Shown: in pieces, positions 1-64,000 of the stretch
How the letters are laid out: each line of letters starts with the position of its first letter
Position numbering within the stretch: the first letter of the stretch is position 1
NCBI GenBank assembly: GCA_011800155.1
Contig: CM022373.1
Location: forward strand, 248,001 to 312,000
Reading direction: 5' to 3'
Origin: Flammulina velutipes
Taxonomy: Eukaryota; Basidiomycota; Agaricomycetes; Agaricales; Physalacriaceae
DNA: 64,000 nt
Translations under genes and position numbers: made by a program
Notes under the pieces: model-generated
Database searches by the model: none
What the model saw: the letters and a program-made list of their open reading frames with translations, nothing else
Told to the model about the DNA's origin: nothing

Positions 1-1829
<1,829 letters not shown>

Positions 1830-2204
1830 CTTGGTCGTTGTATGAAGAAGAAAGCAAGAAAAGAAAGATGAATGAGGCTCGCGGTTATAAGGAAAGTACA
1901 GAAGGACGCGCGTCCCAAGTCGTGAGCTGACAAAACACGCACAAAGCATGACACGTGGCGATCCATACCTTCCCGGAGTTTCGCGACACTTCTTCTAAGC
2001 CGAGTACGACTGTCAGCCACGCTCTCGCTGACACGCGTAGTAAATAAAATACCTCTCAGATGCTTTACTGATATCAACGCCGATCGACCTTCCATTCAAT
2101 TTACGTACGAAAAGCGCATATTTCCCATCCTGCGCCACATCTTCCAGATCACGAACATGAGTCATACTAGAATAGTGATTATTGTAGCGAATAATACGAA
2201 CATT

Positions 2205-3875
2205 CTAAACCGACGGATCCACGAAGCGTTCCCAAAGTGCAGTCCTTGTGCTCTTCCTCACGAATTTGACCTCTTCCAACCTCACCATCTCCAGCTGGGG
2301 ACAATCCTTTGCCCAGACTGATATGATGGATATAATATCCGACCAAGCATGCCCACTGTTCAATCTGTGTTCGATAGCCCTTAATTCCTGAGTAGCTGGA
2401 GAAGCGTAGATGCCCTGCGATATCGGCATGATTTCAGTGCCACTCTCCTCCAAGAGCGAGCCGACTGGAGAACGAAGGCGGGAAAGATTGTACAGCTCAA
2501 ACTGGACCAAACGTGGAAGGCGGCTGAGGGAAATTCTCTGAAATCGTGTGAGTCTATACAGTGAATGACTATGAATGGATGTCAATACTTCGAACGCAGA
2601 AATGTCAATATGGCCATAGTGTTCGACGCGGAGGCATTGCAGCTCTGGGAAAAGGCGAGAGACGGAATCAAGGATCTCTGCGTCCCACGTCGACACCTTT
2701 ATCTCGATCTCCTGTAGTGTTGATCCCAGATTGTAGGAGGCTACTTCCTCCAGACCGCTAACCGCATCTTGAACCGACTGTACATCAGCCACTTTGATCC
2801 TCTTCAGCTGACACCCCGCCTCCAAAACGGAATGAAGGAAACCACAAGAACTAGAAAATGATTCCAGATGTGGGAGAAGCGGCATGGGAAAGTTTTCCGG
2901 CATGAATAATGGTGACAAAAGAGCGGGAATTGCTATGTCTGTGGCCTTGGATCCGGAACTCGAGCTTGGACCATCGTCCTCTCTAGCTGGTTTGGCATCG
3001 ATGGTGAGTTCCCGCAGATTTTGACACTCGTTCTGTAGAAAATCGACAACCTGGAGACCGAACTCGCCTCCAAAGTAGCGATCCACGGGAGCCTCGAGTC
3101 GAAGACTGCACAATTCATCACTAAATGCATACGATATTGACAATCGTTTCGCCAGGAAAGGTCCGAGCCAACGACTGCCAACGGACAGGCGCAGGGACTT
3201 CAGATGTGAAGCGGTACAGAAAAAGAGGTGAGCATGGTGGCCAGAAGTCTGTCGCAAGACAAGGGAGGTAATGGGAAGGGCGCTGAACGCAGCGATCTCC
3301 GCGACCGTAGGATGCGCATGACTATACCACTGGCACTCGAAATCGCAACGTTCGATCTCCAGAGTTCGTAACGAGTCAAGACCGCTTATAATGGAGAGGA
3401 GTCCCATGAGTGAAGAGAACACAACGTTGACGAAAGAAACGGTGTGAAGGAAAGGGAATGACGGTGTGCTGAGCATCTGGAGAATAGGAAGGATCTTGGA
3501 GTCGTGGCCAACTACTCTTGGGTCGCTACTATGCAGCACGGGAGTTCGTTCGTTGGCCCAAGCCTGTGGGAAAGCACTGGCAGGCCATACGTCAAACCCA
3601 GGGAACCTTTCGATAGCGAACTTTGGGACCATATACCGCGGGTCATTTGTAAAGGACACAGTACTCACTGCCCTGTGTACCGAAGCAATGTTAGGCCAAA
3701 AAGAAATGTTATCCTGTGCGTAGTCCGCGAAAGGGTACGTGATGTCTTCGTAAAGAATGTCAATCGCGAGGGAGTAGAAGCTTGAGCAAGCTTGGACCAC
3801 GGAGAAGAGGTCGTTAGAGGGTAGGTGTTGGAAGATAGACCGAAGAACGTCGTATTCCAAGGCGGGGAATGTCAT
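2205..3875 (-). CDS. F-box protein with leucine-rich C-terminal region
   Basis: Single-exon gene of 556 residues. The ATG at 3873-3875 is chosen because the reading frame extends further upstream only to a TTG. Residues 5-45 form an F-box-like helix bundle (LEYDVLRSIFQHLPSNDLFS), the Skp1-binding module of SCF ubiquitin ligases. The rest has leucine-rich segments such as LRTLEIERCDF and LKSLRLSVGS spaced as in degenerate LRRs, which would bind the substrate. Such F-box/LRR genes are highly expanded in Agaricomycetes and individual substrates are unknown. It lies tail-away from CDC48 with about 375 bp between them. The F-box call is from pattern; the substrate role is inference. Confidence 0.8.
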   Translation of the reverse strand: MTFPALEYDVLRSIFQHLPSNDLFSVVQACSSFYSLAIDILYEDITYPFADYAQDNISFWPNIASVHRAVSTVSFTNDPRYMVPKFAIERFPGFDVWPASAFPQAWANERTPVLHSSDPRVVGHDSKILPILQMLSTPSFPFLHTVSFVNVVFSSLMGLLSIISGLDSLRTLEIERCDFECQWYSHAHPTVAEIAAFSALPITSLVLRQTSGHHAHLFFCTASHLKSLRLSVGSRWLGPFLAKRLSISYAFSDELCSLRLEAPVDRYFGGEFGLQVVDFLQNECQNLRELTIDAKPAREDDGPSSSSGSKATDIAIPALLSPLFMPENFPMPLLPHLESFSSSCGFLHSVLEAGCQLKRIKVADVQSVQDAVSGLEEVASYNLGSTLQEIEIKVSTWDAEILDSVSRLFPELQCLRVEHYGHIDISAFEVLTSIHSHSLYRLTRFQRISLSRLPRLVQFELYNLSRLRSPVGSLLEESGTEIMPISQGIYASPATQELRAIEHRLNSGHAWSDIISIISVWAKDCPQLEMVRLEEVKFVRKSTRTALWERFVDPSV

Positions 3876-4193
3876 GTTGAGATGAGCTGAATACAAAGTG
3901 GATGGAACTGCAGAGAGCAAGATTGCAGATAGGCGGAGTGGGGATTCGGAAGCAGTTCAGCTTTGATTGGAGGCGGACTCTGTGCGCTGAGAAGTCAGAC
4001 TCCTAAGGCTGTGAGAGGTCATGGTGGGTGTTTAAGCTAGGCGTAGGTCACGTGAATGGCTTCATTCCAAGATCCAACTTGGCAGTAGTTTACACTGTAC
4101 AGTCCTTCACTCAATATACCGGTACACTAGTACTACTTATATTCACTCAGCCACAGGATAACACCCACCCAACTGTTCCAACTGGCTTGGCTT
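3876..4193. other. Intergenic region between F-box gene and TBCB 3' end
   Basis: It holds the 5' flank of the F-box gene and the 3' flank of the tubulin cofactor B gene. It contains short AT-rich stretches but no coding sequence, repeat or RNA gene that I can support. Confidence 0.5.
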
Positions 4194-5111
4194 TTACATT
4201 TCCTCGTCCTCAACATTGAGATCCTCTTCAGGAAAATCTCCAACCGTCACCTTATCCGGTCTCACAAACGCACCATACTTTGGTCTACATGTGAAGTACC
4301 TTTCGCCTTGTACCCTGCGAACGTACTTGTCAGTAATCATCCCAATGACAATCTCGAAGAAAAACTCACGATCCATCGTTCTTGCCCAAAGGCTCGTCGT
4401 ACTCCACCCCTACCCAAACACCCTCCCCAGTTCCAAACTTCGTGAGTCCGACATAGCGTACGGTCCCACGTTTACTCAAACCAGGATCTGTCGACTCTAT
4501 CTCGCACCGTGACCCAACGGGAATGTTCACGTCAAAAGTCGGCTTGGGCTTCGCCTCGTCTTTGGGCGCGAATCGTCCAACCTTGTTTCGTTGTTTGTAT
4601 GCGAGTACAGTATCTAGAAGCCCGATATGAAGACGATATGACAGACATTCAGAGGAATACATACCTGCCCGCGATGCGTATTCCGATTCGCTGAGCTCGA
4701 ATTTATCGACTTGGGACACGTCCGTCAACTGGCCAGTCAACGATGTTGAGGGATCCAAGTCATCTACCTAGCGTAGTCATATCTGGTCAACTTTCAACGC
4801 GTCAAAGAGGAGGACGTACTTTGAGGAGCTGGAAGCTCCGTACACCGTAGAATCCAAGCGGTTTAGAGTCATCTGAGAGTTCTGCGATGGGGGTTGGGTC
4901 GTCTTTGGAGTTGTAGAGAGTGATTGATTGGTTCCCGGAGGGTATGCCAGTGATCAACTCAAGATTGCCCTAGAAGGATGTAAGAATCGAGGTGACAAGG
5001 TCAAAACGCAGAGCAATTTACTTTTAGCTTTTCGACGGTGGTATGCAGCTCCAATCGCCTCTCGGAGTAGGTATCTGGAGACTTGACAAAGACGCTAACG
5101 ACTCCAGACAT
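4194..5111 (-). CDS. Tubulin-folding cofactor B (CAP-Gly protein, Alp11 type)
   Basis: Chaperone that acts with cofactor E on alpha-tubulin during heterodimer assembly and disassembly in the cytosol. Five exons (5111-5022, 4969-4820, 4767-4665, 4613-4370, 4314-4194) encode 235 residues, the family's usual length. Residues 1-80 form the ubiquitin-like domain ([20 protein letters not shown], then [16 protein letters not shown]). A short linker [18 protein letters not shown] is diagnostic of TBCB. A C-terminal CAP-Gly domain carries [20 protein letters not shown] and the GKNDGS signature, which is split exactly by the last intron. The protein ends in an acidic tail, VEDEEM. The start is the only ATG before the ubiquitin-like fold. 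S. pombe Alp11 and human TBCB are the named homologues. Confidence 0.95.
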
Positions 5112-5245
5112 GTTAGCCTAGAAGAAGATGATGGTGGTCGAATATGAAGGCGAGGCCGGGAGTTGCCAGTGCTGCATTTTTTCGAATAGGTATCAGTATA
5201 CAGCTCTAAAATTACATGACTTCATAGATTTACAACAGATATAGA

Positions 5246-6338
5246 TTACACGAAGCGGGACTCAGAGTACGAAGGTAATTCCTCATCGGGTCCTTCTGAA
5301 GAGCTCAGACGACCGATGATTCCTTCAACCCTCCATTGCCACTCATTACCCGGCAGCCATTTGAAGTGTTCTCCTCCAAAGTTGACCTCAAAGTCACAAG
5401 CACCCTCGACACCTATCGCAGCGAAGACATCGTAGTTATGACGAGGCATGTACAGTCCCGAAAACGCATTAGGAAGTCGGAATCCGTTGTACGTGTAGAA
5501 TAACGTTCCAGTGTTATACTCGTACCCACATCCAATGTGATCGCCTGGACGGATATTCTGGAGGAGATCAGTGTAGTCTTTCCCGCCATCGGGATCTTCG
5601 AAGAATTTGCGGCAATCGTCGAGGTGGAGCGCTGCACTCATCCTGTTCCAACCTGGATGTCTCCATTCTGGGTATGGGCGACATGCAGTGCCTTTCGACA
5701 AACATCAGTGAGGGTATGGATTAGGAGGACGAAGAAGACTGACCGATAGATATGAGCCCCTTGCCCGGCTCCGTGGGCATCTTGCGAATTAGAATCTCGT
5801 AGTATGCACCAGCCTTGCCCGGAATATCGTAGTAGCCAGCCATGATCGGTAGGTCCCCGAGAAGACAGTAGTCCTTGCAGTGCTTGTCCGTCTGCACTCG
5901 CACGATCACAGGCGCCTTCTTGGAGTCCTTCTGGATATTATGTACGGTGCCAGAGAAACGAGATCCTGGAGGGGGGATTTCGAGTCCCCAAGCTTTGCAG
6001 CCATCGCTAGTGATCTGTTCTACCATGTACGAAGGAAGGATGCGCGGTGGCTGGAGGGGTATGTTGCGACAGAATTCTTCGGCGTCGTCGTATTCCTTTT
6101 CTGGGGCTTCGTTGTATTTTCCGTACGTGTGCTATTCCTAGTGTAAGTGAGGGCGAAGCTGCGAAGGGGAAGTACGAACACTTTGCTCTGGGGCGGCTGC
6201 CCAGGCTGGCGGTTCTTGGGCTTGGGCTTGGGCTTGGGCTTGGTATTGTGGCTGCTGCTGATAGCTAGTACTACTACTACTAGGGGGCCCATGGGAGTCT
6301 CCTTTCATGGCCTTGAGTTTGTGAAAGAATCCAGCCAT
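5246..6338 (-). CDS. SPRY-domain protein with C-terminal LPxY motif
   Basis: Three exons (6338-6180, 6131-5744, 5691-5246) encode about 330 residues. The N-terminus is low complexity: a (Gln-Ala)n run encoded by a GGGCTT repeat, then Pro/Ser. A B30.2/SPRY-like core follows, with GYYDIPGKAGAYYEILIRK, then after the second intron GTACRPYPEWRHPGWNRMSA, then YEYNTGTLFYTYNGFRLPNA, which is the classical SPRY core. The C-terminus has ELPSYSES; LPxY is a variant of the PY motif that binds WW domains of Rsp5/Nedd4 ligases. SPRY plus PY recalls yeast Ssh4/Ear1, adaptors that route membrane cargo to the vacuole, but no N-terminal membrane anchor is visible, so that role is inference. The first splice junction is least certain: a TAG upstream of exon 2 forces use of the acceptor ending at 6132. 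Confidence 0.75.
6214..6243. repeat. Hexanucleotide (CTTGGG)n microsatellite in SPRY gene exon 1
   Basis: CTTGGG is repeated about five times in direct orientation inside the first exon of the SPRY gene. On the coding strand it encodes alternating Gln-Ala. Unit length is a multiple of three, so expansion or contraction would keep the reading frame. Confidence 0.9.
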
Positions 6339-6447
6339 TATCGATAGATGTGTATGGAAGTGAGAGTGCGAGTGTAAAGGGCAGTGCCATCATTGTGGCT
6401 CCGGTCCACCGTGCCGGTGCTTTCTTTTTTACGCCGTCGCGTCTTAG

Positions 6448-6972
6448 ATGCTCTTCTGTCCCACCTGTGCCAATCTACTTGTTATATCCTCGTCGACAGG
6501 ATATAACAAATGGGCATGCAATACTTGCCCTTATGAATTCCCTATAACGAAACAGGTGGATAATTTCCTAGAGCTTCGTTAATGGACACTGAACACGCCC
6601 CAATAGATGACCTCTAGGACGAGGCTGAAGAGGAAAGAGATCGACGACGTACTAGGAGGAGACCAAGCTTGGGAACATGCCGATGCGACGCAAGGTAGGT
6701 TTCTGTTCTGTTCCGTAACTGTTTCTACACTAACTCTTTGCAGCATCATGTACAAAATGTAACAATAACAAGGCGTACTTCTACCAGCTTCAAATCCGTT
6801 CAGCAGACGAACCTATGACGACGTGTGAGTCGCCCATCTCATTTTTCATATACTCCTGGTCCTGATCGTTGTTCACAGTTTATCGGTATGGTTCTCCATC
6901 AGCCTGGCCCTCAACTGTCTAACCTAGATTGACAGATGTACCGCTTGCACTCACCAATGGAGGGAGAATTAG
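6448..6972 (+). CDS. RPC11: RNA polymerase III subunit RPC11 (C11/POLR3K), with a 7-nt exon
   Basis: Small pol III subunit required for RNA 3' cleavage, termination and reinitiation. Five exons are inferred: 6448-6555, 6607-6694, 6744-6824, 6879-6885 and 6936-6972, giving 106 residues, the family's usual size. The N-terminal zinc ribbon has MLFCPTCANLL and CNTCPYEFP. The linker has KRKEIDDVLGG. The C-terminal TFIIS-like zinc ribbon has CTKCNNNKAYFYQLQIRS, then the catalytic-loop RSADEPMTTFYRC and the end CTACTHQWREN. The fourth exon is only 7 nt (6879-6885) and supplies part of the invariant F-Y-R; without it the frame is lost. No ORF longer than 60 codons represents this gene, so automatic annotation could easily miss it. 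It diverges from the SPRY gene with 109 bp between start codons. Confidence 0.93.
6479..6509. repeat. Perfect 12-bp inverted repeat (hairpin) in RPC11 exon 1
   Basis: Arms TTGTTATATCCT (6479-6490) and AGGATATAACAA (6498-6509) are perfect reverse complements around a 7-nt loop CGTCGAC. It lies wholly in coding sequence just after the first zinc-binding pair of RPC11, so the mRNA could form a 12-bp stem. Confidence 0.9.
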
Positions 6973-7255
6973 CTCGTTGCATCCCTCCAGTATGCGCTGT
7001 ACCACCGGCCTCCTACTTGTACTGTTTTCGTTCAAATGAACATCATCCTGGCGCCGTGCATTCAACACGATCATGTTCCCATGTCCTGCTCACGTTCCAA
7101 ACCAATACAAGTGACCAACCACCTCAACTCGGGTCGTGGGAGTCAACGCCACACATGGTAACTTGCTGGACCCAGGTTGGCCGTCCCTTGCCCACCTACC
7201 ACCACCACGGGCACTGGCGTCCGTTCACACTACGTGGAACCATCATCTCGAACAC

Positions 7256-8843
7256 ATGTGCACTCGTTTCATCGAGCCAGTTTCAACTTTCGAAAACTCG
7301 AACAGCGTTGATGGATATGTTCGCGACGGCGCGCGGTACGATATATATCATCAGCGATCTTAACATATCTCTTATTCCTTTTGGGATGTAGAGATCCTGC
7401 TTCAGATGCATATTACTCTCTTCACTCTGCGTCCGCCGTGCATTCTCTCCCCGCCGAAATCATGATTCTCATCTTTCACTCTGCCTTTACTATGCCTTTC
7501 CGCGTCGCTCCGGAGACCATAGGCGCTCAAGGGCCGTGGGCATTAGCTCATGTGTGTCAACGCTGGAGAGCCTTAGCTCTTTCGGAGGCCAGCTTATGGT
7601 CGTCTTTCTATTTTAGCAACATCCCCGAACAGCTATGGCGCCCATTCCTTCCTGGGCTCCGTGCAGCCATTGATATGATCCTATCCCACTCCCGGAACGC
7701 ACCTCTTGACTTCATATTCCCTTCTCGTCAGGATGTGTCAGAAGTACTTCTTTATGACCTGCTGAAGCAGTCTTCGCGGTGGAAGTCGGTCAAGATGCTT
7801 GGCATGTCTGATGAGCTCAAGCCGTTAATGAAGGTGGCGAGGGACAGTAGAGTGGCGAACAAGTCAGCCTTCGAGCGCCTGGAGGTGTTGCAGTTCAAGA
7901 TGGAGAATTTCTTGGATTTGGAGATCATGGAAGCTTTTAACACTGCTTTCCGTCTCCGAAGCCTAACGCTAAATGGGTATTGCGGCCAGATCATGAACGA
8001 CTTTGTCGGATCGGTGGACTTCCCATGGTCCCAACTGACGCACCTCAGCATCAGTACCGACTTTTCTATCCTGGCGTATAGACTTCTCGCGAGCTGCGTC
8101 AACCTGCAGACCTTCCGCGAGATCAGCCATATGTTTACTTGGTTTTCCGCCGACGCGCATTATCCTATCATTACACACGACAAACTCAGGTCTCTGCATG
8201 TCACGAACCATCGGCTACTGCTCTCACTGGAGTGCCCAAATATCACGCATATCACCTGTTGTGAGGAGTCGGTATCGGAGGTTGCGACTTTTGTGCGTCG
8301 CTGCTGTGCGTATCCAGGCGCGATCCCTCCTGAGTCGGTTGAGGTGTGGATTCGTCGACCTCACACCGGAGGACATGCCGCTAGGAGTTTTCTGTCGCCA
8401 TTTTCCTGGGCGGTACGAAAGCTCACACTTGATGTGAAGCGTCCATGGGGAATCACAGACCTGCTAGACGTCTGCCTAGCCATGACCTACCCGGAAATCC
8501 TTCCACAGGTGTCTCATCTTGCATTACGCCTTCACTTCCGACAGAGAGTGGAGCAATTGCTTTCGGAGGAGAATGTTACTGGCGTTGGGGCTATGTTACA
8601 GAGTTTCACGGTGCGACAGAGACTGAAAACGGTGACTATCGAGGTGCTGTATTGCGATGAGGACGCGATGCGGACGCCGAAGCCTCCATCGAAAATTATT
8701 CAATGCTTTTTTTCGCGCCTTGCAGAGCGGAAACCAGCGGGATTGAATTTGGAGTTTATGATGGCTCTTGATAGTAAGTAATTATGTGTATTCCAGGCTT
8801 GTGATATTGATAATTTGTTCTAGCGTCTGGTCTTGGAGAATGA
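7256..8843 (+). CDS. F-box-like protein
   Basis: Model of three exons: 7256-7335, 7392-8773, 8824-8843 (493 residues). The long frame from 7381 has only TTG as an upstream start, so an upstream exon is needed. A GTACGA...TAG intron (7336-7391) joins in frame to a frame whose first ATG is at 7256. Residues about 45-90 contain VHSLPAEIMILIFHSAF and WALAHVCQRWRALALSEASL, the F-box-like pattern (LPxEI..IF....L..V...W) common in mushroom fungi. The remainder is a divergent leucine-rich substrate-binding region. The 3' end is ambiguous: reading through stops at 8781, while the consensus GTAAGT at 8774 and TAG at 8823 give the end chosen here. Substrate unknown. Confidence 0.65.
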
Positions 8844-9259
8844 GCTGGAATACTGCTGGAGTAGCGTCCGTGTTATAATCAACAACGTAACCGGTGTGAG
8901 CCGGAGTCGGTGATATGGGAGAAGACAGGTAGCACAACCGAGGCCGCCTCCCTCGTGTTTGCATGTGCGCTTTGCGGAGTCCTGTCGTTGTCAATAAACT
9001 TGCCTCGCCAGTATTAAATGTGAGATTGTGAAAGATAGGTGATCATGGGAGTAATACAGAAATCTCATGTTCGCTTCTACCATCGCATCGCTTCTGGCTG
9101 TTGTCCAGAGCACGCTAAACAATGTGGACGCTGTCGGACGAAGGGTAAGGAAATATGACGCATAGCCGGAGCACGTGGCCCAGGTCTCACTCTGTGCTCT
9201 ACTGACGCGGTTCCAGGGATCTCTTTCTCGCTGACCACCACCTCATTTTTGGCTGCTCA
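8844..9259. other. Intergenic: F-box 3' flank and DGAT2 promoter
   Basis: No coding sequence can be supported. It would hold the terminator of the upstream gene and the DGAT2 promoter; no clear TATA box near the DGAT2 start was recognised. Confidence 0.4.
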
Positions 9260-11144
9260 ATGTCGACGATGACAACGACAGAACATCCCGCAAAGCTGTC
9301 GTCGGCATCCCGCACGCTGTCGGCGGCGTCGTTGCGCAAACTCTCGGAATTGGCAACGACACCACTCAAACCCGTCATACAGTCTCTGGAAGCTCATTTC
9401 GAGTACGTCGTCTCCGACAGCGACCAGGAAAATGTCTTGACGATTCTCTGGGTAGATTTGTGCCGTCAAGGGTACCAAAGGCTAGAAGACTGCAGACATT
9501 GGCGGTGGCGACATGGTCCATCCTAATTTGGGGATCAGTAACTTTATGGATCTTTCTTTGGTGCGTATAGGCGTATAGATGCCTCGCTATCACTTGATCT
9601 GACAGCTATCAGCTCAATCCCTGCTATATGGCCTCTGCTATTCGCGTACCAATTCTGGGTCCTGTATATCGACAAGGCGTCCATTCACGGTGGCCGCGCT
9701 AGCAAATGGTTCAGAAGTTGTGCATGGTGGAGGTACTATGCAGACTATTATCCAGCCTCGTGCGTCTTCTGCATTCTTTTCCGCAATACCCTCGCATTGA
9801 TTCTGTCATTATTGCCTCTAGGCTCCAGAAGGTCGTGTCTGCTGCCCTTCCGTCCGACGCCGTAAACTTACCATTCGACAGGAAGCGGAACTCCCCCCGG
9901 ATCGCAACTACGTCTTCGGATATCATCCTCATGGTATGTCCTTTCCGTTCTATTGAAGAACTAGTTCTTATGCATAAGTAGGAATCATCGGCATGTATGT
10001 CAGTCCCCTTTCCCCTCGAGAACACCCATTGACACCTTGGCCAGGGGTGCGTTTGCCACATTTGCTACCGAAGGTTGGTGATACATCTGTGTGGGAGGTC
10101 AATGCGCTGACTGATGACGATAGCCACCGGGTTCTCAAAGGCATTCCCTGGCATAACGCCTCACCTGCTAACCCTCGCGAGCAACTTCAAACTCGCGTTC
10201 TATCGCGACATAGCTCTGTATCTCGGAATCGCCAGCGTCAGCAAGAGATCTTGCAGCAACATTTTGCGTAGTGGACCTGGTCAATCTATCACAATCGTCG
10301 TTGGTGGCGCCGCTGAGAGTTTAAGCGCTCACCCGGGCACTGCGGACCTAACCCTTCGGAAAAGGTCAGTGTCTTCTTCTCCCATGTATAGATCCGCTCA
10401 TCATGCTACGAACCGTCTAGGCTGGGGTTCATAAAACTTGCCATTCAGCACGGGTACGCCCCTTGACATGCATCTAATCCTGTCTCTCATTTGAATGCAC
10501 AGAGCCGACCTCGTACCTGTCTTCTCATTCGGCGAGAACGACGTGCGTGCCTCATACGTTGATTACCTTCCTCAACTGAGCCTCGTCCACCATAGATTTT
10601 CGAACAGATGCCCAACGAGCGAGGCACGGCGGTGTACTACTTCCAAAAGCGGTTCCAGTCGATCTTCGGGTTCACCCTTCCTCTCTTCCACGGCAGAGGG
10701 ATGTTGAATTGTGAGTGTCTTCTCCTGCTTGATCTCTGCCGTTATCTTCGTTCGTTCGTTATTGAATATTGAACGGGCGCCGTGATGGGGTGGACCTTTC
10801 GTTAACTAGTGCATGTGAGACTGACATGATATACAGACAACTTGGGTCTTCTCCCTTATAGACGGCGCATTGTCGCTGTTGGTGAGTCAGCCTATCTCTG
10901 CGATTGAATAGACGGTGACAATCTGCATGTAGTTGGAAGGCCCATCAGTGTAACAAAGTACGAAAAACCAGATGTGGAGGAAATCCGTAGGATCCAGAAT
11001 TTGTACATGGCTGAATTGACCAGGTACGAGTTTTTATCTTTGGCTTGCGGGATTGGTATGAAAATTTTCATCTATAGGATCTGGGATACGTACAAGGATG
11101 ATTTCGCTAAAGCCCGCAAGAGGGAATTGCAGTTTATTGATTGA
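9260..11144 (+). CDS. DGA1: Diacylglycerol O-acyltransferase type 2 (DGAT2), 14 exons with two microexons
   Basis: Transfers an acyl group from acyl-CoA to diacylglycerol, the last step of triacylglycerol synthesis at ER and lipid droplets. Fourteen exons sum to 1131 nt (376 residues): 9260-9402, 9456-9560, 9613-9759, 9822-9831, 9882-9933, 9982-9994, 10045-10073, 10124-10364, 10421-10453, 10503-10542, 10596-10710, 10837-10881, 10933-11023, 11078-11144. Two hydrophobic segments lie near residues 60-95 (LAVATWSILIWGSVTLWIFL and IPAIWPLLFAYQFWVLYI). The catalytic block is DRNYVFGYHPHG, with the HPHG split by an intron, followed by FPGITPHLLTLASNFKLAFY, IVVGGAAESL, LGFIKLAIQHGADLVPVFSF and PLFHGRG. 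The C-terminal half has GRPISVTKYEKP. Exons of 10 nt and 13 nt are required to keep frame and family residues. Confidence 0.95.
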
Positions 11145-11667
11145 ATTGCTATCATTCCGTCCTACTTACTAGGTACTTTACTTAAAAGCCTGTTGTTTTT
11201 ATAGATTTCGTTTCTTATTGCTCAATTCAAGAATAGCTTGACCTCTTGTACGACATCGCTTTCGCTTCTTACTCTCTTTTCTTAGTGCGCCACGCTCTTT
11301 CAGTCATAAATAAATTGTTCATTGACACCTGGTCTATCCGAATAAATACCGTCCAAGCAACTATAATTATATAGGGTATCCGCTAGTTGTAATGGGACCA
11401 AATAAAACAACGAATGATATTAGACAACGAGTGATATCAGACAAGGAATGACACAGTAGCAAGCAGAGAAGGATATAATAAGATAAATGCGCAAAGCTCT
11501 ACAGATAAGTAATGAAGATGAGGATGATGATGGCACGGCCGATTCGATGACGATAGCGATAAATACAGATACTCAACTGGAAGGACGATGAGTTAACGTG
11601 CGGTGGAAGAATGGTAAAGAAACGTACGTTATACAACGGATGTTCCCAGCCAGCGACAGTTCGAGTT
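11145..11667. other. Convergent 3' flanks of DGAT2 and the megaenzyme gene
   Basis: AT-rich sequence between two converging genes. No coding, RNA or repeat feature recognised. Confidence 0.4.
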
Positions 11668-14600
11668 TTAAGCACGCTTGGTATAGTTCGACCAAGAGTT
11701 GTCCACTCGCTTGGCCGGCCAGCCGACGTACACAGTCCCTGCCTCAGCAACTTCGCCGGATGTCAACAGTGTGTGCTCGGAAAGCATACTGCTGTCCTCC
11801 ATGGAAGCACCGGATAGAAGACGGGATCCAGAACGCATAGCACAACTAAAAAGCATGTAAGTTAGATGGACCATAATCGAAGAAGTGAAGGACGTACCCA
11901 TGGCCAATCTTCAGCGGGTTCAAGGCAAAGTTACCACGAGAGTTGATGTGTGCTACGACTGAGCAGTTGTCCAAGGCAACGTTATCACCAAGCTAATTGA
12001 ATCGTTAGTAAAGAATCGGAATTAGAAGGCATCGATAAAACTCACCTCAAGGAGATCAGGCTCAGTCATCAAACCAGTGATACCACCAGCGAAGATGGCA
12101 CAGTTCTTGCCGATCTTCGCGCCGAGCGCGCGATAGAACCAGACCATGTAGGCAGTCCCAGCGAAGGGCGCAAGGACACCGCCATTTCCGTATCCCTTGT
12201 AAATCGGCCGCGATAGCACGAGATGAAGCTGCCATCGCTGGCAGTAACTGCTCTTGTCCCACTCGCACTTGCCAGGGCGACGACGTCCGATGACGATCCA
12301 CTTGGTGAGTACCACCCAGAGCAAGGCGATGATGGCCTGCAGGTTCAAGGCGACGATGAATGCGACAGCAATGAAGGCGTAGACGAGCCCGAACTGATAC
12401 CATGTTTTGCGGAAAAGACGGAGGTGGGGGAAGGTGCGCTGGATGAGGCGGAGGCCCTGTGCTGCTAAGACGGCGCTGATGGACCAGTACGCGGCGGAAA
12501 GACAGGCGACGGCGATGTTGATGGTGAGCAACATGATGTAAGGGAACACGAAGAAGTCAGCCTGGCGTCTGTAGAATGCGCGTCCGAATGGTGTGCAGGT
12601 GTCGCTGTTAGGGTCCGCTTCCTTGCCACCTTTGTTGAAGCAGATAGCTTGGCCACGATCTAGAAGGAAAATATAATCAGAATTATTCCTTGCGCGTAAA
12701 TAGAGCGGACTTACCGCTTCCCATCCAGGTCGAACCGTCCTCGTACTTGGCACCGCGAGTGGTTAATGTTCCAGAACCCAGTACAGCCCGACGTCCGACG
12801 ACAACACCAGGAAGTAGCACAACACGATCCGCAATCATAGCTAAAGCAAAGGAATTAGAAACGAACGGCGATATCAAGAAAAGTAAACCACGTACATCCA
12901 GCATTGACCTTGATCCGAGCAGTTCCAATGCAATCAGAAGTATAAACCTCAGAACGCGAACCGAACACAACGTCATCGCCAATCTCAAGTAACTCGGGAT
13001 CGGGACAGTAGATGCCAGATCCGGGCCAGTAAACACGCTTGCCGATCTTTGCGCCCATCCAACGATACACGATAGAGACGGCCTCGTAGTGCGTACCCAA
13101 TATAGAGAACGCGCGCTTGAGGTTCTCTTGGGAAAGAAGGGAACCGTTGATGTAGCGACGGAGGAGAGCCCACTGTGAAGTTTCTGCTGCAGTCGAGGGT
13201 TTGTTGAGACCGAATATGCGCTTCACGATGACGGCGAGGAGCATGTGCAAGATGGGTACGAGAACGGCGCGAGCTACTCGGGAAATGGCATGGTACAGAA
13301 CACGCTCGGGAAGAGCGAACCAGTAGATGACATGGATCAAGGCATTGCCACCTGGAGGAATGAACTCCGTCTGGTGGAGCATCAACCATATGGCACCAAC
13401 CCATGGAGCATCTAGAGAAAAACGAGTTAACCTTCAATGCGAACCAAAAAGGAAAAGAACGTACATGACACGAGGGTAACAAATCCAATGACAGGATACG
13501 CGATGAACAACTTGAGGAGGAAATGAGGTTCTCGAAGAGACGTGCGGTTATAAGCGGCGAATTCTGGAGGTGAAGGAGACTCTAGTGACGAAGCGTGAGG
13601 ACCATAAACAGCGCCGTCCGGAATGAAAGCGCCGGGTGATAATTGGGTATAAGTGTTAATGACTGCGTTCCTGCCCAAGACGATCTTGTCAAGTCGGAAA
13701 AAGCCATCTCGCTCGACGCAGAAACCGCGGACGAGCGAACCATCTACGCGACAGCCATCCTCGAGGTAAAGGAGATCGAATTCGCCGAGCTTGGCCTTCT
13801 TCGAGATGGAGACGTTCTTGCCGATGTGAGCGCCAAGCATACGGAAGTACAGAACTTCGAGAGAAGGGTGCATAGCGAAGACACCACGGCCCGCGGTCCG
13901 CAAACTTTGGTTGACAATCCACCAACGCAGATGGTAAACCGACCAGCTAGAAATGTCGTTAGATAGGTCATGGGGAAGGGATAGATGATGACTTACAATC
14001 TATAGGTCCCTGGCCTATAACGACCAATGACGATCCATTTAAAGAGTATCGAAGCAAGTGGAGAAACAATGCGCGAAGCCAGACGCGCGCCCAAGATCGA
14101 CAAAAGCAATGCGCCCATGCGCTGCTCGAAACTCGTGTCGATGAATGGCACCAAAATTGACAAGATGTACAGAAGCAGGGCCCCTGCGCAAATGTCAGTA
14201 AAAGGGTTGAAACAAATGAGTTAATGCGTACAAGTGACACCTGTCTTCAACGGGTAGAAGAAGATGAAAGGAATAATTTGCACGAGAAGAGACAATGGAT
14301 GATTCTGTCCACGGAATTTGGCGGAAGTTGCCGACTCGTCGTGCCAGTCGAAGTTGAGGGTAGCGTCGGAGGGTGTACCAGGCTCGTACTGCTGGAACGA
14401 CTCGACCTCCAAGGTGTTCGACTGGGCCTCGATCAATCCAGCGATGCCACCGACAGTGCTATTGGTGAAGATGGCGGATACGGCAATGCTGACATTGGCG
14501 CGCTTCCGGATGTGGTAGGTCAACTTTCCGAGCAAGAGGGAGTTGCCACCGAGTAAGAAGAAATCCGAGTCGGCGGTGATCATGCCAGACTCCATGTTGA

Positions 14601-17009
14601 GCAAGTCGGCAATGATATCGCGAACCAACAAGGCATGATCGGACATAGAGGACGCGTTCTGGCGCATGATCTCTTGCTCCATCGAAGCGAAATCGACACG
14701 ACCATTGCCGGTTCTTGCCAAAGGACGGGTGAGAATATGCAAAGGCTCTGGTAGATTGTACCCAGGAAGGACACTGCCGATGGAGAGCTTCACAGCCGCC
14801 ACATCTGGAGCCGATGTTGCAGCCATGGACACGAAAGCCTCGAGACCGCCGTCCGTGCGGAAGCGCACGGCAACGTCAAGAACACCAAGGGTCGAAAGGA
14901 GAGCATGCTCGAGCGCGTGCATGTCGAAAGAAACTCGGGAGCAGGAAATGGGCTCAGAGAGCGGCGACATGGGATGCGGAACGGCAGCTTCAAAGTGACG
15001 CTGCGATATGGGCACGCTGTCGGTCATGACACCAAGTCCGAACCTGGTCGCCAGTTTAATCCGCAAAGGCTTTCCAGCACTGCGATTTGGTTAGAATCGT
15101 GAAAAAAAATTGAGACTAAGCGATACATACCTGTTCTTCGGCAAATCATTCATGTACACAATGGCATATGGCCATTTGGAAGGGTGAAGATTCTCGCTAT
15201 ACATTCATTTAGACAAGTTCAAGCCAAGACGAAAAGAAGAAAACTCACCGGAGAATGTCATGAAGTTGAGCGAGACCTATCCGTGGAACTCCCGGAGCCG
15301 TGACTATGACCACACCAATAGCTTCCTGAAGGACATCGTGCTCGATAGCGAATGCAAGGGTTGACTGAAGAAGAAAAAAATAAATTCAAATGATACAAAG
15401 ATAGAAAAAATGGATGAAATACCTTGACGTGATCCTTCGCTGCTGTAACGATTGCTTCCTCAACTTCAAATGGTGAAATGACTTCGCCTCCCTTGTTGAT
15501 AATCTCCTTCGAGCGCCCAGTAATGTACAGATAACCATCGGTGTCCATGTAGCCAACATCGCCAGAGTCGAACCAACCTTCGCTGGTAAAGGCAGACGTA
15601 TCCAGAGGAACATTGCGATCCGGAGAGGTCTCATAGCCCTCAAACGTGGGTAGACCGCGTACGGACACTGCGCCAGTCTTGCCTATCGGCTGTTCCCGCT
15701 CCAAATCAGAAGGATCGCGAATTGAAATGTAGGGCCCGCAAGCGAGTCCTGAACAGCCAGGGCGCTCTAGTTGATAGTTCGTAGGCGGCGTTGCGATGGG
15801 CATACATCTGGAAACATCAAATTAAAACAAAGGAGATTGGATGATAGAGATCTTGACGTACTCTGTCATTCCATATGACGGCAAGATGACTGCACCGACG
15901 AATCTTGCCTTGAGATCAATGGCGAGGGAGGGCAAGAGGCCACCAGCGGCGTTACAGATCATGCGAATGCTCATGTCCCGTTGTGGTATGATATGGTCGG
16001 GCTGGGATGTGAGGATAGCATGATGAATTGTCGGTGCTGCGTAGTACCTGTCGGTGCCTGTTAGCCAAAAAGAGGAGAATGCGTTGATAAAACCGAAACA
16101 TACCAGGTTGCGTGTAACGTCGAGGCTAGACTCCAGAAGGCGATAGCGTCAAAGCCGGCGCACATGATTGCGCTGCCGCCAGAGAAGATGGGGGCAAGCA
16201 GATTACGGACAATGCCACCGACGTGGAACAAGGGCATCATGTTTACTGAAAGGGAGTGTCAAAGGATTGGACTTGGAGAAAAAAATGTGAGACGCACGGT
16301 TAACATCTCGCGGCCTGAGGCCCCAGGAATGCACTACGGCCCAAGTACCGACGATGAGAGAGCGAAGGGTGTAAGGAACGACCTTTTTCTTGCCACTGGT
16401 GCCGGAAGTGTGAAGGACCAAGGACTGGTCCTCGAGTCGATGGGGGGCTGAAGGATGTGTGGGGATCACGATGTCGTTGCCGAGGAGCGTCATGTCGAAC
16501 AGTCCGCAGGGGCCAGAGTCGCGTCCACGGAGGTAGATGACCTCGCAATTGAGCTCCTTTTGTAGGGCAACGAGCTCGAGCCTATGCTCAGCGTCTGCGG
16601 TGGTGAAGATGGCTCGTGCGCCGAGTCGTTCTGCGTCCTCCCTGAGTTCTACTGCCGTACAACTTGCGTTTACGGGTGCGGTGGTGTGGTAGCAGGCGAG
16701 GGCTAGGAGAGCGACTGCATTTTCTGGACTTGTGGGCAAGGCAATCATGACGCGGTCATTGGGACCCAAAGGACGACGGGTACTCGCATGGGGGAGCGCA
16801 AAGTTCTCGACAAAAGTGCGCAATACAGAGTGGGAGAGGGCCGGTCGGGATAACTCCGGGGCGTGGATGGCCGGGGCGGAAACGGAGGAGAGGCAGTCGA
16901 GGAGGGTGTTGACCGACTGAGAAGCGTTGATACGCTCGAGAATGAGGTCTCCAAGTGATGAATCCGTCCGCTGGGGAATGTCGGACAGAAACGAAAGTGG
17001 GATTGACAT
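11668..17009 (-). CDS. NRPS-like megaenzyme: adenylation - carrier - multi-pass membrane/hexapeptide (Pls/PosA-like) region
   Basis: Fourteen exons sum to 4644 nt (1547 residues): 17009-16298, 16245-16104, 16047-15862, 15807-15423, 15364-15249, 15196-15131, 15079-14241, 14183-13997, 13946-13465, 13411-12896, 12840-12715, 12659-12046, 11992-11898, 11845-11668. Residues 1 to about 690 are an ANL adenylation domain with A3 LVLHTSGTSGKKKV, FHVGG, A7 GWFDSGDVGYMDTDGYLYI and A8 GRSKEIINKGGEVISP. The A10 core reads RTGNGRVD, so the usual Lys is Arg663. A carrier domain follows with FFLLGGNSLLLG; Ser716 is the predicted phosphopantetheine site. Residues about 790-1547 alternate membrane segments (WIVIGRYRPG, later WIVIGRRRPG) with left-handed beta-helix hexapeptide blocks such as MLGAHIGKNVSISKKAKLGE and VLLPGVVVGRRAVLGSG. 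This resembles the terminal domain of bacterial poly-lysine synthetases (Pls/PosA). Substrate cannot be read from sequence. Confidence 0.88.
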
Positions 17010-18544
17010 TATTTGTCAAAAGTGCAAGTCGTGTCTCGTTAGCTAGGGGAGGGAGACAGATAGCGCAAGCTGGATCATAAAAATGAGTGTGGTGGTAGTT
17101 GGTTAAAAGGAAGTTCGGATGCGATCACAACGACAAGGGGCCAGTCTTGCCGTTAAAACCACAGGAGCGCCTAAGGAGCGGAGAGACCTGAGTCAGGACC
17201 CTTAACCAAATACTAACATACACAATGCCGCAAAGCCGTATCCAGATTCTAGGATTCGCGGGTTCGCGTAGGTCGTAAATTCGAACAGATACATGGGTAG
17301 AACATCCGACAGTAGCCCATGAAAAATACAACACCTCCCAAAAATGGTCTCCTTGCCTCCGGTGCGCAATTCATACCAAATCATGATGCAACCACTAACC
17401 CTCCCTTTGTACTCAGATATCCATGAAAACTAACCGGCGAATACTCGTGCCGGCTCAAACGATTTCGGACACCATCGCTGATCGACAATTGGGTCAACTT
17501 GTATGACGACGCCACACCTGGTCTGCAGCCTCTTGGTCAGTCTGGGGCGACTCAGATCACCTCACAATCCAGACTATTTCCTTAATTACGTCGCTAACCG
17601 ACCAGCTAGGTTAGCTTTCGCCTCAACATGTCGTCAGGTAACGACTCCGATATGGAGAAAAAAAGTCTATGCCCGATCAAAATATGCGCGTTTCCGGTTA
17701 TGGTTTGTAAACGTTCGGATAACTGCCTTTATTCGTCTTCAGGATCTGAAGAGCATTCAAAGCAATCCAGATTGCTCACAATACCTACATGCTAAAAATA
17801 CACCTCAGCTTCCTGCCAAGCCTTTCTCGAACATTAAAATACCCCAAATGCGTCATCTTAATGATATTTTTCCCGCGAATTTCTTACGCTTTACTGTTTC
17901 CCCGGTCATACATTCTCACGAGGACCACCAGACTCAACATACAGTTCTAGACATGCCGTTAAACCTCAAAGCTTCATCGTGAGTCCGAGGGCATCCATAC
18001 CTCGTGGCCCCAAGTTCATTATCTCTGCTTCGCTCCATCATCATATCGTGCGTCGTTTGCCAAGCCAGAAGCGTGGTTAAACTTCAGCGAGTACGTTCTC
18101 ACCTGCTAGACTCCAACATTTCAGAATACCTAATCTATCCGATCATTAAGCGCCCACACATTGTCGGAGTCTCCGAGTGTCGCCACCATACGCGTACCAC
18201 ACGTCGATCAGCATGGGTCGCCATGGGAGAATCAGTCGAGATATCTTTTCGACAGGTAGAATGTAATAGGAATACCCCGTCATTCAAAATCACATCAGTT
18301 TTGCGTTCGAGCACATTGTCGTTATTTAGTTGCATTGCTTTGACCAGATATTGGGGAGATCACCGGAAAGAGACAGACCGCGAACTTGAATATAACGCGT
18401 CTTCCGCTCGTTCCTTCGTGTCAAAGACTTCAGGCCCACAGAGAGAAGATCGACCGTGAGATCGTTGAATCAATAAATTCGTACCGCGTTGGGATGAAAG
18501 AGTCGGATCTATTGCAAAGGCGATGGCGATTCGTATCCGTGCGT
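17010..18544. other. 1.5-kb gene-poor region upstream of the megaenzyme
   Basis: Holds the 5' flank of the megaenzyme gene and the 3' flank of the thioesterase. A 159-codon frame at 17503-17982 (plus) and a 151-codon frame at 18004-18459 (plus) have no recognisable domain, no splice-supported extension and unremarkable composition, so neither is called. The region may carry long 5' regulatory sequence or a decayed gene. Confidence 0.4.
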
Positions 18545-19531
18545 TCAATCGATAGGTGGGAGGTCCCAGAGAGCACGTAGGTGACGCTCCTCCGGGGCGC
18601 TCTTCCTGAGATTATCATAATCATACCACACCACCTCTTCCTCAGTATGAGCCACAAACGCGCGCTGGCGCAGTGAGTACGCAGATCCCTTCAGCTGCAG
18701 CACAGACGGATCGATATCCGCGCCGTCCACTGGCTTCAATGCCCGGTGTGCGAGAAGAAGCTGGTTGGGGGGAACAAAAAAAAAACTGCGCGTTAGCGTT
18801 GGGGAGAGACGAGCGGACGGAGAATTCCAACCGACCGTATCAGGGAACGTTACTGGTCTTCTGTACTGGACTTTGATAGACTTGAGGATGAGGGAGATAC
18901 CCTGGCCTATGATCAATGAATCGACGCCTCCAAGGCGGTGCCCAAGAGATCTCATCCATTGGATGCGACTCTAGAGGTGATTTAGAATTGAGCGGAGAAT
19001 TCGATGCGCGAGTCTAAAGGCTTGTACCGATTCGAAGAAGCGTACTGTTGATATCAAGTTAGTTGGTTTAGAGTGGGAAGGAGTGGTGCATGTGTACCAT
19101 AACGAACGTTATTCAAATGTCTTGGGAAGCGTCAGTAAAAACTCAAAAATTACAAGGTTTGTGGGCCTCTGACTCACCTAAAGGGATCCTGGTCGCCCCA
19201 TACTATTGTTTGTTCCCAGAAGTGCCGAGGGTCGTAGCCGGATTCGCATAACGACTGACGAGCCTTTTGGAGAGCTTCCCGACGGTCGTCTATGCAATGA
19301 TCAGAAGGAAATACACAGAGTGGCCGTGCATCGTCACCTAAAGACTCTCCGAGATTGTTCGAAGCAGCTGCGCCGGCGCCCTACTCAATTGTCAATATCA
19401 GTGAGCGCGATTTATTTGATGACACGAACGTCGGACGACGCTGCGGAAAAGCGTCTAGAAAAGGTATGACTAGAAAGAGTTTGTATCTTCGCGGGTTGGC
19501 GACAGATATGAAACAGTTTATTGAGGTTCAT
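18545..19531 (-). CDS. Hotdog-fold acyl-CoA thioesterase-like protein, predicted mitochondrial
   Basis: Seven exons (19531-19430, 19380-19338, 19289-19178, 19120-19098, 19044-19028, 18970-18836, 18760-18545) sum to 648 nt, 215 residues. The N-terminus is rich in Arg/Ser without acids (TFSRRFSAASS), a typical mitochondrial presequence. The mature part has WGDQDPFRHLNNVRYVRFFE, the 4-hydroxybenzoyl-CoA thioesterase signature (D-x-x-x-H-x-N-N), then IQWMRSLGHRLGG and GISLILKSIKVQYRRPV, and ends with an RAFVAHTEEEVVWYDY strand. Two exons are 23 and 17 nt and jointly encode the catalytic loop. The family hydrolyses acyl-CoAs; the substrate is unknown. It lies on the same strand as the megaenzyme, 1.5 kb upstream of it. 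Confidence 0.88.
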
Positions 19532-21036
19532 GAGGACAACTTGATGTTTGTTGATCAAGGCTCAAGCTTTGAAGCATCAGCATCCGTCGGGAAAAGCCGG
19601 AGATTATGCTTCAAATCTCCAATGGATCTATCGTATATATTTGCCCGTATGGTAAGCTGAATGAGAACCACATAGTTTGGTACAACAGGCCAGGCCTTTG
19701 ACCGCCAGTCTGCTGAGTGTTCATGTGTGGCATTCATTAAATGTCTGGCATGTACGCTGGTACGCGTATGGATAAAAATAGGAAATAGAGTCAATTGGAA
19801 TTAGAGATAAAAGTGTGCCGATATGCCGTCCTCGGAAGCGCTGCCGGAACCAAATTTCGGGGAAAACGGCTGATTGACAATCACCCACGCCCGAGAACGC
19901 CACAGTTGCGCCACACCAATTTTCGGATAAAGAGAGCTTCAGAAAGGAGGAGCCCAGAGAGCTTGTGAGGGCTTGGATGCATCTTACACGGATTATATTC
20001 GCCATTGCCGATATCAGACATTTGGGAGGGGTCCCTTCCGTGTCCCAGTTGTCGATCGCATTCAACGCCTCGTCAAGCATTACCGCTACCCCGCGTCATG
20101 GCTTTTGGGCGATTTCTAGTGTTCCAGTCCCGCGGAGCGTACGTGTTCGTCGATCAAGTACACCAGAAACAATGGCTGGGCCCAGCACCACTGAACGCCT
20201 CGAGCGCATAGGAGTCACGATATCGCCTGGGTTGGCATATCTCAGACACTTTCGAATCTTCCATATGCTCACCGTTATGTCGCAAGCCTCGCGTCCGAGA
20301 CAAGGTCCCAATATCCTCCAATGATTGGCCCTCCCTTATGGGGTATCGTGGTAAATTTGGTATCATTACAAGCAGTAGAAAAAATGATTTGAGCTGAATA
20401 GGTAGATATACTCGCTACTGGGTATCGCAAGGTTCTATGCGCATCGCCGTAGACCCGGAGGTCGCTTCTAGCACGACAAATGGGAAGACTACCGGGATGC
20501 GCGGTGTGCGCGGTGAGATAGGCAGAGGCGGTAGAAGCGAACTTGTTTGTTACCACCCACGGCGACGTCGCTGTGTTGGTCGTCATCACCATTCAAGTCA
20601 AATAAGGTGTGGAAGCGTGACGTGAACTCCCGGAGCGGAGGAATTCATCACCGTGCCTTCGTCGAAGACTCTGAGACACATACCACCTCGCAGCAGGTAC
20701 ATGGAACAGAGTCAGAAAGAAGTGACTTCAAAGAACCCCAACGTGTCGACCACAGAAGTTGTGCTTCAATTTGACGAAGCATGGACTCAGGTGGCATTGC
20801 TTACAGTTGAAGTACATCTTGAGAAACATAATCGCAATTGACTATAACAGGGTTTACATAAATTGAGCTGTAACGGCGCTATATCGATTTACTAGCAGTC
20901 GCTCGTCGCCGACCAGTATTCGAGAGGAAAGGTTTCTACGTTCGATTCAAGGGACCATAACGACACTGATTCACGCTAAATATAGGGAATATTAGGGTAT
21001 TGATTACAACTGTGGGAACCATATCATCTCAAATAA
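19532..21036. other. 1.5-kb region without supported genes
   Basis: Several overlapping frames of 60-120 codons occur on both strands (longest 19721-20080 minus, 19965-20324 plus), none with a domain, signal peptide or consistent splice extension. I see no RNA gene or repeat. It is either intergenic or a decayed gene. Confidence 0.35.
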
Positions 21037-22805
21037 CTACGCTTCCCGTCTGAACTGCCACTTATAAGGCGCGGTGGAGACAGCAGTCTTCTCTGCCCTC
21101 GCAGCGATAGAAACAGTGGAGCTCAAGGACGTGGCTGTCGAAGAAGAGGCAGAGCTCAAAGGATCCGTTGCAGACGAAGAAGGATTGGCGATGCCGGAAG
21201 CGACAGCTTCTGCATTGACGGAAGAAGACATCGCCGTGGCAGACGTAGATGATATCGTGGACGATAAGCCAGTCGCTGTGGACGAAGACGCGACGTCAGA
21301 GGAAGAAGCGCTGAAAACTTCCACCTTCAGAGCGTTGATTGACGGCGTGGAAGACGAAGTTGAAACAGTCAAAGTAGAGCTGGATGAGGCGGTTGTGAAC
21401 AGGGATGAGCTCGAGTCCATATCTTGAGCGGCAGCAGACGGACTATTCGAAGGCGCAGTAACCGTGGCAGTGACAGTTTCTGTCACGGTGGTATACACTG
21501 CGTCCTCTGCTGCCTGCGCGCGCTCGCTACTTTCCTGTGGGCCATTGGGCGCGAAGACGAGAGTAACGTTCTGCGTCTGAGCGGTATCTCGCGCCTGGAA
21601 GCTAGTACCTCTCTCCATCATATCTTCGGCAGCAGCAACAGACGCGGACGCCGAGTTATCGTCCTGAGAAGAAGCAGTACTCGATGTACTCATTGGCAAG
21701 ATCGATCCGGTTTCGACGTTGTACAGAAATATTTGGCTCTGGTTCTTGTCGGAACGCGTAGAAAGCTCTGTCGAGTTTTTGCAGGGATTGACAGTCATAG
21801 GTGTCGCAATATCGGGGGAGGAATTGTATGTCACACACCAGGCAACGACAGCCATTTTTTCGGAATCCGTGACCAGGCAATGCATTTGCACGAACTTCTC
21901 GCTCACATCTTGCGAAGACGCCATCGTCTTATCTTCGACCATGTACATGGTCGTCGAGTTGCTGTTCGATGCGTCGAGTTCGGGCGGGTTTTTGGCCGTG
22001 TTCATCAAGAGAGACCCCAGTTTCTTGGGTTCACCCGCATCGTTTTGCAGCTTGTGAATTGTTGGTGAGTGAACACTGGAATGAAATCGGGGAACTCACT
22101 ACAAGATCAACCGTCCCGCTAGGAGCGTCTTCGTCGACGCGTTTTCCCAAAGTAGCCGTGCTCCTTCGAGAGATAGCGCGATGGGTACGAGAGACAAGGA
22201 AAGATTGGCCGTGATTGTTGTGCACAAGAACGGACGAGGGCGAGCGCCGATCTTTGATGCGTACGTGCTCGTGATCGCCATTCATAATGACTTTATCGTC
22301 GTCCCAGTGGTGGCCGTGGTGGCCGTGGCGATCGTGGTCCGAAATGCGAAGGTGCTCGTGGTCCCCGTTCATGACGACCTTTTCGTCGTATTCGTGCCGA
22401 GGATGAGGACGAGAGAGGCGATGGAAGAACGCCTGTTTGAGACTAGGAGCGTTATCGTCATCTTGTTGCCTCTGGAGTTACGCATATATGCGTCAGGAAA
22501 TGCGAAACAAGGAAGGATACGAGGCTACTGACCTCCTTGTGCTTCTTCCCGCCTTTGTGCGTTTCCTCGTCGTTCCCTTTCCCGCCTTTGGCCTTCTCCT
22601 GAGTATCGCCTTTACGCAAAGCCTTCGAGCCGTGCTGCACGCGTAGAGGAAGTGGAAGGATAGGAGCAGGCGCATCCTGTTGAGAGGCGGACTTCGACGC
22701 GACACCAGACTTGGAATGGCCCGCGGGCATGGCAGCGACGTCGACCGAGTTAAGAGTAGCGATGGCGACGGCGAGAACAGCGAAACGCGTAGTGAGATGA
22801 ACCAT
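21037..22805 (-). CDS. Secreted Ser/Thr-rich protein with His/Asp-rich repeat, unknown function
   Basis: Three exons (22805-22533, 22471-22100, 22050-21037) encode 552 residues. Residues 1-25 are a signal peptide (TTRFAVLAVAIATLNSVDVA). Residues about 35-90 are basic and low complexity (KGGKGNDEETHKGGKKHK). A duplicated motif MNGDHEHLRI / MNGDHEHVRI flanks HDRHGHHGHHWDDD; the His/Asp clusters could bind metal ions. A middle part with several Cys (MHCLVTDSEK, VAWCVTYNSS, VNPCKNS) may be a small folded domain. The last 200 residues are almost only Ser/Thr/Ala, as in heavily O-mannosylated wall proteins, ending KWQFRREA without a GPI signal. A TATATAA lies about 150 bp upstream of the ATG. No known family recognised; wall or extracellular location is inference. 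Confidence 0.72.
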
Positions 22806-23155
22806 ATCGAATGGTGAGTATGGGTAGAATAGAGGTGTAGATAGTATGAGGATATAGGCTGAGGGAAAGCGCGACGATCACCAGGACCAGTCGATTAAGT
22901 GAATGTAGGAGGGAAAGGAAGAGATGGAGCTATCCGTCTTTTTCCCCGCCTTATATACCGGCTGTGGCGTTGTTTGCTGCGGCTTGGTCCAAGATCCAAG
23001 TTGTCTGTCACGTGGGCGTTGTGCGCACTGTCCAGCTTGAAGAAGCTCTAAGCTCACCAACTGACGACGTCGGTGGGCCACCAAAAGTATACTACGACCA
23101 AAGCATGAGCAAGACAGTTCAATATAGACATGCAATTCGTATTACCACATGTAAT
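22806..23155. promoter_or_regulatory. Promoter region of the secreted Ser-rich protein, with TATA box
   Basis: A TATATAA on the minus strand at 22951-22957 lies about 145 bp before the start codon at 22805, next to GC-rich sequence. The rest is the 3' flank of THI6. No gene is seen. Confidence 0.5.
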
Positions 23156-25128
23156 TCAGTACGTTACTGCGTCGTCTGGACCATAGACGCGAACATTGGC
23201 CGTTTTCCTGATCGTCTCCTCAGCGAGAACGGAAAGTTCATCGATTAGGGCAGGAAGAAAGGTTCCTCGACCGTGTACACCACTACTTTCAGCTGCAACT
23301 TGAGCGGCGACGGTCAGAACCAAAACGCTGAAATGAACATCAGGAGCAAGAAGGATGGTATTCCGAAAGTCATACCCAGACACAGCGCCAATCAACGTCG
23401 TTGGATTGACAATGGAGCTTGACTCCGTCATGGCAGCCGCACAGAACGACGCAACGCATGATCCTACTATGCATCCTGAGCCTGTTATCTCACCCATGAG
23501 TGGGTGTCCATTCGAGAGCGCGACAACGTAGACACCGTCCGACGCGTAGTCAGTCGGTCCTGTAAGGAGCACGACACAACCTACCCAGGATATAAGCATG
23601 CTTGAAAGAAGGTATCGAATCGCTTACGTTCTCTACGAGCTAGGTTGCGAATAAATGTTACGGGATCCTTGAAACCGGACCCAACGCTGTCAACGCCTTT
23701 ACTGAGGACTTCTTGTGAGCCAGCAATGGTAGCCAACTCTCCTGCGTTTCCTTTGATCACACTGGGTTGCCAGATATTCAGCAGCTCCTGAACAGTGGAT
23801 TTCCGGAATGCAGAAGCGCCCACGCCCACGGGGTCCAATACGATAGGTTTGCGAAAGGTGTTTGCATAGTATCCTGCACATATCGTTCAGTACCGTTTTC
23901 TGGAAGATGAATGGCAATCATACCTGTTCGCAACATGCCTTCCTTGGACACAGAGGTCAATGTGCCGATATTGATTAAACATCCACTACAAATCCGAGCG
24001 ATATCTTCCGCTTCCTCAGGCGCGGTGGCCATGATAGGACTTGCGCCGATAGCGAGAGTTACGTTAGCCGACTGCGTTGCGACGACATTATTAGTGATCT
24101 ACATTGTGGTTAGTTGGGAATGATGTCAACCTCGGAAAAAATGCACCTGATGCACGAGCGGGTTCATCTTCCTAATCTTAACCATCAGGTCAACCACCTT
24201 GTCGATGATAATTTCTGGTGTGAGGGAGTCAGGGTGAAGGAAAGATGTAGAACTCCGTTTGAAGTCGTTCAAAATTTGACGCAAGCCTTCGGAGGCGACC
24301 TTGGGATCTGTAGAGCCCATGATTTCAGAGACAAGGGCAACCCCATCCAGCGCACGACCCTCGGAGTTGGTTGTTCCATGCAAAGTCCTTAGCAGATTTG
24401 ACTGTTTGATACCACCTTGAGTCAGAATATATGAATGAGGGACAGCCAAATACTGCACTGATACGCACCGATGGCCACTGCTTTGACATCTGTATTCTTT
24501 AGGACGTCAAGAATGGGTCCAACTCCCCTCACGCCGACCAAAGGCGCTGTGAGGGCTTTGGTCTGTGTCCCGAAAACCGCGCCGATACCAATGTAATCCG
24601 CCCCACGCCGTACAGCATCCTCCGCCTCTTTAGCTGTGTTGCAAGATATACCAATAATGGATCCAGAGGGTAGTAATCTTCGAGCAACCATGATGGGCAT
24701 GTCCGATTGGCCTAGGTGTACTCCGTGCGCACCGATGGCTAAGGCTATGTCGACACGGTCATTGACAAGTAGGGGAACGTTGTATTTGTCGCAAATTTCT
24801 TTTGACGCGGCCGCGATTCGAAGGAACTGTGAATGTATCAGAAGGAAACCATGGATAGAGAATCAGTGACTCACCTCTCCAGTTTCCGCATTCTTTTCAC
24901 GTATTTGGACGACAGTTACTCCACCAATAAGAGCCTACATCTAACATGAGGATTACGAGTTAAGAGAGCGCGATCTCCTTGCCTGTTCCAAGGAATGCAG
25001 ATAATCCTGTGTTTGAGTAAGGCGTGATGTTTTGTTGTATAATTCATTATCTTACTAACCATCCCATCAGGTAAGAGGTTCCGTCCAGTAACGAGATACA
25101 ATGAGTAGTCGGGTGAGATGAGCGACAT
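23156..25128 (-). CDS. THI6: THI6: bifunctional thiamine-phosphate synthase / hydroxyethylthiazole kinase
   Basis: Joins the pyrimidine and thiazole halves of thiamine and phosphorylates hydroxyethylthiazole. Eight exons (25128-25060, 25007-24984, 24934-24875, 24826-24469, 24415-24147, 24098-23924, 23873-23628, 23580-23156) give 541 residues, as expected for fungal Thi6. The synthase half has [49 protein letters not shown] and [15 protein letters not shown]. The kinase half has [51 protein letters not shown] and the catalytic-Cys motif [14 protein letters not shown]. Intron 2 (24983-24935) has a GC donor (CAG|GCAAGG) instead of GT; reading through it meets a stop. Only 91 bp separate the start from the upstream PfkB gene. 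No TPP riboswitch was recognised. Confidence 0.96.
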
Positions 25129-25219
25129 AGGATACTTCAGGTTGGGTAGATGGTAGTACTGTGACAAGCCGCATCTAGCAAAAATAGGGTCACAAGCAAG
25201 ATTTCGCCAACGCGTACTC

Positions 25220-26249
25220 CTACTTGATAGCACTATCGTTAATTATTGTAACGGGTAGAGCAGTCATATAACGCGTCAATCTATCTCCTGGTTCTTCTCC
25301 ATTCCATTTTCCATCCATCCCCAACACGGGGAGGCCCGTTTGCTGGACGACAAACGACGCCGAAACCGAGCCATATATGGCAGCCCTGAAAATATCCAGA
25401 GGGCTCTCCAACAAAAGTCCAGCACACAGACCTCCCAGAAAACTATTCCCCGCACCCGTCGTACCGCGAACTTGATCCACTTCTTCAGCAGTCCAATACG
25501 CTGGCATCCATTGTTTCTGGCAGTGGCCAAGGGCAGGATTCTCATTAGCGATGTAACATCCTCTAGAACCAGCACGAATAACAATAGTGCGTCCACCCAA
25601 AGACGCGAGTTTCTCTGTTAATGCTTCCACGGTGGCGTGGAAATCGTCGAACAATAAAGAGAGTTCCTTATGGTTGGGGGAGAAGACATCGATGAGCGGA
25701 AGGATAGATACAATTTCAGGGAACCGCGATGGTTTACAAGAGAAGGGTATAGGCTCATAAACGATGACTGGTCGATGTGGGGCATTTTTCAAGATATTAA
25801 GAGACTCGGCGATGCTGTCCGGAGAGCAACAAAAATGAACACAGCGTAGCGAGCTGAAGGAGGATAAACTGGCTATCGTTTGCTGAGGTCGTGGATTTAG
25901 ATACGCGAAACTAGGAGATATCAATGAACTGAAGTTTTTACTAGATGTAAAACTTGGATCACCTTCGGTTTCCGCCTCGAACTTCGATGACTGCTTGGAG
26001 CAGAGCCTTGCCAGAGGCATCGTCCTCCCAAGTCCACATTTTCTCGCCAAAGCTATCAAGCTGTTTGAGCAGCTCATTCGATAGACCCAGCCTAGCACCT
26101 CCAGTAGGCAGTCGGATTTCATCAGGAGACAGCCAGATACGCGTTCCCAAGGCTGCGTATAATCCTCCTCCTCCCAAGTGAATCTCTTCCCTATTCTCGT
26201 CCACGTAGCGAACCGTATCGAGCAATACCGTTCCGAGGCTGGCGAACAT
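25220..26249 (-). CDS. PfkB-family (ribokinase-like, Mak32-type) protein
   Basis: Two exons (26249-25963, 25910-25220) encode 325 residues. The N-terminus FASLGTVLLDTVRY followed by HLGGGGLYAALGTRIWL is the PfkB entry strand and GG substrate motif. IDVFSPNHKELSLLF is the NxxE region. The C-terminal anion-hole motif reads RGTTGAGNSFLGGLCAG: where active PfkB kinases have GAGD, with the catalytic Asp, this has Asn. From memory, yeast Mak32 also has Asn here, so the protein probably belongs to that atypical branch and may not be a normal sugar kinase. It is transcribed in the same direction as THI6, directly upstream; a link to thiamine is not supported by the sequence. Confidence 0.85.
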
Positions 26250-26545
26250 GGTGGTCGTTTGTCAACAAATATCAGGTAAGAGCGCAGACGGCGCCCCGGG
26301 CCGTACCTGACACTCAACGTCTACCACGACGTCTAAATCTGGAAAAAAACATTTCCATACGTTCATTGTTCAATCTGGTTCAGTCCACTGCCCGCCTCTG
26401 GTCTACAAGTCAAACCGCCTGAATATCTAGCGCTTTCGTGCTCGGCCTTGGACTCTTGGCCTTCTTGCTCTCGGTCATTTATCGCCCAATCCAATCTTAA
26501 ACACATATCAAATGCCTCCGGGTCTCCGGATTTCTTCTATAAAGT

Positions 26546-27946
26546 ATGAGCATGCGCATGCATCACCACATGTATCATAGAACCGTCTCTCTGTATGGGA
26601 CCACCATCTCTGAACTCACTACAATGCATATCAGCCATCCTGCTGAGTTGATGAACCGTGCACCTGCAGGTGAAGTCGACGATGACCTCTACGGCAAAAT
26701 CTTTGGTGAGAACGACGCGACTTATGCTCATTGTATCCTTCTAACTCTTCCTGAAAATGTCCAGTGTCTGCCGCAGCTGGAATGACCATCGCAGCATGCA
26801 CAACTCTCGCCAGAGTCGCCATCAGATTCCGCAGAATCGGATGGGACGACGGTCTCGCTCTGGTCGGACTATTCAGCCTCGCTGTTACAGCTGTGGTAGG
26901 ATCCATGTTCTACAAGCTCGACGGTAAGCCTTGTCAAAATCTTGTTATCTCACTCATACTCATGCGCCACGCTATCAGAGCAAAGTACTATGCCCCAAGG
27001 CTCCCGGGTAGCTTTGTATTACATCTCAACGGTTACCTTCAACTTCACCGTTTGGTAAGTCTGATAGCTATCAATCTTCCATATGTAACTCATCATGGAC
27101 TATATAAATCTTAGGATCTCCCGCCTCTCCATCATGGTCAACATCATTCGGCTTGGCTCATATCAACGCCGACTGCGTATCGCAGCAGGGATTTTCATCA
27201 TCATCCTACTGGTCCTAATCGCCCAAATATTTTGGGTATGCGAGCCACAAAACCGACGAACAAATTGGAAGGGCAAAACTGCGCCACAATGCGTGCTCGG
27301 GAAGAGTGTGGCCATTACTCAAGTTACAAGTTGAGTCCTTCATGATGTACGCAAAACAAACCCTCATTATTTTATTTATAGCTGATGCATTCGCTGATCT
27401 TGTCCTTGTCGTCGTACCTCTCCTCTTGTTACGGTATCTACAGTCCGCCGAGGCCAAAGCCCAAAAGGTCCGGCTGGCTGCCTCATTCGTGGTCGGCGGG
27501 CTGACAACCGTTGTGTCAATCGTCCACGCAATATATTTACTACAGAACACCCGGATGTCAATCGTTGTGACCAACGTGGAGGTCCGTCGTTCCTTCAGCT
27601 TGTCCGAATTCTTCCTATTTCTGAATCCGTGCAGCTCTCAGTATCAGTCATCATCTCCAACTTCGCTGTGCTAGCAGCAGCCATCCACCGTCTCTGGAAT
27701 AAATACCACCCGCCCGAAAAAGTCCCCGAACATACGACGATAGAATTTCAACCAGCTCCTCCTCCGACGTCCACTCTTAGTATGTCAGATACCGACGATC
27801 TTTCTAGCGGTGTGCTATCAGAGAGACGAGATAGAGAGGATTCAGACTTCGTAGCGGTCAAGACCGTTTCTGGTTCGGGTGACTTGGCGATAGTTGAATC
27901 GGGGTGGGATACGTCCAGTAGCTCCAGGCAGCGTGTAGGCTCGTGA
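26546..27946 (+). CDS. Seven-helix fungal membrane protein (rhodopsin-domain/PTH11-like)
   Basis: Six exons (26546-26705, 26765-26923, 26979-27054, 27115-27329, 27382-27581, 27635-27946) sum to 1122 nt, 373 residues. Hydrophobic helices include VSAAAGMTIAACTTLARVAI, DGLALVGLFSLAVTAVVGSM, VALYYISTVTFNFTVWI, IAAGIFIIILLVLIAQIFWV, AFADLVLVVVPLLLLRYL, SFVVGGLTTVVSIVHAIYLL and SVSVIISNFAVLAAAIHRLW. RIGWDD after helix 1 and WVCEP before the Cys-containing loop are typical of the fungal integral membrane domain shared with PTH11-like receptors. A 75-residue acidic, Ser-rich cytoplasmic tail follows. Ligand and coupling are unknown. The start is uncertain: ATG at 26624 is an alternative that gives a shorter N-terminus. 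Confidence 0.82.
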
Positions 27947-28581
27947 CCATCGCGTACTCAACTGTACAATATCTTTATTGAATTAAACTATTACTGTAAG
28001 AACGTTCAGGGAATAGCTTGACTTCGGGGACGAAGGCGGTTCTCTTTGCCAGTGTGTCAAAAAGGCAAGAACTGGCAAATATGGCCAACGTGGGGATCGA
28101 ACCCAAGACCTTCGCGTTATTAGCACGACGCTCTAACCAGCTGAGCTAGTCGGCCGTACATTTTGCCAGTGGCGCAAGCACTCCCTCCCATGAACCAGAG
28201 GCGAAAATTATCTCAAGACATACTTAACGATAGACTGGATTGATCTTCCCCAAGTAGTAAACAAATGATTTTATTATCAAAGAAAGGGTATCAATAACTC
28301 CCAAGGTACGGTATACGATGACCTGGCATGTATGTCAGTGGGTGTGAAAATACAATGAACAATCTGGTGTACAATGGACCATCGGACCAGGTCAAGGCGA
28401 AGCGGACTCCAGCCATAACGTATGAATAACATATATACCAGAAGAAGAATAACAACGATGGCGAAAGGGAAGTGGAAGCGCGGAGGAATAATAAAATACG
28501 GTCTTGAATAAAAATGCAGCTTGGGCCGCTTTGATAAAACTTACAGGGTGCGCTGGGCGCTAGTACATCACATTTCACAAC
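27947..28581. other. Intergenic region holding the tRNA-Ile gene
   Basis: Apart from the tRNA at 28082-28155 nothing coding is supported. It separates the 3' ends of two converging genes. Confidence 0.5.
28082..28155 (-). tRNA. tRNA-Ile (anticodon AAU), intronless
   Basis: The reverse complement folds as a cloverleaf. The acceptor stem GGCCGAC/GTTGGCC pairs with one G-U, the D-arm is GCTC...GAGC, the anticodon stem TCGTG/CGCGA closes the loop CTAATAA with anticodon AAT, and the T-arm carries TTCGATC. Length is 74 nt including the discriminator A. It is read as inosine-34 tRNA-Ile and no intron is present. The internal A box (TAGCTCAGCTGG) and B box (GGTTCGATCC) of a pol III promoter are intact. 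Confidence 0.96.
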
Positions 28582-29916
28582 CTACATGCCACCATAGGCA
28601 TCATCAGGATCATACACTGTGTCCGGTCGCTTCGAGTTGGGAACAGCACCCACTTCAGGGGCTGCGCGAGGTGGAGGGGACTGAGAGTGATGAGTCGACG
28701 CCGGCATGGCTACGCCAGCGGAGGCGATAATAGCAGGACCGTGTCCGCTGTCACTGCTGCGCAGAGACGGGACGCGATTCAGATCAGAATACTGAGCCTG
28801 GTGCTGGTAATCGGCGGCGGGGTAGTTGGCAGCAGGGGCACCGGGGTATTGCTGGTAGTCGTATTCCTGGGGCTGAGGATGGTACATGCCAGACGCGGAG
28901 CTGGGCTGACGGGTCAGGTAGGTGTTTGCAGGCGAGAATGGATCGCCGTCGTAGGGACCAGCGCGGATGTCTTGCTCGTTGTACGCTCCCTGACCCATGA
29001 CCTCGGCAGGACCAAAAGATGGCTGAGGACCATAGCCGTACTGGGGGTTTCCAAAGGATGCTGGGCTGTTGTTCATGTGGCGTTCGATCATGGTGGGAGG
29101 CCTCAAGTGAGTGGTATAATTTCCGTTGCTCTGGGAATTGCCGCGGGACAAGTTGTAGGTCCCAGTGGTGCCGTCTATCTCGTCGTCGAGCATGACGGCA
29201 GACTGGCGGAACTGCGAGGCAGAGAACGCCTCTTCCTCGTCCTTCTTGCGGCGGTAGCGGCGCATGGCGACGACAATAATTGCGCTGAGCACTGCGATAC
29301 CGGCGAGACAGGCCACGGCGATGCCGATGATGGTTCCAGTGCCCATGTCATCGGACTTTGCACCCGACGAGGAGGCGCCAGCGGAGGAGGAGGCGCTCGG
29401 GAGCGAAGTGTCCGACGAGGTAAAGGTGGCGGTCCTGGTCACCTGCTTGATGGAGCGGGTGGTAGTTTCGACGGGGTCAGGGGTAGTGAGCTGCAGTCCT
29501 ATGGTAAGCAAAGTCACGATCTATCTGGGTGATAACGTACCGTGGAGGTAGTGGTTGGCGTGGTGGAGGTGGACACGGATGTAGACGATGCTGTCGTCGA
29601 AGTCGTCGAGGGCGTGGTGCTGGTCGAGCTGGTCGTGGGTGTCGAGCTTGTGGACGTCGTCGTGGGCACGGCCGCGGGGGTCGAGGGCGTGGAGGCCGAC
29701 GTCGACGACACCGGGCGAGTGCTCGACGTCGGTGCGGTCGTAGACGGAGCAGCGCCTGTGGATCGCTTTAGTTGCGAGTCGGAATACTTTTAGCTGGTGC
29801 TCACTTGAAGACTCCTCGGCCTCCGTCGTAGGTCTGGTTGGAGGGAACAGTCCTCCTCCTCCCAACTGACGTTTGAGCATACGACGGTGCGAGTCGGCAA
29901 AAGTATCGTGGACCAT
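28582..29916 (-). CDS. Single-pass membrane protein, Ser/Thr-rich ectodomain, DDAYGG[M/I] tail family (copy 1)
   Basis: Three exons (29916-29805, 29755-29541, 29490-28582) encode 411 residues. The short basic N-terminus contains a dibasic KRQ site. A region of about 75 residues made almost only of Thr/Ser/Pro then resembles O-glycosylated stalks of Mid2-type wall sensors. One helix follows (TIIGIAVACLAGIAVLSAII) with a basic stop-transfer RRYRRKK. The cytoplasmic part begins AFSASQFRQSAVMLDDE and is rich in Gln/Pro/Tyr, ending DPDDAYGGM. The gene at 31829-33210 shares the juxtamembrane and terminal motifs, so the two are paralogues in divergent orientation with profilin between them. No cleavable signal peptide is seen, so the helix may act as signal-anchor. 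Function unknown; surface sensing is inference. Confidence 0.78.
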
Positions 29917-30833
29917 CGTTGGCAGCTTGACAGGACGCTTTGTTTAAGTATTTAGCAGAAAGAGCGTGTAGCGAATGAGTGTGGGTGCACAGATGTGCAA
30001 AGGTATATGTCGGACCAGTTCAGAGTCAAGACCAAGTCAACGACGAAAAAGGGCCTTGGCGTGACATACCAGGCGTTACGGGTGTGAGGCGTGACCGGTC
30101 AAGTTTCACGTCGCGCCACACGACAGGGTCATGAGGACTAAGCGTTCAAGATGCCAAGTGCTGACAGTGGAGAGCTACGCTTTCATTTCGGAGGACGGTC
30201 TGTGAATCATACTAGTCCTTCTCTTCAAATTTCTCCTGCCTTGCACGCCCACAAAATAGTTTAATCGGCCTGCCTCGTCGTTCGACGCCTTGGGAGTAGA
30301 ATAAAATGCTGGCAGCGCGTTCGTGGGGTCTAATTCCCGGCGTCGTAAAATATAATATAAGTGATATCCGTGGATGAATCTACAGATGAATTTATGGCTT
30401 CAAGCAGATACAAGTGCGATGTCACTGCTTTGAAGAGAAGATAAGCTCACCAAGAAGGTTAATGGGATAGTACTGGAGAGCTCTATAAATTGATAGCTTT
30501 AGCCGTCGGGCAATCCTACATCCATATTAATTAGGCGCGGTTGGCGCGCGCGCCTACTGGTCGGCAATTGTGACGAAAGGGCTGCTAGTTGAGGCTTAGA
30601 AAAGAGGCGGACAGTTTTTAGTAAAATCAAAGAGCGCCTTAGCGGTCTCGAGGCCAATTTGACGTATAGAAGGAAGAGGTAAGCGCATGTAAGAAGGTCG
30701 CCACACTAGCGTGGGGAGCCATCACAATCCCACGGCAATCTCCGATTGGGGACGTATTTGGGCTTTTGGCTGTTCTTTCGACAGACCACCATCCCAACCT
30801 CTTGTTCTCTGTCCACTGCCTTAATTATTCCTA
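29917..30833. promoter_or_regulatory. Divergent promoter region between membrane protein copy 1 and profilin
   Basis: Over 900 bp between divergent start codons with no supported frame. It is AT-rich around 30345-30560. It must contain both promoters, but no unambiguous TATA box was recognised. Confidence 0.45.
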
Positions 30834-31369
30834 ATGTCCTGGCAAGGTGAGCGGCGCTTTCCTACTGCGACTGTAGCTGCAAACTGAGTCATTTCCAGCA
30901 TACGTTGACACCAACCTCGTCGGCAGTGGCAAGATTGCCCGTGCTGCCATCGTGGGTCTTGCAGGCGGCGTCTGGGCTACCTCACCGGGACTAGACGTGC
31001 GCTTACCATCTACCTGTATCGTGATGCCCGATGCTTACGCGATCTGCAGCTCTCCGTCGATGAGCAGAAAGCCATCGTAAACTCCTTCAACGACGCCGGC
31101 GCCGTCCAAGCGTCTGGCATCCGCGCTTCCGGCCAGAAATTCTTCACTCTCCAAGCCAACGATCGCAGCGTCTATGGCAAGAAAGCTGTAAGCTACCCTC
31201 CTGTCTCGAGATAAACGCAATGATAGACAATCTACAGGCGGATGGCATCATCCTCGTCAAGACAAAGCAGGCTGTGCTGGTGGCCATTTATGAGGCTCCC
31301 GTTCAAGCGCCAGAAGCAACACCAGTCGTGGAGGGCCTCGCAGACTACCTGCTTAGTGTCGGCTACTAG
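30834..31369 (+). CDS. PFY1: Profilin
   Basis: Actin-monomer and poly-proline binding protein that feeds ATP-actin to formins. Four exons (30834-30846, 30899-30996, 31050-31187, 31238-31369) sum to 381 nt, 126 residues, exactly family size. It begins MSWQAYVDTNLVGSGKIARA, the profilin N-terminal signature with the poly-proline-binding Trp and Tyr. It continues with GGVWATSPG and SGQKFFTLQANDRSVYGKK, and ends VVEGLADYLLSVGY, the conserved C-terminal helix. The first exon is only 13 nt (ATG to the first base of codon 5), so ab initio prediction could misplace the start. Confidence 0.97.
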
Positions 31370-31828
31370 TTTCTTACGTTCAGTTTCGCATGGATCCAAT
31401 GTAATCTAACGCTTTGAAAACCACGCCCTGTAGAACATTTTCTCGTCCTCGAACAAGGACACACTGTTATCGCGTGAAGATCCAAGCATTCAGGAATCGC
31501 CGTACAATCTCCATTGGCGCGACATTTGCCGTGTGAATGAGACAAGTATTGTACGCGACGGTCGCGTGGACCATTGAACTATATATCTACTGTGGCGCAC
31601 CAAGTCTGAATCAGCACTCCCCGGTACCTATGGAGGCCAGGGCGGGTGCGGACCATCAGGCCGGACACACGTGCCAAGGATCTGCATATGGCAACAGGAA
31701 CATTTCTGATCTTGCCCGGTTTCGTCTTTTGTATCCTCCCTCCACTCGAGCTCGCAAAGTCGCACGACGCCCGCCAACAGCGTGGCGCACACATTCTTTT
31801 TCTTGACTTTCGTTATCTGTAAAACGCC
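31370..31828. promoter_or_regulatory. Profilin 3' flank and promoter of membrane protein copy 2
   Basis: Short frames only. No repeat or RNA recognised. Confidence 0.35.
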
Positions 31829-33210
31829 ATGTTAAATCGCCGTTCTGAACACCGACTGCTCCGGGTCCGCCAGGGAAATGATGGCGGTAGTGGCGGCACT
31901 GGAGGTGCGATTCCCAGCCCCGGTGGCGACAGCGACGACAACGACAACGCCGGTGGCGCTGTATCTGCAACCTCGTCTTTTGTATCGACGCCTGCTGGTT
32001 CTGGTTCGTTTCCAGTTCATTTTTACGAGCAGCTTGACTAACAGCGAACGCAGGGACGTCACAAGCAGCTGGCCCGTCCTCTGTTCCTTCATCCATCGTC
32101 CCAGAAACAACTCCCGGAGTCTCGTCCACCACGATCCAGTCGTCGGCCCCGAGCTCCGTCCCGAGCTCCGTTACCAGCACCTCGCAATCCGTCGCTCCGT
32201 CGCCTCTCGTTTCTAGCCAACCGCCATCTACCGCTCCCGCCGAGCCCTCCTCCTCGCCTTTGTCTTCCAGTATCGTCACTTCCTCGAGTGCCAGCATCAG
32301 TGCCGTAAGTCCTTGTGATCCTTCTTTCTTTCTTTCCAATGGGGCTAACATGCATTCGAAGGATGTCTCTCGAAGCACAGGAACCATTGAAGAACTGGGA
32401 ACTTCGCGATTCTTGGTGGATACCAACACCGGTACTCGCTCTGTCCGTCAGTCTACCCGCACTAGCGCCGATATCGGCGGCTCTACGGTCAGTGCCAGTG
32501 CTCCTGCCTCGCAGTCCGGTGCTCTGAACACCGGTGCTATGGCGGGAGGTATTGCTGGAGGCCTCATCGCCCTCGCCATCTTTGGTTTCATCCTCTGCTA
32601 CTTCATCGTACGTGCAATACCCTTATCTACACACACATACTGACATATCTTACAGCGCCGCAGACGCAACCGCAACCGCGTAGAAAACTTCAACGCGTCG
32701 CAGTTCCGCCGCTCTGCCATGATTATGGATGATGATGCTTTCACGCCTACTCCTCCTACTCCCCAAATGTTCGAGCGAGGCCACAACGTCGCCCCGTCCA
32801 TCTCCAGCAGCACTGCCGGTGGTCCCGGTATGGCTGGTCAAGGCGCTTATTACACCGGTGGCACCCAGCCTCAGCACGACTTTGTGGACCAGTACAGTGA
32901 TCATCCCTATGCTATGAGCCCTTCCCCCCGCCCTCAACCCGCCCTTCCCTTGCAAGAGCGTCAGCAGTACACCTTTGGCCAGCTTCCCTCTCAGCACTAC
33001 GATGCGAACGGGATGGACGACGGTCTCAGCGACGGCCATGGCCCATACAGCTCTGAGCCTCAGATGCAGACAAGCCATAATCCCGAGGCGTACTCTGGCT
33101 ACCACGCTTACTCCCCGACTGTCCCTGTGGCAGCTGGATACAGCGCCGGGGCTCACGCGAGGGTCAAGTCGACGCACACTGTTATAGATGATGCCTATGG
33201 TGGCATCTAA
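31829..33210 (+). CDS. Single-pass membrane protein, Ser/Thr-rich ectodomain, DDAYGG[M/I] tail family (copy 2)
   Basis: Four exons (31829-32003, 32054-32304, 32362-32607, 32656-33210) sum to 1227 nt, 408 residues, close to the 411 of copy 1. The N-terminus is basic with an RR pair, then a Gly/Asp-rich patch, then more than 100 residues of Ser/Thr/Pro/Val. The helix is AGGIAGGLIALAIFGFILCY, followed by the basic stop RRRRNRNR. The cytoplasmic start FNASQFRRSAMIMDDD matches copy 1 (FSASQFRQSAVMLDDE), and the end VIDDAYGGI matches DPDDAYGGM. The tail between is Pro/Gln/Tyr-rich with little sequence identity. An intron falls at the helix-to-basic junction here but not in copy 1. Function unknown. 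Confidence 0.8.
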
Positions 33211-33899
33211 ATTTTTCTATCTGATATTTATGAGTCGCTCCTCCCTTTCATTCATGGGGCGTCTTCCTGGCATATTCTTCAAGTTCGTATCGCGTTTCGT
33301 ATCCAGTCTTAAAGCGATACCTGTACAGGACATTCCCGTCTCTCTACGCATCAGCGTGTTCTATGTTTTCTCTAGGTATATTTGAGTTGAATAGTCGTAT
33401 CTTTTTACTATACTGTCGCACCATGTTGTTAGCAATTACTGTACGTGATATGTGTCTACTCTTTGGTGCAAGTATCTATCGATTTCAACGAGGTCAATAA
33501 CGGCTGACGGCAACGGCCGACCCCACTTGATCTCTTTCGACCAAGTTCGTCTTGTCCGCTGTTGTCGAGGGGCGTCTTTGCACAAAGACAGCTCGCTGGA
33601 TATATCGACCCCACAATCCTCTGATTCGTAGCAAACACAATAACGGCCTTGTTCGTTGAATCCTTGTTCTCTCCCTTTTTGTCTCCTTCTCCGACGCAGG
33701 CGATCCATCATCTGGACAAACCGCCTTTAAAGATGGCATCATCTCGAAACAAAGCAAAACGCCCCTTCATATACACCCAACACCACGTATTTATACCTTA
33801 GCTGTGCGCATTGATCGTCACAAACACCCTTCACCAACCACAAACTGTCAGTCCGCCACATTTCATGTTTTCCATTCTAATCCATCCCTAGACCTCAAC
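33211..33899. other. Intergenic region
   Basis: 3' flank of membrane protein copy 2 and 5' flank of the small gene at 33900. A TATTTATA-like element is at about 33788-33795, roughly 105 bp before that ATG. Nothing else is supported. Confidence 0.4.
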
Positions 33900-34256
33900 A
33901 TGCATCTTGAATCACTTTTCACGCGTCTGCGTAGCATTGCCAATAGCCGCGATGGCGCTAAGCTGCACACGCCTCCCAAGGTCTCACCGGACAAGGAGTA
34001 TCCCGCCACCGAACCAGTCACCTCTCGTCCGTCATTGACCAATCTCGTCTTGGATCCAGCGATGTACAGCGGCTTGCTGCAGACATCTACCACCATCGCC
34101 CCGTCGTCCGCCTCAGTTGACAACCTCTCGGAACGGTTGCAGAACATGGATGTACAACACTCAGGCTCAGGTACTGGTTCGCTTCCCGTGCCACCCAACA
34201 CACCAGCGTTCCCCATGTTCGGAGAGGATGCTCACGGAGAGCCTCCTTTAACTTAA
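33900..34256 (+). CDS. Small uncharacterised protein, 118 residues
   Basis: Single-exon frame from ATG 33900 to TAA 34256. The N-terminus HLESLFTRLRSIANSRDGAK is amphipathic, the middle is Pro/Ser/Thr-rich (TPPKVSPDKEYPATEPVTSR) and the end is acidic. There is no signal peptide or membrane helix and no family is recognised. An upstream TATA-like element and balanced codon use favour a real gene, but the call rests on frame and context only. Confidence 0.5.
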   Translation: MHLESLFTRLRSIANSRDGAKLHTPPKVSPDKEYPATEPVTSRPSLTNLVLDPAMYSGLLQTSTTIAPSSASVDNLSERLQNMDVQHSGSGTGSLPVPPNTPAFPMFGEDAHGEPPLT

Positions 34257-34373
34257 GGCGTCAAATCTATTCTGTAATTTGTGTACGTTCGCTCCTCTCA
34301 TCGCCACAATTCAATGCTCATGGATTATCAGACTGTTTCTCCTCCAAATAATGATACATTCTTCTTACATCCT

Positions 34374-34772
34374 TCATCTTCCGCCTGGGTAACGATAGTA
34401 GCGTCTCTCAATCACTGAATTGACCCTCCTTATCCGTCTTGCCTCCTTGGCAACTTGAATCGCCATGGTCTGGCTGTGTGTACATTCCAGCACATAACCG
34501 ATAACGTTTGGCATCAAGACCGTGTCGTCGACTTTTTTAGGGGATATGATGAGGTTGGGGAGGATAAACGCGTCCTTTACTTCGGCAGAGTCAAGGGTGT
34601 TCTAGTTGTTGTGAGCCTCTGATGATTCAGTGGCGCGGTGGGTATCTCTCACCGATGACTTGGAGACTCTCGCGGTGGAATTGCGGTTGACGCCGACCTT
34701 AAGGTCTAATAGAGGCCATTTGCACTGGCTGGATTGCCAGATCGATGTGCCAGTGCGGGTGTTTCTTTCCAT
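34374..34772 (-). CDS. Small uncharacterised two-exon protein (tentative)
   Basis: Two exons (34772-34653, 34601-34374) join across a GTGAGA...CTAG intron and close in frame at 115 residues. The downstream exon is long and open: AEVKDAFILPNLIISPKKVD, then VLMPNVIGYVLECTHSQTM and the basic AKEARRIRRVNSVIERRYY. No family recognised. Another frame upstream (LFLGSNPVLILYEHATQDGK) is also open, so the true 5' exon may differ. Function cannot be suggested. Confidence 0.35.
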
Positions 34773-34985
34773 CTTGAGTGGCGTGTTCGTAGAGGATGAG
34801 TACTGGGTTGGATCCAAGAAATAGCATTAGCCTTCGGTTTAAGTAGTACTCTGACAATGAACACTTATTGTCAATCGTTGCTGAGCGACGGATTGTCGAA
34901 GACAAAGGGCCATTCACACGAAATACGACTCGGAAGTACTCTGGAGATTGATATTGATCGCGTAATGCACAGGAATTGCGTTAGT

Positions 34986-36450
34986 CTATCCTCCGTTTTT
35001 CTTCAACCAGTCTTCATAGGCAGCCAAGTCCTCCACCCTCTCGTGAGGCTCCCAAGTATCGCTCTCCGCTTTCCAGCCCTTCCACCGTACCTTATACTCC
35101 AGCCCACCTCCTGCCTTGCGCTTGCGCTGAGCCACAATCTTCTCCACTTGATACTCCTCTTCATCCTCTTCCACTTCGATTATCTCGACTTCGTCATCGG
35201 ATGGGAGCGATTCTTCCTTGACCTCTTCTTTCTTTGGGCGTTTGTTTGACTTCTTGGCTTCCTTGATAATTTCATTGTCGAAATCATTATCGTCCTCTGC
35301 TTCGTCCTTTATCGCATCCGCCTCAGGCTCGCTATCAGATAGCGGTTCATTCTTGACCTTTGTCTTTTTCGAGCGTTTGTTAGACTTCTTCCTGGCAGCT
35401 GCCTCCTTCCGCTCGAACGCTTCACGATTCTCGGCATCAGCGATGGCCTTCTGTATGTCTTCGTCGTATCCGACGCATTTCATCGTCCATATGATGATGT
35501 CCTACATGCTATCTGTTTAGCTTCCCTGGGACCGCGAATTCAAGTTGAAGAGCACACATACTTCATCTCCAGCATCGAATGCACTTTGAACTTCCTCCGA
35601 TGTAAGGTCGTCCCCCATGTTAGTATAGAAAGCAGCGTTAATCTCATCCTTAGTCGGTTTGCGTCGTAGTTGCTTTCTCAGTGCGCATCTAACACGAGTT
35701 CCCTTTCCCCAGCCGAATTTGAGTATACCGTTGCACCACGCAGCTTTGACCTGAGATACGACTCAACGGAATTCTCTGAGGTTTTATTACTGAGAACTTA
35801 CCGCGGTGGATTGCGATTTCCACTCTTCAACACTAAGAGAATTGGTCCTCCCCATCTGATACTCTCCAACATACAGCCAGTGGCCAGGTTCTAAGCAAAC
35901 CAAGACCGTTTCAATCGCTCCCTCTGTCCAGTCCGCGCTACCGCCTCCAAAGAAGAGTCCGGGAGCACCAGGTACCTGCGGTGCGTGCGGATTCCAGTCC
36001 AGTTTGAGATTCATAAAGCGTCGCTTCTTTACGCCAGGATGGGCCTTCAAAAAACTGTCTCCGGTGGTGCTAAATGTGTTTTGAACGCCCCCACCGAACA
36101 GTGAAGAGATGAATGGTCGCGTGAACGTTTCACCAAGAAGCGCAGCATCGAGAGCAATGGGATAGAGCTCCAAGCCAATGGGCTTCAGACGTGCAACGAC
36201 GGAATCTTCTGCAAATTCGCGCGCGTCATTCTTCTTCTTCTTGACTTTTGCCTGAACGAAAGACTAAGACAACGAAGGAAAACCTGTAGAACGCGCTCAC
36301 ATTCTTTAAATGACTGAGTTGGCCAAGTTCATTGGGAACCTCTTCCTTTGTGGGAGAGGATTTGGTAGTGACCTTCCTACGTTTCCTGGGAGGCGAGACA
36401 GTCAGAGATTCGTCTTCTTCAAGTTCCTCATGCTTGACTTTGATGGTCAT
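34986..36450 (-). CDS. Chromodomain protein with N-terminal DUF6697-like domain (tandem copy A)
   Basis: Four exons (36450-36301, 36251-35802, 35750-35562, 35501-34986) sum to 1305 nt, 434 residues. The ATG at 36450 is conserved in both copies; an ATG 27 bp upstream here has no counterpart in copy B. The basic N-terminus (PPRKRRKV) looks like a nuclear signal. A central globular domain (residues about 55-260) contains LDWNPHAPQVPGAPGLFFGG and EPGHWLYVGEYQM, resembling the DUF6697 domain of mushroom fungi. An acidic/Lys-rich linker with further KKSNKR/KKSNKRPKK stretches follows. The C-terminal chromodomain has YQVEKIVAQRKRKAGGGLEY and YKVRWKGWKAESDTWEPHER, with aromatic-cage residues Y, W and W in place for methyl-lysine binding. 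A chromatin reader role is likely; the target is unknown. Confidence 0.85.
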
Positions 36451-36680
36451 TGGGAGACCAAGTTGAGATTCGACCATACAACGCGACCTAAAATTAAACC
36501 GGGCCGGAAAAGCCGACTCTCTTCCTATACCGAAAATTCTAACGCTACATTTGCTTCGGTTCAAGTAATGAACACTTATTGTGAGTCGTTGCCGGGCGAC
36601 CACGTCTTATTGACATTCATAGTACGACGCACTAAGTAAAATGATATATTAATCGCGTAATGCGCGGGAATTGTGTTGGC

Positions 36681-38142
36681 CTATCCCCCATTCTTCTTCA
36701 ACCAGTCGTCATAGGCAGCCAAGTCCTCCACTCTCTCGTGAGGCTCCCAAGTATCGCTCTCCGCTTTCCAGCCCTTCCACCGCACCTTATACTCCAACCC
36801 ACCTCCCGCCTTGCGTTTGCGCTGAGCAACAATCTTCTCCACCTGATACTCCTCTTCGTCCTCTTCCACGTCGACTACCTCGACTTCATCATCGGATGGG
36901 ACCGACTCCTCCTTGACCTCTTCTTTCTTTGGGCGTTTGTTTGACCTCTTGGTTTCCTTGATTGTTTCATTGCCGAAATCCCGGTCGTCCTCTGCTTCGT
37001 CCTTCATCTCGTCCGCCTCAGGCTCGCTATCAGATAGCGGTTCGTTCTTGACCTTCGCCTTTTTCGGGCGTTTGTTAGACTTCCTGGCAGCTTCTGCTAG
37101 CTTGCGTTGGAATGCCTTACGGTTCTCGGCATTAGCGATGGCCTTCTGTATGTCTTCGTCATATGCGACACATTTCATCGTCCATATGGTGATGCCCTAC
37201 ATGTTATCCTTTTAGTTTGCATATAATTCTGCAAGTCAAATAGCACACGCACCTCGTCTCCAACGTCAAATGCATGTCGAACCTCTTCCGGAGCAATGTC
37301 GTCCCCTATGTTAGTATTGAAAGCGGCGTCAATCTCTTCCTCAGTCGGTTGGCGTCGTAGTTGCCTTCTCAGCGCGCATTTTACACGAACTTCCTTTCCC
37401 CAGCCGAATTTGAGTATACCAATGCACCATGCAGCCTTGACCTGAGATACAGCTCAGCGCACTTTCTTGAGGGTTCCTTATGCTAAGGACTTACCGCGGT
37501 GGATTGCGATTTCCACTCTTCAATACTAAGAGAATTGGTCATCTCCATCTGATACTCTCCAACGTAAAGCCAGTGGCCAGGCTCTAGACAAACTAAGACC
37601 GTGTCGATCGCTCCCAGCGTCCAGTTGTCGTTACCGCCTCCAAAGAAGAGTCCTGGCGCACCTGGCACCTGCGGTGCATGTGGATTCCAATCCAGTTTAA
37701 GACCCAAAAAGTATCTCTTCTTTGCACCAGGATGGGCCTTCAAGAAACCTTCGCCTGTAGTGCTATAGGTGTTCTGAACGCCCCCTCCAAAGAGATAAGA
37801 GAAATATGGTCGCGTGAACGTTTCGCCGAGGATGGCAGCATCGAGAGCAATGGGATATAGCTCCAAGCCAATAGGCTGTAGACGTGCAATCACAGAATCT
37901 TCTGCAAATTCGCGAGCGTCATTCTTCTTCTTTTTGACTTTTGGCTAAACGAAACGAGAGGGTAAGACGACTGAAGGACAATTATAGAACGCGCTCACAT
38001 TCTTCAAATGACTGAGTTGGCTCAGTTCGTTGGTAACCTCTTCCTTTTTAGGCGAGGATTTCGTAGTGACCTTCCTACGTTTTCTGGGAGGCGAGACAGT
38101 AAGGGATTCGTCTTCTCCCTCATGCTTGACTTTGATGGTCAT
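36681..38142 (-). CDS. Chromodomain protein with N-terminal DUF6697-like domain (tandem copy B)
   Basis: Four exons (38142-37999, 37944-37495, 37441-37253, 37196-36681) sum to 1299 nt, 432 residues. Internal and terminal exons are exactly as long as in copy A (450, 189, 516 nt) and all introns are in the same places and phases; only exon 1 is 6 nt shorter. The chromodomain is almost unchanged (YKVRWKGWKAESDTWEPHER), while the linker differs most. Both copies are open, so the duplication is recent or both are kept by selection. Same nuclear chromatin-reader inference as copy A. Confidence 0.85.
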
Positions 38143-38476
38143 TGGGAGACAAGTATTAGGATCAACTGCAACGCGACCTAAATTTAAACCGGGCCGGAAA
38201 AAGCCGACAACCTCTTCACGACGACCATGACACCACGTACTCTTGTTGGGACGGACTAACATTCCGCGGGGCGAAGCTCTTTCTGTGACGAAATTTCATA
38301 ACGCTACGCCTGGGACTCGCCCTAGTTACAAGGTTCCTGACAACTTCACACCTTTGTACCCATTCTGGGCTGTGTTGTATTCGTGTATGATGGACTAACA
38401 AGCCTTTCTTAATACGACACAATAGCTCGAGCTGTCTTTGTTCTCTCAGAGATGCATATAAGTTAACTCGCCTGAC
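38143..38476. promoter_or_regulatory. Divergent promoter between chromodomain copy B and the hypothetical gene
   Basis: The proximal part (to about 38225) is the duplicated 5' flank shared with copy A. The rest is unique and non-coding as far as I can see. Confidence 0.4.
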
Positions 38477-39553
38477 ATGTCGTCTTCACATACCTACATC
38501 CTTTACTCCTCCATGGACGAATTAGACACTACTATCTGTCCTCTGAACTGGCGCGACTGGCCTGCGGCTAGCAACTCTCCACTAGACCCCAGAGGTCCAG
38601 TGTGGGAACTCGTCAAGGAGTACCAGAATATGTGTCGCCATGCCGAAGTACATTTTTGCCTGCTGATAAGGCCCTTTGGTCAGTCCTATAACAAAATCAC
38701 GCTGTTCGATATCCGACCAGCTATCCTCATACAGTTCATCTTTGGATGAGTGCAAACGCATCGCGTGATGACGACTCCTTCGACGTTACGTGGCCCGGCG
38801 ACGGTGTTGAGACCTTAGTCGACGAAGCATGGGATCGACTATTCGAATTCATACCTGAATGCCTGGTCATCCAGGAATACGACCTCATTGAAGACAGGAC
38901 TTGGAAGATGTTTAAGCATAGTACGTTGTCCTTTTATTGCTACTGTCTTGCGCTCAATGCTAATTATCAACAAGTGATCTCCGCCTTAGATCATAACATC
39001 AGAGCAATTGAATGCTTCAAAATATCCTGTACGCCAAGTTCTCATTTCCAGAGCTCTGTAACTCATGCTCGAATTAGGCAACGTACTCGTGTTATTCAAT
39101 ATTACCGCCTTTGAAGAGGGGAGCTGTACTTCTACTGTCATGATTCCTGGCTCCGAAGGACCTCGAGAAGTAAATGTCTATGAGGCATGGGAATGGTGGC
39201 TTTCAGACGCCTGTCACCCTGCTTTTCAGACGCCACCATCAGGTACCGAGGAGCAGAACATGTACTACTACCTTGCCCAAGTTTTTGACACTGTCTCCGC
39301 ATCGTGTGGAAGGAAGAACTTTGAAGACATCCGTTTCGGTGAGGCAGATCGCCATTCTACATACCCCACGAAATTGACCTAACATACAGCGCTGACAAAC
39401 ATGATGCATATACAAGCGTTCAGGCAATTTATGGACTTACGAGACGACTATACACTCTTTCATCATTTTGAACCTGATGGAAAGTATACATCGACGATTG
39501 ATCCTCTGTTACTATCTAAACAAGCTACCAGTACACTACATTATACATACTAA
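38477..39553 (+). CDS. Uncharacterised multi-exon protein
   Basis: ATG at 38477. Exons 38477-38678 and 38735-38920 join in frame, a third short exon (about 38976-39030) carries NIRAIECFKISC, then exons 39080-39344 and 39390-39553 complete a frame ending TAA 39553. The sequence is acidic and aromatic-rich: STICPLNWRDW-type N-terminus, VTWPGDGVETLVDEAWDRLF, YEAWEWWLSDACHPAFQTPP and FEPDGKYTSTIDPLLL. No signal peptide, helix or known domain is recognised. The acceptor of exon 3 is uncertain. Presence of four mutually compatible introns argues that it is a real gene; function unknown. Confidence 0.5.
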
Positions 39554-40371
39554 ATATTGCGCTCAATTGCACCTCGCGGAGCGCTTCCTATACTTATATA
39601 TTTTCAAGATGTGATCGTCGGTGCGACGGCACCGATGATTGATGACTCTTTGCCTCTTTCTATCATGAACTTCAAGGTCATTACCGGCTCAACATCTCCT
39701 TTTGTGTCTGTCTCTCTGCTCTCTCTATTCGCTTTCTCTGTCATAACTTTGGCGCTCGGACATTGCTCCAGGCTGATACGGCAACATCGTATCACTTCAG
39801 CTGCGATGCATCCAATTCTGTGGTGTACTGGCATCTGGCGCTGCGAACTACTGCGGTCCATTCATTGTACTACTACCACATGCGTCATCAATCACTATGG
39901 CACAGGCTGTCAAGTTTAAACGCTTTGGAGATCTAAGCTATGGTATACCGAATGGCACAGCCATCATGTTATGATACAGTATCAATGAATCGACGTCTCC
40001 GATCTCTGGACTGGCGATGACCTTGGAGGTTGGGTAAGTGCTATATCCACATCGAGAAAACAATTTCCGAAAGACTGTGAGTTCATTACACCTCTTTCGA
40101 GGACTGTGTAATCCGAATCGACTTGTACTCGTTCCGTATGCCTTCCGCTGTCTGCATGCTCGGCCAATCAGGGCGATCCATCACACATCAGGAGGCGCTG
40201 ATGCGTCCGTTTGACTCAGAGGCGCGGGCTGTGTGTCAGGACATGTGCTATCAGCTTGCGACTATACCGGTTTGGTCTTATGAGCGCGAGGCAATGCCAT
40301 TCGTCAAATATTCTATATAAAGGCTTGCTTTGGCCGGCGGATTACATCCATCCTACCCATCATCATCCACA
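39554..40371. promoter_or_regulatory. Intergenic region with TATA box of the DUF6699-like gene
   Basis: No supported gene. TATATAA at 40314-40320 lies 52 bp before the ATG at 40372 and is a good TATA candidate. A 120-codon frame at 39557-39919 has no recognisable features. Confidence 0.5.
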
Positions 40372-41031
40372 ATGCCCGCTAAGCACGTCCACTTCGCTCC
40401 TGAGGCCGTTTCCTACGACATGGAATCCTTGCCTTCTCCCACGACCAGTATCTCATCTCTACCATCTTCTACGGGTCCAATAACGCCCCCAACAAATGTC
40501 GTTCCTCTACCTTCTACCCAATCCAATAGCAAAGCTATACCCGCGCTCAACCCGTTACTCGTCGTTTCCAAACCCCGGGCAGTAAACTTCGACGCATCGC
40601 AACATCCTTCTCATATATCCACACCCTACGCGTCGTTATCCTCTCGGAATGGTCTACTCCTTGAGCCGGCAGTGACACCACCTTCCGCACACTTAACTCT
40701 CACCTGTCCACATCTCCCATGGTACATAACTGTGCGGCCCATGGCGAACGGGGCATACGTCACAGTCTCCGACGTCCTAGACGCCATCTACAACAGCCTA
40801 CGCAAGAACGTAACCTCTGCAGAGTTTAATACTCTACCAGGGAAGAAGGCGATGGAACGCGTCAATACCGCCTACCAGGCGAGATACAGGCGCATCCAGG
40901 ACCGAAAGTCGTCGGAACAGGAGAAGAAGGGAGGAGTCAAGAGGATTGACTTCCTCATGGAATCAAGATACCTTGCAGGATTGTCGAAAGGTACATCCAA
41001 CGACACCTGGATCATGAACATGCAATCGTAA
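40372..41031 (+). CDS. DUF6699-like protein
   Basis: Single exon, 219 residues. It begins MPAKHVHFAPEAV, then a Ser/Pro/Thr-rich disordered region of about 90 residues. The C-terminal domain has HLTLTCPHLPWYITVRPMAN, VTVSDVLDAIYNSLRKNVTS and RRIDFLMESRYLAGLSKG-type segments. The W-x-I-x-V strand, the V-T-V-x-D-V helix start and the final F-L...Y-F/L-x-G-L pattern match the DUF6699 family, which occurs in many copies in mushroom fungi and has no assigned function. The TATA box at 40314-40320 supports the start. Confidence 0.75.
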   Translation: MPAKHVHFAPEAVSYDMESLPSPTTSISSLPSSTGPITPPTNVVPLPSTQSNSKAIPALNPLLVVSKPRAVNFDASQHPSHISTPYASLSSRNGLLLEPAVTPPSAHLTLTCPHLPWYITVRPMANGAYVTVSDVLDAIYNSLRKNVTSAEFNTLPGKKAMERVNTAYQARYRRIQDRKSSEQEKKGGVKRIDFLMESRYLAGLSKGTSNDTWIMNMQS

Positions 41032-41224
41032 GAGTGATACTCGGACGCTCATATTTATTATACCCATGACACCTATACCCTACTCGCTATGCGACATTGA
41101 CGCTGATATCTCACTGTATCTCACCTGAACTGTATTTTTATACCAAGCTGCTACATGTACACCTATCTGAACTAATGTCCGAAAAGTATAAATTCATAGA
41201 ATGGTAAAGTCCCTAAGTACCTCC

Positions 41225-42164
41225 TCAAGCCAAAATGTAACCCGCGACGCCTTCGAATACATATCCCGTCGCGTTCCTCTCGTTGACATCCGTCGTATAC
41301 AAGTGACTCTCGCCGTTGAAAGAGCGGTAGAGGGGAATCCCACCACACTCTCCCGTGGCATAGATATAGGCAGTCGTGCCCTCCGTCGCATATTGAAAGT
41401 ACGTAACAGCGTTATCCCGTTCCAATGGGGAGATAGTAAAGAGGTAGTCCTTTTTGAAGGCGTTGTACAGACGGAAAAGAGGAGTAGTCGAAGGCGCCTG
41501 GTTTGTGAACACCTTTCCGATGACTCCCTGGTCAACGAAGTCGCCACCGAGCTCGGCTATCTGGTTGGTGAAGACCGTGTAGAAATGGGTACCCTCCGAA
41601 GCATTAGTGGAAGCGTGGTGGAAATCCCATGCGGTTGAGGGCGTGCCACATTTGGACGGGTTCTTCAGGTTGAATCCCGCACTTTTAGTGATCTTGTTGA
41701 GGATGCCATCACCGTGCTGGTCCTGGCCACCAGCATTGGTGTTCATGCATGAGCTGATAGGTGCAGAGAAAGCCGAACAGGTGTATTGGTCTGCCTTGCC
41801 GTTTGCACCAGTCGTTCCCTGGAAGAGAAATCAGATACGGGCAAAACGAGTTAAAATGTGCCGTATCCTTACTTTGCCATAGTTGTCGAGATACGCGTTG
41901 ACTGCTTGACATCCAGGAAGGGTTTGGCACCAAGCTTTGCAGTCTGCTATGTGTTAGTTCACAGTCGTGGCGGCCAGAAGAAAAAAACCGACCAGAATAA
42001 GGAACGCCTCTATCGACAAGGCTGTATGTCATATAGGACGGATGTTCAGTCGCCGCCAGCTGGTTATCGAAGATCCTATCAAAGTAGGGATTACTGTTGT
42101 CGTCCAGAGGAGCGGCGACAATGAGAGAGGCAACGGCGAGGAGAACGACAACCTGAGGATGCAT
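41225..42164 (-). CDS. Secreted protein with DUF5648-like repeat domain
   Basis: Three exons (42164-41993, 41946-41873, 41818-41225) sum to 840 nt, 279 residues. Residues 1-18 are a signal peptide (HPQVVVLLAVASLIVAAP). A Cys-rich block follows (DCKAWCQTLPGCQAVNAYLD; TCSAFSAPISSCMN), probably disulfide-bonded like a PAN/apple-type module. The C-terminal 140 residues hold repeats of the pattern LFRLYNAFKKDYLFTISPLE and LYRSFNGESHLYTTDVNERN, each ending with an EG-x-x-x-Y/G-I strand. These are DUF5648-type beta repeats known in secreted bacterial and fungal proteins, often beside lytic domains. A TATAAAG (42235-42241, minus) lies about 70 bp upstream. Biochemical role unknown. Confidence 0.82.
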
Positions 42165-43001
42165 GGTAGGTATGTAGGGGCTGAACAACCGAAGGAGACC
42201 CGAAGGATGGATGTGCTAGCGAAAAGCTGTTTGCCTTTATACAAAATGTATTGGGCGTCGAAGACCAAGCAAAAATGTCGATTATCGTGCTCAGCGGAAT
42301 ACATAGTAGTGCCTGAGCCGCTGAGTACCCTGTCAAGTATGGCGAAAATACGACCCCACTTACATCGGACGCCTGGAAATCAATTCGAGAGCGTCTGAAA
42401 TGGGGTTCGATTGGATTCACCGACAAAGCCTAACCAGATCTTTGGCTAGAAGATCCTTGCGGGGAAATGAATTGTGTTGAAAGTTATCCAAAGAAGGGGC
42501 AGGCTCAAGGTGCAGACTCGAAGTATAAGAATTTTTTTGTAACTATTCGACATCAGAGAAGGCCGCTAGGTTTATGTCTGAAAGAGACAACAAAATAGTA
42601 GACCTCTTCAAAGCACAGGTATAGCGTACCCCAGCCGGTAACTTACCTTTGGGGAGCCGAAACTTCAGACACTGTAGAAACGGCGATGCCCTGAGTCGAG
42701 TTCGAAGAAAGTTTCCCGTATGCCAGTGTACTTTGATTCGCAAGTAGCTTGCCCTCGGTACGCCCGATCCTCGGCCCCTTTCGAGATAGTGTGAGCAAGA
42801 AGGGTGAAGTCGAGAGCAGGTCAAGAGACTGTCGACAGGGAGGTGTGAAGCCAAGCTGGAAAACACAAAACATCTGTAAACAACACTCAAGGCTACTCAA
42901 AACTCATTCGATTTTCTTCCACAAAAAGACAATATGATATGCATAGGCGAATGTGTGGATTGCATACAGAAAAAAGAAACGAATAAATTAATCATCAACG
43001 A
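42165..43001. promoter_or_regulatory. Intergenic region with TATA box of the secreted DUF5648-like gene
   Basis: TATAAAG on the minus strand at 42235-42241 serves the gene starting at 42164. The remaining 750 bp holds only short frames; nothing else supported. Confidence 0.45.
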
Positions 43002-45698
43002 TCATGGCCTCCTCGCCCTAGATACTTCATTAATAGGAACCCTCCGCGGTCCATCCGTCCTACCTCCTACAGGTCCCTTCGCGGTCACTCGCACTCGAGA
43101 GGTAGCTAGTGTTATAACAGGCTTCGCCGTAGGTTGAGGTACCGGAGGTGGTTTGCTCGTCGCAGATGCCGTCCGAGCTGCGGTAGGCACATGCCTTGCC
43201 GTCGCAGCATTTTCCTTCTCTTTCAAACCCACTACTCCCTGAGATTTACTCGCCATAGTAGACGGCTTTGGCCCCGGCGCTGCTTTCGATTTCGTGGTCA
43301 TCGATGAACTACCTGCCTTCGTCTTTCCCTTAGGCACAGGCGGCCGTGGAAGAACGAGATTCGGCGCTTTATCCAGTAGAGGGCTTTCCGACCGCTCTGG
43401 CGGTGAGTCGGGAACCCCCAGCTCTTGAGCCAACGTCAGTTGAGGTCCTGGAGACAGGAAGGGATGGTCAGATTCATCTTCCTCGTTCAACGCCTCAAGT
43501 CCAGAAGAACTGCCGTCGGTAAAGAGCGGGCTTGTTGGCGAGTCACCGAGTCGCAATATCCGACTCAAAGGACTTGGTCGTGCGGGCGAATATGCGTGAA
43601 TCATGCGAGGCGCGAATGGCTTCGCCACAGGATATGGTCGGAGGTACGGTTGTGGTGTTTGAGGGACTTCTGGAGGCGACGGAGACGGAGGAGTTGTCGA
43701 TTGAACGACTGCTCCTTCTTCTAGCGGAGTCTCTGGATGCAAAGTTGGGAGCAGAGATCGTGAGGACAGGAGGCTAGGTAGAGTTGATGGAGGTAAGGCG
43801 GCCTGAGGGGAGGGAGGAGGAAGGACAAAAGAAGTAGGCAATAAGTTTGAAGACATGGAAGGGGCAGGGGGTATCCTCTCGTCCGACCTCGAAATGGGGA
43901 TCGTCGCCTTGAATGGGATGGGTATGTGAGCCTGGGTGATGACCTCAGTCTCATAGGCAGGTTCGACTCGGGGCTTCTTCGTAGGGGAAGCGAGCAAAGA
44001 TGAACGTCTACGAACGCGAGTGGTTGTGCGAATCGCAGTCTTCGCGGAGGATTTTTTAACAGGGGATTTATGAGGTACTCTGCGAGGAGAGCGGGGAGGA
44101 GCCTTGAACTCAGGCGTAGGCAATGAAGAACCTCCGTTGAGAGGTGTTGGGGGGAGTTCTGATAGCATCATCTCCAATTGCCATGAACGCTTTTCCTCCT
44201 GCAACTTCTGTCTCTCCGCCTAAAGATACGTTAACATCTGGTGTTACGAGAAGTAAAAAGCAAATACCTCAAGGTTCGCACGTTCGTGTCCTAACCGTAT
44301 AGTCGCGTCTGTAAACTTTCTGCGTTCGTCCTCCAGTTGTTGCCTCATATCAACGAGCCTTTCTTGTAGTTCATCATGTTGTGGTACGGTCATGAGGTCG
44401 ACGCTAACGTCAGGTTCTTGACCCAACAGTCGAGGGTCAGAGGCAAACTTGTCAACTAGCACCTGGACCTCCAAATTCTTGGACGTCTCTGCGCTTCTCG
44501 ATTCGGCTTGTGCTTTGGCGGCCTCTAGGGGGATGTCAACAACTATGAGGGCATTACACTGACGCACTAACCGAGCTCGACTTGCAAAGAATCAATGACA
44601 GCCTGCATTTGGTCTCGTTCTTCGTCAAATGTTTGAGGCGGCGAGCGGGGTTCTGGTTTGATATCCTGGATTGAGTCGCGGAGGGATAGCAGGACAGATG
44701 CTAGATTATCGGCAGAATTCCCGGGCGCAGAATAAGGGAAGAGTGTTGCCAGAGTAAATGGTGTTGGCTGGCAGACAGTCAGCAAAACATTTAATGTTAT
44801 AGCAGAACATACTTCTGCGATATCTGAGCCAGCCATGTCGTGTAACACGCTCTGCAGCTCGTTTACGGCATTTAGGATTACACGCTTAAGCGTTGAACAC
44901 TCCGCCACTGCTTGGGCGCGCGCTTTCTCTGCATCCTGCGCCGCAATTTCGAGAAAGGGTTGGGTCTTGGGAATATCCCCAGCTGGTAGACGAGAGTTCG
45001 CGAGCTTGAGCCCACTTCCAAGGGCCGACAATTTGGTCTGCGAATCGGCGAGTTTCTGCCATTTCTCGGACATTTTCTCAATGTCCTTTTCCCTCTTCTT
45101 CAGTTCGCTTTGATGTGTGGCACGGACGGCGTGGAGAATACCGCGCGTTCGTTGAAGTTCGGCTGTCGTCTGTTTGTTGGCCTGTTCGGATGCTTGCAAG
45201 GTTCTTGTTGTAGCTCTGATGCAGACTGAGTCTCAACATAGGTTATTGGAAGCAGGAATTGGCTTACTGCAGACGTGATTTGTGAAGGTTCATTTCGCGC
45301 TCAAAGTTGGCGGCCTTGTCCGATGCAGCTGTGTGCATAGATCGTAGTCGTTCATGGTCGTAGCTCAGAGTTCTGACATCGGTCGTAAGGTTCTCAGTGC
45401 GCGACATGTCTTTCTGCGATTTTCGTTAATGGTCTGCTCGTTATGTCGACAGACTGCGACGTACCATCCGCTGTCCCAAGAGCTCCAAGAGACATTTTAC
45501 AGTCCTGTCCATCTCAGAGTTAGATATTCCATCCAGCGATAATCCCGGCGCAGTGATAAAGCCATGGGCCACGAGCTGGGAGTTGATATATTGCAGGCTG
45601 GACGTCGAGGCGAACGACTCCGACGACGCATTCGAGCTGATATCTGAGAATCCTGGGCTGAAAGCATTCCAGTGAACCTTTCTGGCTGGCGTCGCCAT
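43002..45698 (-). CDS. ADIP/Msd1-like coiled-coil protein (microtubule-organising-centre anchor)
   Basis: Six exons (45698-45465, 45413-45268, 45215-44813, 44767-44572, 44542-44268, 44219-43002) sum to 2472 nt, 823 residues. Residues 30-80 (LQYINSQLVAHGFITAPGLS, then MDRTVKCLLELLGQRM) match the start of the afadin- and alpha-actinin-binding (ADIP/SSX2IP) family. Coiled coil follows over residues about 80-210 (ERLRSMHTAASDKAANFERE; SELKKREKDIEKMSEKWQKL) and 290-410. The last 400 residues are Pro/Ser/Arg-rich and basic (APPRSPRRVPHKSPVKKSSA), probably disordered. Fission yeast Msd1 of this family tethers microtubule minus ends to the spindle pole body; the same role is inferred here. N-terminal identity is good; the tail is unrecognised. 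Confidence 0.78.
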
Positions 45699-46298
45699 GT
45701 CGAACAGCGCTCAAGACAGAAGCGGCCAAAGTTGGACGCGATTGAGGACGATGGCAAACAAAGACCAATACCGCGTATCCCATATCACGTGGTCGTAAGC
45801 CTATTGCTCATTATTGCTCAATCGTTTTCCTTGATTCTTATAGCGCGTCTTGATCGATGTCTTCTATGATTGTTCTCCCTGGTTTGTTTCTTGCCTTGCA
45901 TGACGAGGAATGACTATAGCACTCGCCGACAAGATACATAACGACGAGTAGCTCGTACTCTGTTCAGTGTACCTCCTTATTGATAACGAGGCAGTCCTAG
46001 TCATTAGCCAAGATGAATGGCTTAATTACCATCAGAATCATCGACAAGCTTCTGAGATCGCGTCGAGTATAATCATGAAGCGATGAGCTCCTAGTGGCCA
46101 TTTCTTTAGTAACTACGACTGATCTACGTGGCTGGTTCATAAAGAAAACAGTAGTAGTGTGTATAATTTCCTTACCACCAGCGTTCAATTATGAGCTCGA
46201 AAAACGCGCCACACGTGACGATTGACGCGATACGTCACACTTCGTTGTGACATATACATCTAACCACAACCACCATCTTAACATTTACGACAGCTCCC
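45699..46298. promoter_or_regulatory. Divergent promoter region between ADIP-like gene and F-box gene
   Basis: 600 bp between divergent start codons, no supported frame. Specific elements were not identified. Confidence 0.4.
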
Positions 46299-48755
46299 AT
46301 GCCACCCAAGAAACGTTCAAAACCCGTTGAAGAAAAGGAAAACATCCCAACAAATGTCGGAAGGAAAGCTTCAAATCGCAAACCTGGTAAACAAAAGGAC
46401 ATCAGCAGCCTGGTCGATATGCCGTTAGACATTTGTTTCGAGGTGTGTCTCTATTTTGTGACCATATTCTCATTTCTTAGCACTTCCGCAGATATTCAGG
46501 CTTCTCGCGCCCGTAGACTTGTTGAATCTCGCATGGTCGTCACAAGTGTTTAGGCAGGCGCTGATGAGCCACTCGTCAATCAGCGTATGGAAGCACTGCA
46601 TGGAGAAGGACAATCTACCGGTGCCAGGCGAAGTCATGTCAGAGCCTGCTTGGGCCAATCTTCTCCTTGTGAACCGTTGTCACGTCCGTATTCCCACTTT
46701 GTCATCAATATTGACAGATCGTTTATGTTTAGTAGGTTTGCGTTAAAGCGTTGCGACGTACTATAGACTTCGATCTTGGTATACGAATATGTCCGAAATG
46801 TGCGCCCAAAGGGTATGATACTTTCTCAGTGGTCCGTTTCGTTTCTTATCCTGAAATGTTAGGCTCATAATGGTCGAAGACCTCCCTAAGGAAGACGCCG
46901 AAACGATTGCTCCTTTGCTTCCTACGACTGTGAAGAGTGCGTAGCTTCCCATCTTTTGTCGCTTTGCTGACCATCGCAAAGCTCCGTGGAAACCATTTAT
47001 CGGAAAACAAGTAGTCTATCGCCCGCATTTTGAAGATGTCAAGGCTCGATACTTCAACCTTCGCACTGTTGAGGAGAGAAAGGCATACGAAGAACAACGG
47101 CGAGACCACATTATCGCATACACCAAAGTAAACAGATCTACTCTCAGTGCTTCTGTTTTTCTTACTATAATCGTTTTAGTTGATGGAAGATGGAAAGCGT
47201 TGGCATATTGCAATGACTAACAGTCATGTACAGGAACTGGATTCTATCAAGATAGAGCGCAAAGCCGCGTAAGTCATCATTGGTTCAAGGGTCTTCTCGA
47301 AATTCTGACTGCTATTAGAATTTATGAGAGGCTCGCGGAGGAAGGGTTTGATTCCGAACTAGACGATTCTGACTGCGAAGACGCGCTGGAAAACCATCAC
47401 TTCGTCAGAGAACTCAAACCGCTGACTGAACGAGGTAATTATTTTTCACGAGATCTGTGCATCATCGTTAACTTCACCATCAGCATGGAACGGACATCGC
47501 GACTCCATGGTGATGTTCATGCTTGAGCTTCGTCGAAAACGCCTTGATGCTGAACGCGAGGAGAATCGACGGTGGCGCCGACACGTGGCAATATCTGCTT
47601 TGCGCGCTTTCAAAGGCACTCCGCTATTCCTAAACATGAACGCCACGAAGAAAGACTTGGTCATTAATTTGGGCCCAGGAGCTCCGGATTGGCTTCAATT
47701 CCCGGTCGTCAAGAAGTATATCGAGGAGGACGAAGAAGAGGAATCGCCGTTACACAATTCCATCAACGAGATAATGGATGACCTTCTTTCGTGGATCAAT
47801 TCCGTCCACCTCGCGTTGTTAATACGCTATAGTGGAGGCTGGCCCGATGAGAGACGGCCGGAGAGCGTTTGTCTGGCATCTCGAGGGGCGGTCTGTCATC
47901 ATTGCGATGCCGTGCTATTCTATCCGGAGGTTCTGTTCCACCCATGTAATACGACGAAGGATGTATGGGGCTTGGAAGACAGCCCATATGATTCGGATGA
48001 CGAGGAAGCTGAAGAAATATTTGACCTTCGCAACTATGGGGCTGACTACGTCCGGAAACCATGGTCTGCAGAGGACATCGGGATCAACAAACGTCTAAAA
48101 GTTATGATCGAGCAGGTTATCACGTTTATGGGGTTGGATCCTGCGACGGCTCTACCACAGGACCTGGACAAGAAGGACGTCTACCTGGAATGCATTGACT
48201 GTGAACACACCACGCCCTTGGCTCCGAGGAAGGAGGCTCGTCGGGACAAGTTGGGCTGTTACCTTATGTCCAGGAACAATACCATTCCAAAGACGCGGTC
48301 CTCCAAGCCGAAGCTCTATCTTTTTGGATGGCGGAAATTCGTAAGTCGTTTGTTCGTATAGTTGATTTTCACCGTCTTACGTCGGTTCAGGTGGCACACA
48401 TGTATCAGAAGTTGTTCGACTTCGAGGGAGAGCTAGAGCTCGGCGTCAACGTAAAAGTCTGGAAGGCCAGCGATATCAAGAAGACTAGGATCCTCGCGGA
48501 GTTGAAGGACGAAGAGGAGTGGTCTTGCACCCATTGTCGGGACACCGCAATTGAGCAGCTTCCCATGAATCAACTTCGGCGAAATATCCATCTCGACGTA
48601 TGGTAAGCTATCGCGTTGCTTTTACTTTGAGTTACCTTCTAATATATCGTAGGCATCAAGTGTCGGTCGCAAACCAAACTGAAGGCACGGATTACTATCA
48701 AAATCCAGGACGCGCTTCTGAAATTGCGAGGACAAGCCTTATCCTAAAGAAATGA
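46299..48755 (+). CDS. F-box protein with CxxC zinc-binding pairs
   Basis: Ten exons (46299-46442, 46492-46683, 46736-46812, 46863-46936, 46982-47127, 47180-47268, 47319-47434, 47484-48340, 48391-48602, 48653-48755) sum to 2010 nt, 669 residues. A basic N-terminus (PPKKRSKPVEEK) precedes the F-box: ISSLVDMPLDICFEIFRLLA, then PVDLLNLAWSSQVFRQALMS. Just after come two Cys pairs, RCHVC and ICPKC, separated by about 20 residues, the arrangement of a small zinc ribbon found in many mushroom F-box proteins; the first pair is reconstituted across an intron. A long helical basic region follows (MLELRRKRLDAEREENRRWR), then another CHHC and, near the end, CTHC. It is a probable SCF substrate receptor; the target is unknown. 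Confidence 0.85.
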
Positions 48756-49048
48756 GTGCCATTGAGCGCCATTTGCACAAGATCCAATAATGTAGTCTTA
48801 CCCACCATCTATATCTTCTATACTACCGATATCTGACTAACCAAATCACAGACCATTCGTCGTTCTCCTGATGTAAACGTACCATATTGTTTAATCTAAA
48901 TCTACCTACTTTTTACGATGCATCCCGGGCTAGCATACACGTCTGCCAGTGGCAAGGTCAGTCAAGATTGATATGTGGCGCACAATGGGGCGGGGATTTA
49001 CTTTTCGCTGGTACGAGAGGCGACGAAGAGGAGAAAATCTTATAATTA

Positions 49049-49975
49049 TTATGTATTGAAATGTAGAACATCATAACCATCTCCGTACGCTGCATCCCAG
49101 TCAAAGGTACTATTACGATTCTCGTGCCCGAATGCCTCAATCAACGGGACGGCCTCCTTTTCGCCATTGACGACAGGTTTAGCCTCCTCTCTCGTTTTAC
49201 CAGTCGCACCCTGGCCCCATATCTGTTTCGAATCGCTCGTCAGAAACGTCCCGATCCACCTAAAAGTCAGACTAATCCTCTCTCCCCTTTCCTTGCTGTC
49301 CTTTATACGCTCAGGCCTGTTATCAGTGTGTATACCATGCACCCAGATGCGATTACTCTTCAATCCAAGAACAAACATGCTGTTATCGGGTAACGGGACT
49401 CTCTGGGCCTGCTTGGGTCCAGCATCGCGTTTGGTTCGAAGGAACATTGTACGCTGAGCACCAAGAGACACGTTCACGATAGAAGAGTCGCGAACGACGT
49501 CGATTGTCTTGTCAGAATGCTCGGAGATGTAGTCTGCGCCGGAACGGTAGTGTTGTATTAGAACGTGGTTAACGGGATGCTGGAGGTGAGCGGAGACACG
49601 CTGCGCAATGAGAGCGACTGTAGGCGTGAAAGGACGAAGACTGGGAGACTTGTCGGCAGGATGTCTGTAGAGAGGAATGCTGCCGTCTGCCTCGATCGCA
49701 CCTTGAACAGCGACACGTCGAGGAACTTCACCGCCTGTGATGAGGACGTTAGATAATGGTTGATATAACAATAGCTGGGAATGCTTTCCTCGATGGTGCA
49801 TGGTTTCCCATTGTACTTCTTCCTTCAGTCGTTCGAGAGCTGACTCTGCCAGTTCGGGGGGGAGCAAATTCTCAACGAGGGATGTGTCGCCTTCCGCGAT
49901 AATGTCTCCAACGCCAAGTGTAGGACTCGACGATTGTCCTTTGTGTGGTAAAGGTGCAGTTGTTTGTTGTGACAT
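49049..49975 (-). CDS. AlkB-like 2-oxoglutarate/Fe(II) dioxygenase
   Basis: Single exon, 308 residues. Oxidative demethylase of alkylated nucleic acids (ALKBH2/3-type). The double-stranded beta-helix core has NHVLIQHYRSGADYISEHSD with the iron ligands H153 and D155, NRIWVHGIHTDNRP with the distal His (H213 in WVH), and GERISLTFRWIG with the 2-oxoglutarate-binding Arg. Upstream, LLLYQPLSNVLITGGEVPRR-type segments match the nucleotide-recognition part. About 35 N-terminal residues are disordered. The ATG at 49975 is the first in frame. It could repair DNA or modify RNA; sequence alone does not decide. Confidence 0.9.
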   Translation of the reverse strand: MSQQTTAPLPHKGQSSSPTLGVGDIIAEGDTSLVENLLPPELAESALERLKEEVQWETMHHRGKHSQLLLYQPLSNVLITGGEVPRRVAVQGAIEADGSIPLYRHPADKSPSLRPFTPTVALIAQRVSAHLQHPVNHVLIQHYRSGADYISEHSDKTIDVVRDSSIVNVSLGAQRTMFLRTKRDAGPKQAQRVPLPDNSMFVLGLKSNRIWVHGIHTDNRPERIKDSKERGERISLTFRWIGTFLTSDSKQIWGQGATGKTREEAKPVVNGEKEAVPLIEAFGHENRNSTFDWDAAYGDGYDVLHFNT

Positions 49976-50309
49976 GGTGGTTCAAGTTGAAGAGTTGCTT
50001 ATGAGTCATTTTGATCGAGTGCCACTGACCTTCCTTCTAGCCACATTCTAGAGCAAACTCGATCTGTGGCGCGCTGTTGGTGAGCGCCTGTACTTGCCAA
50101 CCAACATAACCTACTGTCTGGCGATGACTCTTACCTTAGCCCTTCGAGGCTGTCCGGGCACTTCGTGTTTTAACTATTTGTCGAGCTTTCTGCGCTGCAT
50201 ATTCAGTTACACCCTTCGTCAAGGTCTGCTCGAATCGCTGTCCAGTTGGCTGTGGCGAACTCCTTTCCTCTCAGTCGTCCAGCTCTCGACGTCTCACTAA
50301 TCCCTCCAC

Positions 50310-50990
50310 ATGGTGGTGGTCGGATCGGCAGTATCTCTTCTTGGTCTCATCCAGGCTACCGCACAAGTCATTGCCTACTTTAGAGCTGTTGCCGACGCCC
50401 AGGCCAGACGTAGAGCTAATGCTCCACTACGGCGTCCATCTGAAGATGATCTTCATAAGTCAGAAGGACATGTTGGATTGTCATGGACATCAGTGGTCGA
50501 TAACCTATCACTGCTTATATGCTCTTCGTTGGTTAGGGACACCCAACGGACGCTGGAGCCTGTCATCAAGAAGCTGGGCCCCAGGACGGAACGGAATATC
50601 ATGAAACGAGCGCTGTGGTGGCCGTTCATTAGGGCAGATGCTAATAGGAACGAAAACGTTGGAAAGGCTTACATCCTTGGCTGGAATCGCACTTCAAATA
50701 GACACCACGTATGGCACGAGTTTCTTGGTGTATAATGCTAACTAACTTTTCTTAGGAAACTAATATTGGAAGCAAAGGATAAACAGGAGCTTCTTGTATC
50801 CCACGCAGATATAGACTTTCCCAGTCTGCGCAAGTATACGCCACAACCCTTTCGCGATGTCCTCTCGGGCTTATCACCTACATTGAGACGTCCCAACTCC
50901 CCAGTGCCATACATGCTGATTGTCATCTTCCTTGTAGCGTTACATCGGAACTACAGAGGAAGACGCACCGACAACCATTGAACTGCATCC
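50310..50990 (+). pseudogene. Relic of an NLR/STAND N-terminal domain
   Basis: From ATG 50310, VVVGSAVSLLGLIQATAQVI then AYFRAVADAQA resembles the N-terminal helical domain of mushroom NACHT/STAND proteins. Downstream, TLEPVIKKLGPRTERNIMKR and ALWWPF match its usual leu-Lys-Pro...WPF stretch. The expected motif LGTPNG, which precedes this in the family, is present (about 50535-50552) but in another reading frame. The domain is therefore broken by at least one frameshift, and no NACHT or repeat domain follows in the next 2 kb. A final piece, LILEAKDKQELLVSHADIDF (about 50766 on), continues the degraded protein. A remnant is more likely than a short functional gene. Exact edges are approximate. 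Confidence 0.6.
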
Positions 50991-51628
50991 ATCTACGTTC
51001 AAGAGTCTGAACGCCTGTCGACTCGAGAATTTCGGACACCCATTCTAATGTAAATATGGCCAGCGACAATGCAGCAACCCTCATGCGAAGTGGTTGTTCG
51101 GACCACACGGTTCCTTTACGCGCCACTCAACCTTGTATAAGCCTATTGTTGGATGTCCATGTCGCTACTAGCCTTGCGTAAGAAGAATAGACCTTCAGGG
51201 CCAGTCCGTACGTTCTGCTGAAGTAGTATCATCGATGTAATGATTCAATTCATATCAGATTCGTCTCTGGATGTTCATTCAAAAATCCTACATCTCTTCA
51301 TGGCTCGAGGGAGTTGAGGACTCGCGTACATTACTAATACACCCTTCTTGATGCCTCCATGCGTGGGGACTCGTTTCTTGCCAGTGTACTCGAACCTCGA
51401 GGGTCTGAGAACTCGGAGATTCAGTCGGCGATTAGCAACATGTATATCTGTCATTCTGACGTCTGCAATTCCGCAGCGCGTCCAAATGTGTCGCACCACC
51501 ATGCCTCGCATATCAGAAAAGTGGGGTAGCAGCAACGTTGTAGATGACACGAGTACGTGCATGCCTAACGATATGGGGTTGGCTCGGAGTCACGAATTGT
51601 CTGGTGTACAACTGCGATGGCCTTTTTA

Positions 51629-51685
51629 GGACTATAGGTACCGCAAAGGCTGTTAAGATCCTCGTGTTAAACACGAGTTCCGTCA
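51629..51685. repeat. Diverged direct repeat, copy 1, with hairpin
   Basis: Begins GGACTATAGGTACCGCAA and continues GCTGTTAAGATCCTCGTGT. It then forms a perfect inverted repeat CTCGTGT-TAA-ACACGAG (51661-51677). Matches the copy at 52622-52675. Confidence 0.6.
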
Positions 51686-52621
51686 ACATTATCCCCGCGG
51701 GTTGAATTTTTTTCGTTTTGGGCCAAACTGTTGAGCTTCGAACCCATTCGCGCATGCATAGAAGCGATGGAACAATATCAATCTATCAAATATCAAGGGA
51801 CTGCGTCAAAACATGCGAGTAGCTAACAGCTTTCTTTGCAACAAGTAAGTTCCGTCGGAAGTTCCCGAGAAAATTGTGGCGTTCAACTAATTGGGCTGAT
51901 CGAGGCCGTGCTCTACATTCTTCGGAGACGTTCGTATGTCGTAAGAACAAGATCAATGTCAATTTTCGAAGCCAAAAGATCAGCGCTAACTATGACATGT
52001 GCTTCCTTTGAGCCACTCCGGAGGAGCAGGGAAAGCTGCAACCTCGTCCCCCCAAGAACGAAGACAAACGGGGATCACAGAAAATAAAGAAGAAGCAGGT
52101 TCACTTCTACCGAGTACAAACCAGAGATTTACTGAGCCAGCTCAGCATCATCGTTTTGTTCTACACAATAGTCACTGGTGGTTCGGATAGAATTAATTGG
52201 GACGTTCTGTACCATTATGCAGGCTTACACCTGGGAAATTTCTTCAATGCTATACACACAAGCGCTCGCATTTTTTAAACTGTACCGCTCATCCGTCCTG
52301 AAGCACGGACTCGTGGCGCCGCCACGCTAATTATTCCCCAAATTGACGTTGCGTATGAGGCCTAAGGGCTTAGATGATTAAAGTTCGGACAAGTAGAGAC
52401 CGTTATATTAAAGATTACACGGCCTATGCAGGTCATGGTGGCGTAATAAATCATTTTCATTCCGTCAACTGTGCATGTTGATCAGCGTATAGGTCAGTGT
52501 ACAGTCGACGCGGTAGCTATAGCATTTGAAGCTACTAAATTTAGATAGTGCATGGTCGCGGTGGAGGGAGGGCACGATTAACTTGAGGTAATGAATCATT
52601 GGCAGGCAGATCCCAAGTAAC

Positions 52622-52675
52622 GGACTAAAGAATCCGCAAGTGCTGTTAAGAGCCTCGTGTGCGGATTGAGTTCAG
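52622..52675. repeat. Diverged direct repeat, copy 2
   Basis: Begins GGACTAAAGAATCCGCAA and continues GCTGTTAAGAGCCTCGTGT, then diverges from the copy at 51629-51685; the hairpin is lost. Confidence 0.55.
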
Positions 52676-53168
52676 TTTCATCGTATCCCTTTCGCCGCAT
52701 GTCTCTTCCCGTACGCTTTTTCTCACAGTGTCACGCTTGACCACATTCTAGCGCTCACTACTAGCGTGGGCTCATGGTTGAGGAGGAGTACTCGGCGAGT
52801 CACCATACCTTAGGAATTACAACAATATTAGCTCCTAAATACCTTTCATCCTGAGCTATTCTCTACTTTGTCGCAAGTTCAATGCGGCGTCCAATTGATT
52901 GGCATTCTGGTTGTGCTGAATTCGGAACCGTAGAAGAGCACATTCCCACACGTCTAGTCATCAAACCTTGCGGGGCGACAGATCCTTCATCGGATGGCAA
53001 TGAGGAAAGGAACAAACAAACAACTCTGGGTTACCTGGACGTCTGGGACGTCAAAGAACCAAGTCGTGTCTTCCACGGCCAGGAAAGTGTACCTCGCAGT
53101 CCAAAATCAGTCACGCCTCGAACGTAGCAAATTTCCGATTGAATTTGAATCAAACCACTGCAACTGCA

Positions 53169-54370
53169 TCAATATCCCGAATAGTGCTCCCGAAGAACGG
53201 GTTCATCTAGCCATCCGCGTCCTTTCTCTTCAACAAGAACCCGAATCGCATCGATTACCGTATGCGCGTCGGGTCGTTCTTTTGGATCATCATGGACGAG
53301 CGGGTAGAAGAGCGCAAGTAGGTCATCGATGTTGGTATAGCCCTACAATTGCATCAGTGTGGCATTTCCGCAAGAAATGATGCATACATAGAACACCAAA
53401 GAGAATGCGTGTCCCAGGTTATAGAGATCTAATGCAAAAGGATCCACCAATTCGCCCTGGTACAACTCTGGCGAAGATCTTAGTGATGATTGAACATGCA
53501 GTGGGTCAATTCGCGCATCACGCCCGTCCGGAAAATGCCTCGCACTGCTGTAAGAAATAACATAGTAGGACACCGGCATCACTTCGTGGCGCGGGCGATA
53601 TTTGAGTGTGCGACCGGGTCCCGAACCATCGACTGTGTCATCACGGGCAAAGTGAAAACCTTCGTAGCAAACTTTTGATGCATCCATCATCATCCTGAAG
53701 GATGAAATGTCACTAGAGAATGTGTGAGGTAGCATGCGAAGGACATCTTGGAAACGGCGTACCCGTGGACAATGTTAAAACTATGCATGAACGCAATGGA
53801 CTGAAATTCCGTGAAGATCAGATGGTGATACGGGTAGACAGACCCACCTCGATAATCTGACAGATCGCCTCGACAATTTCTCCTCGTGTTTCGAAACGTA
53901 GATAGCTGAAAGATAAAAGCTTCGGCATAACTAGTAACACTGTGTTATCCGATCCTGGGAGGGAAAGGACGTCAAGAAGGGGAACTGTATGGTTTGCACT
54001 GCATTGGAGCTGTGGGCTGTTGAGTTTCTTCAACATGAGGTATTCAGCTTTATCCGTGTTCGCCTTTCGCAGTACAACTTGAGCACTGTCCGAGAGACGG
54101 GTAGCGTCTATAATGAAGTGAACTAGAGTCTGTTGAGTAAATGTGAGCGCTAGTCGAACACACAAAGAATGCACGCATACGTACATCAGCCACATGTGCG
54201 TCTTCGAATATTTCAACAGGTTCAGGTCGTTTAGAACCGTCTGGTAAGATCCAGGATGGTTTCCACTCAGGCCTGTATCGTGGCCGCAGAAGGAATCCTT
54301 TTCCCAGCAGGTACGTATAGTTCTCTGCCCAGAAAAGCTCCGTGTCCAGTAACTTCTCAGAGACCGGCAT
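53169..54370 (-). CDS. Kinase-like protein with degraded catalytic motifs (paralogue 1)
   Basis: Five exons (54370-54185, 54129-53848, 53800-53763, 53712-53388, 53342-53169) sum to 1005 nt, 334 residues. N-terminal FWAENYTYLLGKGFLLRPRY then RPEWKPSWILPDGSKRPE is typical of a kinase-like family expanded in mushroom fungi. VVLRKANTDKAEYLMLKKLN is the beta-3 region and LLVMPKLLSF the hinge. The catalytic loop reads HGDISSFRMMMD: the Asp is kept, but Arg stands where active kinases have Asn. The metal-binding DFG position reads VISYSSARHF, so Asp is lost. By these motifs it should be a pseudokinase. The reading frame is fully open. Paralogue 2 at 59680-60893 has identical exon lengths except for 3 nt in exon 1. 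Confidence 0.78.
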
Positions 54371-54634
54371 GTTTCAATACTGGGAGAGCAAGTTAATGTG
54401 ACGGTGACATCCGTGACCAGTAACTGATCAGTAAGGATCAGTAGATCTTCAAATCATCATCACGGAGCCAATAATAAACCAAATGAGCTTAAGCTGAACC
54501 AACCCAGGCGCAGAATGCCTTGATGAGTGGACCGTGGACATGAGGCTGTGGAATCTGGAGGTGCTGTAGAATTTAGTGTCATCCTGCCTATAAAAGCCTT
54601 CGAGGTCAACGTAAGTTCTTCATCCCCTCTCTAA

Positions 54635-56612
54635 ATGTCTGACCAGAATCCTCCATCGCTCAACGACCTTCTTAAACTGCAGCAGGAAGTTAATGGCCTG
54701 TTCGAATTCATCGATCCTCTGTCCGCCTCCTACAGTTTATTTATCGCGTCTGTGATATATACAGCTTTTTTTATCCATTTACTCACTCAATCTCAGATAT
54801 CGAACAGACATCGCCCGTGCCATTAATCCTAGGAACGACAGTGAAAGAGCTACTCGTATCGATTACGAAATATGGTCTCGATACGCCAGAAATGCCAGAG
54901 AGGTACGTGTATCCACATTTTGTATTGCCCTTTTTGTTCCTAATCGTCGTTCATTACAGACGGCGCGCCAGAGCGAAGTGAAGACCCGCCAGCCCGAGCC
55001 TGAGCCCGAGCCTGAGCCTGAGCCCAACCAGGCTTACACGCCACAGCAGTACGTTGTTCGACTCACCCGTCGTTGCGTTTCTCACAAATAATTCTATAGT
55101 ATCATTCCCCTAGACGTTATGGAGTACGTTGCTGCCACTGAGCTCGATGGATTCCGATACTGACATGAATGTTAGTCTCATGGCCCCACCTGTCCCTGCC
55201 GAGTCGAGTTCGAGGTCTGTAATTTCTTCATTCAAGAATTAAGTACTGAGGTCTATTTCTCCAGCGCTGCCGCTACCAATCCTGCTGTCCCGGAGCCTCA
55301 GATTGAAGATCAAGTCAGTCAATTCAGCGTAAGGCAGCATCAGAGCCACACTCGTAACGCTTCTACATCTACCTTCGGAACCCCCAAGGATCCTAGCAAA
55401 GAGTACGCCAGTCATTTCCTTGTTTACTTGTTTCCTTGCTAACCGTTGACGATTAGATACTATAGTATGACAGGCAGTACACGCAAACACAATCCCCAGG
55501 GCTTGACGAGCTTCCAACGGTCGAACGAAGCTGCCGACGAACACACTTACCAACATATCACTCAAGAAAGCGGACGCAATACTGCTACCCAGTACGCTCT
55601 TCGCTTGGTTTGTGCCCATATCAATATTGACTGTCTACCGATAGGCGCCAAGGAACGATGCCCCCTCTGCGTCAAGTCATGTCGCTCCAGGTAAAGTCCA
55701 GCGCTCTGCCTCTTCTGAGACTCCCCAGTCGGGCAAAGGAGGCGCTCAACACATCACGAGCCAGTACGTTCTTTCTTGGTTTTAACCTAGCGATGATAAT
55801 TTTCATGATGATGTATATTTAGGCATCAGACATTCCCGCCCAACAACCCTCCTAGTCACATCAAGCGCTCCGCCTCTTCCGGAACTCCCCAGTCGGTCCA
55901 GGGATTCGGCGAATACACCACCAGCCACCACACCAATAGCGGGAACTTGAGCCACAACGCCCGTACTAGCGTGCAGCCCCCTACGGGCCAGTACGTTCTC
56001 TCTCTCTCGCGATATATTCATAATTTAATCCTTTTACTAGTCCTCAAGCCATGCCCAGATCCCATTCCAGTCACACGACAGCGCACCCGAGTTCATTCCA
56101 TCAAGCGCAAGTCCACGGTGCTCCTCAGAGTCACGGTGGGTACTCATCTGGCCCAGCGCCTCAGGCCCATGGATACATGCCGGGGCAGTATGTCTATTTC
56201 CTTTCGCGATTCATTTGATCACTCTTACAATCCACTCTAGACATCAAGCTATGTCCGGATCCCACATGAATGTACCTTCGTCAAACTATGCTTCCTACGG
56301 AGATCCTATGGTTCGTCAAAGCTCTCAAGGAGGGAATGTTCCACCAGCCTAGTACGTCTCTCTGTCTTTGTCTTGATGTGCTTAGTACGATCCGCATATA
56401 GCCAGCAGCAATATGCTCAACAGGCGTCTGCTTCCGTTATGCCAACTGGCAGCTCCAGTTCGAATTCAGGGTCTGGTTCTCGATTTAATTGCCCACCTGG
56501 AATAGGGCCTATTAATGGAGCGTATTTCGACGATTTCGGCAGGGAAGTCTACCGAGATGACCATGACGTGTGGAGATACGTGTTTGGCAGACAGAGGTGG
56601 GTGCCCAAGTAG
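54635..56612 (+). CDS. Gln/Ser/Pro/His-rich protein made of serial symmetric phase-2 exons
   Basis: Twelve exons: 54635-54734, 54808-54902, 54960-55048, 55100-55123, 55176-55214, 55265-55402, 55457-55591, 55653-55763, 55823-55990, 56041-56187, 56241-56351, 56402-56612. They total 1368 nt, 455 residues. The N-terminus is helical (PPSLNDLLKLQQEVNGLFEF; RNDSERATRIDYEIWSRYAR). Exon 3 holds a (Pro-Glu)n run. Introns 3-11 are all phase 2, so exons 4-11 have lengths divisible by three; most donors read CA or GA followed by GTACGT/GTACGC. Exons repeat motifs at matching places: HQTFPPNNPPSH, PQAMPRSHSSH, HQAMSGSHMN; and QRSASSETPQS against KRSASSGTPQS. The C-terminus YFDDFGREVYRDDHDVWRYV is compact and aromatic. 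No family recognised; intrinsic disorder predicted. Confidence 0.7.
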
Positions 56613-57689
56613 TACAAATGGTCTTTTTTGAATCAGTAATTCTTTTCTCGTTACCTATGCAAACCTTCTTTACAATAGTGTTGTTACTCCAAATGAATTG
56701 CGATGATTATATTTACATCGAGTAGGAATGGGAGGGCCGAGCAAAATTCGGACCGCTACACATGGAATCAAGGACCCACATGGACCAATAGAGAGAAACA
56801 TGAAACATTACCTTGCTTGTCAAGGTCCTTCATTTTTAGGTTCGGGACAAGCCGCCTTGATGCTAGACCCTTGGGAAGACAAGCTCTCTTGTCCTTATTT
56901 ACCACGCGTTCGCCATTGCATCTCCAGGAAACTCTGCTTCATCCAAATTCAATGTCATCCTGTCACTCAGGAGCATGTAGCTAACCATATATATAATAAT
57001 ATGACTGGGGGGTATGGCCGCAAGCGGCGAGGGCCAAACCTTTTTATAACTTCTAGCTATAGTACAAACATCTACATGTTTTCTAATTATCGAATGTACA
57101 ACAAGTAAATAAATTTCATCTCAATTTAAATAGAGAACACCCAACCATCTGGTCCGAGGACTGTTGACAGTGCATGCACATTTCTTGCCTATTGACAGAC
57201 TTCCTTACAAATGACCCTCCCGTGATATGTGATATCTCACGTTAGCGGTTGCTGAGTTTTTATATTGAACGGTTCAGTAATTGCTACTGACCTCGCCTCT
57301 CCCAGAACCATATGCATACGCAAACACGATGGATTATGTTGCGCCAGCGCTGTATTTCACTACCCTGTGAAAACTACTTGCTACAAACAAGTTGATTCCT
57401 GGGATGCGGTCGACACAGGAAGAAGGCCAGTCATACGGCGCAGGAAATGATAAATAGAGCAAAGATTGACGAATATACAGCATTGATATCCTATAGCTTA
57501 GATGTCTTGAAAGGTGGAGCACTGGAGGAGAAAAACAATGAGCAGTGAGTTGAATATAAGTCGAGATGTTCTTATTGATACTTGTCAAAGAATACAAAAG
57601 TGTCATACATCACGGTGGAGGTTGAGACGGACGCACATCGTTTGGATACTTGAGTCTTGAGGTATCAAATTCAACATGTGGGAGACGTC

Positions 57690-57960
57690 GGCTAGTTCAC
57701 AGCATCAATTGCTTCAATGCGTCCAGTAATCTCATTGGAAATCTGTGTTCGCATTTATGCACATCAAAGTTGACAATGAGGGATTTCTTCCATTTGACGT
57801 CAAATAGAATGTGCCGCATGTGCGCCTCATGCGTCATTTGTCCGTGAAGGACATTTCTATCGTGTAGCTTTGCAAATGTCTCGGCAACGGGGAGTCTATC
57901 AAATGATGAGGCTCGATGCCACGCAAAATTGTGTCAACGCACTTGTTCTCTGGGGTATCG
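57690..57960 (-). pseudogene. Relic of a kinase-like C-lobe (tentative)
   Basis: One minus-strand frame reads AETFAKLHDRNVLHGQMTHE, then MRHILFDVKWKKSLIVNFDV and HKCEHRF. This resembles the helix-E/catalytic-loop/activation-loop stretch of mushroom kinase-like proteins, with HGQ instead of HGD and NFD instead of DFG/DFD. The frame is closed upstream by a stop and downstream after MRLLDALKQLML. No N-lobe was found. Most likely a fragment; confidence is limited because the match rests on a short stretch. Confidence 0.35.
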
Positions 57961-59123
57961 TGGGGCCACCAGCGATTTGATTCCACGGTACACCAACCCA
58001 CTGGAAGATGCTGCAAATAACCAGCCCAGTCTGGACTTGTGCGCTATACTCTAGAAAGCTGCGGGACAAGGTCGCCGCCCTAACGAGAAAGACACAAGAA
58101 GTGGACCGCAGCGTCCTCGAGGCGAGACTCTTTCGCATCGAAGCCATCCCCCTTCTTGTCGTCCGCGAGTTTTTCGACATTAAACGCGAACTTGATGGAA
58201 AGATCCCTTTGGTGCTCGTTCGCTCCACAGAATTCACGGAAGAAGATTGTGGATGGTGTATTCCACTTGATATTCCATGAAGCCACCTCCGCGATTTGAA
58301 TTCCCGAAGGAGTCGGAAAGACGACCATCCCAGTTGTTGATGAGAGGGCGACTGGGGATTGCAACAATGTCTGTAGGCGATCCAGCCAGATCTGTGAGAC
58401 GTACCAGTCCCTTCGCAGCGATTGAGGAAGTTGAGAGCGACTGGTTCGAAAGTAAATGACGCCGTGTATGTCATGTCGCCTCCGCTGAAGCTGCCCAGAC
58501 TGATCGTTTTCCCCAAGTCCCGGAGTAGATGATAGAGGAGTCCGTTCCTTCTAGAATGAGATTGATGGTCGCACAGGAGAAGATAGACTAGGATTACGTG
58601 CCCAGCCAGAGCTAAGTTAGTTGATTCTGGAGGATCCATAGCGCACGCAGGACTTGTATAGGAATCAACGACAATTTGTTTAGCAAAAGGCAGACGCACC
58701 AGTAAAGTTGAGACTGGCGGACACGTCAGCTTTCTCCATTCTATGGTATGTCTCTAACGCGAGCGGGGCAGCGGCTCAATGAATCAGTATAGCATTAGTA
58801 TGCACAAGCGTAGAGTTCCTGGCGTGAATGCATGTATAGCTTGCCTTGCTCCGCCAGTACTCGTAAATATGGTTTGGTCGGTATGTCGCCTACTTGCAGA
58901 TATCAGTGTCTACTGTTCATGCAATGGAGATTCTGCTGGGTAGAGTGCGGATGTATTATTGATTGGGGGCCGTGTTCGCTTAGAGCATGTTTCTGAAGCT
59001 CTCTTTGACGGTAATAGTGTGAGAGATGAAGACATAGCTAGATTTTCTCACTGGTGATGGTGTAAGTAGTTGAACATTGAACGTTTGAGGCGCTCAATAT
59101 TGCCGTAGGCATTTCCCATTTTG

Positions 59124-59320
59124 GTCGAGTCTCAAAATCTTGACCTAAGCCTCGGCCTTGGCCCTAACCCAATGTTATTTCCTAAAACGTCGAGTCTCAA
59201 ATCCTTGACTGGAGCTGGCCTCCAAGCCCTAACCCTAATGGCACCTTCCTTATATGGTCGAGTCTGGAAATGCTGTCTCGGGATTCGTGTAAGAAGCCAA
59301 AACCTAAAGGTTTGGCAATC
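59124..59320. repeat. Three-copy tandem repeat of about 66 bp containing telomere-like CCCTAA
   Basis: Units start with GTCGAGTCT at 59124, 59189 and 59257. Units 1 and 2 share GTCGAGTCTCAAA...CTTGAC and GCCCTAACCC; unit 3 is diverged. CCCTAACCCTAA at 59227-59238 is two units of the fungal telomere repeat. Confidence 0.7.
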
Positions 59321-59679
59321 AATATCAATCAATCTTTCCGCCATATCCGCTTATATGGCGGCTACACTAAATTGACAGATGTCTTAAGACTTATCTTAAC
59401 ACTGGAATAACATTAAGCTATTGTATATCAACTTTCCTAAGGTTTCACCAGTGAAACTGAAGCAAACCGAGAGTGAATGTCATGTAGAAATACCCATTTC
59501 GGACTTGACAACCACCGTTCCTGGACGGATTTCCTAGACGCTACACGGTTGCTACTGTGCATAGTATTGTGGAATCCGCTTAAGACCAGTCTTCCGCCAC
59601 CATCAAGGTGTTATCACGCAGTACAAAATCACTTATGCTTTGAACAGTGTGATATAGCAAAGTATCCCATACATACAGA

Positions 59680-60893
59680 TCAATATCCGGAGAAGCGTGG
59701 TCGAGGAGTTGGTTCATCCAACCACACGCGACCTTTCTCTTTGGCAAAAGCCCGAATGGTATCGAGTACTGTATGCGCATCAAGTCGTTCTTTTGGATCT
59801 TCACGGACGAAGGTGTAGAACAGCGTGAATAAATCATCGACATTGTCATAGTCCTGTGATGTGTATTAGTAGTTGTGTAGTATAGTATTCACGTAGAAGG
59901 AATGGCGTACATCGAATATCAACCCGGATGTGTGTCCCAAGGTGTGTAGATCCAACGCAAAAGGGTCTACCAGTTCATCCTGGAACGTTTCTGGAGCACC
60001 CTTCAGAGCCGCTTTGACATGATGATGGTCAATTCGAGCAGCATGCCCCTCGGGAAAATGCTTCGCATTCTCGAAGTCAATAACGTAGTAGGACACCGGC
60101 ATGACTTCACGACGCGGGTGATACTTAAGTGTATCATCGGGTCCCCAACCATCAACAGTGTCCTGACGGACAAAATGAAAGCCATCGTAGCAAACTCTTG
60201 ATGCGTCCATCATGATATTCAAGGGAGAAATGTCGCTACGAAATGCTGAGCCATTATATGAAAGATATTTTTGTAAACGTACAGGTGCGCGATATTAAGG
60301 CTATGCATAAATGCAATGGACTAGAAATTCATTAGGATTTTCGGATGCTGTCGGTATAACAAAGAACTTACTTCGATAATCTGACAAATTGCTTCGACAA
60401 TTTCGCCCCGTGTTTCGAAATTTGGATGGCTGAATCGCATGAGCTTTGGCATAACCAGCAGCACTGTGGCGCCCGAGCCTGGGAGGGGAAGCACGCCAAG
60501 AAGCGGGACTGTATGGTTTGCGCTGCATTGGAGCTCCGGGCTGTTGAGTTTCTTCAACATCAGGTATTCAGCTTTATTAGTATCTGCCTTTCGCAGTACG
60601 ACTTGAGCATCGTCCGAAAGGCGAGTAGCGTCCATAATCTTGTCGGTTTTGACCTGTTCTTGAAATGGAATTAGTTGAACACTTGTAGGAATGCACACAC
60701 GTACACATTTGAAATACGCATCCTCGAACGTGGAGAGTGGCTCCGGTCGTTTGGAGCCATCTGGCATGATCCAGGATGGTTTCCAATTGGGACTGTATCG
60801 CGGACGTAGACGGAACCCCAGAGTGAGCAGATGAGTATAATTTTCGACCCAGAAAGCCTCTTTAGGCTCTAGTTCTTCGTGAAAGATAGACAT
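59680..60893 (-). CDS. Kinase-like protein with atypical catalytic motifs (paralogue 2)
   Basis: Five exons (60893-60705, 60653-60372, 60320-60283, 60235-59911, 59853-59680) sum to 1008 nt, 335 residues. N-terminal FWVENYTHLLTLGFRLRPRY then SPNWKPSWIMPDGSKRPEPL. MLKKLNSPELQCSANHTVPL and LLVMPKLMRFSHPNF mark the N-lobe and hinge. The catalytic loop is IAHLDISPLNIMMD: Asp and Asn are present, the Arg of HRD is Leu. DFG reads VIDFENAKHF, so Asp is kept but Gly is Glu. It is closer to an active kinase than paralogue 1. A longer frame extends upstream to 61028; the ATG at 60893 aligns with that of paralogue 1. The 51-nt first intron has no stop and is a multiple of three, so retention is possible; paralogue 1 supports splicing. 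Confidence 0.8.
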
Positions 60894-61203
60894 GCTGTGA
60901 GTCTCAGTACTGTGGTGGTGTTGGTGGTGGTAGTGGTTTGCAGGCCCTTTGGGGTGTGGTTGATGGATGTGACGGTCACCCGTTGTGTGTGGATTCAAGG
61001 ACCCACACGGATCAATAAAGTAAAACACGCGAAAAACTCTTCACATGAGAAAGATTTTGCACACACAACAGTAAAATACAGCACAGGGATTGTGATAAAA
61101 TCGTACAAAGAGCAGGATCAGGGATAGCAAAGCAAAGCCTAGATTTGGATGAGTGTGTAGACACGCGACAATAGAAAGGAAACGTACTAATGAGACAGTC
61201 TTT
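60894..61203. other. Intergenic: promoter of kinase-like paralogue 2 and POLD4 3' flank
   Basis: Contains a (TGG)n-like stretch at about 60910-60940. GGACCCACACGGATCAATA (about 60998-61016) also occurs in similar form near 56773. No gene. Confidence 0.5.
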
Positions 61204-62022
61204 TCAGAGTTGATCGTGGAAGACGTTTTGGACGTAGTCTTGCCCTTCGTGGGCGGAGAGTATGTCGAAAACCTGAAGAGTTTCGTCAATGACTGCCACA
61301 AGATGGGAGGAATGTACATACAGTACGAGGAGGATTCAAACCCATTGAGCTGGCGCGCTGCCACCTTTCCATGCGGGTAACGCCTACACAGGGGCCATAG
61401 TCATACGACCTGGGAAGAAATAAGAATAAAGTCATTTCCGTGGTGAAGATACGCACAAATCAAAGCGACGGAGAACTTGATGTTCGGGCGTTTCGTTCTC
61501 GGCGTGAACTGTAGATTAGTAAGTGATGGAACTTGTAAAGAACGAAGAAGACCTACTCGGAAAGACCGTGGCAATGACCTCCTCTTCCACTGTCTTACTT
61601 TTTCGAGAATTAACGGGAGCTTTAACTGCGAGTCGGCGTTGGTACGATGCGGGAGATGAACAAGACGTGCGTACCTTTCTTCTTTAGAGCCGGAGTTTTG
61701 AACTCTTCGTCCTCTTCAGTATCAGAATCGTACCGCGGTTTACTCTTGCCTGTTGGAGTTATAGAGAGGGGTTACCCGATGTATGCGAGTGCATACCTTT
61801 CTTTGGCTTAGGACTTGAAGGCCTGATTGACGAGACTGGTATCTCAGGCTTGTTGTCATCGTCGTCGTCCGAAGAGATTTCGATGTCAGCCTTGATTGAT
61901 TTCCTAACGGTTACGGCAGGAGAACGAGCTTTGAGGTTCTTCGATGAACTAGCAGCAGTCTTCTTGACGTTATTGAAGCTGAGCGAGGACTGAGTGAGCT
62001 TGGTAGGTTTGGCTTTAGGCAT
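61204..62022 (-). CDS. DNA polymerase delta subunit 4 (POLD4/Cdm1)
   Basis: Small accessory subunit of replicative polymerase delta in the nucleus. Six exons (62022-61797, 61749-61675, 61625-61557, 61508-61457, 61409-61322, 61272-61204) sum to 579 nt, 192 residues. The N-terminus is basic and Ser-rich (MPKAKPTKLTQSSLSFNNVK); TQSSLSF may be a degenerate PCNA-interacting motif. An acidic linker (IEISSDDDDDNK) follows. The conserved C-terminal half has ENETPEHQVLRRFDL, SYDYGPCVGVTRMERWQRAS, MGLNPPRT and the terminal AHEGQDYVQNVFHDQL, all hallmarks of the POLD4 family. The exons are too short and split to appear as one frame, so the gene is easily missed. It diverges from the deubiquitinase gene across 176 bp. 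Confidence 0.92.
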
Positions 62023-62198
62023 GGTAATGGTGGTTTAAGGTTAAGGGGGGAAATTAGATTTATTTAATAATTTGAGTCACATAATTCGCTTTGTTAAATC
62101 TTATGTAAGAACATTATACTTGCTCGTCACCGTTACGGACGTCCCTCTTTTACAGCGCTGCTCGCTGTCGTGAACGTCGAGCAAGAGAGTATTTCAGC
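62023..62198. promoter_or_regulatory. Compact bidirectional promoter, POLD4 / deubiquitinase
   Basis: Only 176 bp lie between the two divergent ATGs, so both promoters must overlap. It is AT-rich near 62050-62115. No TATA or other element can be assigned with confidence. Confidence 0.6.
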
Positions 62199-64000
62199 AT
62201 GCTCGGGGTGTCTACTCAACCACAACTGAACGTGACGGGCTTTGGAGGGTTTGGGAGCCCGTCATCGTCTAAATTTCCGAGCGTACCCAATGGGCCACCG
62301 AACGGAGTTCCGACGAACAATTCCATCGACAACGAGATTGCGGAGCTCAAGGCGAATGCGAAGGAACAGGCGCGGACGCTGCTCAAGTCCAAGTCGGCGC
62401 AGCAGTCTATACGAGCTGCAAAGACAATGTACTCGTATGGCAAGGAGCAGGAGAAGACGAACGATGCAAAGGCTGCGCTGGCTGCGTTTATCAAGATGCA
62501 CCAGATTATGAAAAACGTGCTGGATACTGCGCAGGTCATTGAGTTTAGGGAAGCGATGAAGTCGTGGCCAACGTACGCACAGGCAAGTCATCCGAGCTGT
62601 TTTATTGTGACGTTTCTTACCTTGACTATTAGGATTCGGAGGAGTCTACGCAGATTATGGAGGCTCTCGAAGGCAAGATACGACGATCAGCAGAAGAAAG
62701 GTGAGGGTCGGCATCGTTCTCGACAGCGGACACTGACAGTGAACAATAGCGATAATTCTGGCGTGAAATCCATTCAAGACAGACTGAAATCGCTGCGAGC
62801 CAACGGTCTGCAGGTCACTGCCAAGCCAGCGAAGCGGACATCGCCGACGCCTTCGCTGCCACCGGTGCAGACTCCGACGAGCAGTGGCGGCAGTTCCCGA
62901 CGCATGTCCGCCCCGCCTTCGCCTCTGAAGCAGTCTCTCCGTTCTCCTCTCGAGCCGACATCTCCGCCTCTCTCGCCCCCAATTAATGGCTATGCCCAGC
63001 CTACTCCCATCCACTCTCTCGTCCCAACCACTTCGCTGGGCGACTCTCCGCTCTCCTCTCCGTCCCAGTCGCCGCGCATTCCGCAGCAGAACCTCACGGG
63101 CCTCTCATCCATGCCAGAAGTAGACGATTACCAAGACGCTGCAAGTTCGTACCCATCTATTGGCCAGTTCGAAATGCAACATCCTTCACCCAGAATGGAC
63201 ATGCCGGCAGCCACTGCCCCATTCATGGCCAGACACTTTGACCCTATCGAACGCGCCGCCAGCGTTCCACCCGCGCCATCGTACAGCTCCATGCTGCCCA
63301 GCAGACCATCTTCTCCGATGAAACCAAGTCTACAGCGTAAACAGTCCATCTTGTCAAACGGTAATGCTGGGCCCATGATGCCACCCAAAAGCTCGGCAAC
63401 TCCAGAGGATCTCATGGCGTACAAGAATTCCAAGGCCATCCACACGCTCCTCATTGATGTCAGGACGCGCACTGAATTCGAGAAGGAACGCATCGAAAAT
63501 CAGGCAATCATCTGCATCGAACCAGTCATACTCAATCGGAACGGGTAAGCGGTCCGTTTCCCTCTATCCTCATCCTCCCTCATCCTTTCCCAGTTTGACT
63601 GCAGAAGCACTCGAGAACGCACTCGAGCTCAGTCCAATGTCCGAGTTGACCCTCTTCCAGAACCGACATATCTTTGAATATGTTGTCATATACGACCAGA
63701 ACTCGACAACCCAGTCAAGTACAATGCGACCTCTGATTGATGCCATCTTCGTAAATTCTATTCATGGCAAGGGACTCAAGCACCCACCCATGTTCCTGAT
63801 TGGTGGTTTGGATGGCTGGAAGCAAAAGTACGGTGATGGCGCTGTCGTCAAAGGCCATGGCGGGGAATCTTCGAGATCATTCAACATATCGTCCGCCAGC
63901 ACTTCGTACTCTGCGTCAAGACCTCTTCCCATGGAACCTGTCAGGTCTTCGGACACTTATGGCCAGACCAATGGCAATGGGCCCATGTCACCAACTAATT
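62199..64000 (+). CDS. Ubiquitin carboxyl-terminal hydrolase, USP8/Doa4 type (5' part; runs off the window)
   Basis: Exons 62199-62582, 62633-62700, 62750-63545 and 63595 onward. Residues about 40-130 match the USP8 dimerisation/MIT-like domain (DNEIAELKANAKEQARTLLK; AQQSIRAAKTMYSYGKEQEK). About 200 residues of Pro/Ser-rich linker follow (SPRMDMPAATAPFMARHFDP). A rhodanese-like domain then starts with EDLMAYKNSKAIHTLLIDVR and TRTEFEKERIENQAIICIEP; after the third intron come IFEYVVIYDQNSTTQ and PMFLIGGLDGWKQKYGDG. The catalytic Cys-loop peptidase domain should follow outside the window. Intron 1 has a GC donor (CAG|GCAAGT). Yeast Doa4 and human USP8 share this order and recycle ubiquitin from endosomal cargo. 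One continuous frame also spans exons 1-3 if both first introns are kept. Confidence 0.88.

Follow-up and report, generated by a model that had tools for sequence, protein, structure and literature searches.

A single spliced Flammulina velutipes gene predicted to encode a membrane-bound polymer synthetase with an oxalate-CoA-ligase-type adenylation domain and a Pls-type terminal domain

The window analysed here is a 64,000 nt stretch of the Flammulina velutipes genome (assembly GCA_011800155.1, contig CM022373.1, positions 248,001–312,000). A splice search over its minus strand revealed one gene at positions 17009–11668, with an ATG at 17009, a stop codon at 11668, and 14 exons separated by 13 introns (all GT-AG, 48–58 bases); the last exon was placed by hand, ending at the stop. 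A preliminary description of the locus had proposed a single spliced frame with 14 exons and 1547 codons. The single frame and the exon number both hold, while the length is corrected to 1550 codons, encoding a protein of 1550 aa. The full length (100%) of this protein aligns to single annotated proteins from Hymenopellis (73% identity) and Armillaria (71% identity), and, in a set of 120 homologues, just 11 of its 1550 residues are missing from the majority. On these two grounds, we judge the predicted 14-exon gene to be real and its model beyond chance. A division into two separate genes was rejected: the relatives are single proteins, and the member found in Novosphingobium is one intron-free ORF. 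A six-frame pattern search of positions 10801–11700 found no RING domain downstream of the stop.

Pfam matches to the window protein include AMP-binding (residues 81–405, E 6e-40), PP-binding (688–752, E 8.3e-12) and Hexapep (1209–1239, E 7e-8), bearing out the adenylation (A) domain and phosphopantetheine carrier (T) described earlier. The carrier motif GGNS lies exactly at Ser716 of the rebuilt frame, as had been stated; Ser716 is kept in all 236 aligned sequences of the family, and PPTase-type matches are present in the Flammulina genome. Also in agreement with the preliminary description, (i) no condensation, thioesterase or reductase model is among the Pfam matches at E≤1, and (ii) membrane helices alternate with hexapeptide left-handed beta-helix (LbH) repeats, with six membrane segments and three LbH domains following the carrier (Table 1).

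Table 1. Features of the predicted gene in the window (residues refer to the 1550 aa protein)
Feature	Residues	Window positions	Strand	Evidence or key residues
Whole gene, 14 exons		17009-16298, 16245-16104, 16047-15862, 15807-15423, 15364-15249, 15196-15131, 15079-14232, 14183-13997, 13946-13465, 13411-12896, 12840-12715, 12659-12046, 11992-11898, 11845-11668	-	Splice search; homologues across 100% of length
Adenylation core, oxalate-CoA-ligase type (with introns)	~54-445	15513..16850	-	A4 motif PLFHVGG; Arg251 (codon 16207-16205); YGMTECMPI
First A_sub (with introns)	446-550	15037..15512	-	Catalytic-type Lys539 (codon 15072-15070)
Second, NRPS-type A_sub, probably vestigial	553-686	14629..15030	-	Profile; AlphaFold2; Foldseek
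T/carrier domain	688-752	14431..14625	-	Ser716 (codon 14541-14539); PP-binding 8.3e-12
Membrane segments 1-2 (with intron)	815-833, 853-871	14026..14244	-	Hydropathy; helices in model of Novosphingobium relative
LbH domain 1	~914-1000	13589..13849	-	Unit comparison; Pls/PosA alignment; model of Novosphingobium relative
Membrane segments 3-4 (with intron)	1023-1041, 1090-1108	13212..13522	-	Hydropathy; model of Novosphingobium relative
LbH domain 2 (with introns)	~1158-1256	12658..13064	-	Hexapep match; unit comparison; model of Novosphingobium relative
Membrane segments 5-6	1291-1309, 1351-1369	12319..12555	-	Hydropathy; model of Novosphingobium relative
LbH domain 3 (with introns)	~1430-1536	11713..12138	-	Glu1455; candidate catalytic His1475 (codon 11950-11948)

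Hydropathy places the six segments at residues 815, 853, 1023, 1090, 1291 and 1351. Two values are borderline: that of the segment at 853 (1.63) and that of a further one at 734 within the carrier domain (1.62). With the cut-off unchanged, other members show fewer or different segments. The structure model of the Novosphingobium relative contains six long helices (pLDDT 91.0, pTM 0.91). The three terminal units are homologous to one another (E 1e-13 to 5e-25), and the best structural neighbours of the third are maltose and galactoside O-acetyltransferases. These enzymes are single-domain chains of ~180–200 aa, several of them solved with CoA, whereas the window protein carries three LbH units in one membrane chain together with a covalent carrier. 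LbH acetyltransferases have a catalytic His; here, His1475 and Glu1455 are kept in 236 of 236 aligned sequences, the Novosphingobium member and five bacterial Pls/PosA proteins.

The terminal half matches TIGR02353, the model of the Pls/PosA terminal domain, with 189.2 bits (E 1.2e-55), below the curated cut-off of 423.1 bits; relatives from Aureobasidium, Polychytrium and Novosphingobium score 199, 222 and 192 bits, respectively. The generic Hexapep model, by comparison, gives 32 bits. In a tblastn search, 94% of the terminal half aligned to an annotated Pls/PosA protein at 25% identity (E 6e-24). These comparisons indicate that the terminal half is a true end-to-end homologue of the bacterial Pls/PosA terminal domain, and the reading of it as only an LpxA-fold acetyltransferase—the outcome that, by the preliminary description, would make a Pls-like interpretation fail—was rejected on the TIGR02353 score and the tblastn alignment. 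No solved structure of a complete Pls-type terminal domain was among the PDB matches, an absence that counts against no reading.

A different ancestry is seen for the A domain. Among solved structures, those of oxalate-CoA ligases match it best (E 9.7e-55 for PDB 5ie0), and its core shares a mean identity of 34% with oxalate-type ligases versus 22% with Pls A cores. In a FastTree tree of A cores, which took in 27 of the 79 oxalate-type sequences, it clusters with all 27, apart from five Pls sequences (support 0.95). Two residues, the Asp of motif A4 and the Lys of motif A10, have functional roles in A domains; the A4 motif reads HVGG in the window protein versus FD in five of five aligned bacterial Pls/PosA sequences, and the catalytic-type Lys539 is kept in 236 of 236 family sequences. 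The solved oxalate-CoA ligases (PDB 5ie0, 6qjz and 8aff, which we take to be the proteins named AAE3 and Pcs60) and a FadD7 model share the homologous A core and first A_sub. The solved enzymes are 514–543 aa long; the window protein instead fuses its A domain to a carrier and a membrane domain, and its substrate pocket is altered. Arg251 (234/236), whose equivalent lines the pocket in luciferase, Asn317 (236/236) and Cys348 (233/236) are near-invariant in the family, while all 79 oxalate-type prokaryote sequences differ at these positions (Ala/Gly/Ser, Ser and Ala, respectively). Conversely, His247, Arg316, Ser317 and Ala348 (window numbering) are identical across all 79 and absent from the window protein; in the family they are replaced by Gly (235/236), Cys or Ala (236/236), Asn (236/236) and Cys (233/236). 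A further difference, at position 350, was discarded because it hinges on the placement of a one-residue gap. By sequence, then, the A domain is of a re-specified oxalate-CoA-ligase type, not an amino-acid type.

Between this A domain and the carrier lies a second A_sub. It matches a profile of bacterial Pls A_sub domains (97.8%, E 1e-12) built from eight of the 13 available sequences (left out were three loci without a long ORF, one with a shorter ORF only, and one off-motif), and its AlphaFold2 model resembles NRPS A-PCP structures in Foldseek. The motif Lys is present in only eight of 236 aligned sequences, and the domain is probably a leftover, degenerate NRPS A_sub. The architecture is a complete oxalate-ligase-type A domain set before a leftover NRPS A_sub, a T domain and a Pls-type terminal domain, with the spare A_sub as the likely scar of a domain swap. 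The Pls-like layout proposed earlier is hence retained in part: Pls/PosA proteins have a T domain, six membrane helices, three tandem domains and no thioesterase, as does the window protein, but their A domain is of the amino-acid type, and the TIGR02353 score falls short of the cut-off.

The closest described system appears to be the polymalate (PMA) synthetase of Aureobasidium, not Pls. The A. melanogenum enzyme was reportedly described by Wang et al. (2019/2020). In the available portions of PMC9210645 and PMC11905612, it (QHD40385.1, 5049 bp) is described as having A-like, T and C-like domains, six transmembrane regions and no thioesterase, all of which have counterparts in the window protein; an A. 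pullulans homologue is placed in a cluster classed as NRPS-like (PMC11905612). Among our sequences, an Aureobasidium group of three (P0123, P0124 and P0236) matches the window protein. The A. pullulans member P0124 (1690 aa) is 39% identical to it over 97% and shares the pocket motifs NMMPLFHVGGIVRN, CNAAGGLLPSLA and YGMTECMPI. If all 5049 bp are coding, QHD40385.1 is ~1682 aa long, against 1690 aa for P0124 and 1550 aa for the window protein. Set against the published descriptions of QHD40385.1, the Aureobasidium member is a partial fit to PMA synthetase: in length, in class and in the order of its domains. One point differs: the accessible text of the review PMC9210645 places the membrane segments in the N-terminal part of the PMA synthetase, whereas all six follow the carrier in the window protein, and P0124 has one hydrophobic segment before the carrier, not six. 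This placement lowers our confidence in a polymalate-type reading. The window protein, moreover, comes from a basidiomycete, and its product is a predicted one.

We propose, with a probability of roughly 0.45, that the gene encodes a membrane-bound, single-polypeptide polymer synthetase of the Aureobasidium PMA-synthetase kind, whose product would be a polyester with malate or a similar acid as its unit. In this scheme, (i) the A core and first A_sub would adenylate a small acid, hydroxy- or dicarboxylic, with L-malate as the likeliest substrate, (ii) the acyl group would be loaded as a thioester onto the phosphopantetheine at Ser716, and (iii) the terminal domain, in which a block of two membrane segments plus one LbH unit occurs three times, would transfer it onto a hydroxyl, either of the next unit or of the chain end; the probable base is His1475 of LbH3. 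An ester polymer would form at the membrane without a thioesterase. If true, this is a thioesterase-free route to ester polymers. The design is unusual: a CoA-ligase-type A domain would feed a carrier together with an LbH domain that is triplicated and embedded in the membrane.

The same domain logic could operate without polymerization: a membrane acylation enzyme may attach a single activated carboxylic acid to a glycan, lipid or protein acceptor at the cell surface. We hold this to be possible, given that LbH is an acyltransferase fold, that the third unit is nearest the O-acetyltransferases above, and that homologues are widespread and conserved, as an envelope function would predict. Against it, Pls and Epls, relatives of the whole terminal domain, make polymers, according to the available part of PMC7179176, as does the probable Aureobasidium relative in the portions of PMC9210645 and PMC11905612 cited above. 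Oxalate as the substrate, with an oxalyl-carrier enzyme handling oxalate in a wood-decay fungus, is improbable and counted as rejected: despite the solved A-domain relatives, the name 'Oxalate--CoA ligase' given to members in some genomes, and the rank of the window gene as the best match in an oxalate-ligase-like search of this genome, the four residues uniform in the oxalate-type sequences are each replaced in at least 233 of 236 family sequences. Still less credible is a poly-amino-acid (epsilon-poly-lysine-like) synthetase, also counted as rejected. The similar layout and homologous terminal domain speak for it; nevertheless, the isopeptide polymer raised in the preliminary description is unlikely, because the A domain groups with oxalate-type ligases (with HVGG in place of FD and the lower identity to Pls A cores), the second A_sub, with its motif Lys so rarely kept, is a probable leftover, and the TIGR02353 cut-off is not reached. 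A true fungal Pls, the Epls of Epichloe, is 51% identical to Streptomyces Pls in the available text of PMC7179176.

Returning to the proposed polyester synthetase, relatives whose substrate pocket hardly varies are present in Basidiomycota, Ascomycota, Mucoromycota and chytrids. Among the homologues are ones from Schizophyllum commune (P0086) and Neurospora crassa (P0182). One bacterial member was found, in Novosphingobium percolationis: a single intron-free gene followed by a PPTase gene. It falls outside the fungi in FastTree trees of sampled sequences, both for the A core (support 0.966) and for a hand-picked terminal-domain set (support 0.82, which is weak), and a recent fungus-to-bacterium transfer is accordingly disfavoured. 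Near it lie a TonB-siderophore-receptor-like gene (match below cut-off) and, by eye, a ferritin-like ORF. That the product is an iron-binding carboxylate serving as a siderophore, as these neighbours might suggest, is the least credible reading, since the ferritin-like ORF has no NCBIfam match, the other receptor-like ORF has no Pfam or NCBIfam match, and the locus is a single bacterial one.

Polymalate production is reported in Penicillium, Aureobasidium and the slime mould Physarum in the available part of PMC11905612, and PMC9210645, as far as its accessible text goes, describes the role of polymalate in fungi as not fully understood. A broader proposition, which we consider doubtful, is that every major fungal group sampled, with mushrooms among them, has an enzyme forming at the membrane a polyester whose unit is malate or a close acid. 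Fungi would then share, across the kingdom, a polyanion that has largely escaped notice. Its maker would be a chimera joining a Pls-type polymerase to an A domain of the oxalate-ligase type, and would probably go back to an ancient acquisition from bacteria. If the proposed fungal polymalate enzyme belongs to a family present in four major fungal groups, its role can be addressed in mushrooms and moulds that serve as genetic models. In the open-access literature, laboratory work was found for only one member, itself a probable one, consistent with the earlier remark that such proteins are little studied in basidiomycetes. Public annotations name members 'acetyl-CoA synthetase-like', 'peroxisomal-coenzyme A synthetase' or 'Oxalate--CoA ligase', obscuring both the unusual design and the possible link to polymalate.

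The synthetase gene proposed in the preliminary description was confirmed by a splice model and by full-length homologues: 14 exons on the minus strand (17009 to 11668) encode a protein of 1550 residues, three more than the 1547 first given, with the GGNS carrier serine at exactly the position described (Ser716). The protein aligns end to end with single proteins of other mushrooms at up to 73% identity, and of its 1550 residues just 11 are missing in the majority of 120 homologues. Relatives in the protein search include Hymenopellis, Armillaria and Mucidula, which point to a fungus probably within or close to the Physalacriaceae. The sole match in the assembly to TIGR02353, the terminal-domain model of the epsilon-poly-lysine synthetases (Pls/PosA), is this locus, as two exon matches (three candidates scored); it also gives the best oxalate-ligase-like match in a six-frame search, where only single exons are visible. 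The genome holds three PPTase-type matches, one interrupted by an internal stop codon; some may be part of fatty acid synthase.

Features neighbouring the synthetase gene in the window and the bacterial synthetase of Novosphingobium (L008)
Feature	Location	Strand	Evidence
Convergent gene, diacylglycerol acyltransferase (DAGAT)	window 9542-10431	+	profile match
Upstream gene, thioesterase-like (4HBT_2)	window 18545-18967	-	sub-threshold match, 8.5e-5
489-aa ORF, F-box-like	window 7312-8778	+	profile match at its cut-off
Receptor-like ORF	within L008 812-11849		by eye; matches no Pfam/NCBIfam model
Ferritin-like ORF	within L008 812-11849		by eye; matches no NCBIfam model
ORF with TonB-siderophore-receptor matches	within L008 812-11849		matches below cut-off

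The Pls-like layout suggested earlier holds for the terminal half, but not for the substrate class: the adenylation (A) domain is of the oxalate-ligase type, with HVGG at the place where five Pls proteins carry the amino-acid-type FD motif. Pfam AMP-binding matches clearly (6e-40), and among solved structures the oxalate-CoA ligases come closest (5ie0, E 9.7e-55). Our oxalate-type set comprises 79 unannotated prokaryote sequences, found on scanning 84,980 species genomes, with pocket motifs like those of solved oxalate-CoA ligases. A tree of 50 A cores unites the fungal type with Novosphingobium (0.991), keeps 27 oxalate-type sequences as a second clade (0.848) and groups these two clades to the exclusion of the five from Pls (0.95). 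On average, the window A core is 34% identical to the oxalate type and 22% to Pls A cores.

The fungal pocket differs consistently from the oxalate type at window positions 247, 251, 316, 317 and 348. All 79 oxalate-type sequences have His247, Arg316, Ser317 and Ala348, with Ala, Gly or Ser at 251, while the 236-row family alignment has Gly247 (235 rows), Arg251 (234), Cys or Ala at 316 (181 and 55), Asn317 (all 236) and Cys348 (233); the exceptions at 247, 251 and 348 are gaps, bar one Ala at 348. In this relative of diacid ligases, one pocket position has thus lost an arginine while a different one has acquired it, which suggests that the substrate may be some other acid that bears two carboxylates, for instance malate.

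The most probable function, to which we give a probability of roughly 0.45, is that of a polymalate-synthetase-like polyester synthetase, with the polyester as predicted product. According to PMC9210645, deletion of the polymalate (PMA) synthetase gene of Aureobasidium melanogenum (QHD40385.1) leaves growth unaffected, restoring it regains one third of production, and the enzyme is yet to be isolated. PMC11905612 names its domains A-like, T and C-like, places the 96.5% similar A. pullulans homologue in an NRPS-like cluster, and lists one separate NAPAA cluster. A search with the 1690-aa A. pullulans member (P0124) gave, among the matches listed, one close Aureobasidium group: P0124, P0123 (without species name) and P0236. 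Going by its published descriptions, PMA synthetase agrees with this group in domain content, length and class, but its described N-terminal membrane segments disagree in placement. We infer that QHD40385.1 belongs to the group. The literature searched gave no link of the wider family to polymalate; the three papers joining polymalate, NRPS and fungi all concern Aureobasidium or polymalate itself, and, judged from their listing, none of 12 papers is on polymalate from basidiomycetes.

The A core is followed by two A_sub units. The lysine of the first (residues 446-550) is present in 236/236 family rows; at the corresponding position of the second (residues 553-686), Lys occurs in 8 of 236, the commonest residues being Glu (49), Ser (40) and Asp (31). 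A bacterial Pls A_sub profile, built on eight sequences, matches the second (97.8%, E 1e-12) better than the first (81%, 1e-5). A structure model of exon 7 (residues 537-818), predicted together with 75 relatives, reached a mean pLDDT of 88.8. Its closest counterparts in the PDB are NRPS A-PCP structures (E 2.9e-9); the TM-scores, taken over several separate domains, are low. The most economical explanation is that a Pls-like enzyme acquired a complete oxalate-ligase-type A domain, either in place of its own A core or in front of it, which would have left the old Pls-type A_sub behind.

Among the at least 80 loci from the prokaryote scan, one of those listed, in Novosphingobium percolationis (L008), matches the terminal part; in the remaining 79 the match covers the A domain and, in six cases, reaches the carrier. 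The L008 member is a single ORF (1531 aa) that shares the A pocket, second A_sub, carrier and terminal domain of the fungal family, and it is directly followed by a PPTase ORF (ACPS 2.2e-13; ORF start uncertain). A PPTase gene also directly adjoins plasmid Pls/PosA genes of Sphingomonas and Rhizobium (L003 3973-8534, L007 3108-7777). Nine of 397 Sphingomonadaceae genomes matched, that of L008 across the full query; the remaining eight matches are short, lie in open frames of 990-1470 aa and are probably ordinary Pls. At a stricter limit, the L008 genome was the sole match among 385 Alphaproteobacteria. The terminal-domain and A-core trees both place L008 outside the fungi (support 0.82 and 0.966, respectively), making an old bacterial origin of the fungal family possible.

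The first protein search matched 1073 of 7997 scored proteins (E<=1e-3), and the species-named members among the best 120 are from mushroom-forming fungi. A length-filtered search matched 440 of 7991; its best 120 include Ascomycota (Aureobasidium, Neurospora, Trichoderma, Fusarium and others), chytrids (Polychytrium, Rhizophlyctis, Cladochytrium, Geranomyces, Thoreauomyces) and Mucoromycota (Absidia, Gongronella, Umbelopsis), at about 35-41% identity. The Geranomyces and Thoreauomyces members (P0143, P0162, P0173, P0195) are placed inside Ascomycota in the terminal-domain tree, a position suggestive of gene transfer among fungi.

A RING-type zinc finger pattern, absent from the window protein, its four best-scoring relatives and all 168 relatives P0123-P0290, ends 52 of the 122 homologues P0001-P0122 (mushrooms where named), after about window residue 1550. 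In these 52 it is fused to the synthetase, an odd, ubiquitin-ligase-like tail for a polymer synthetase. Judged by eye, some bracket-fungus members (P0064, P0080, P0088) have a charged tail of coiled-coil-like character in place of the RING.
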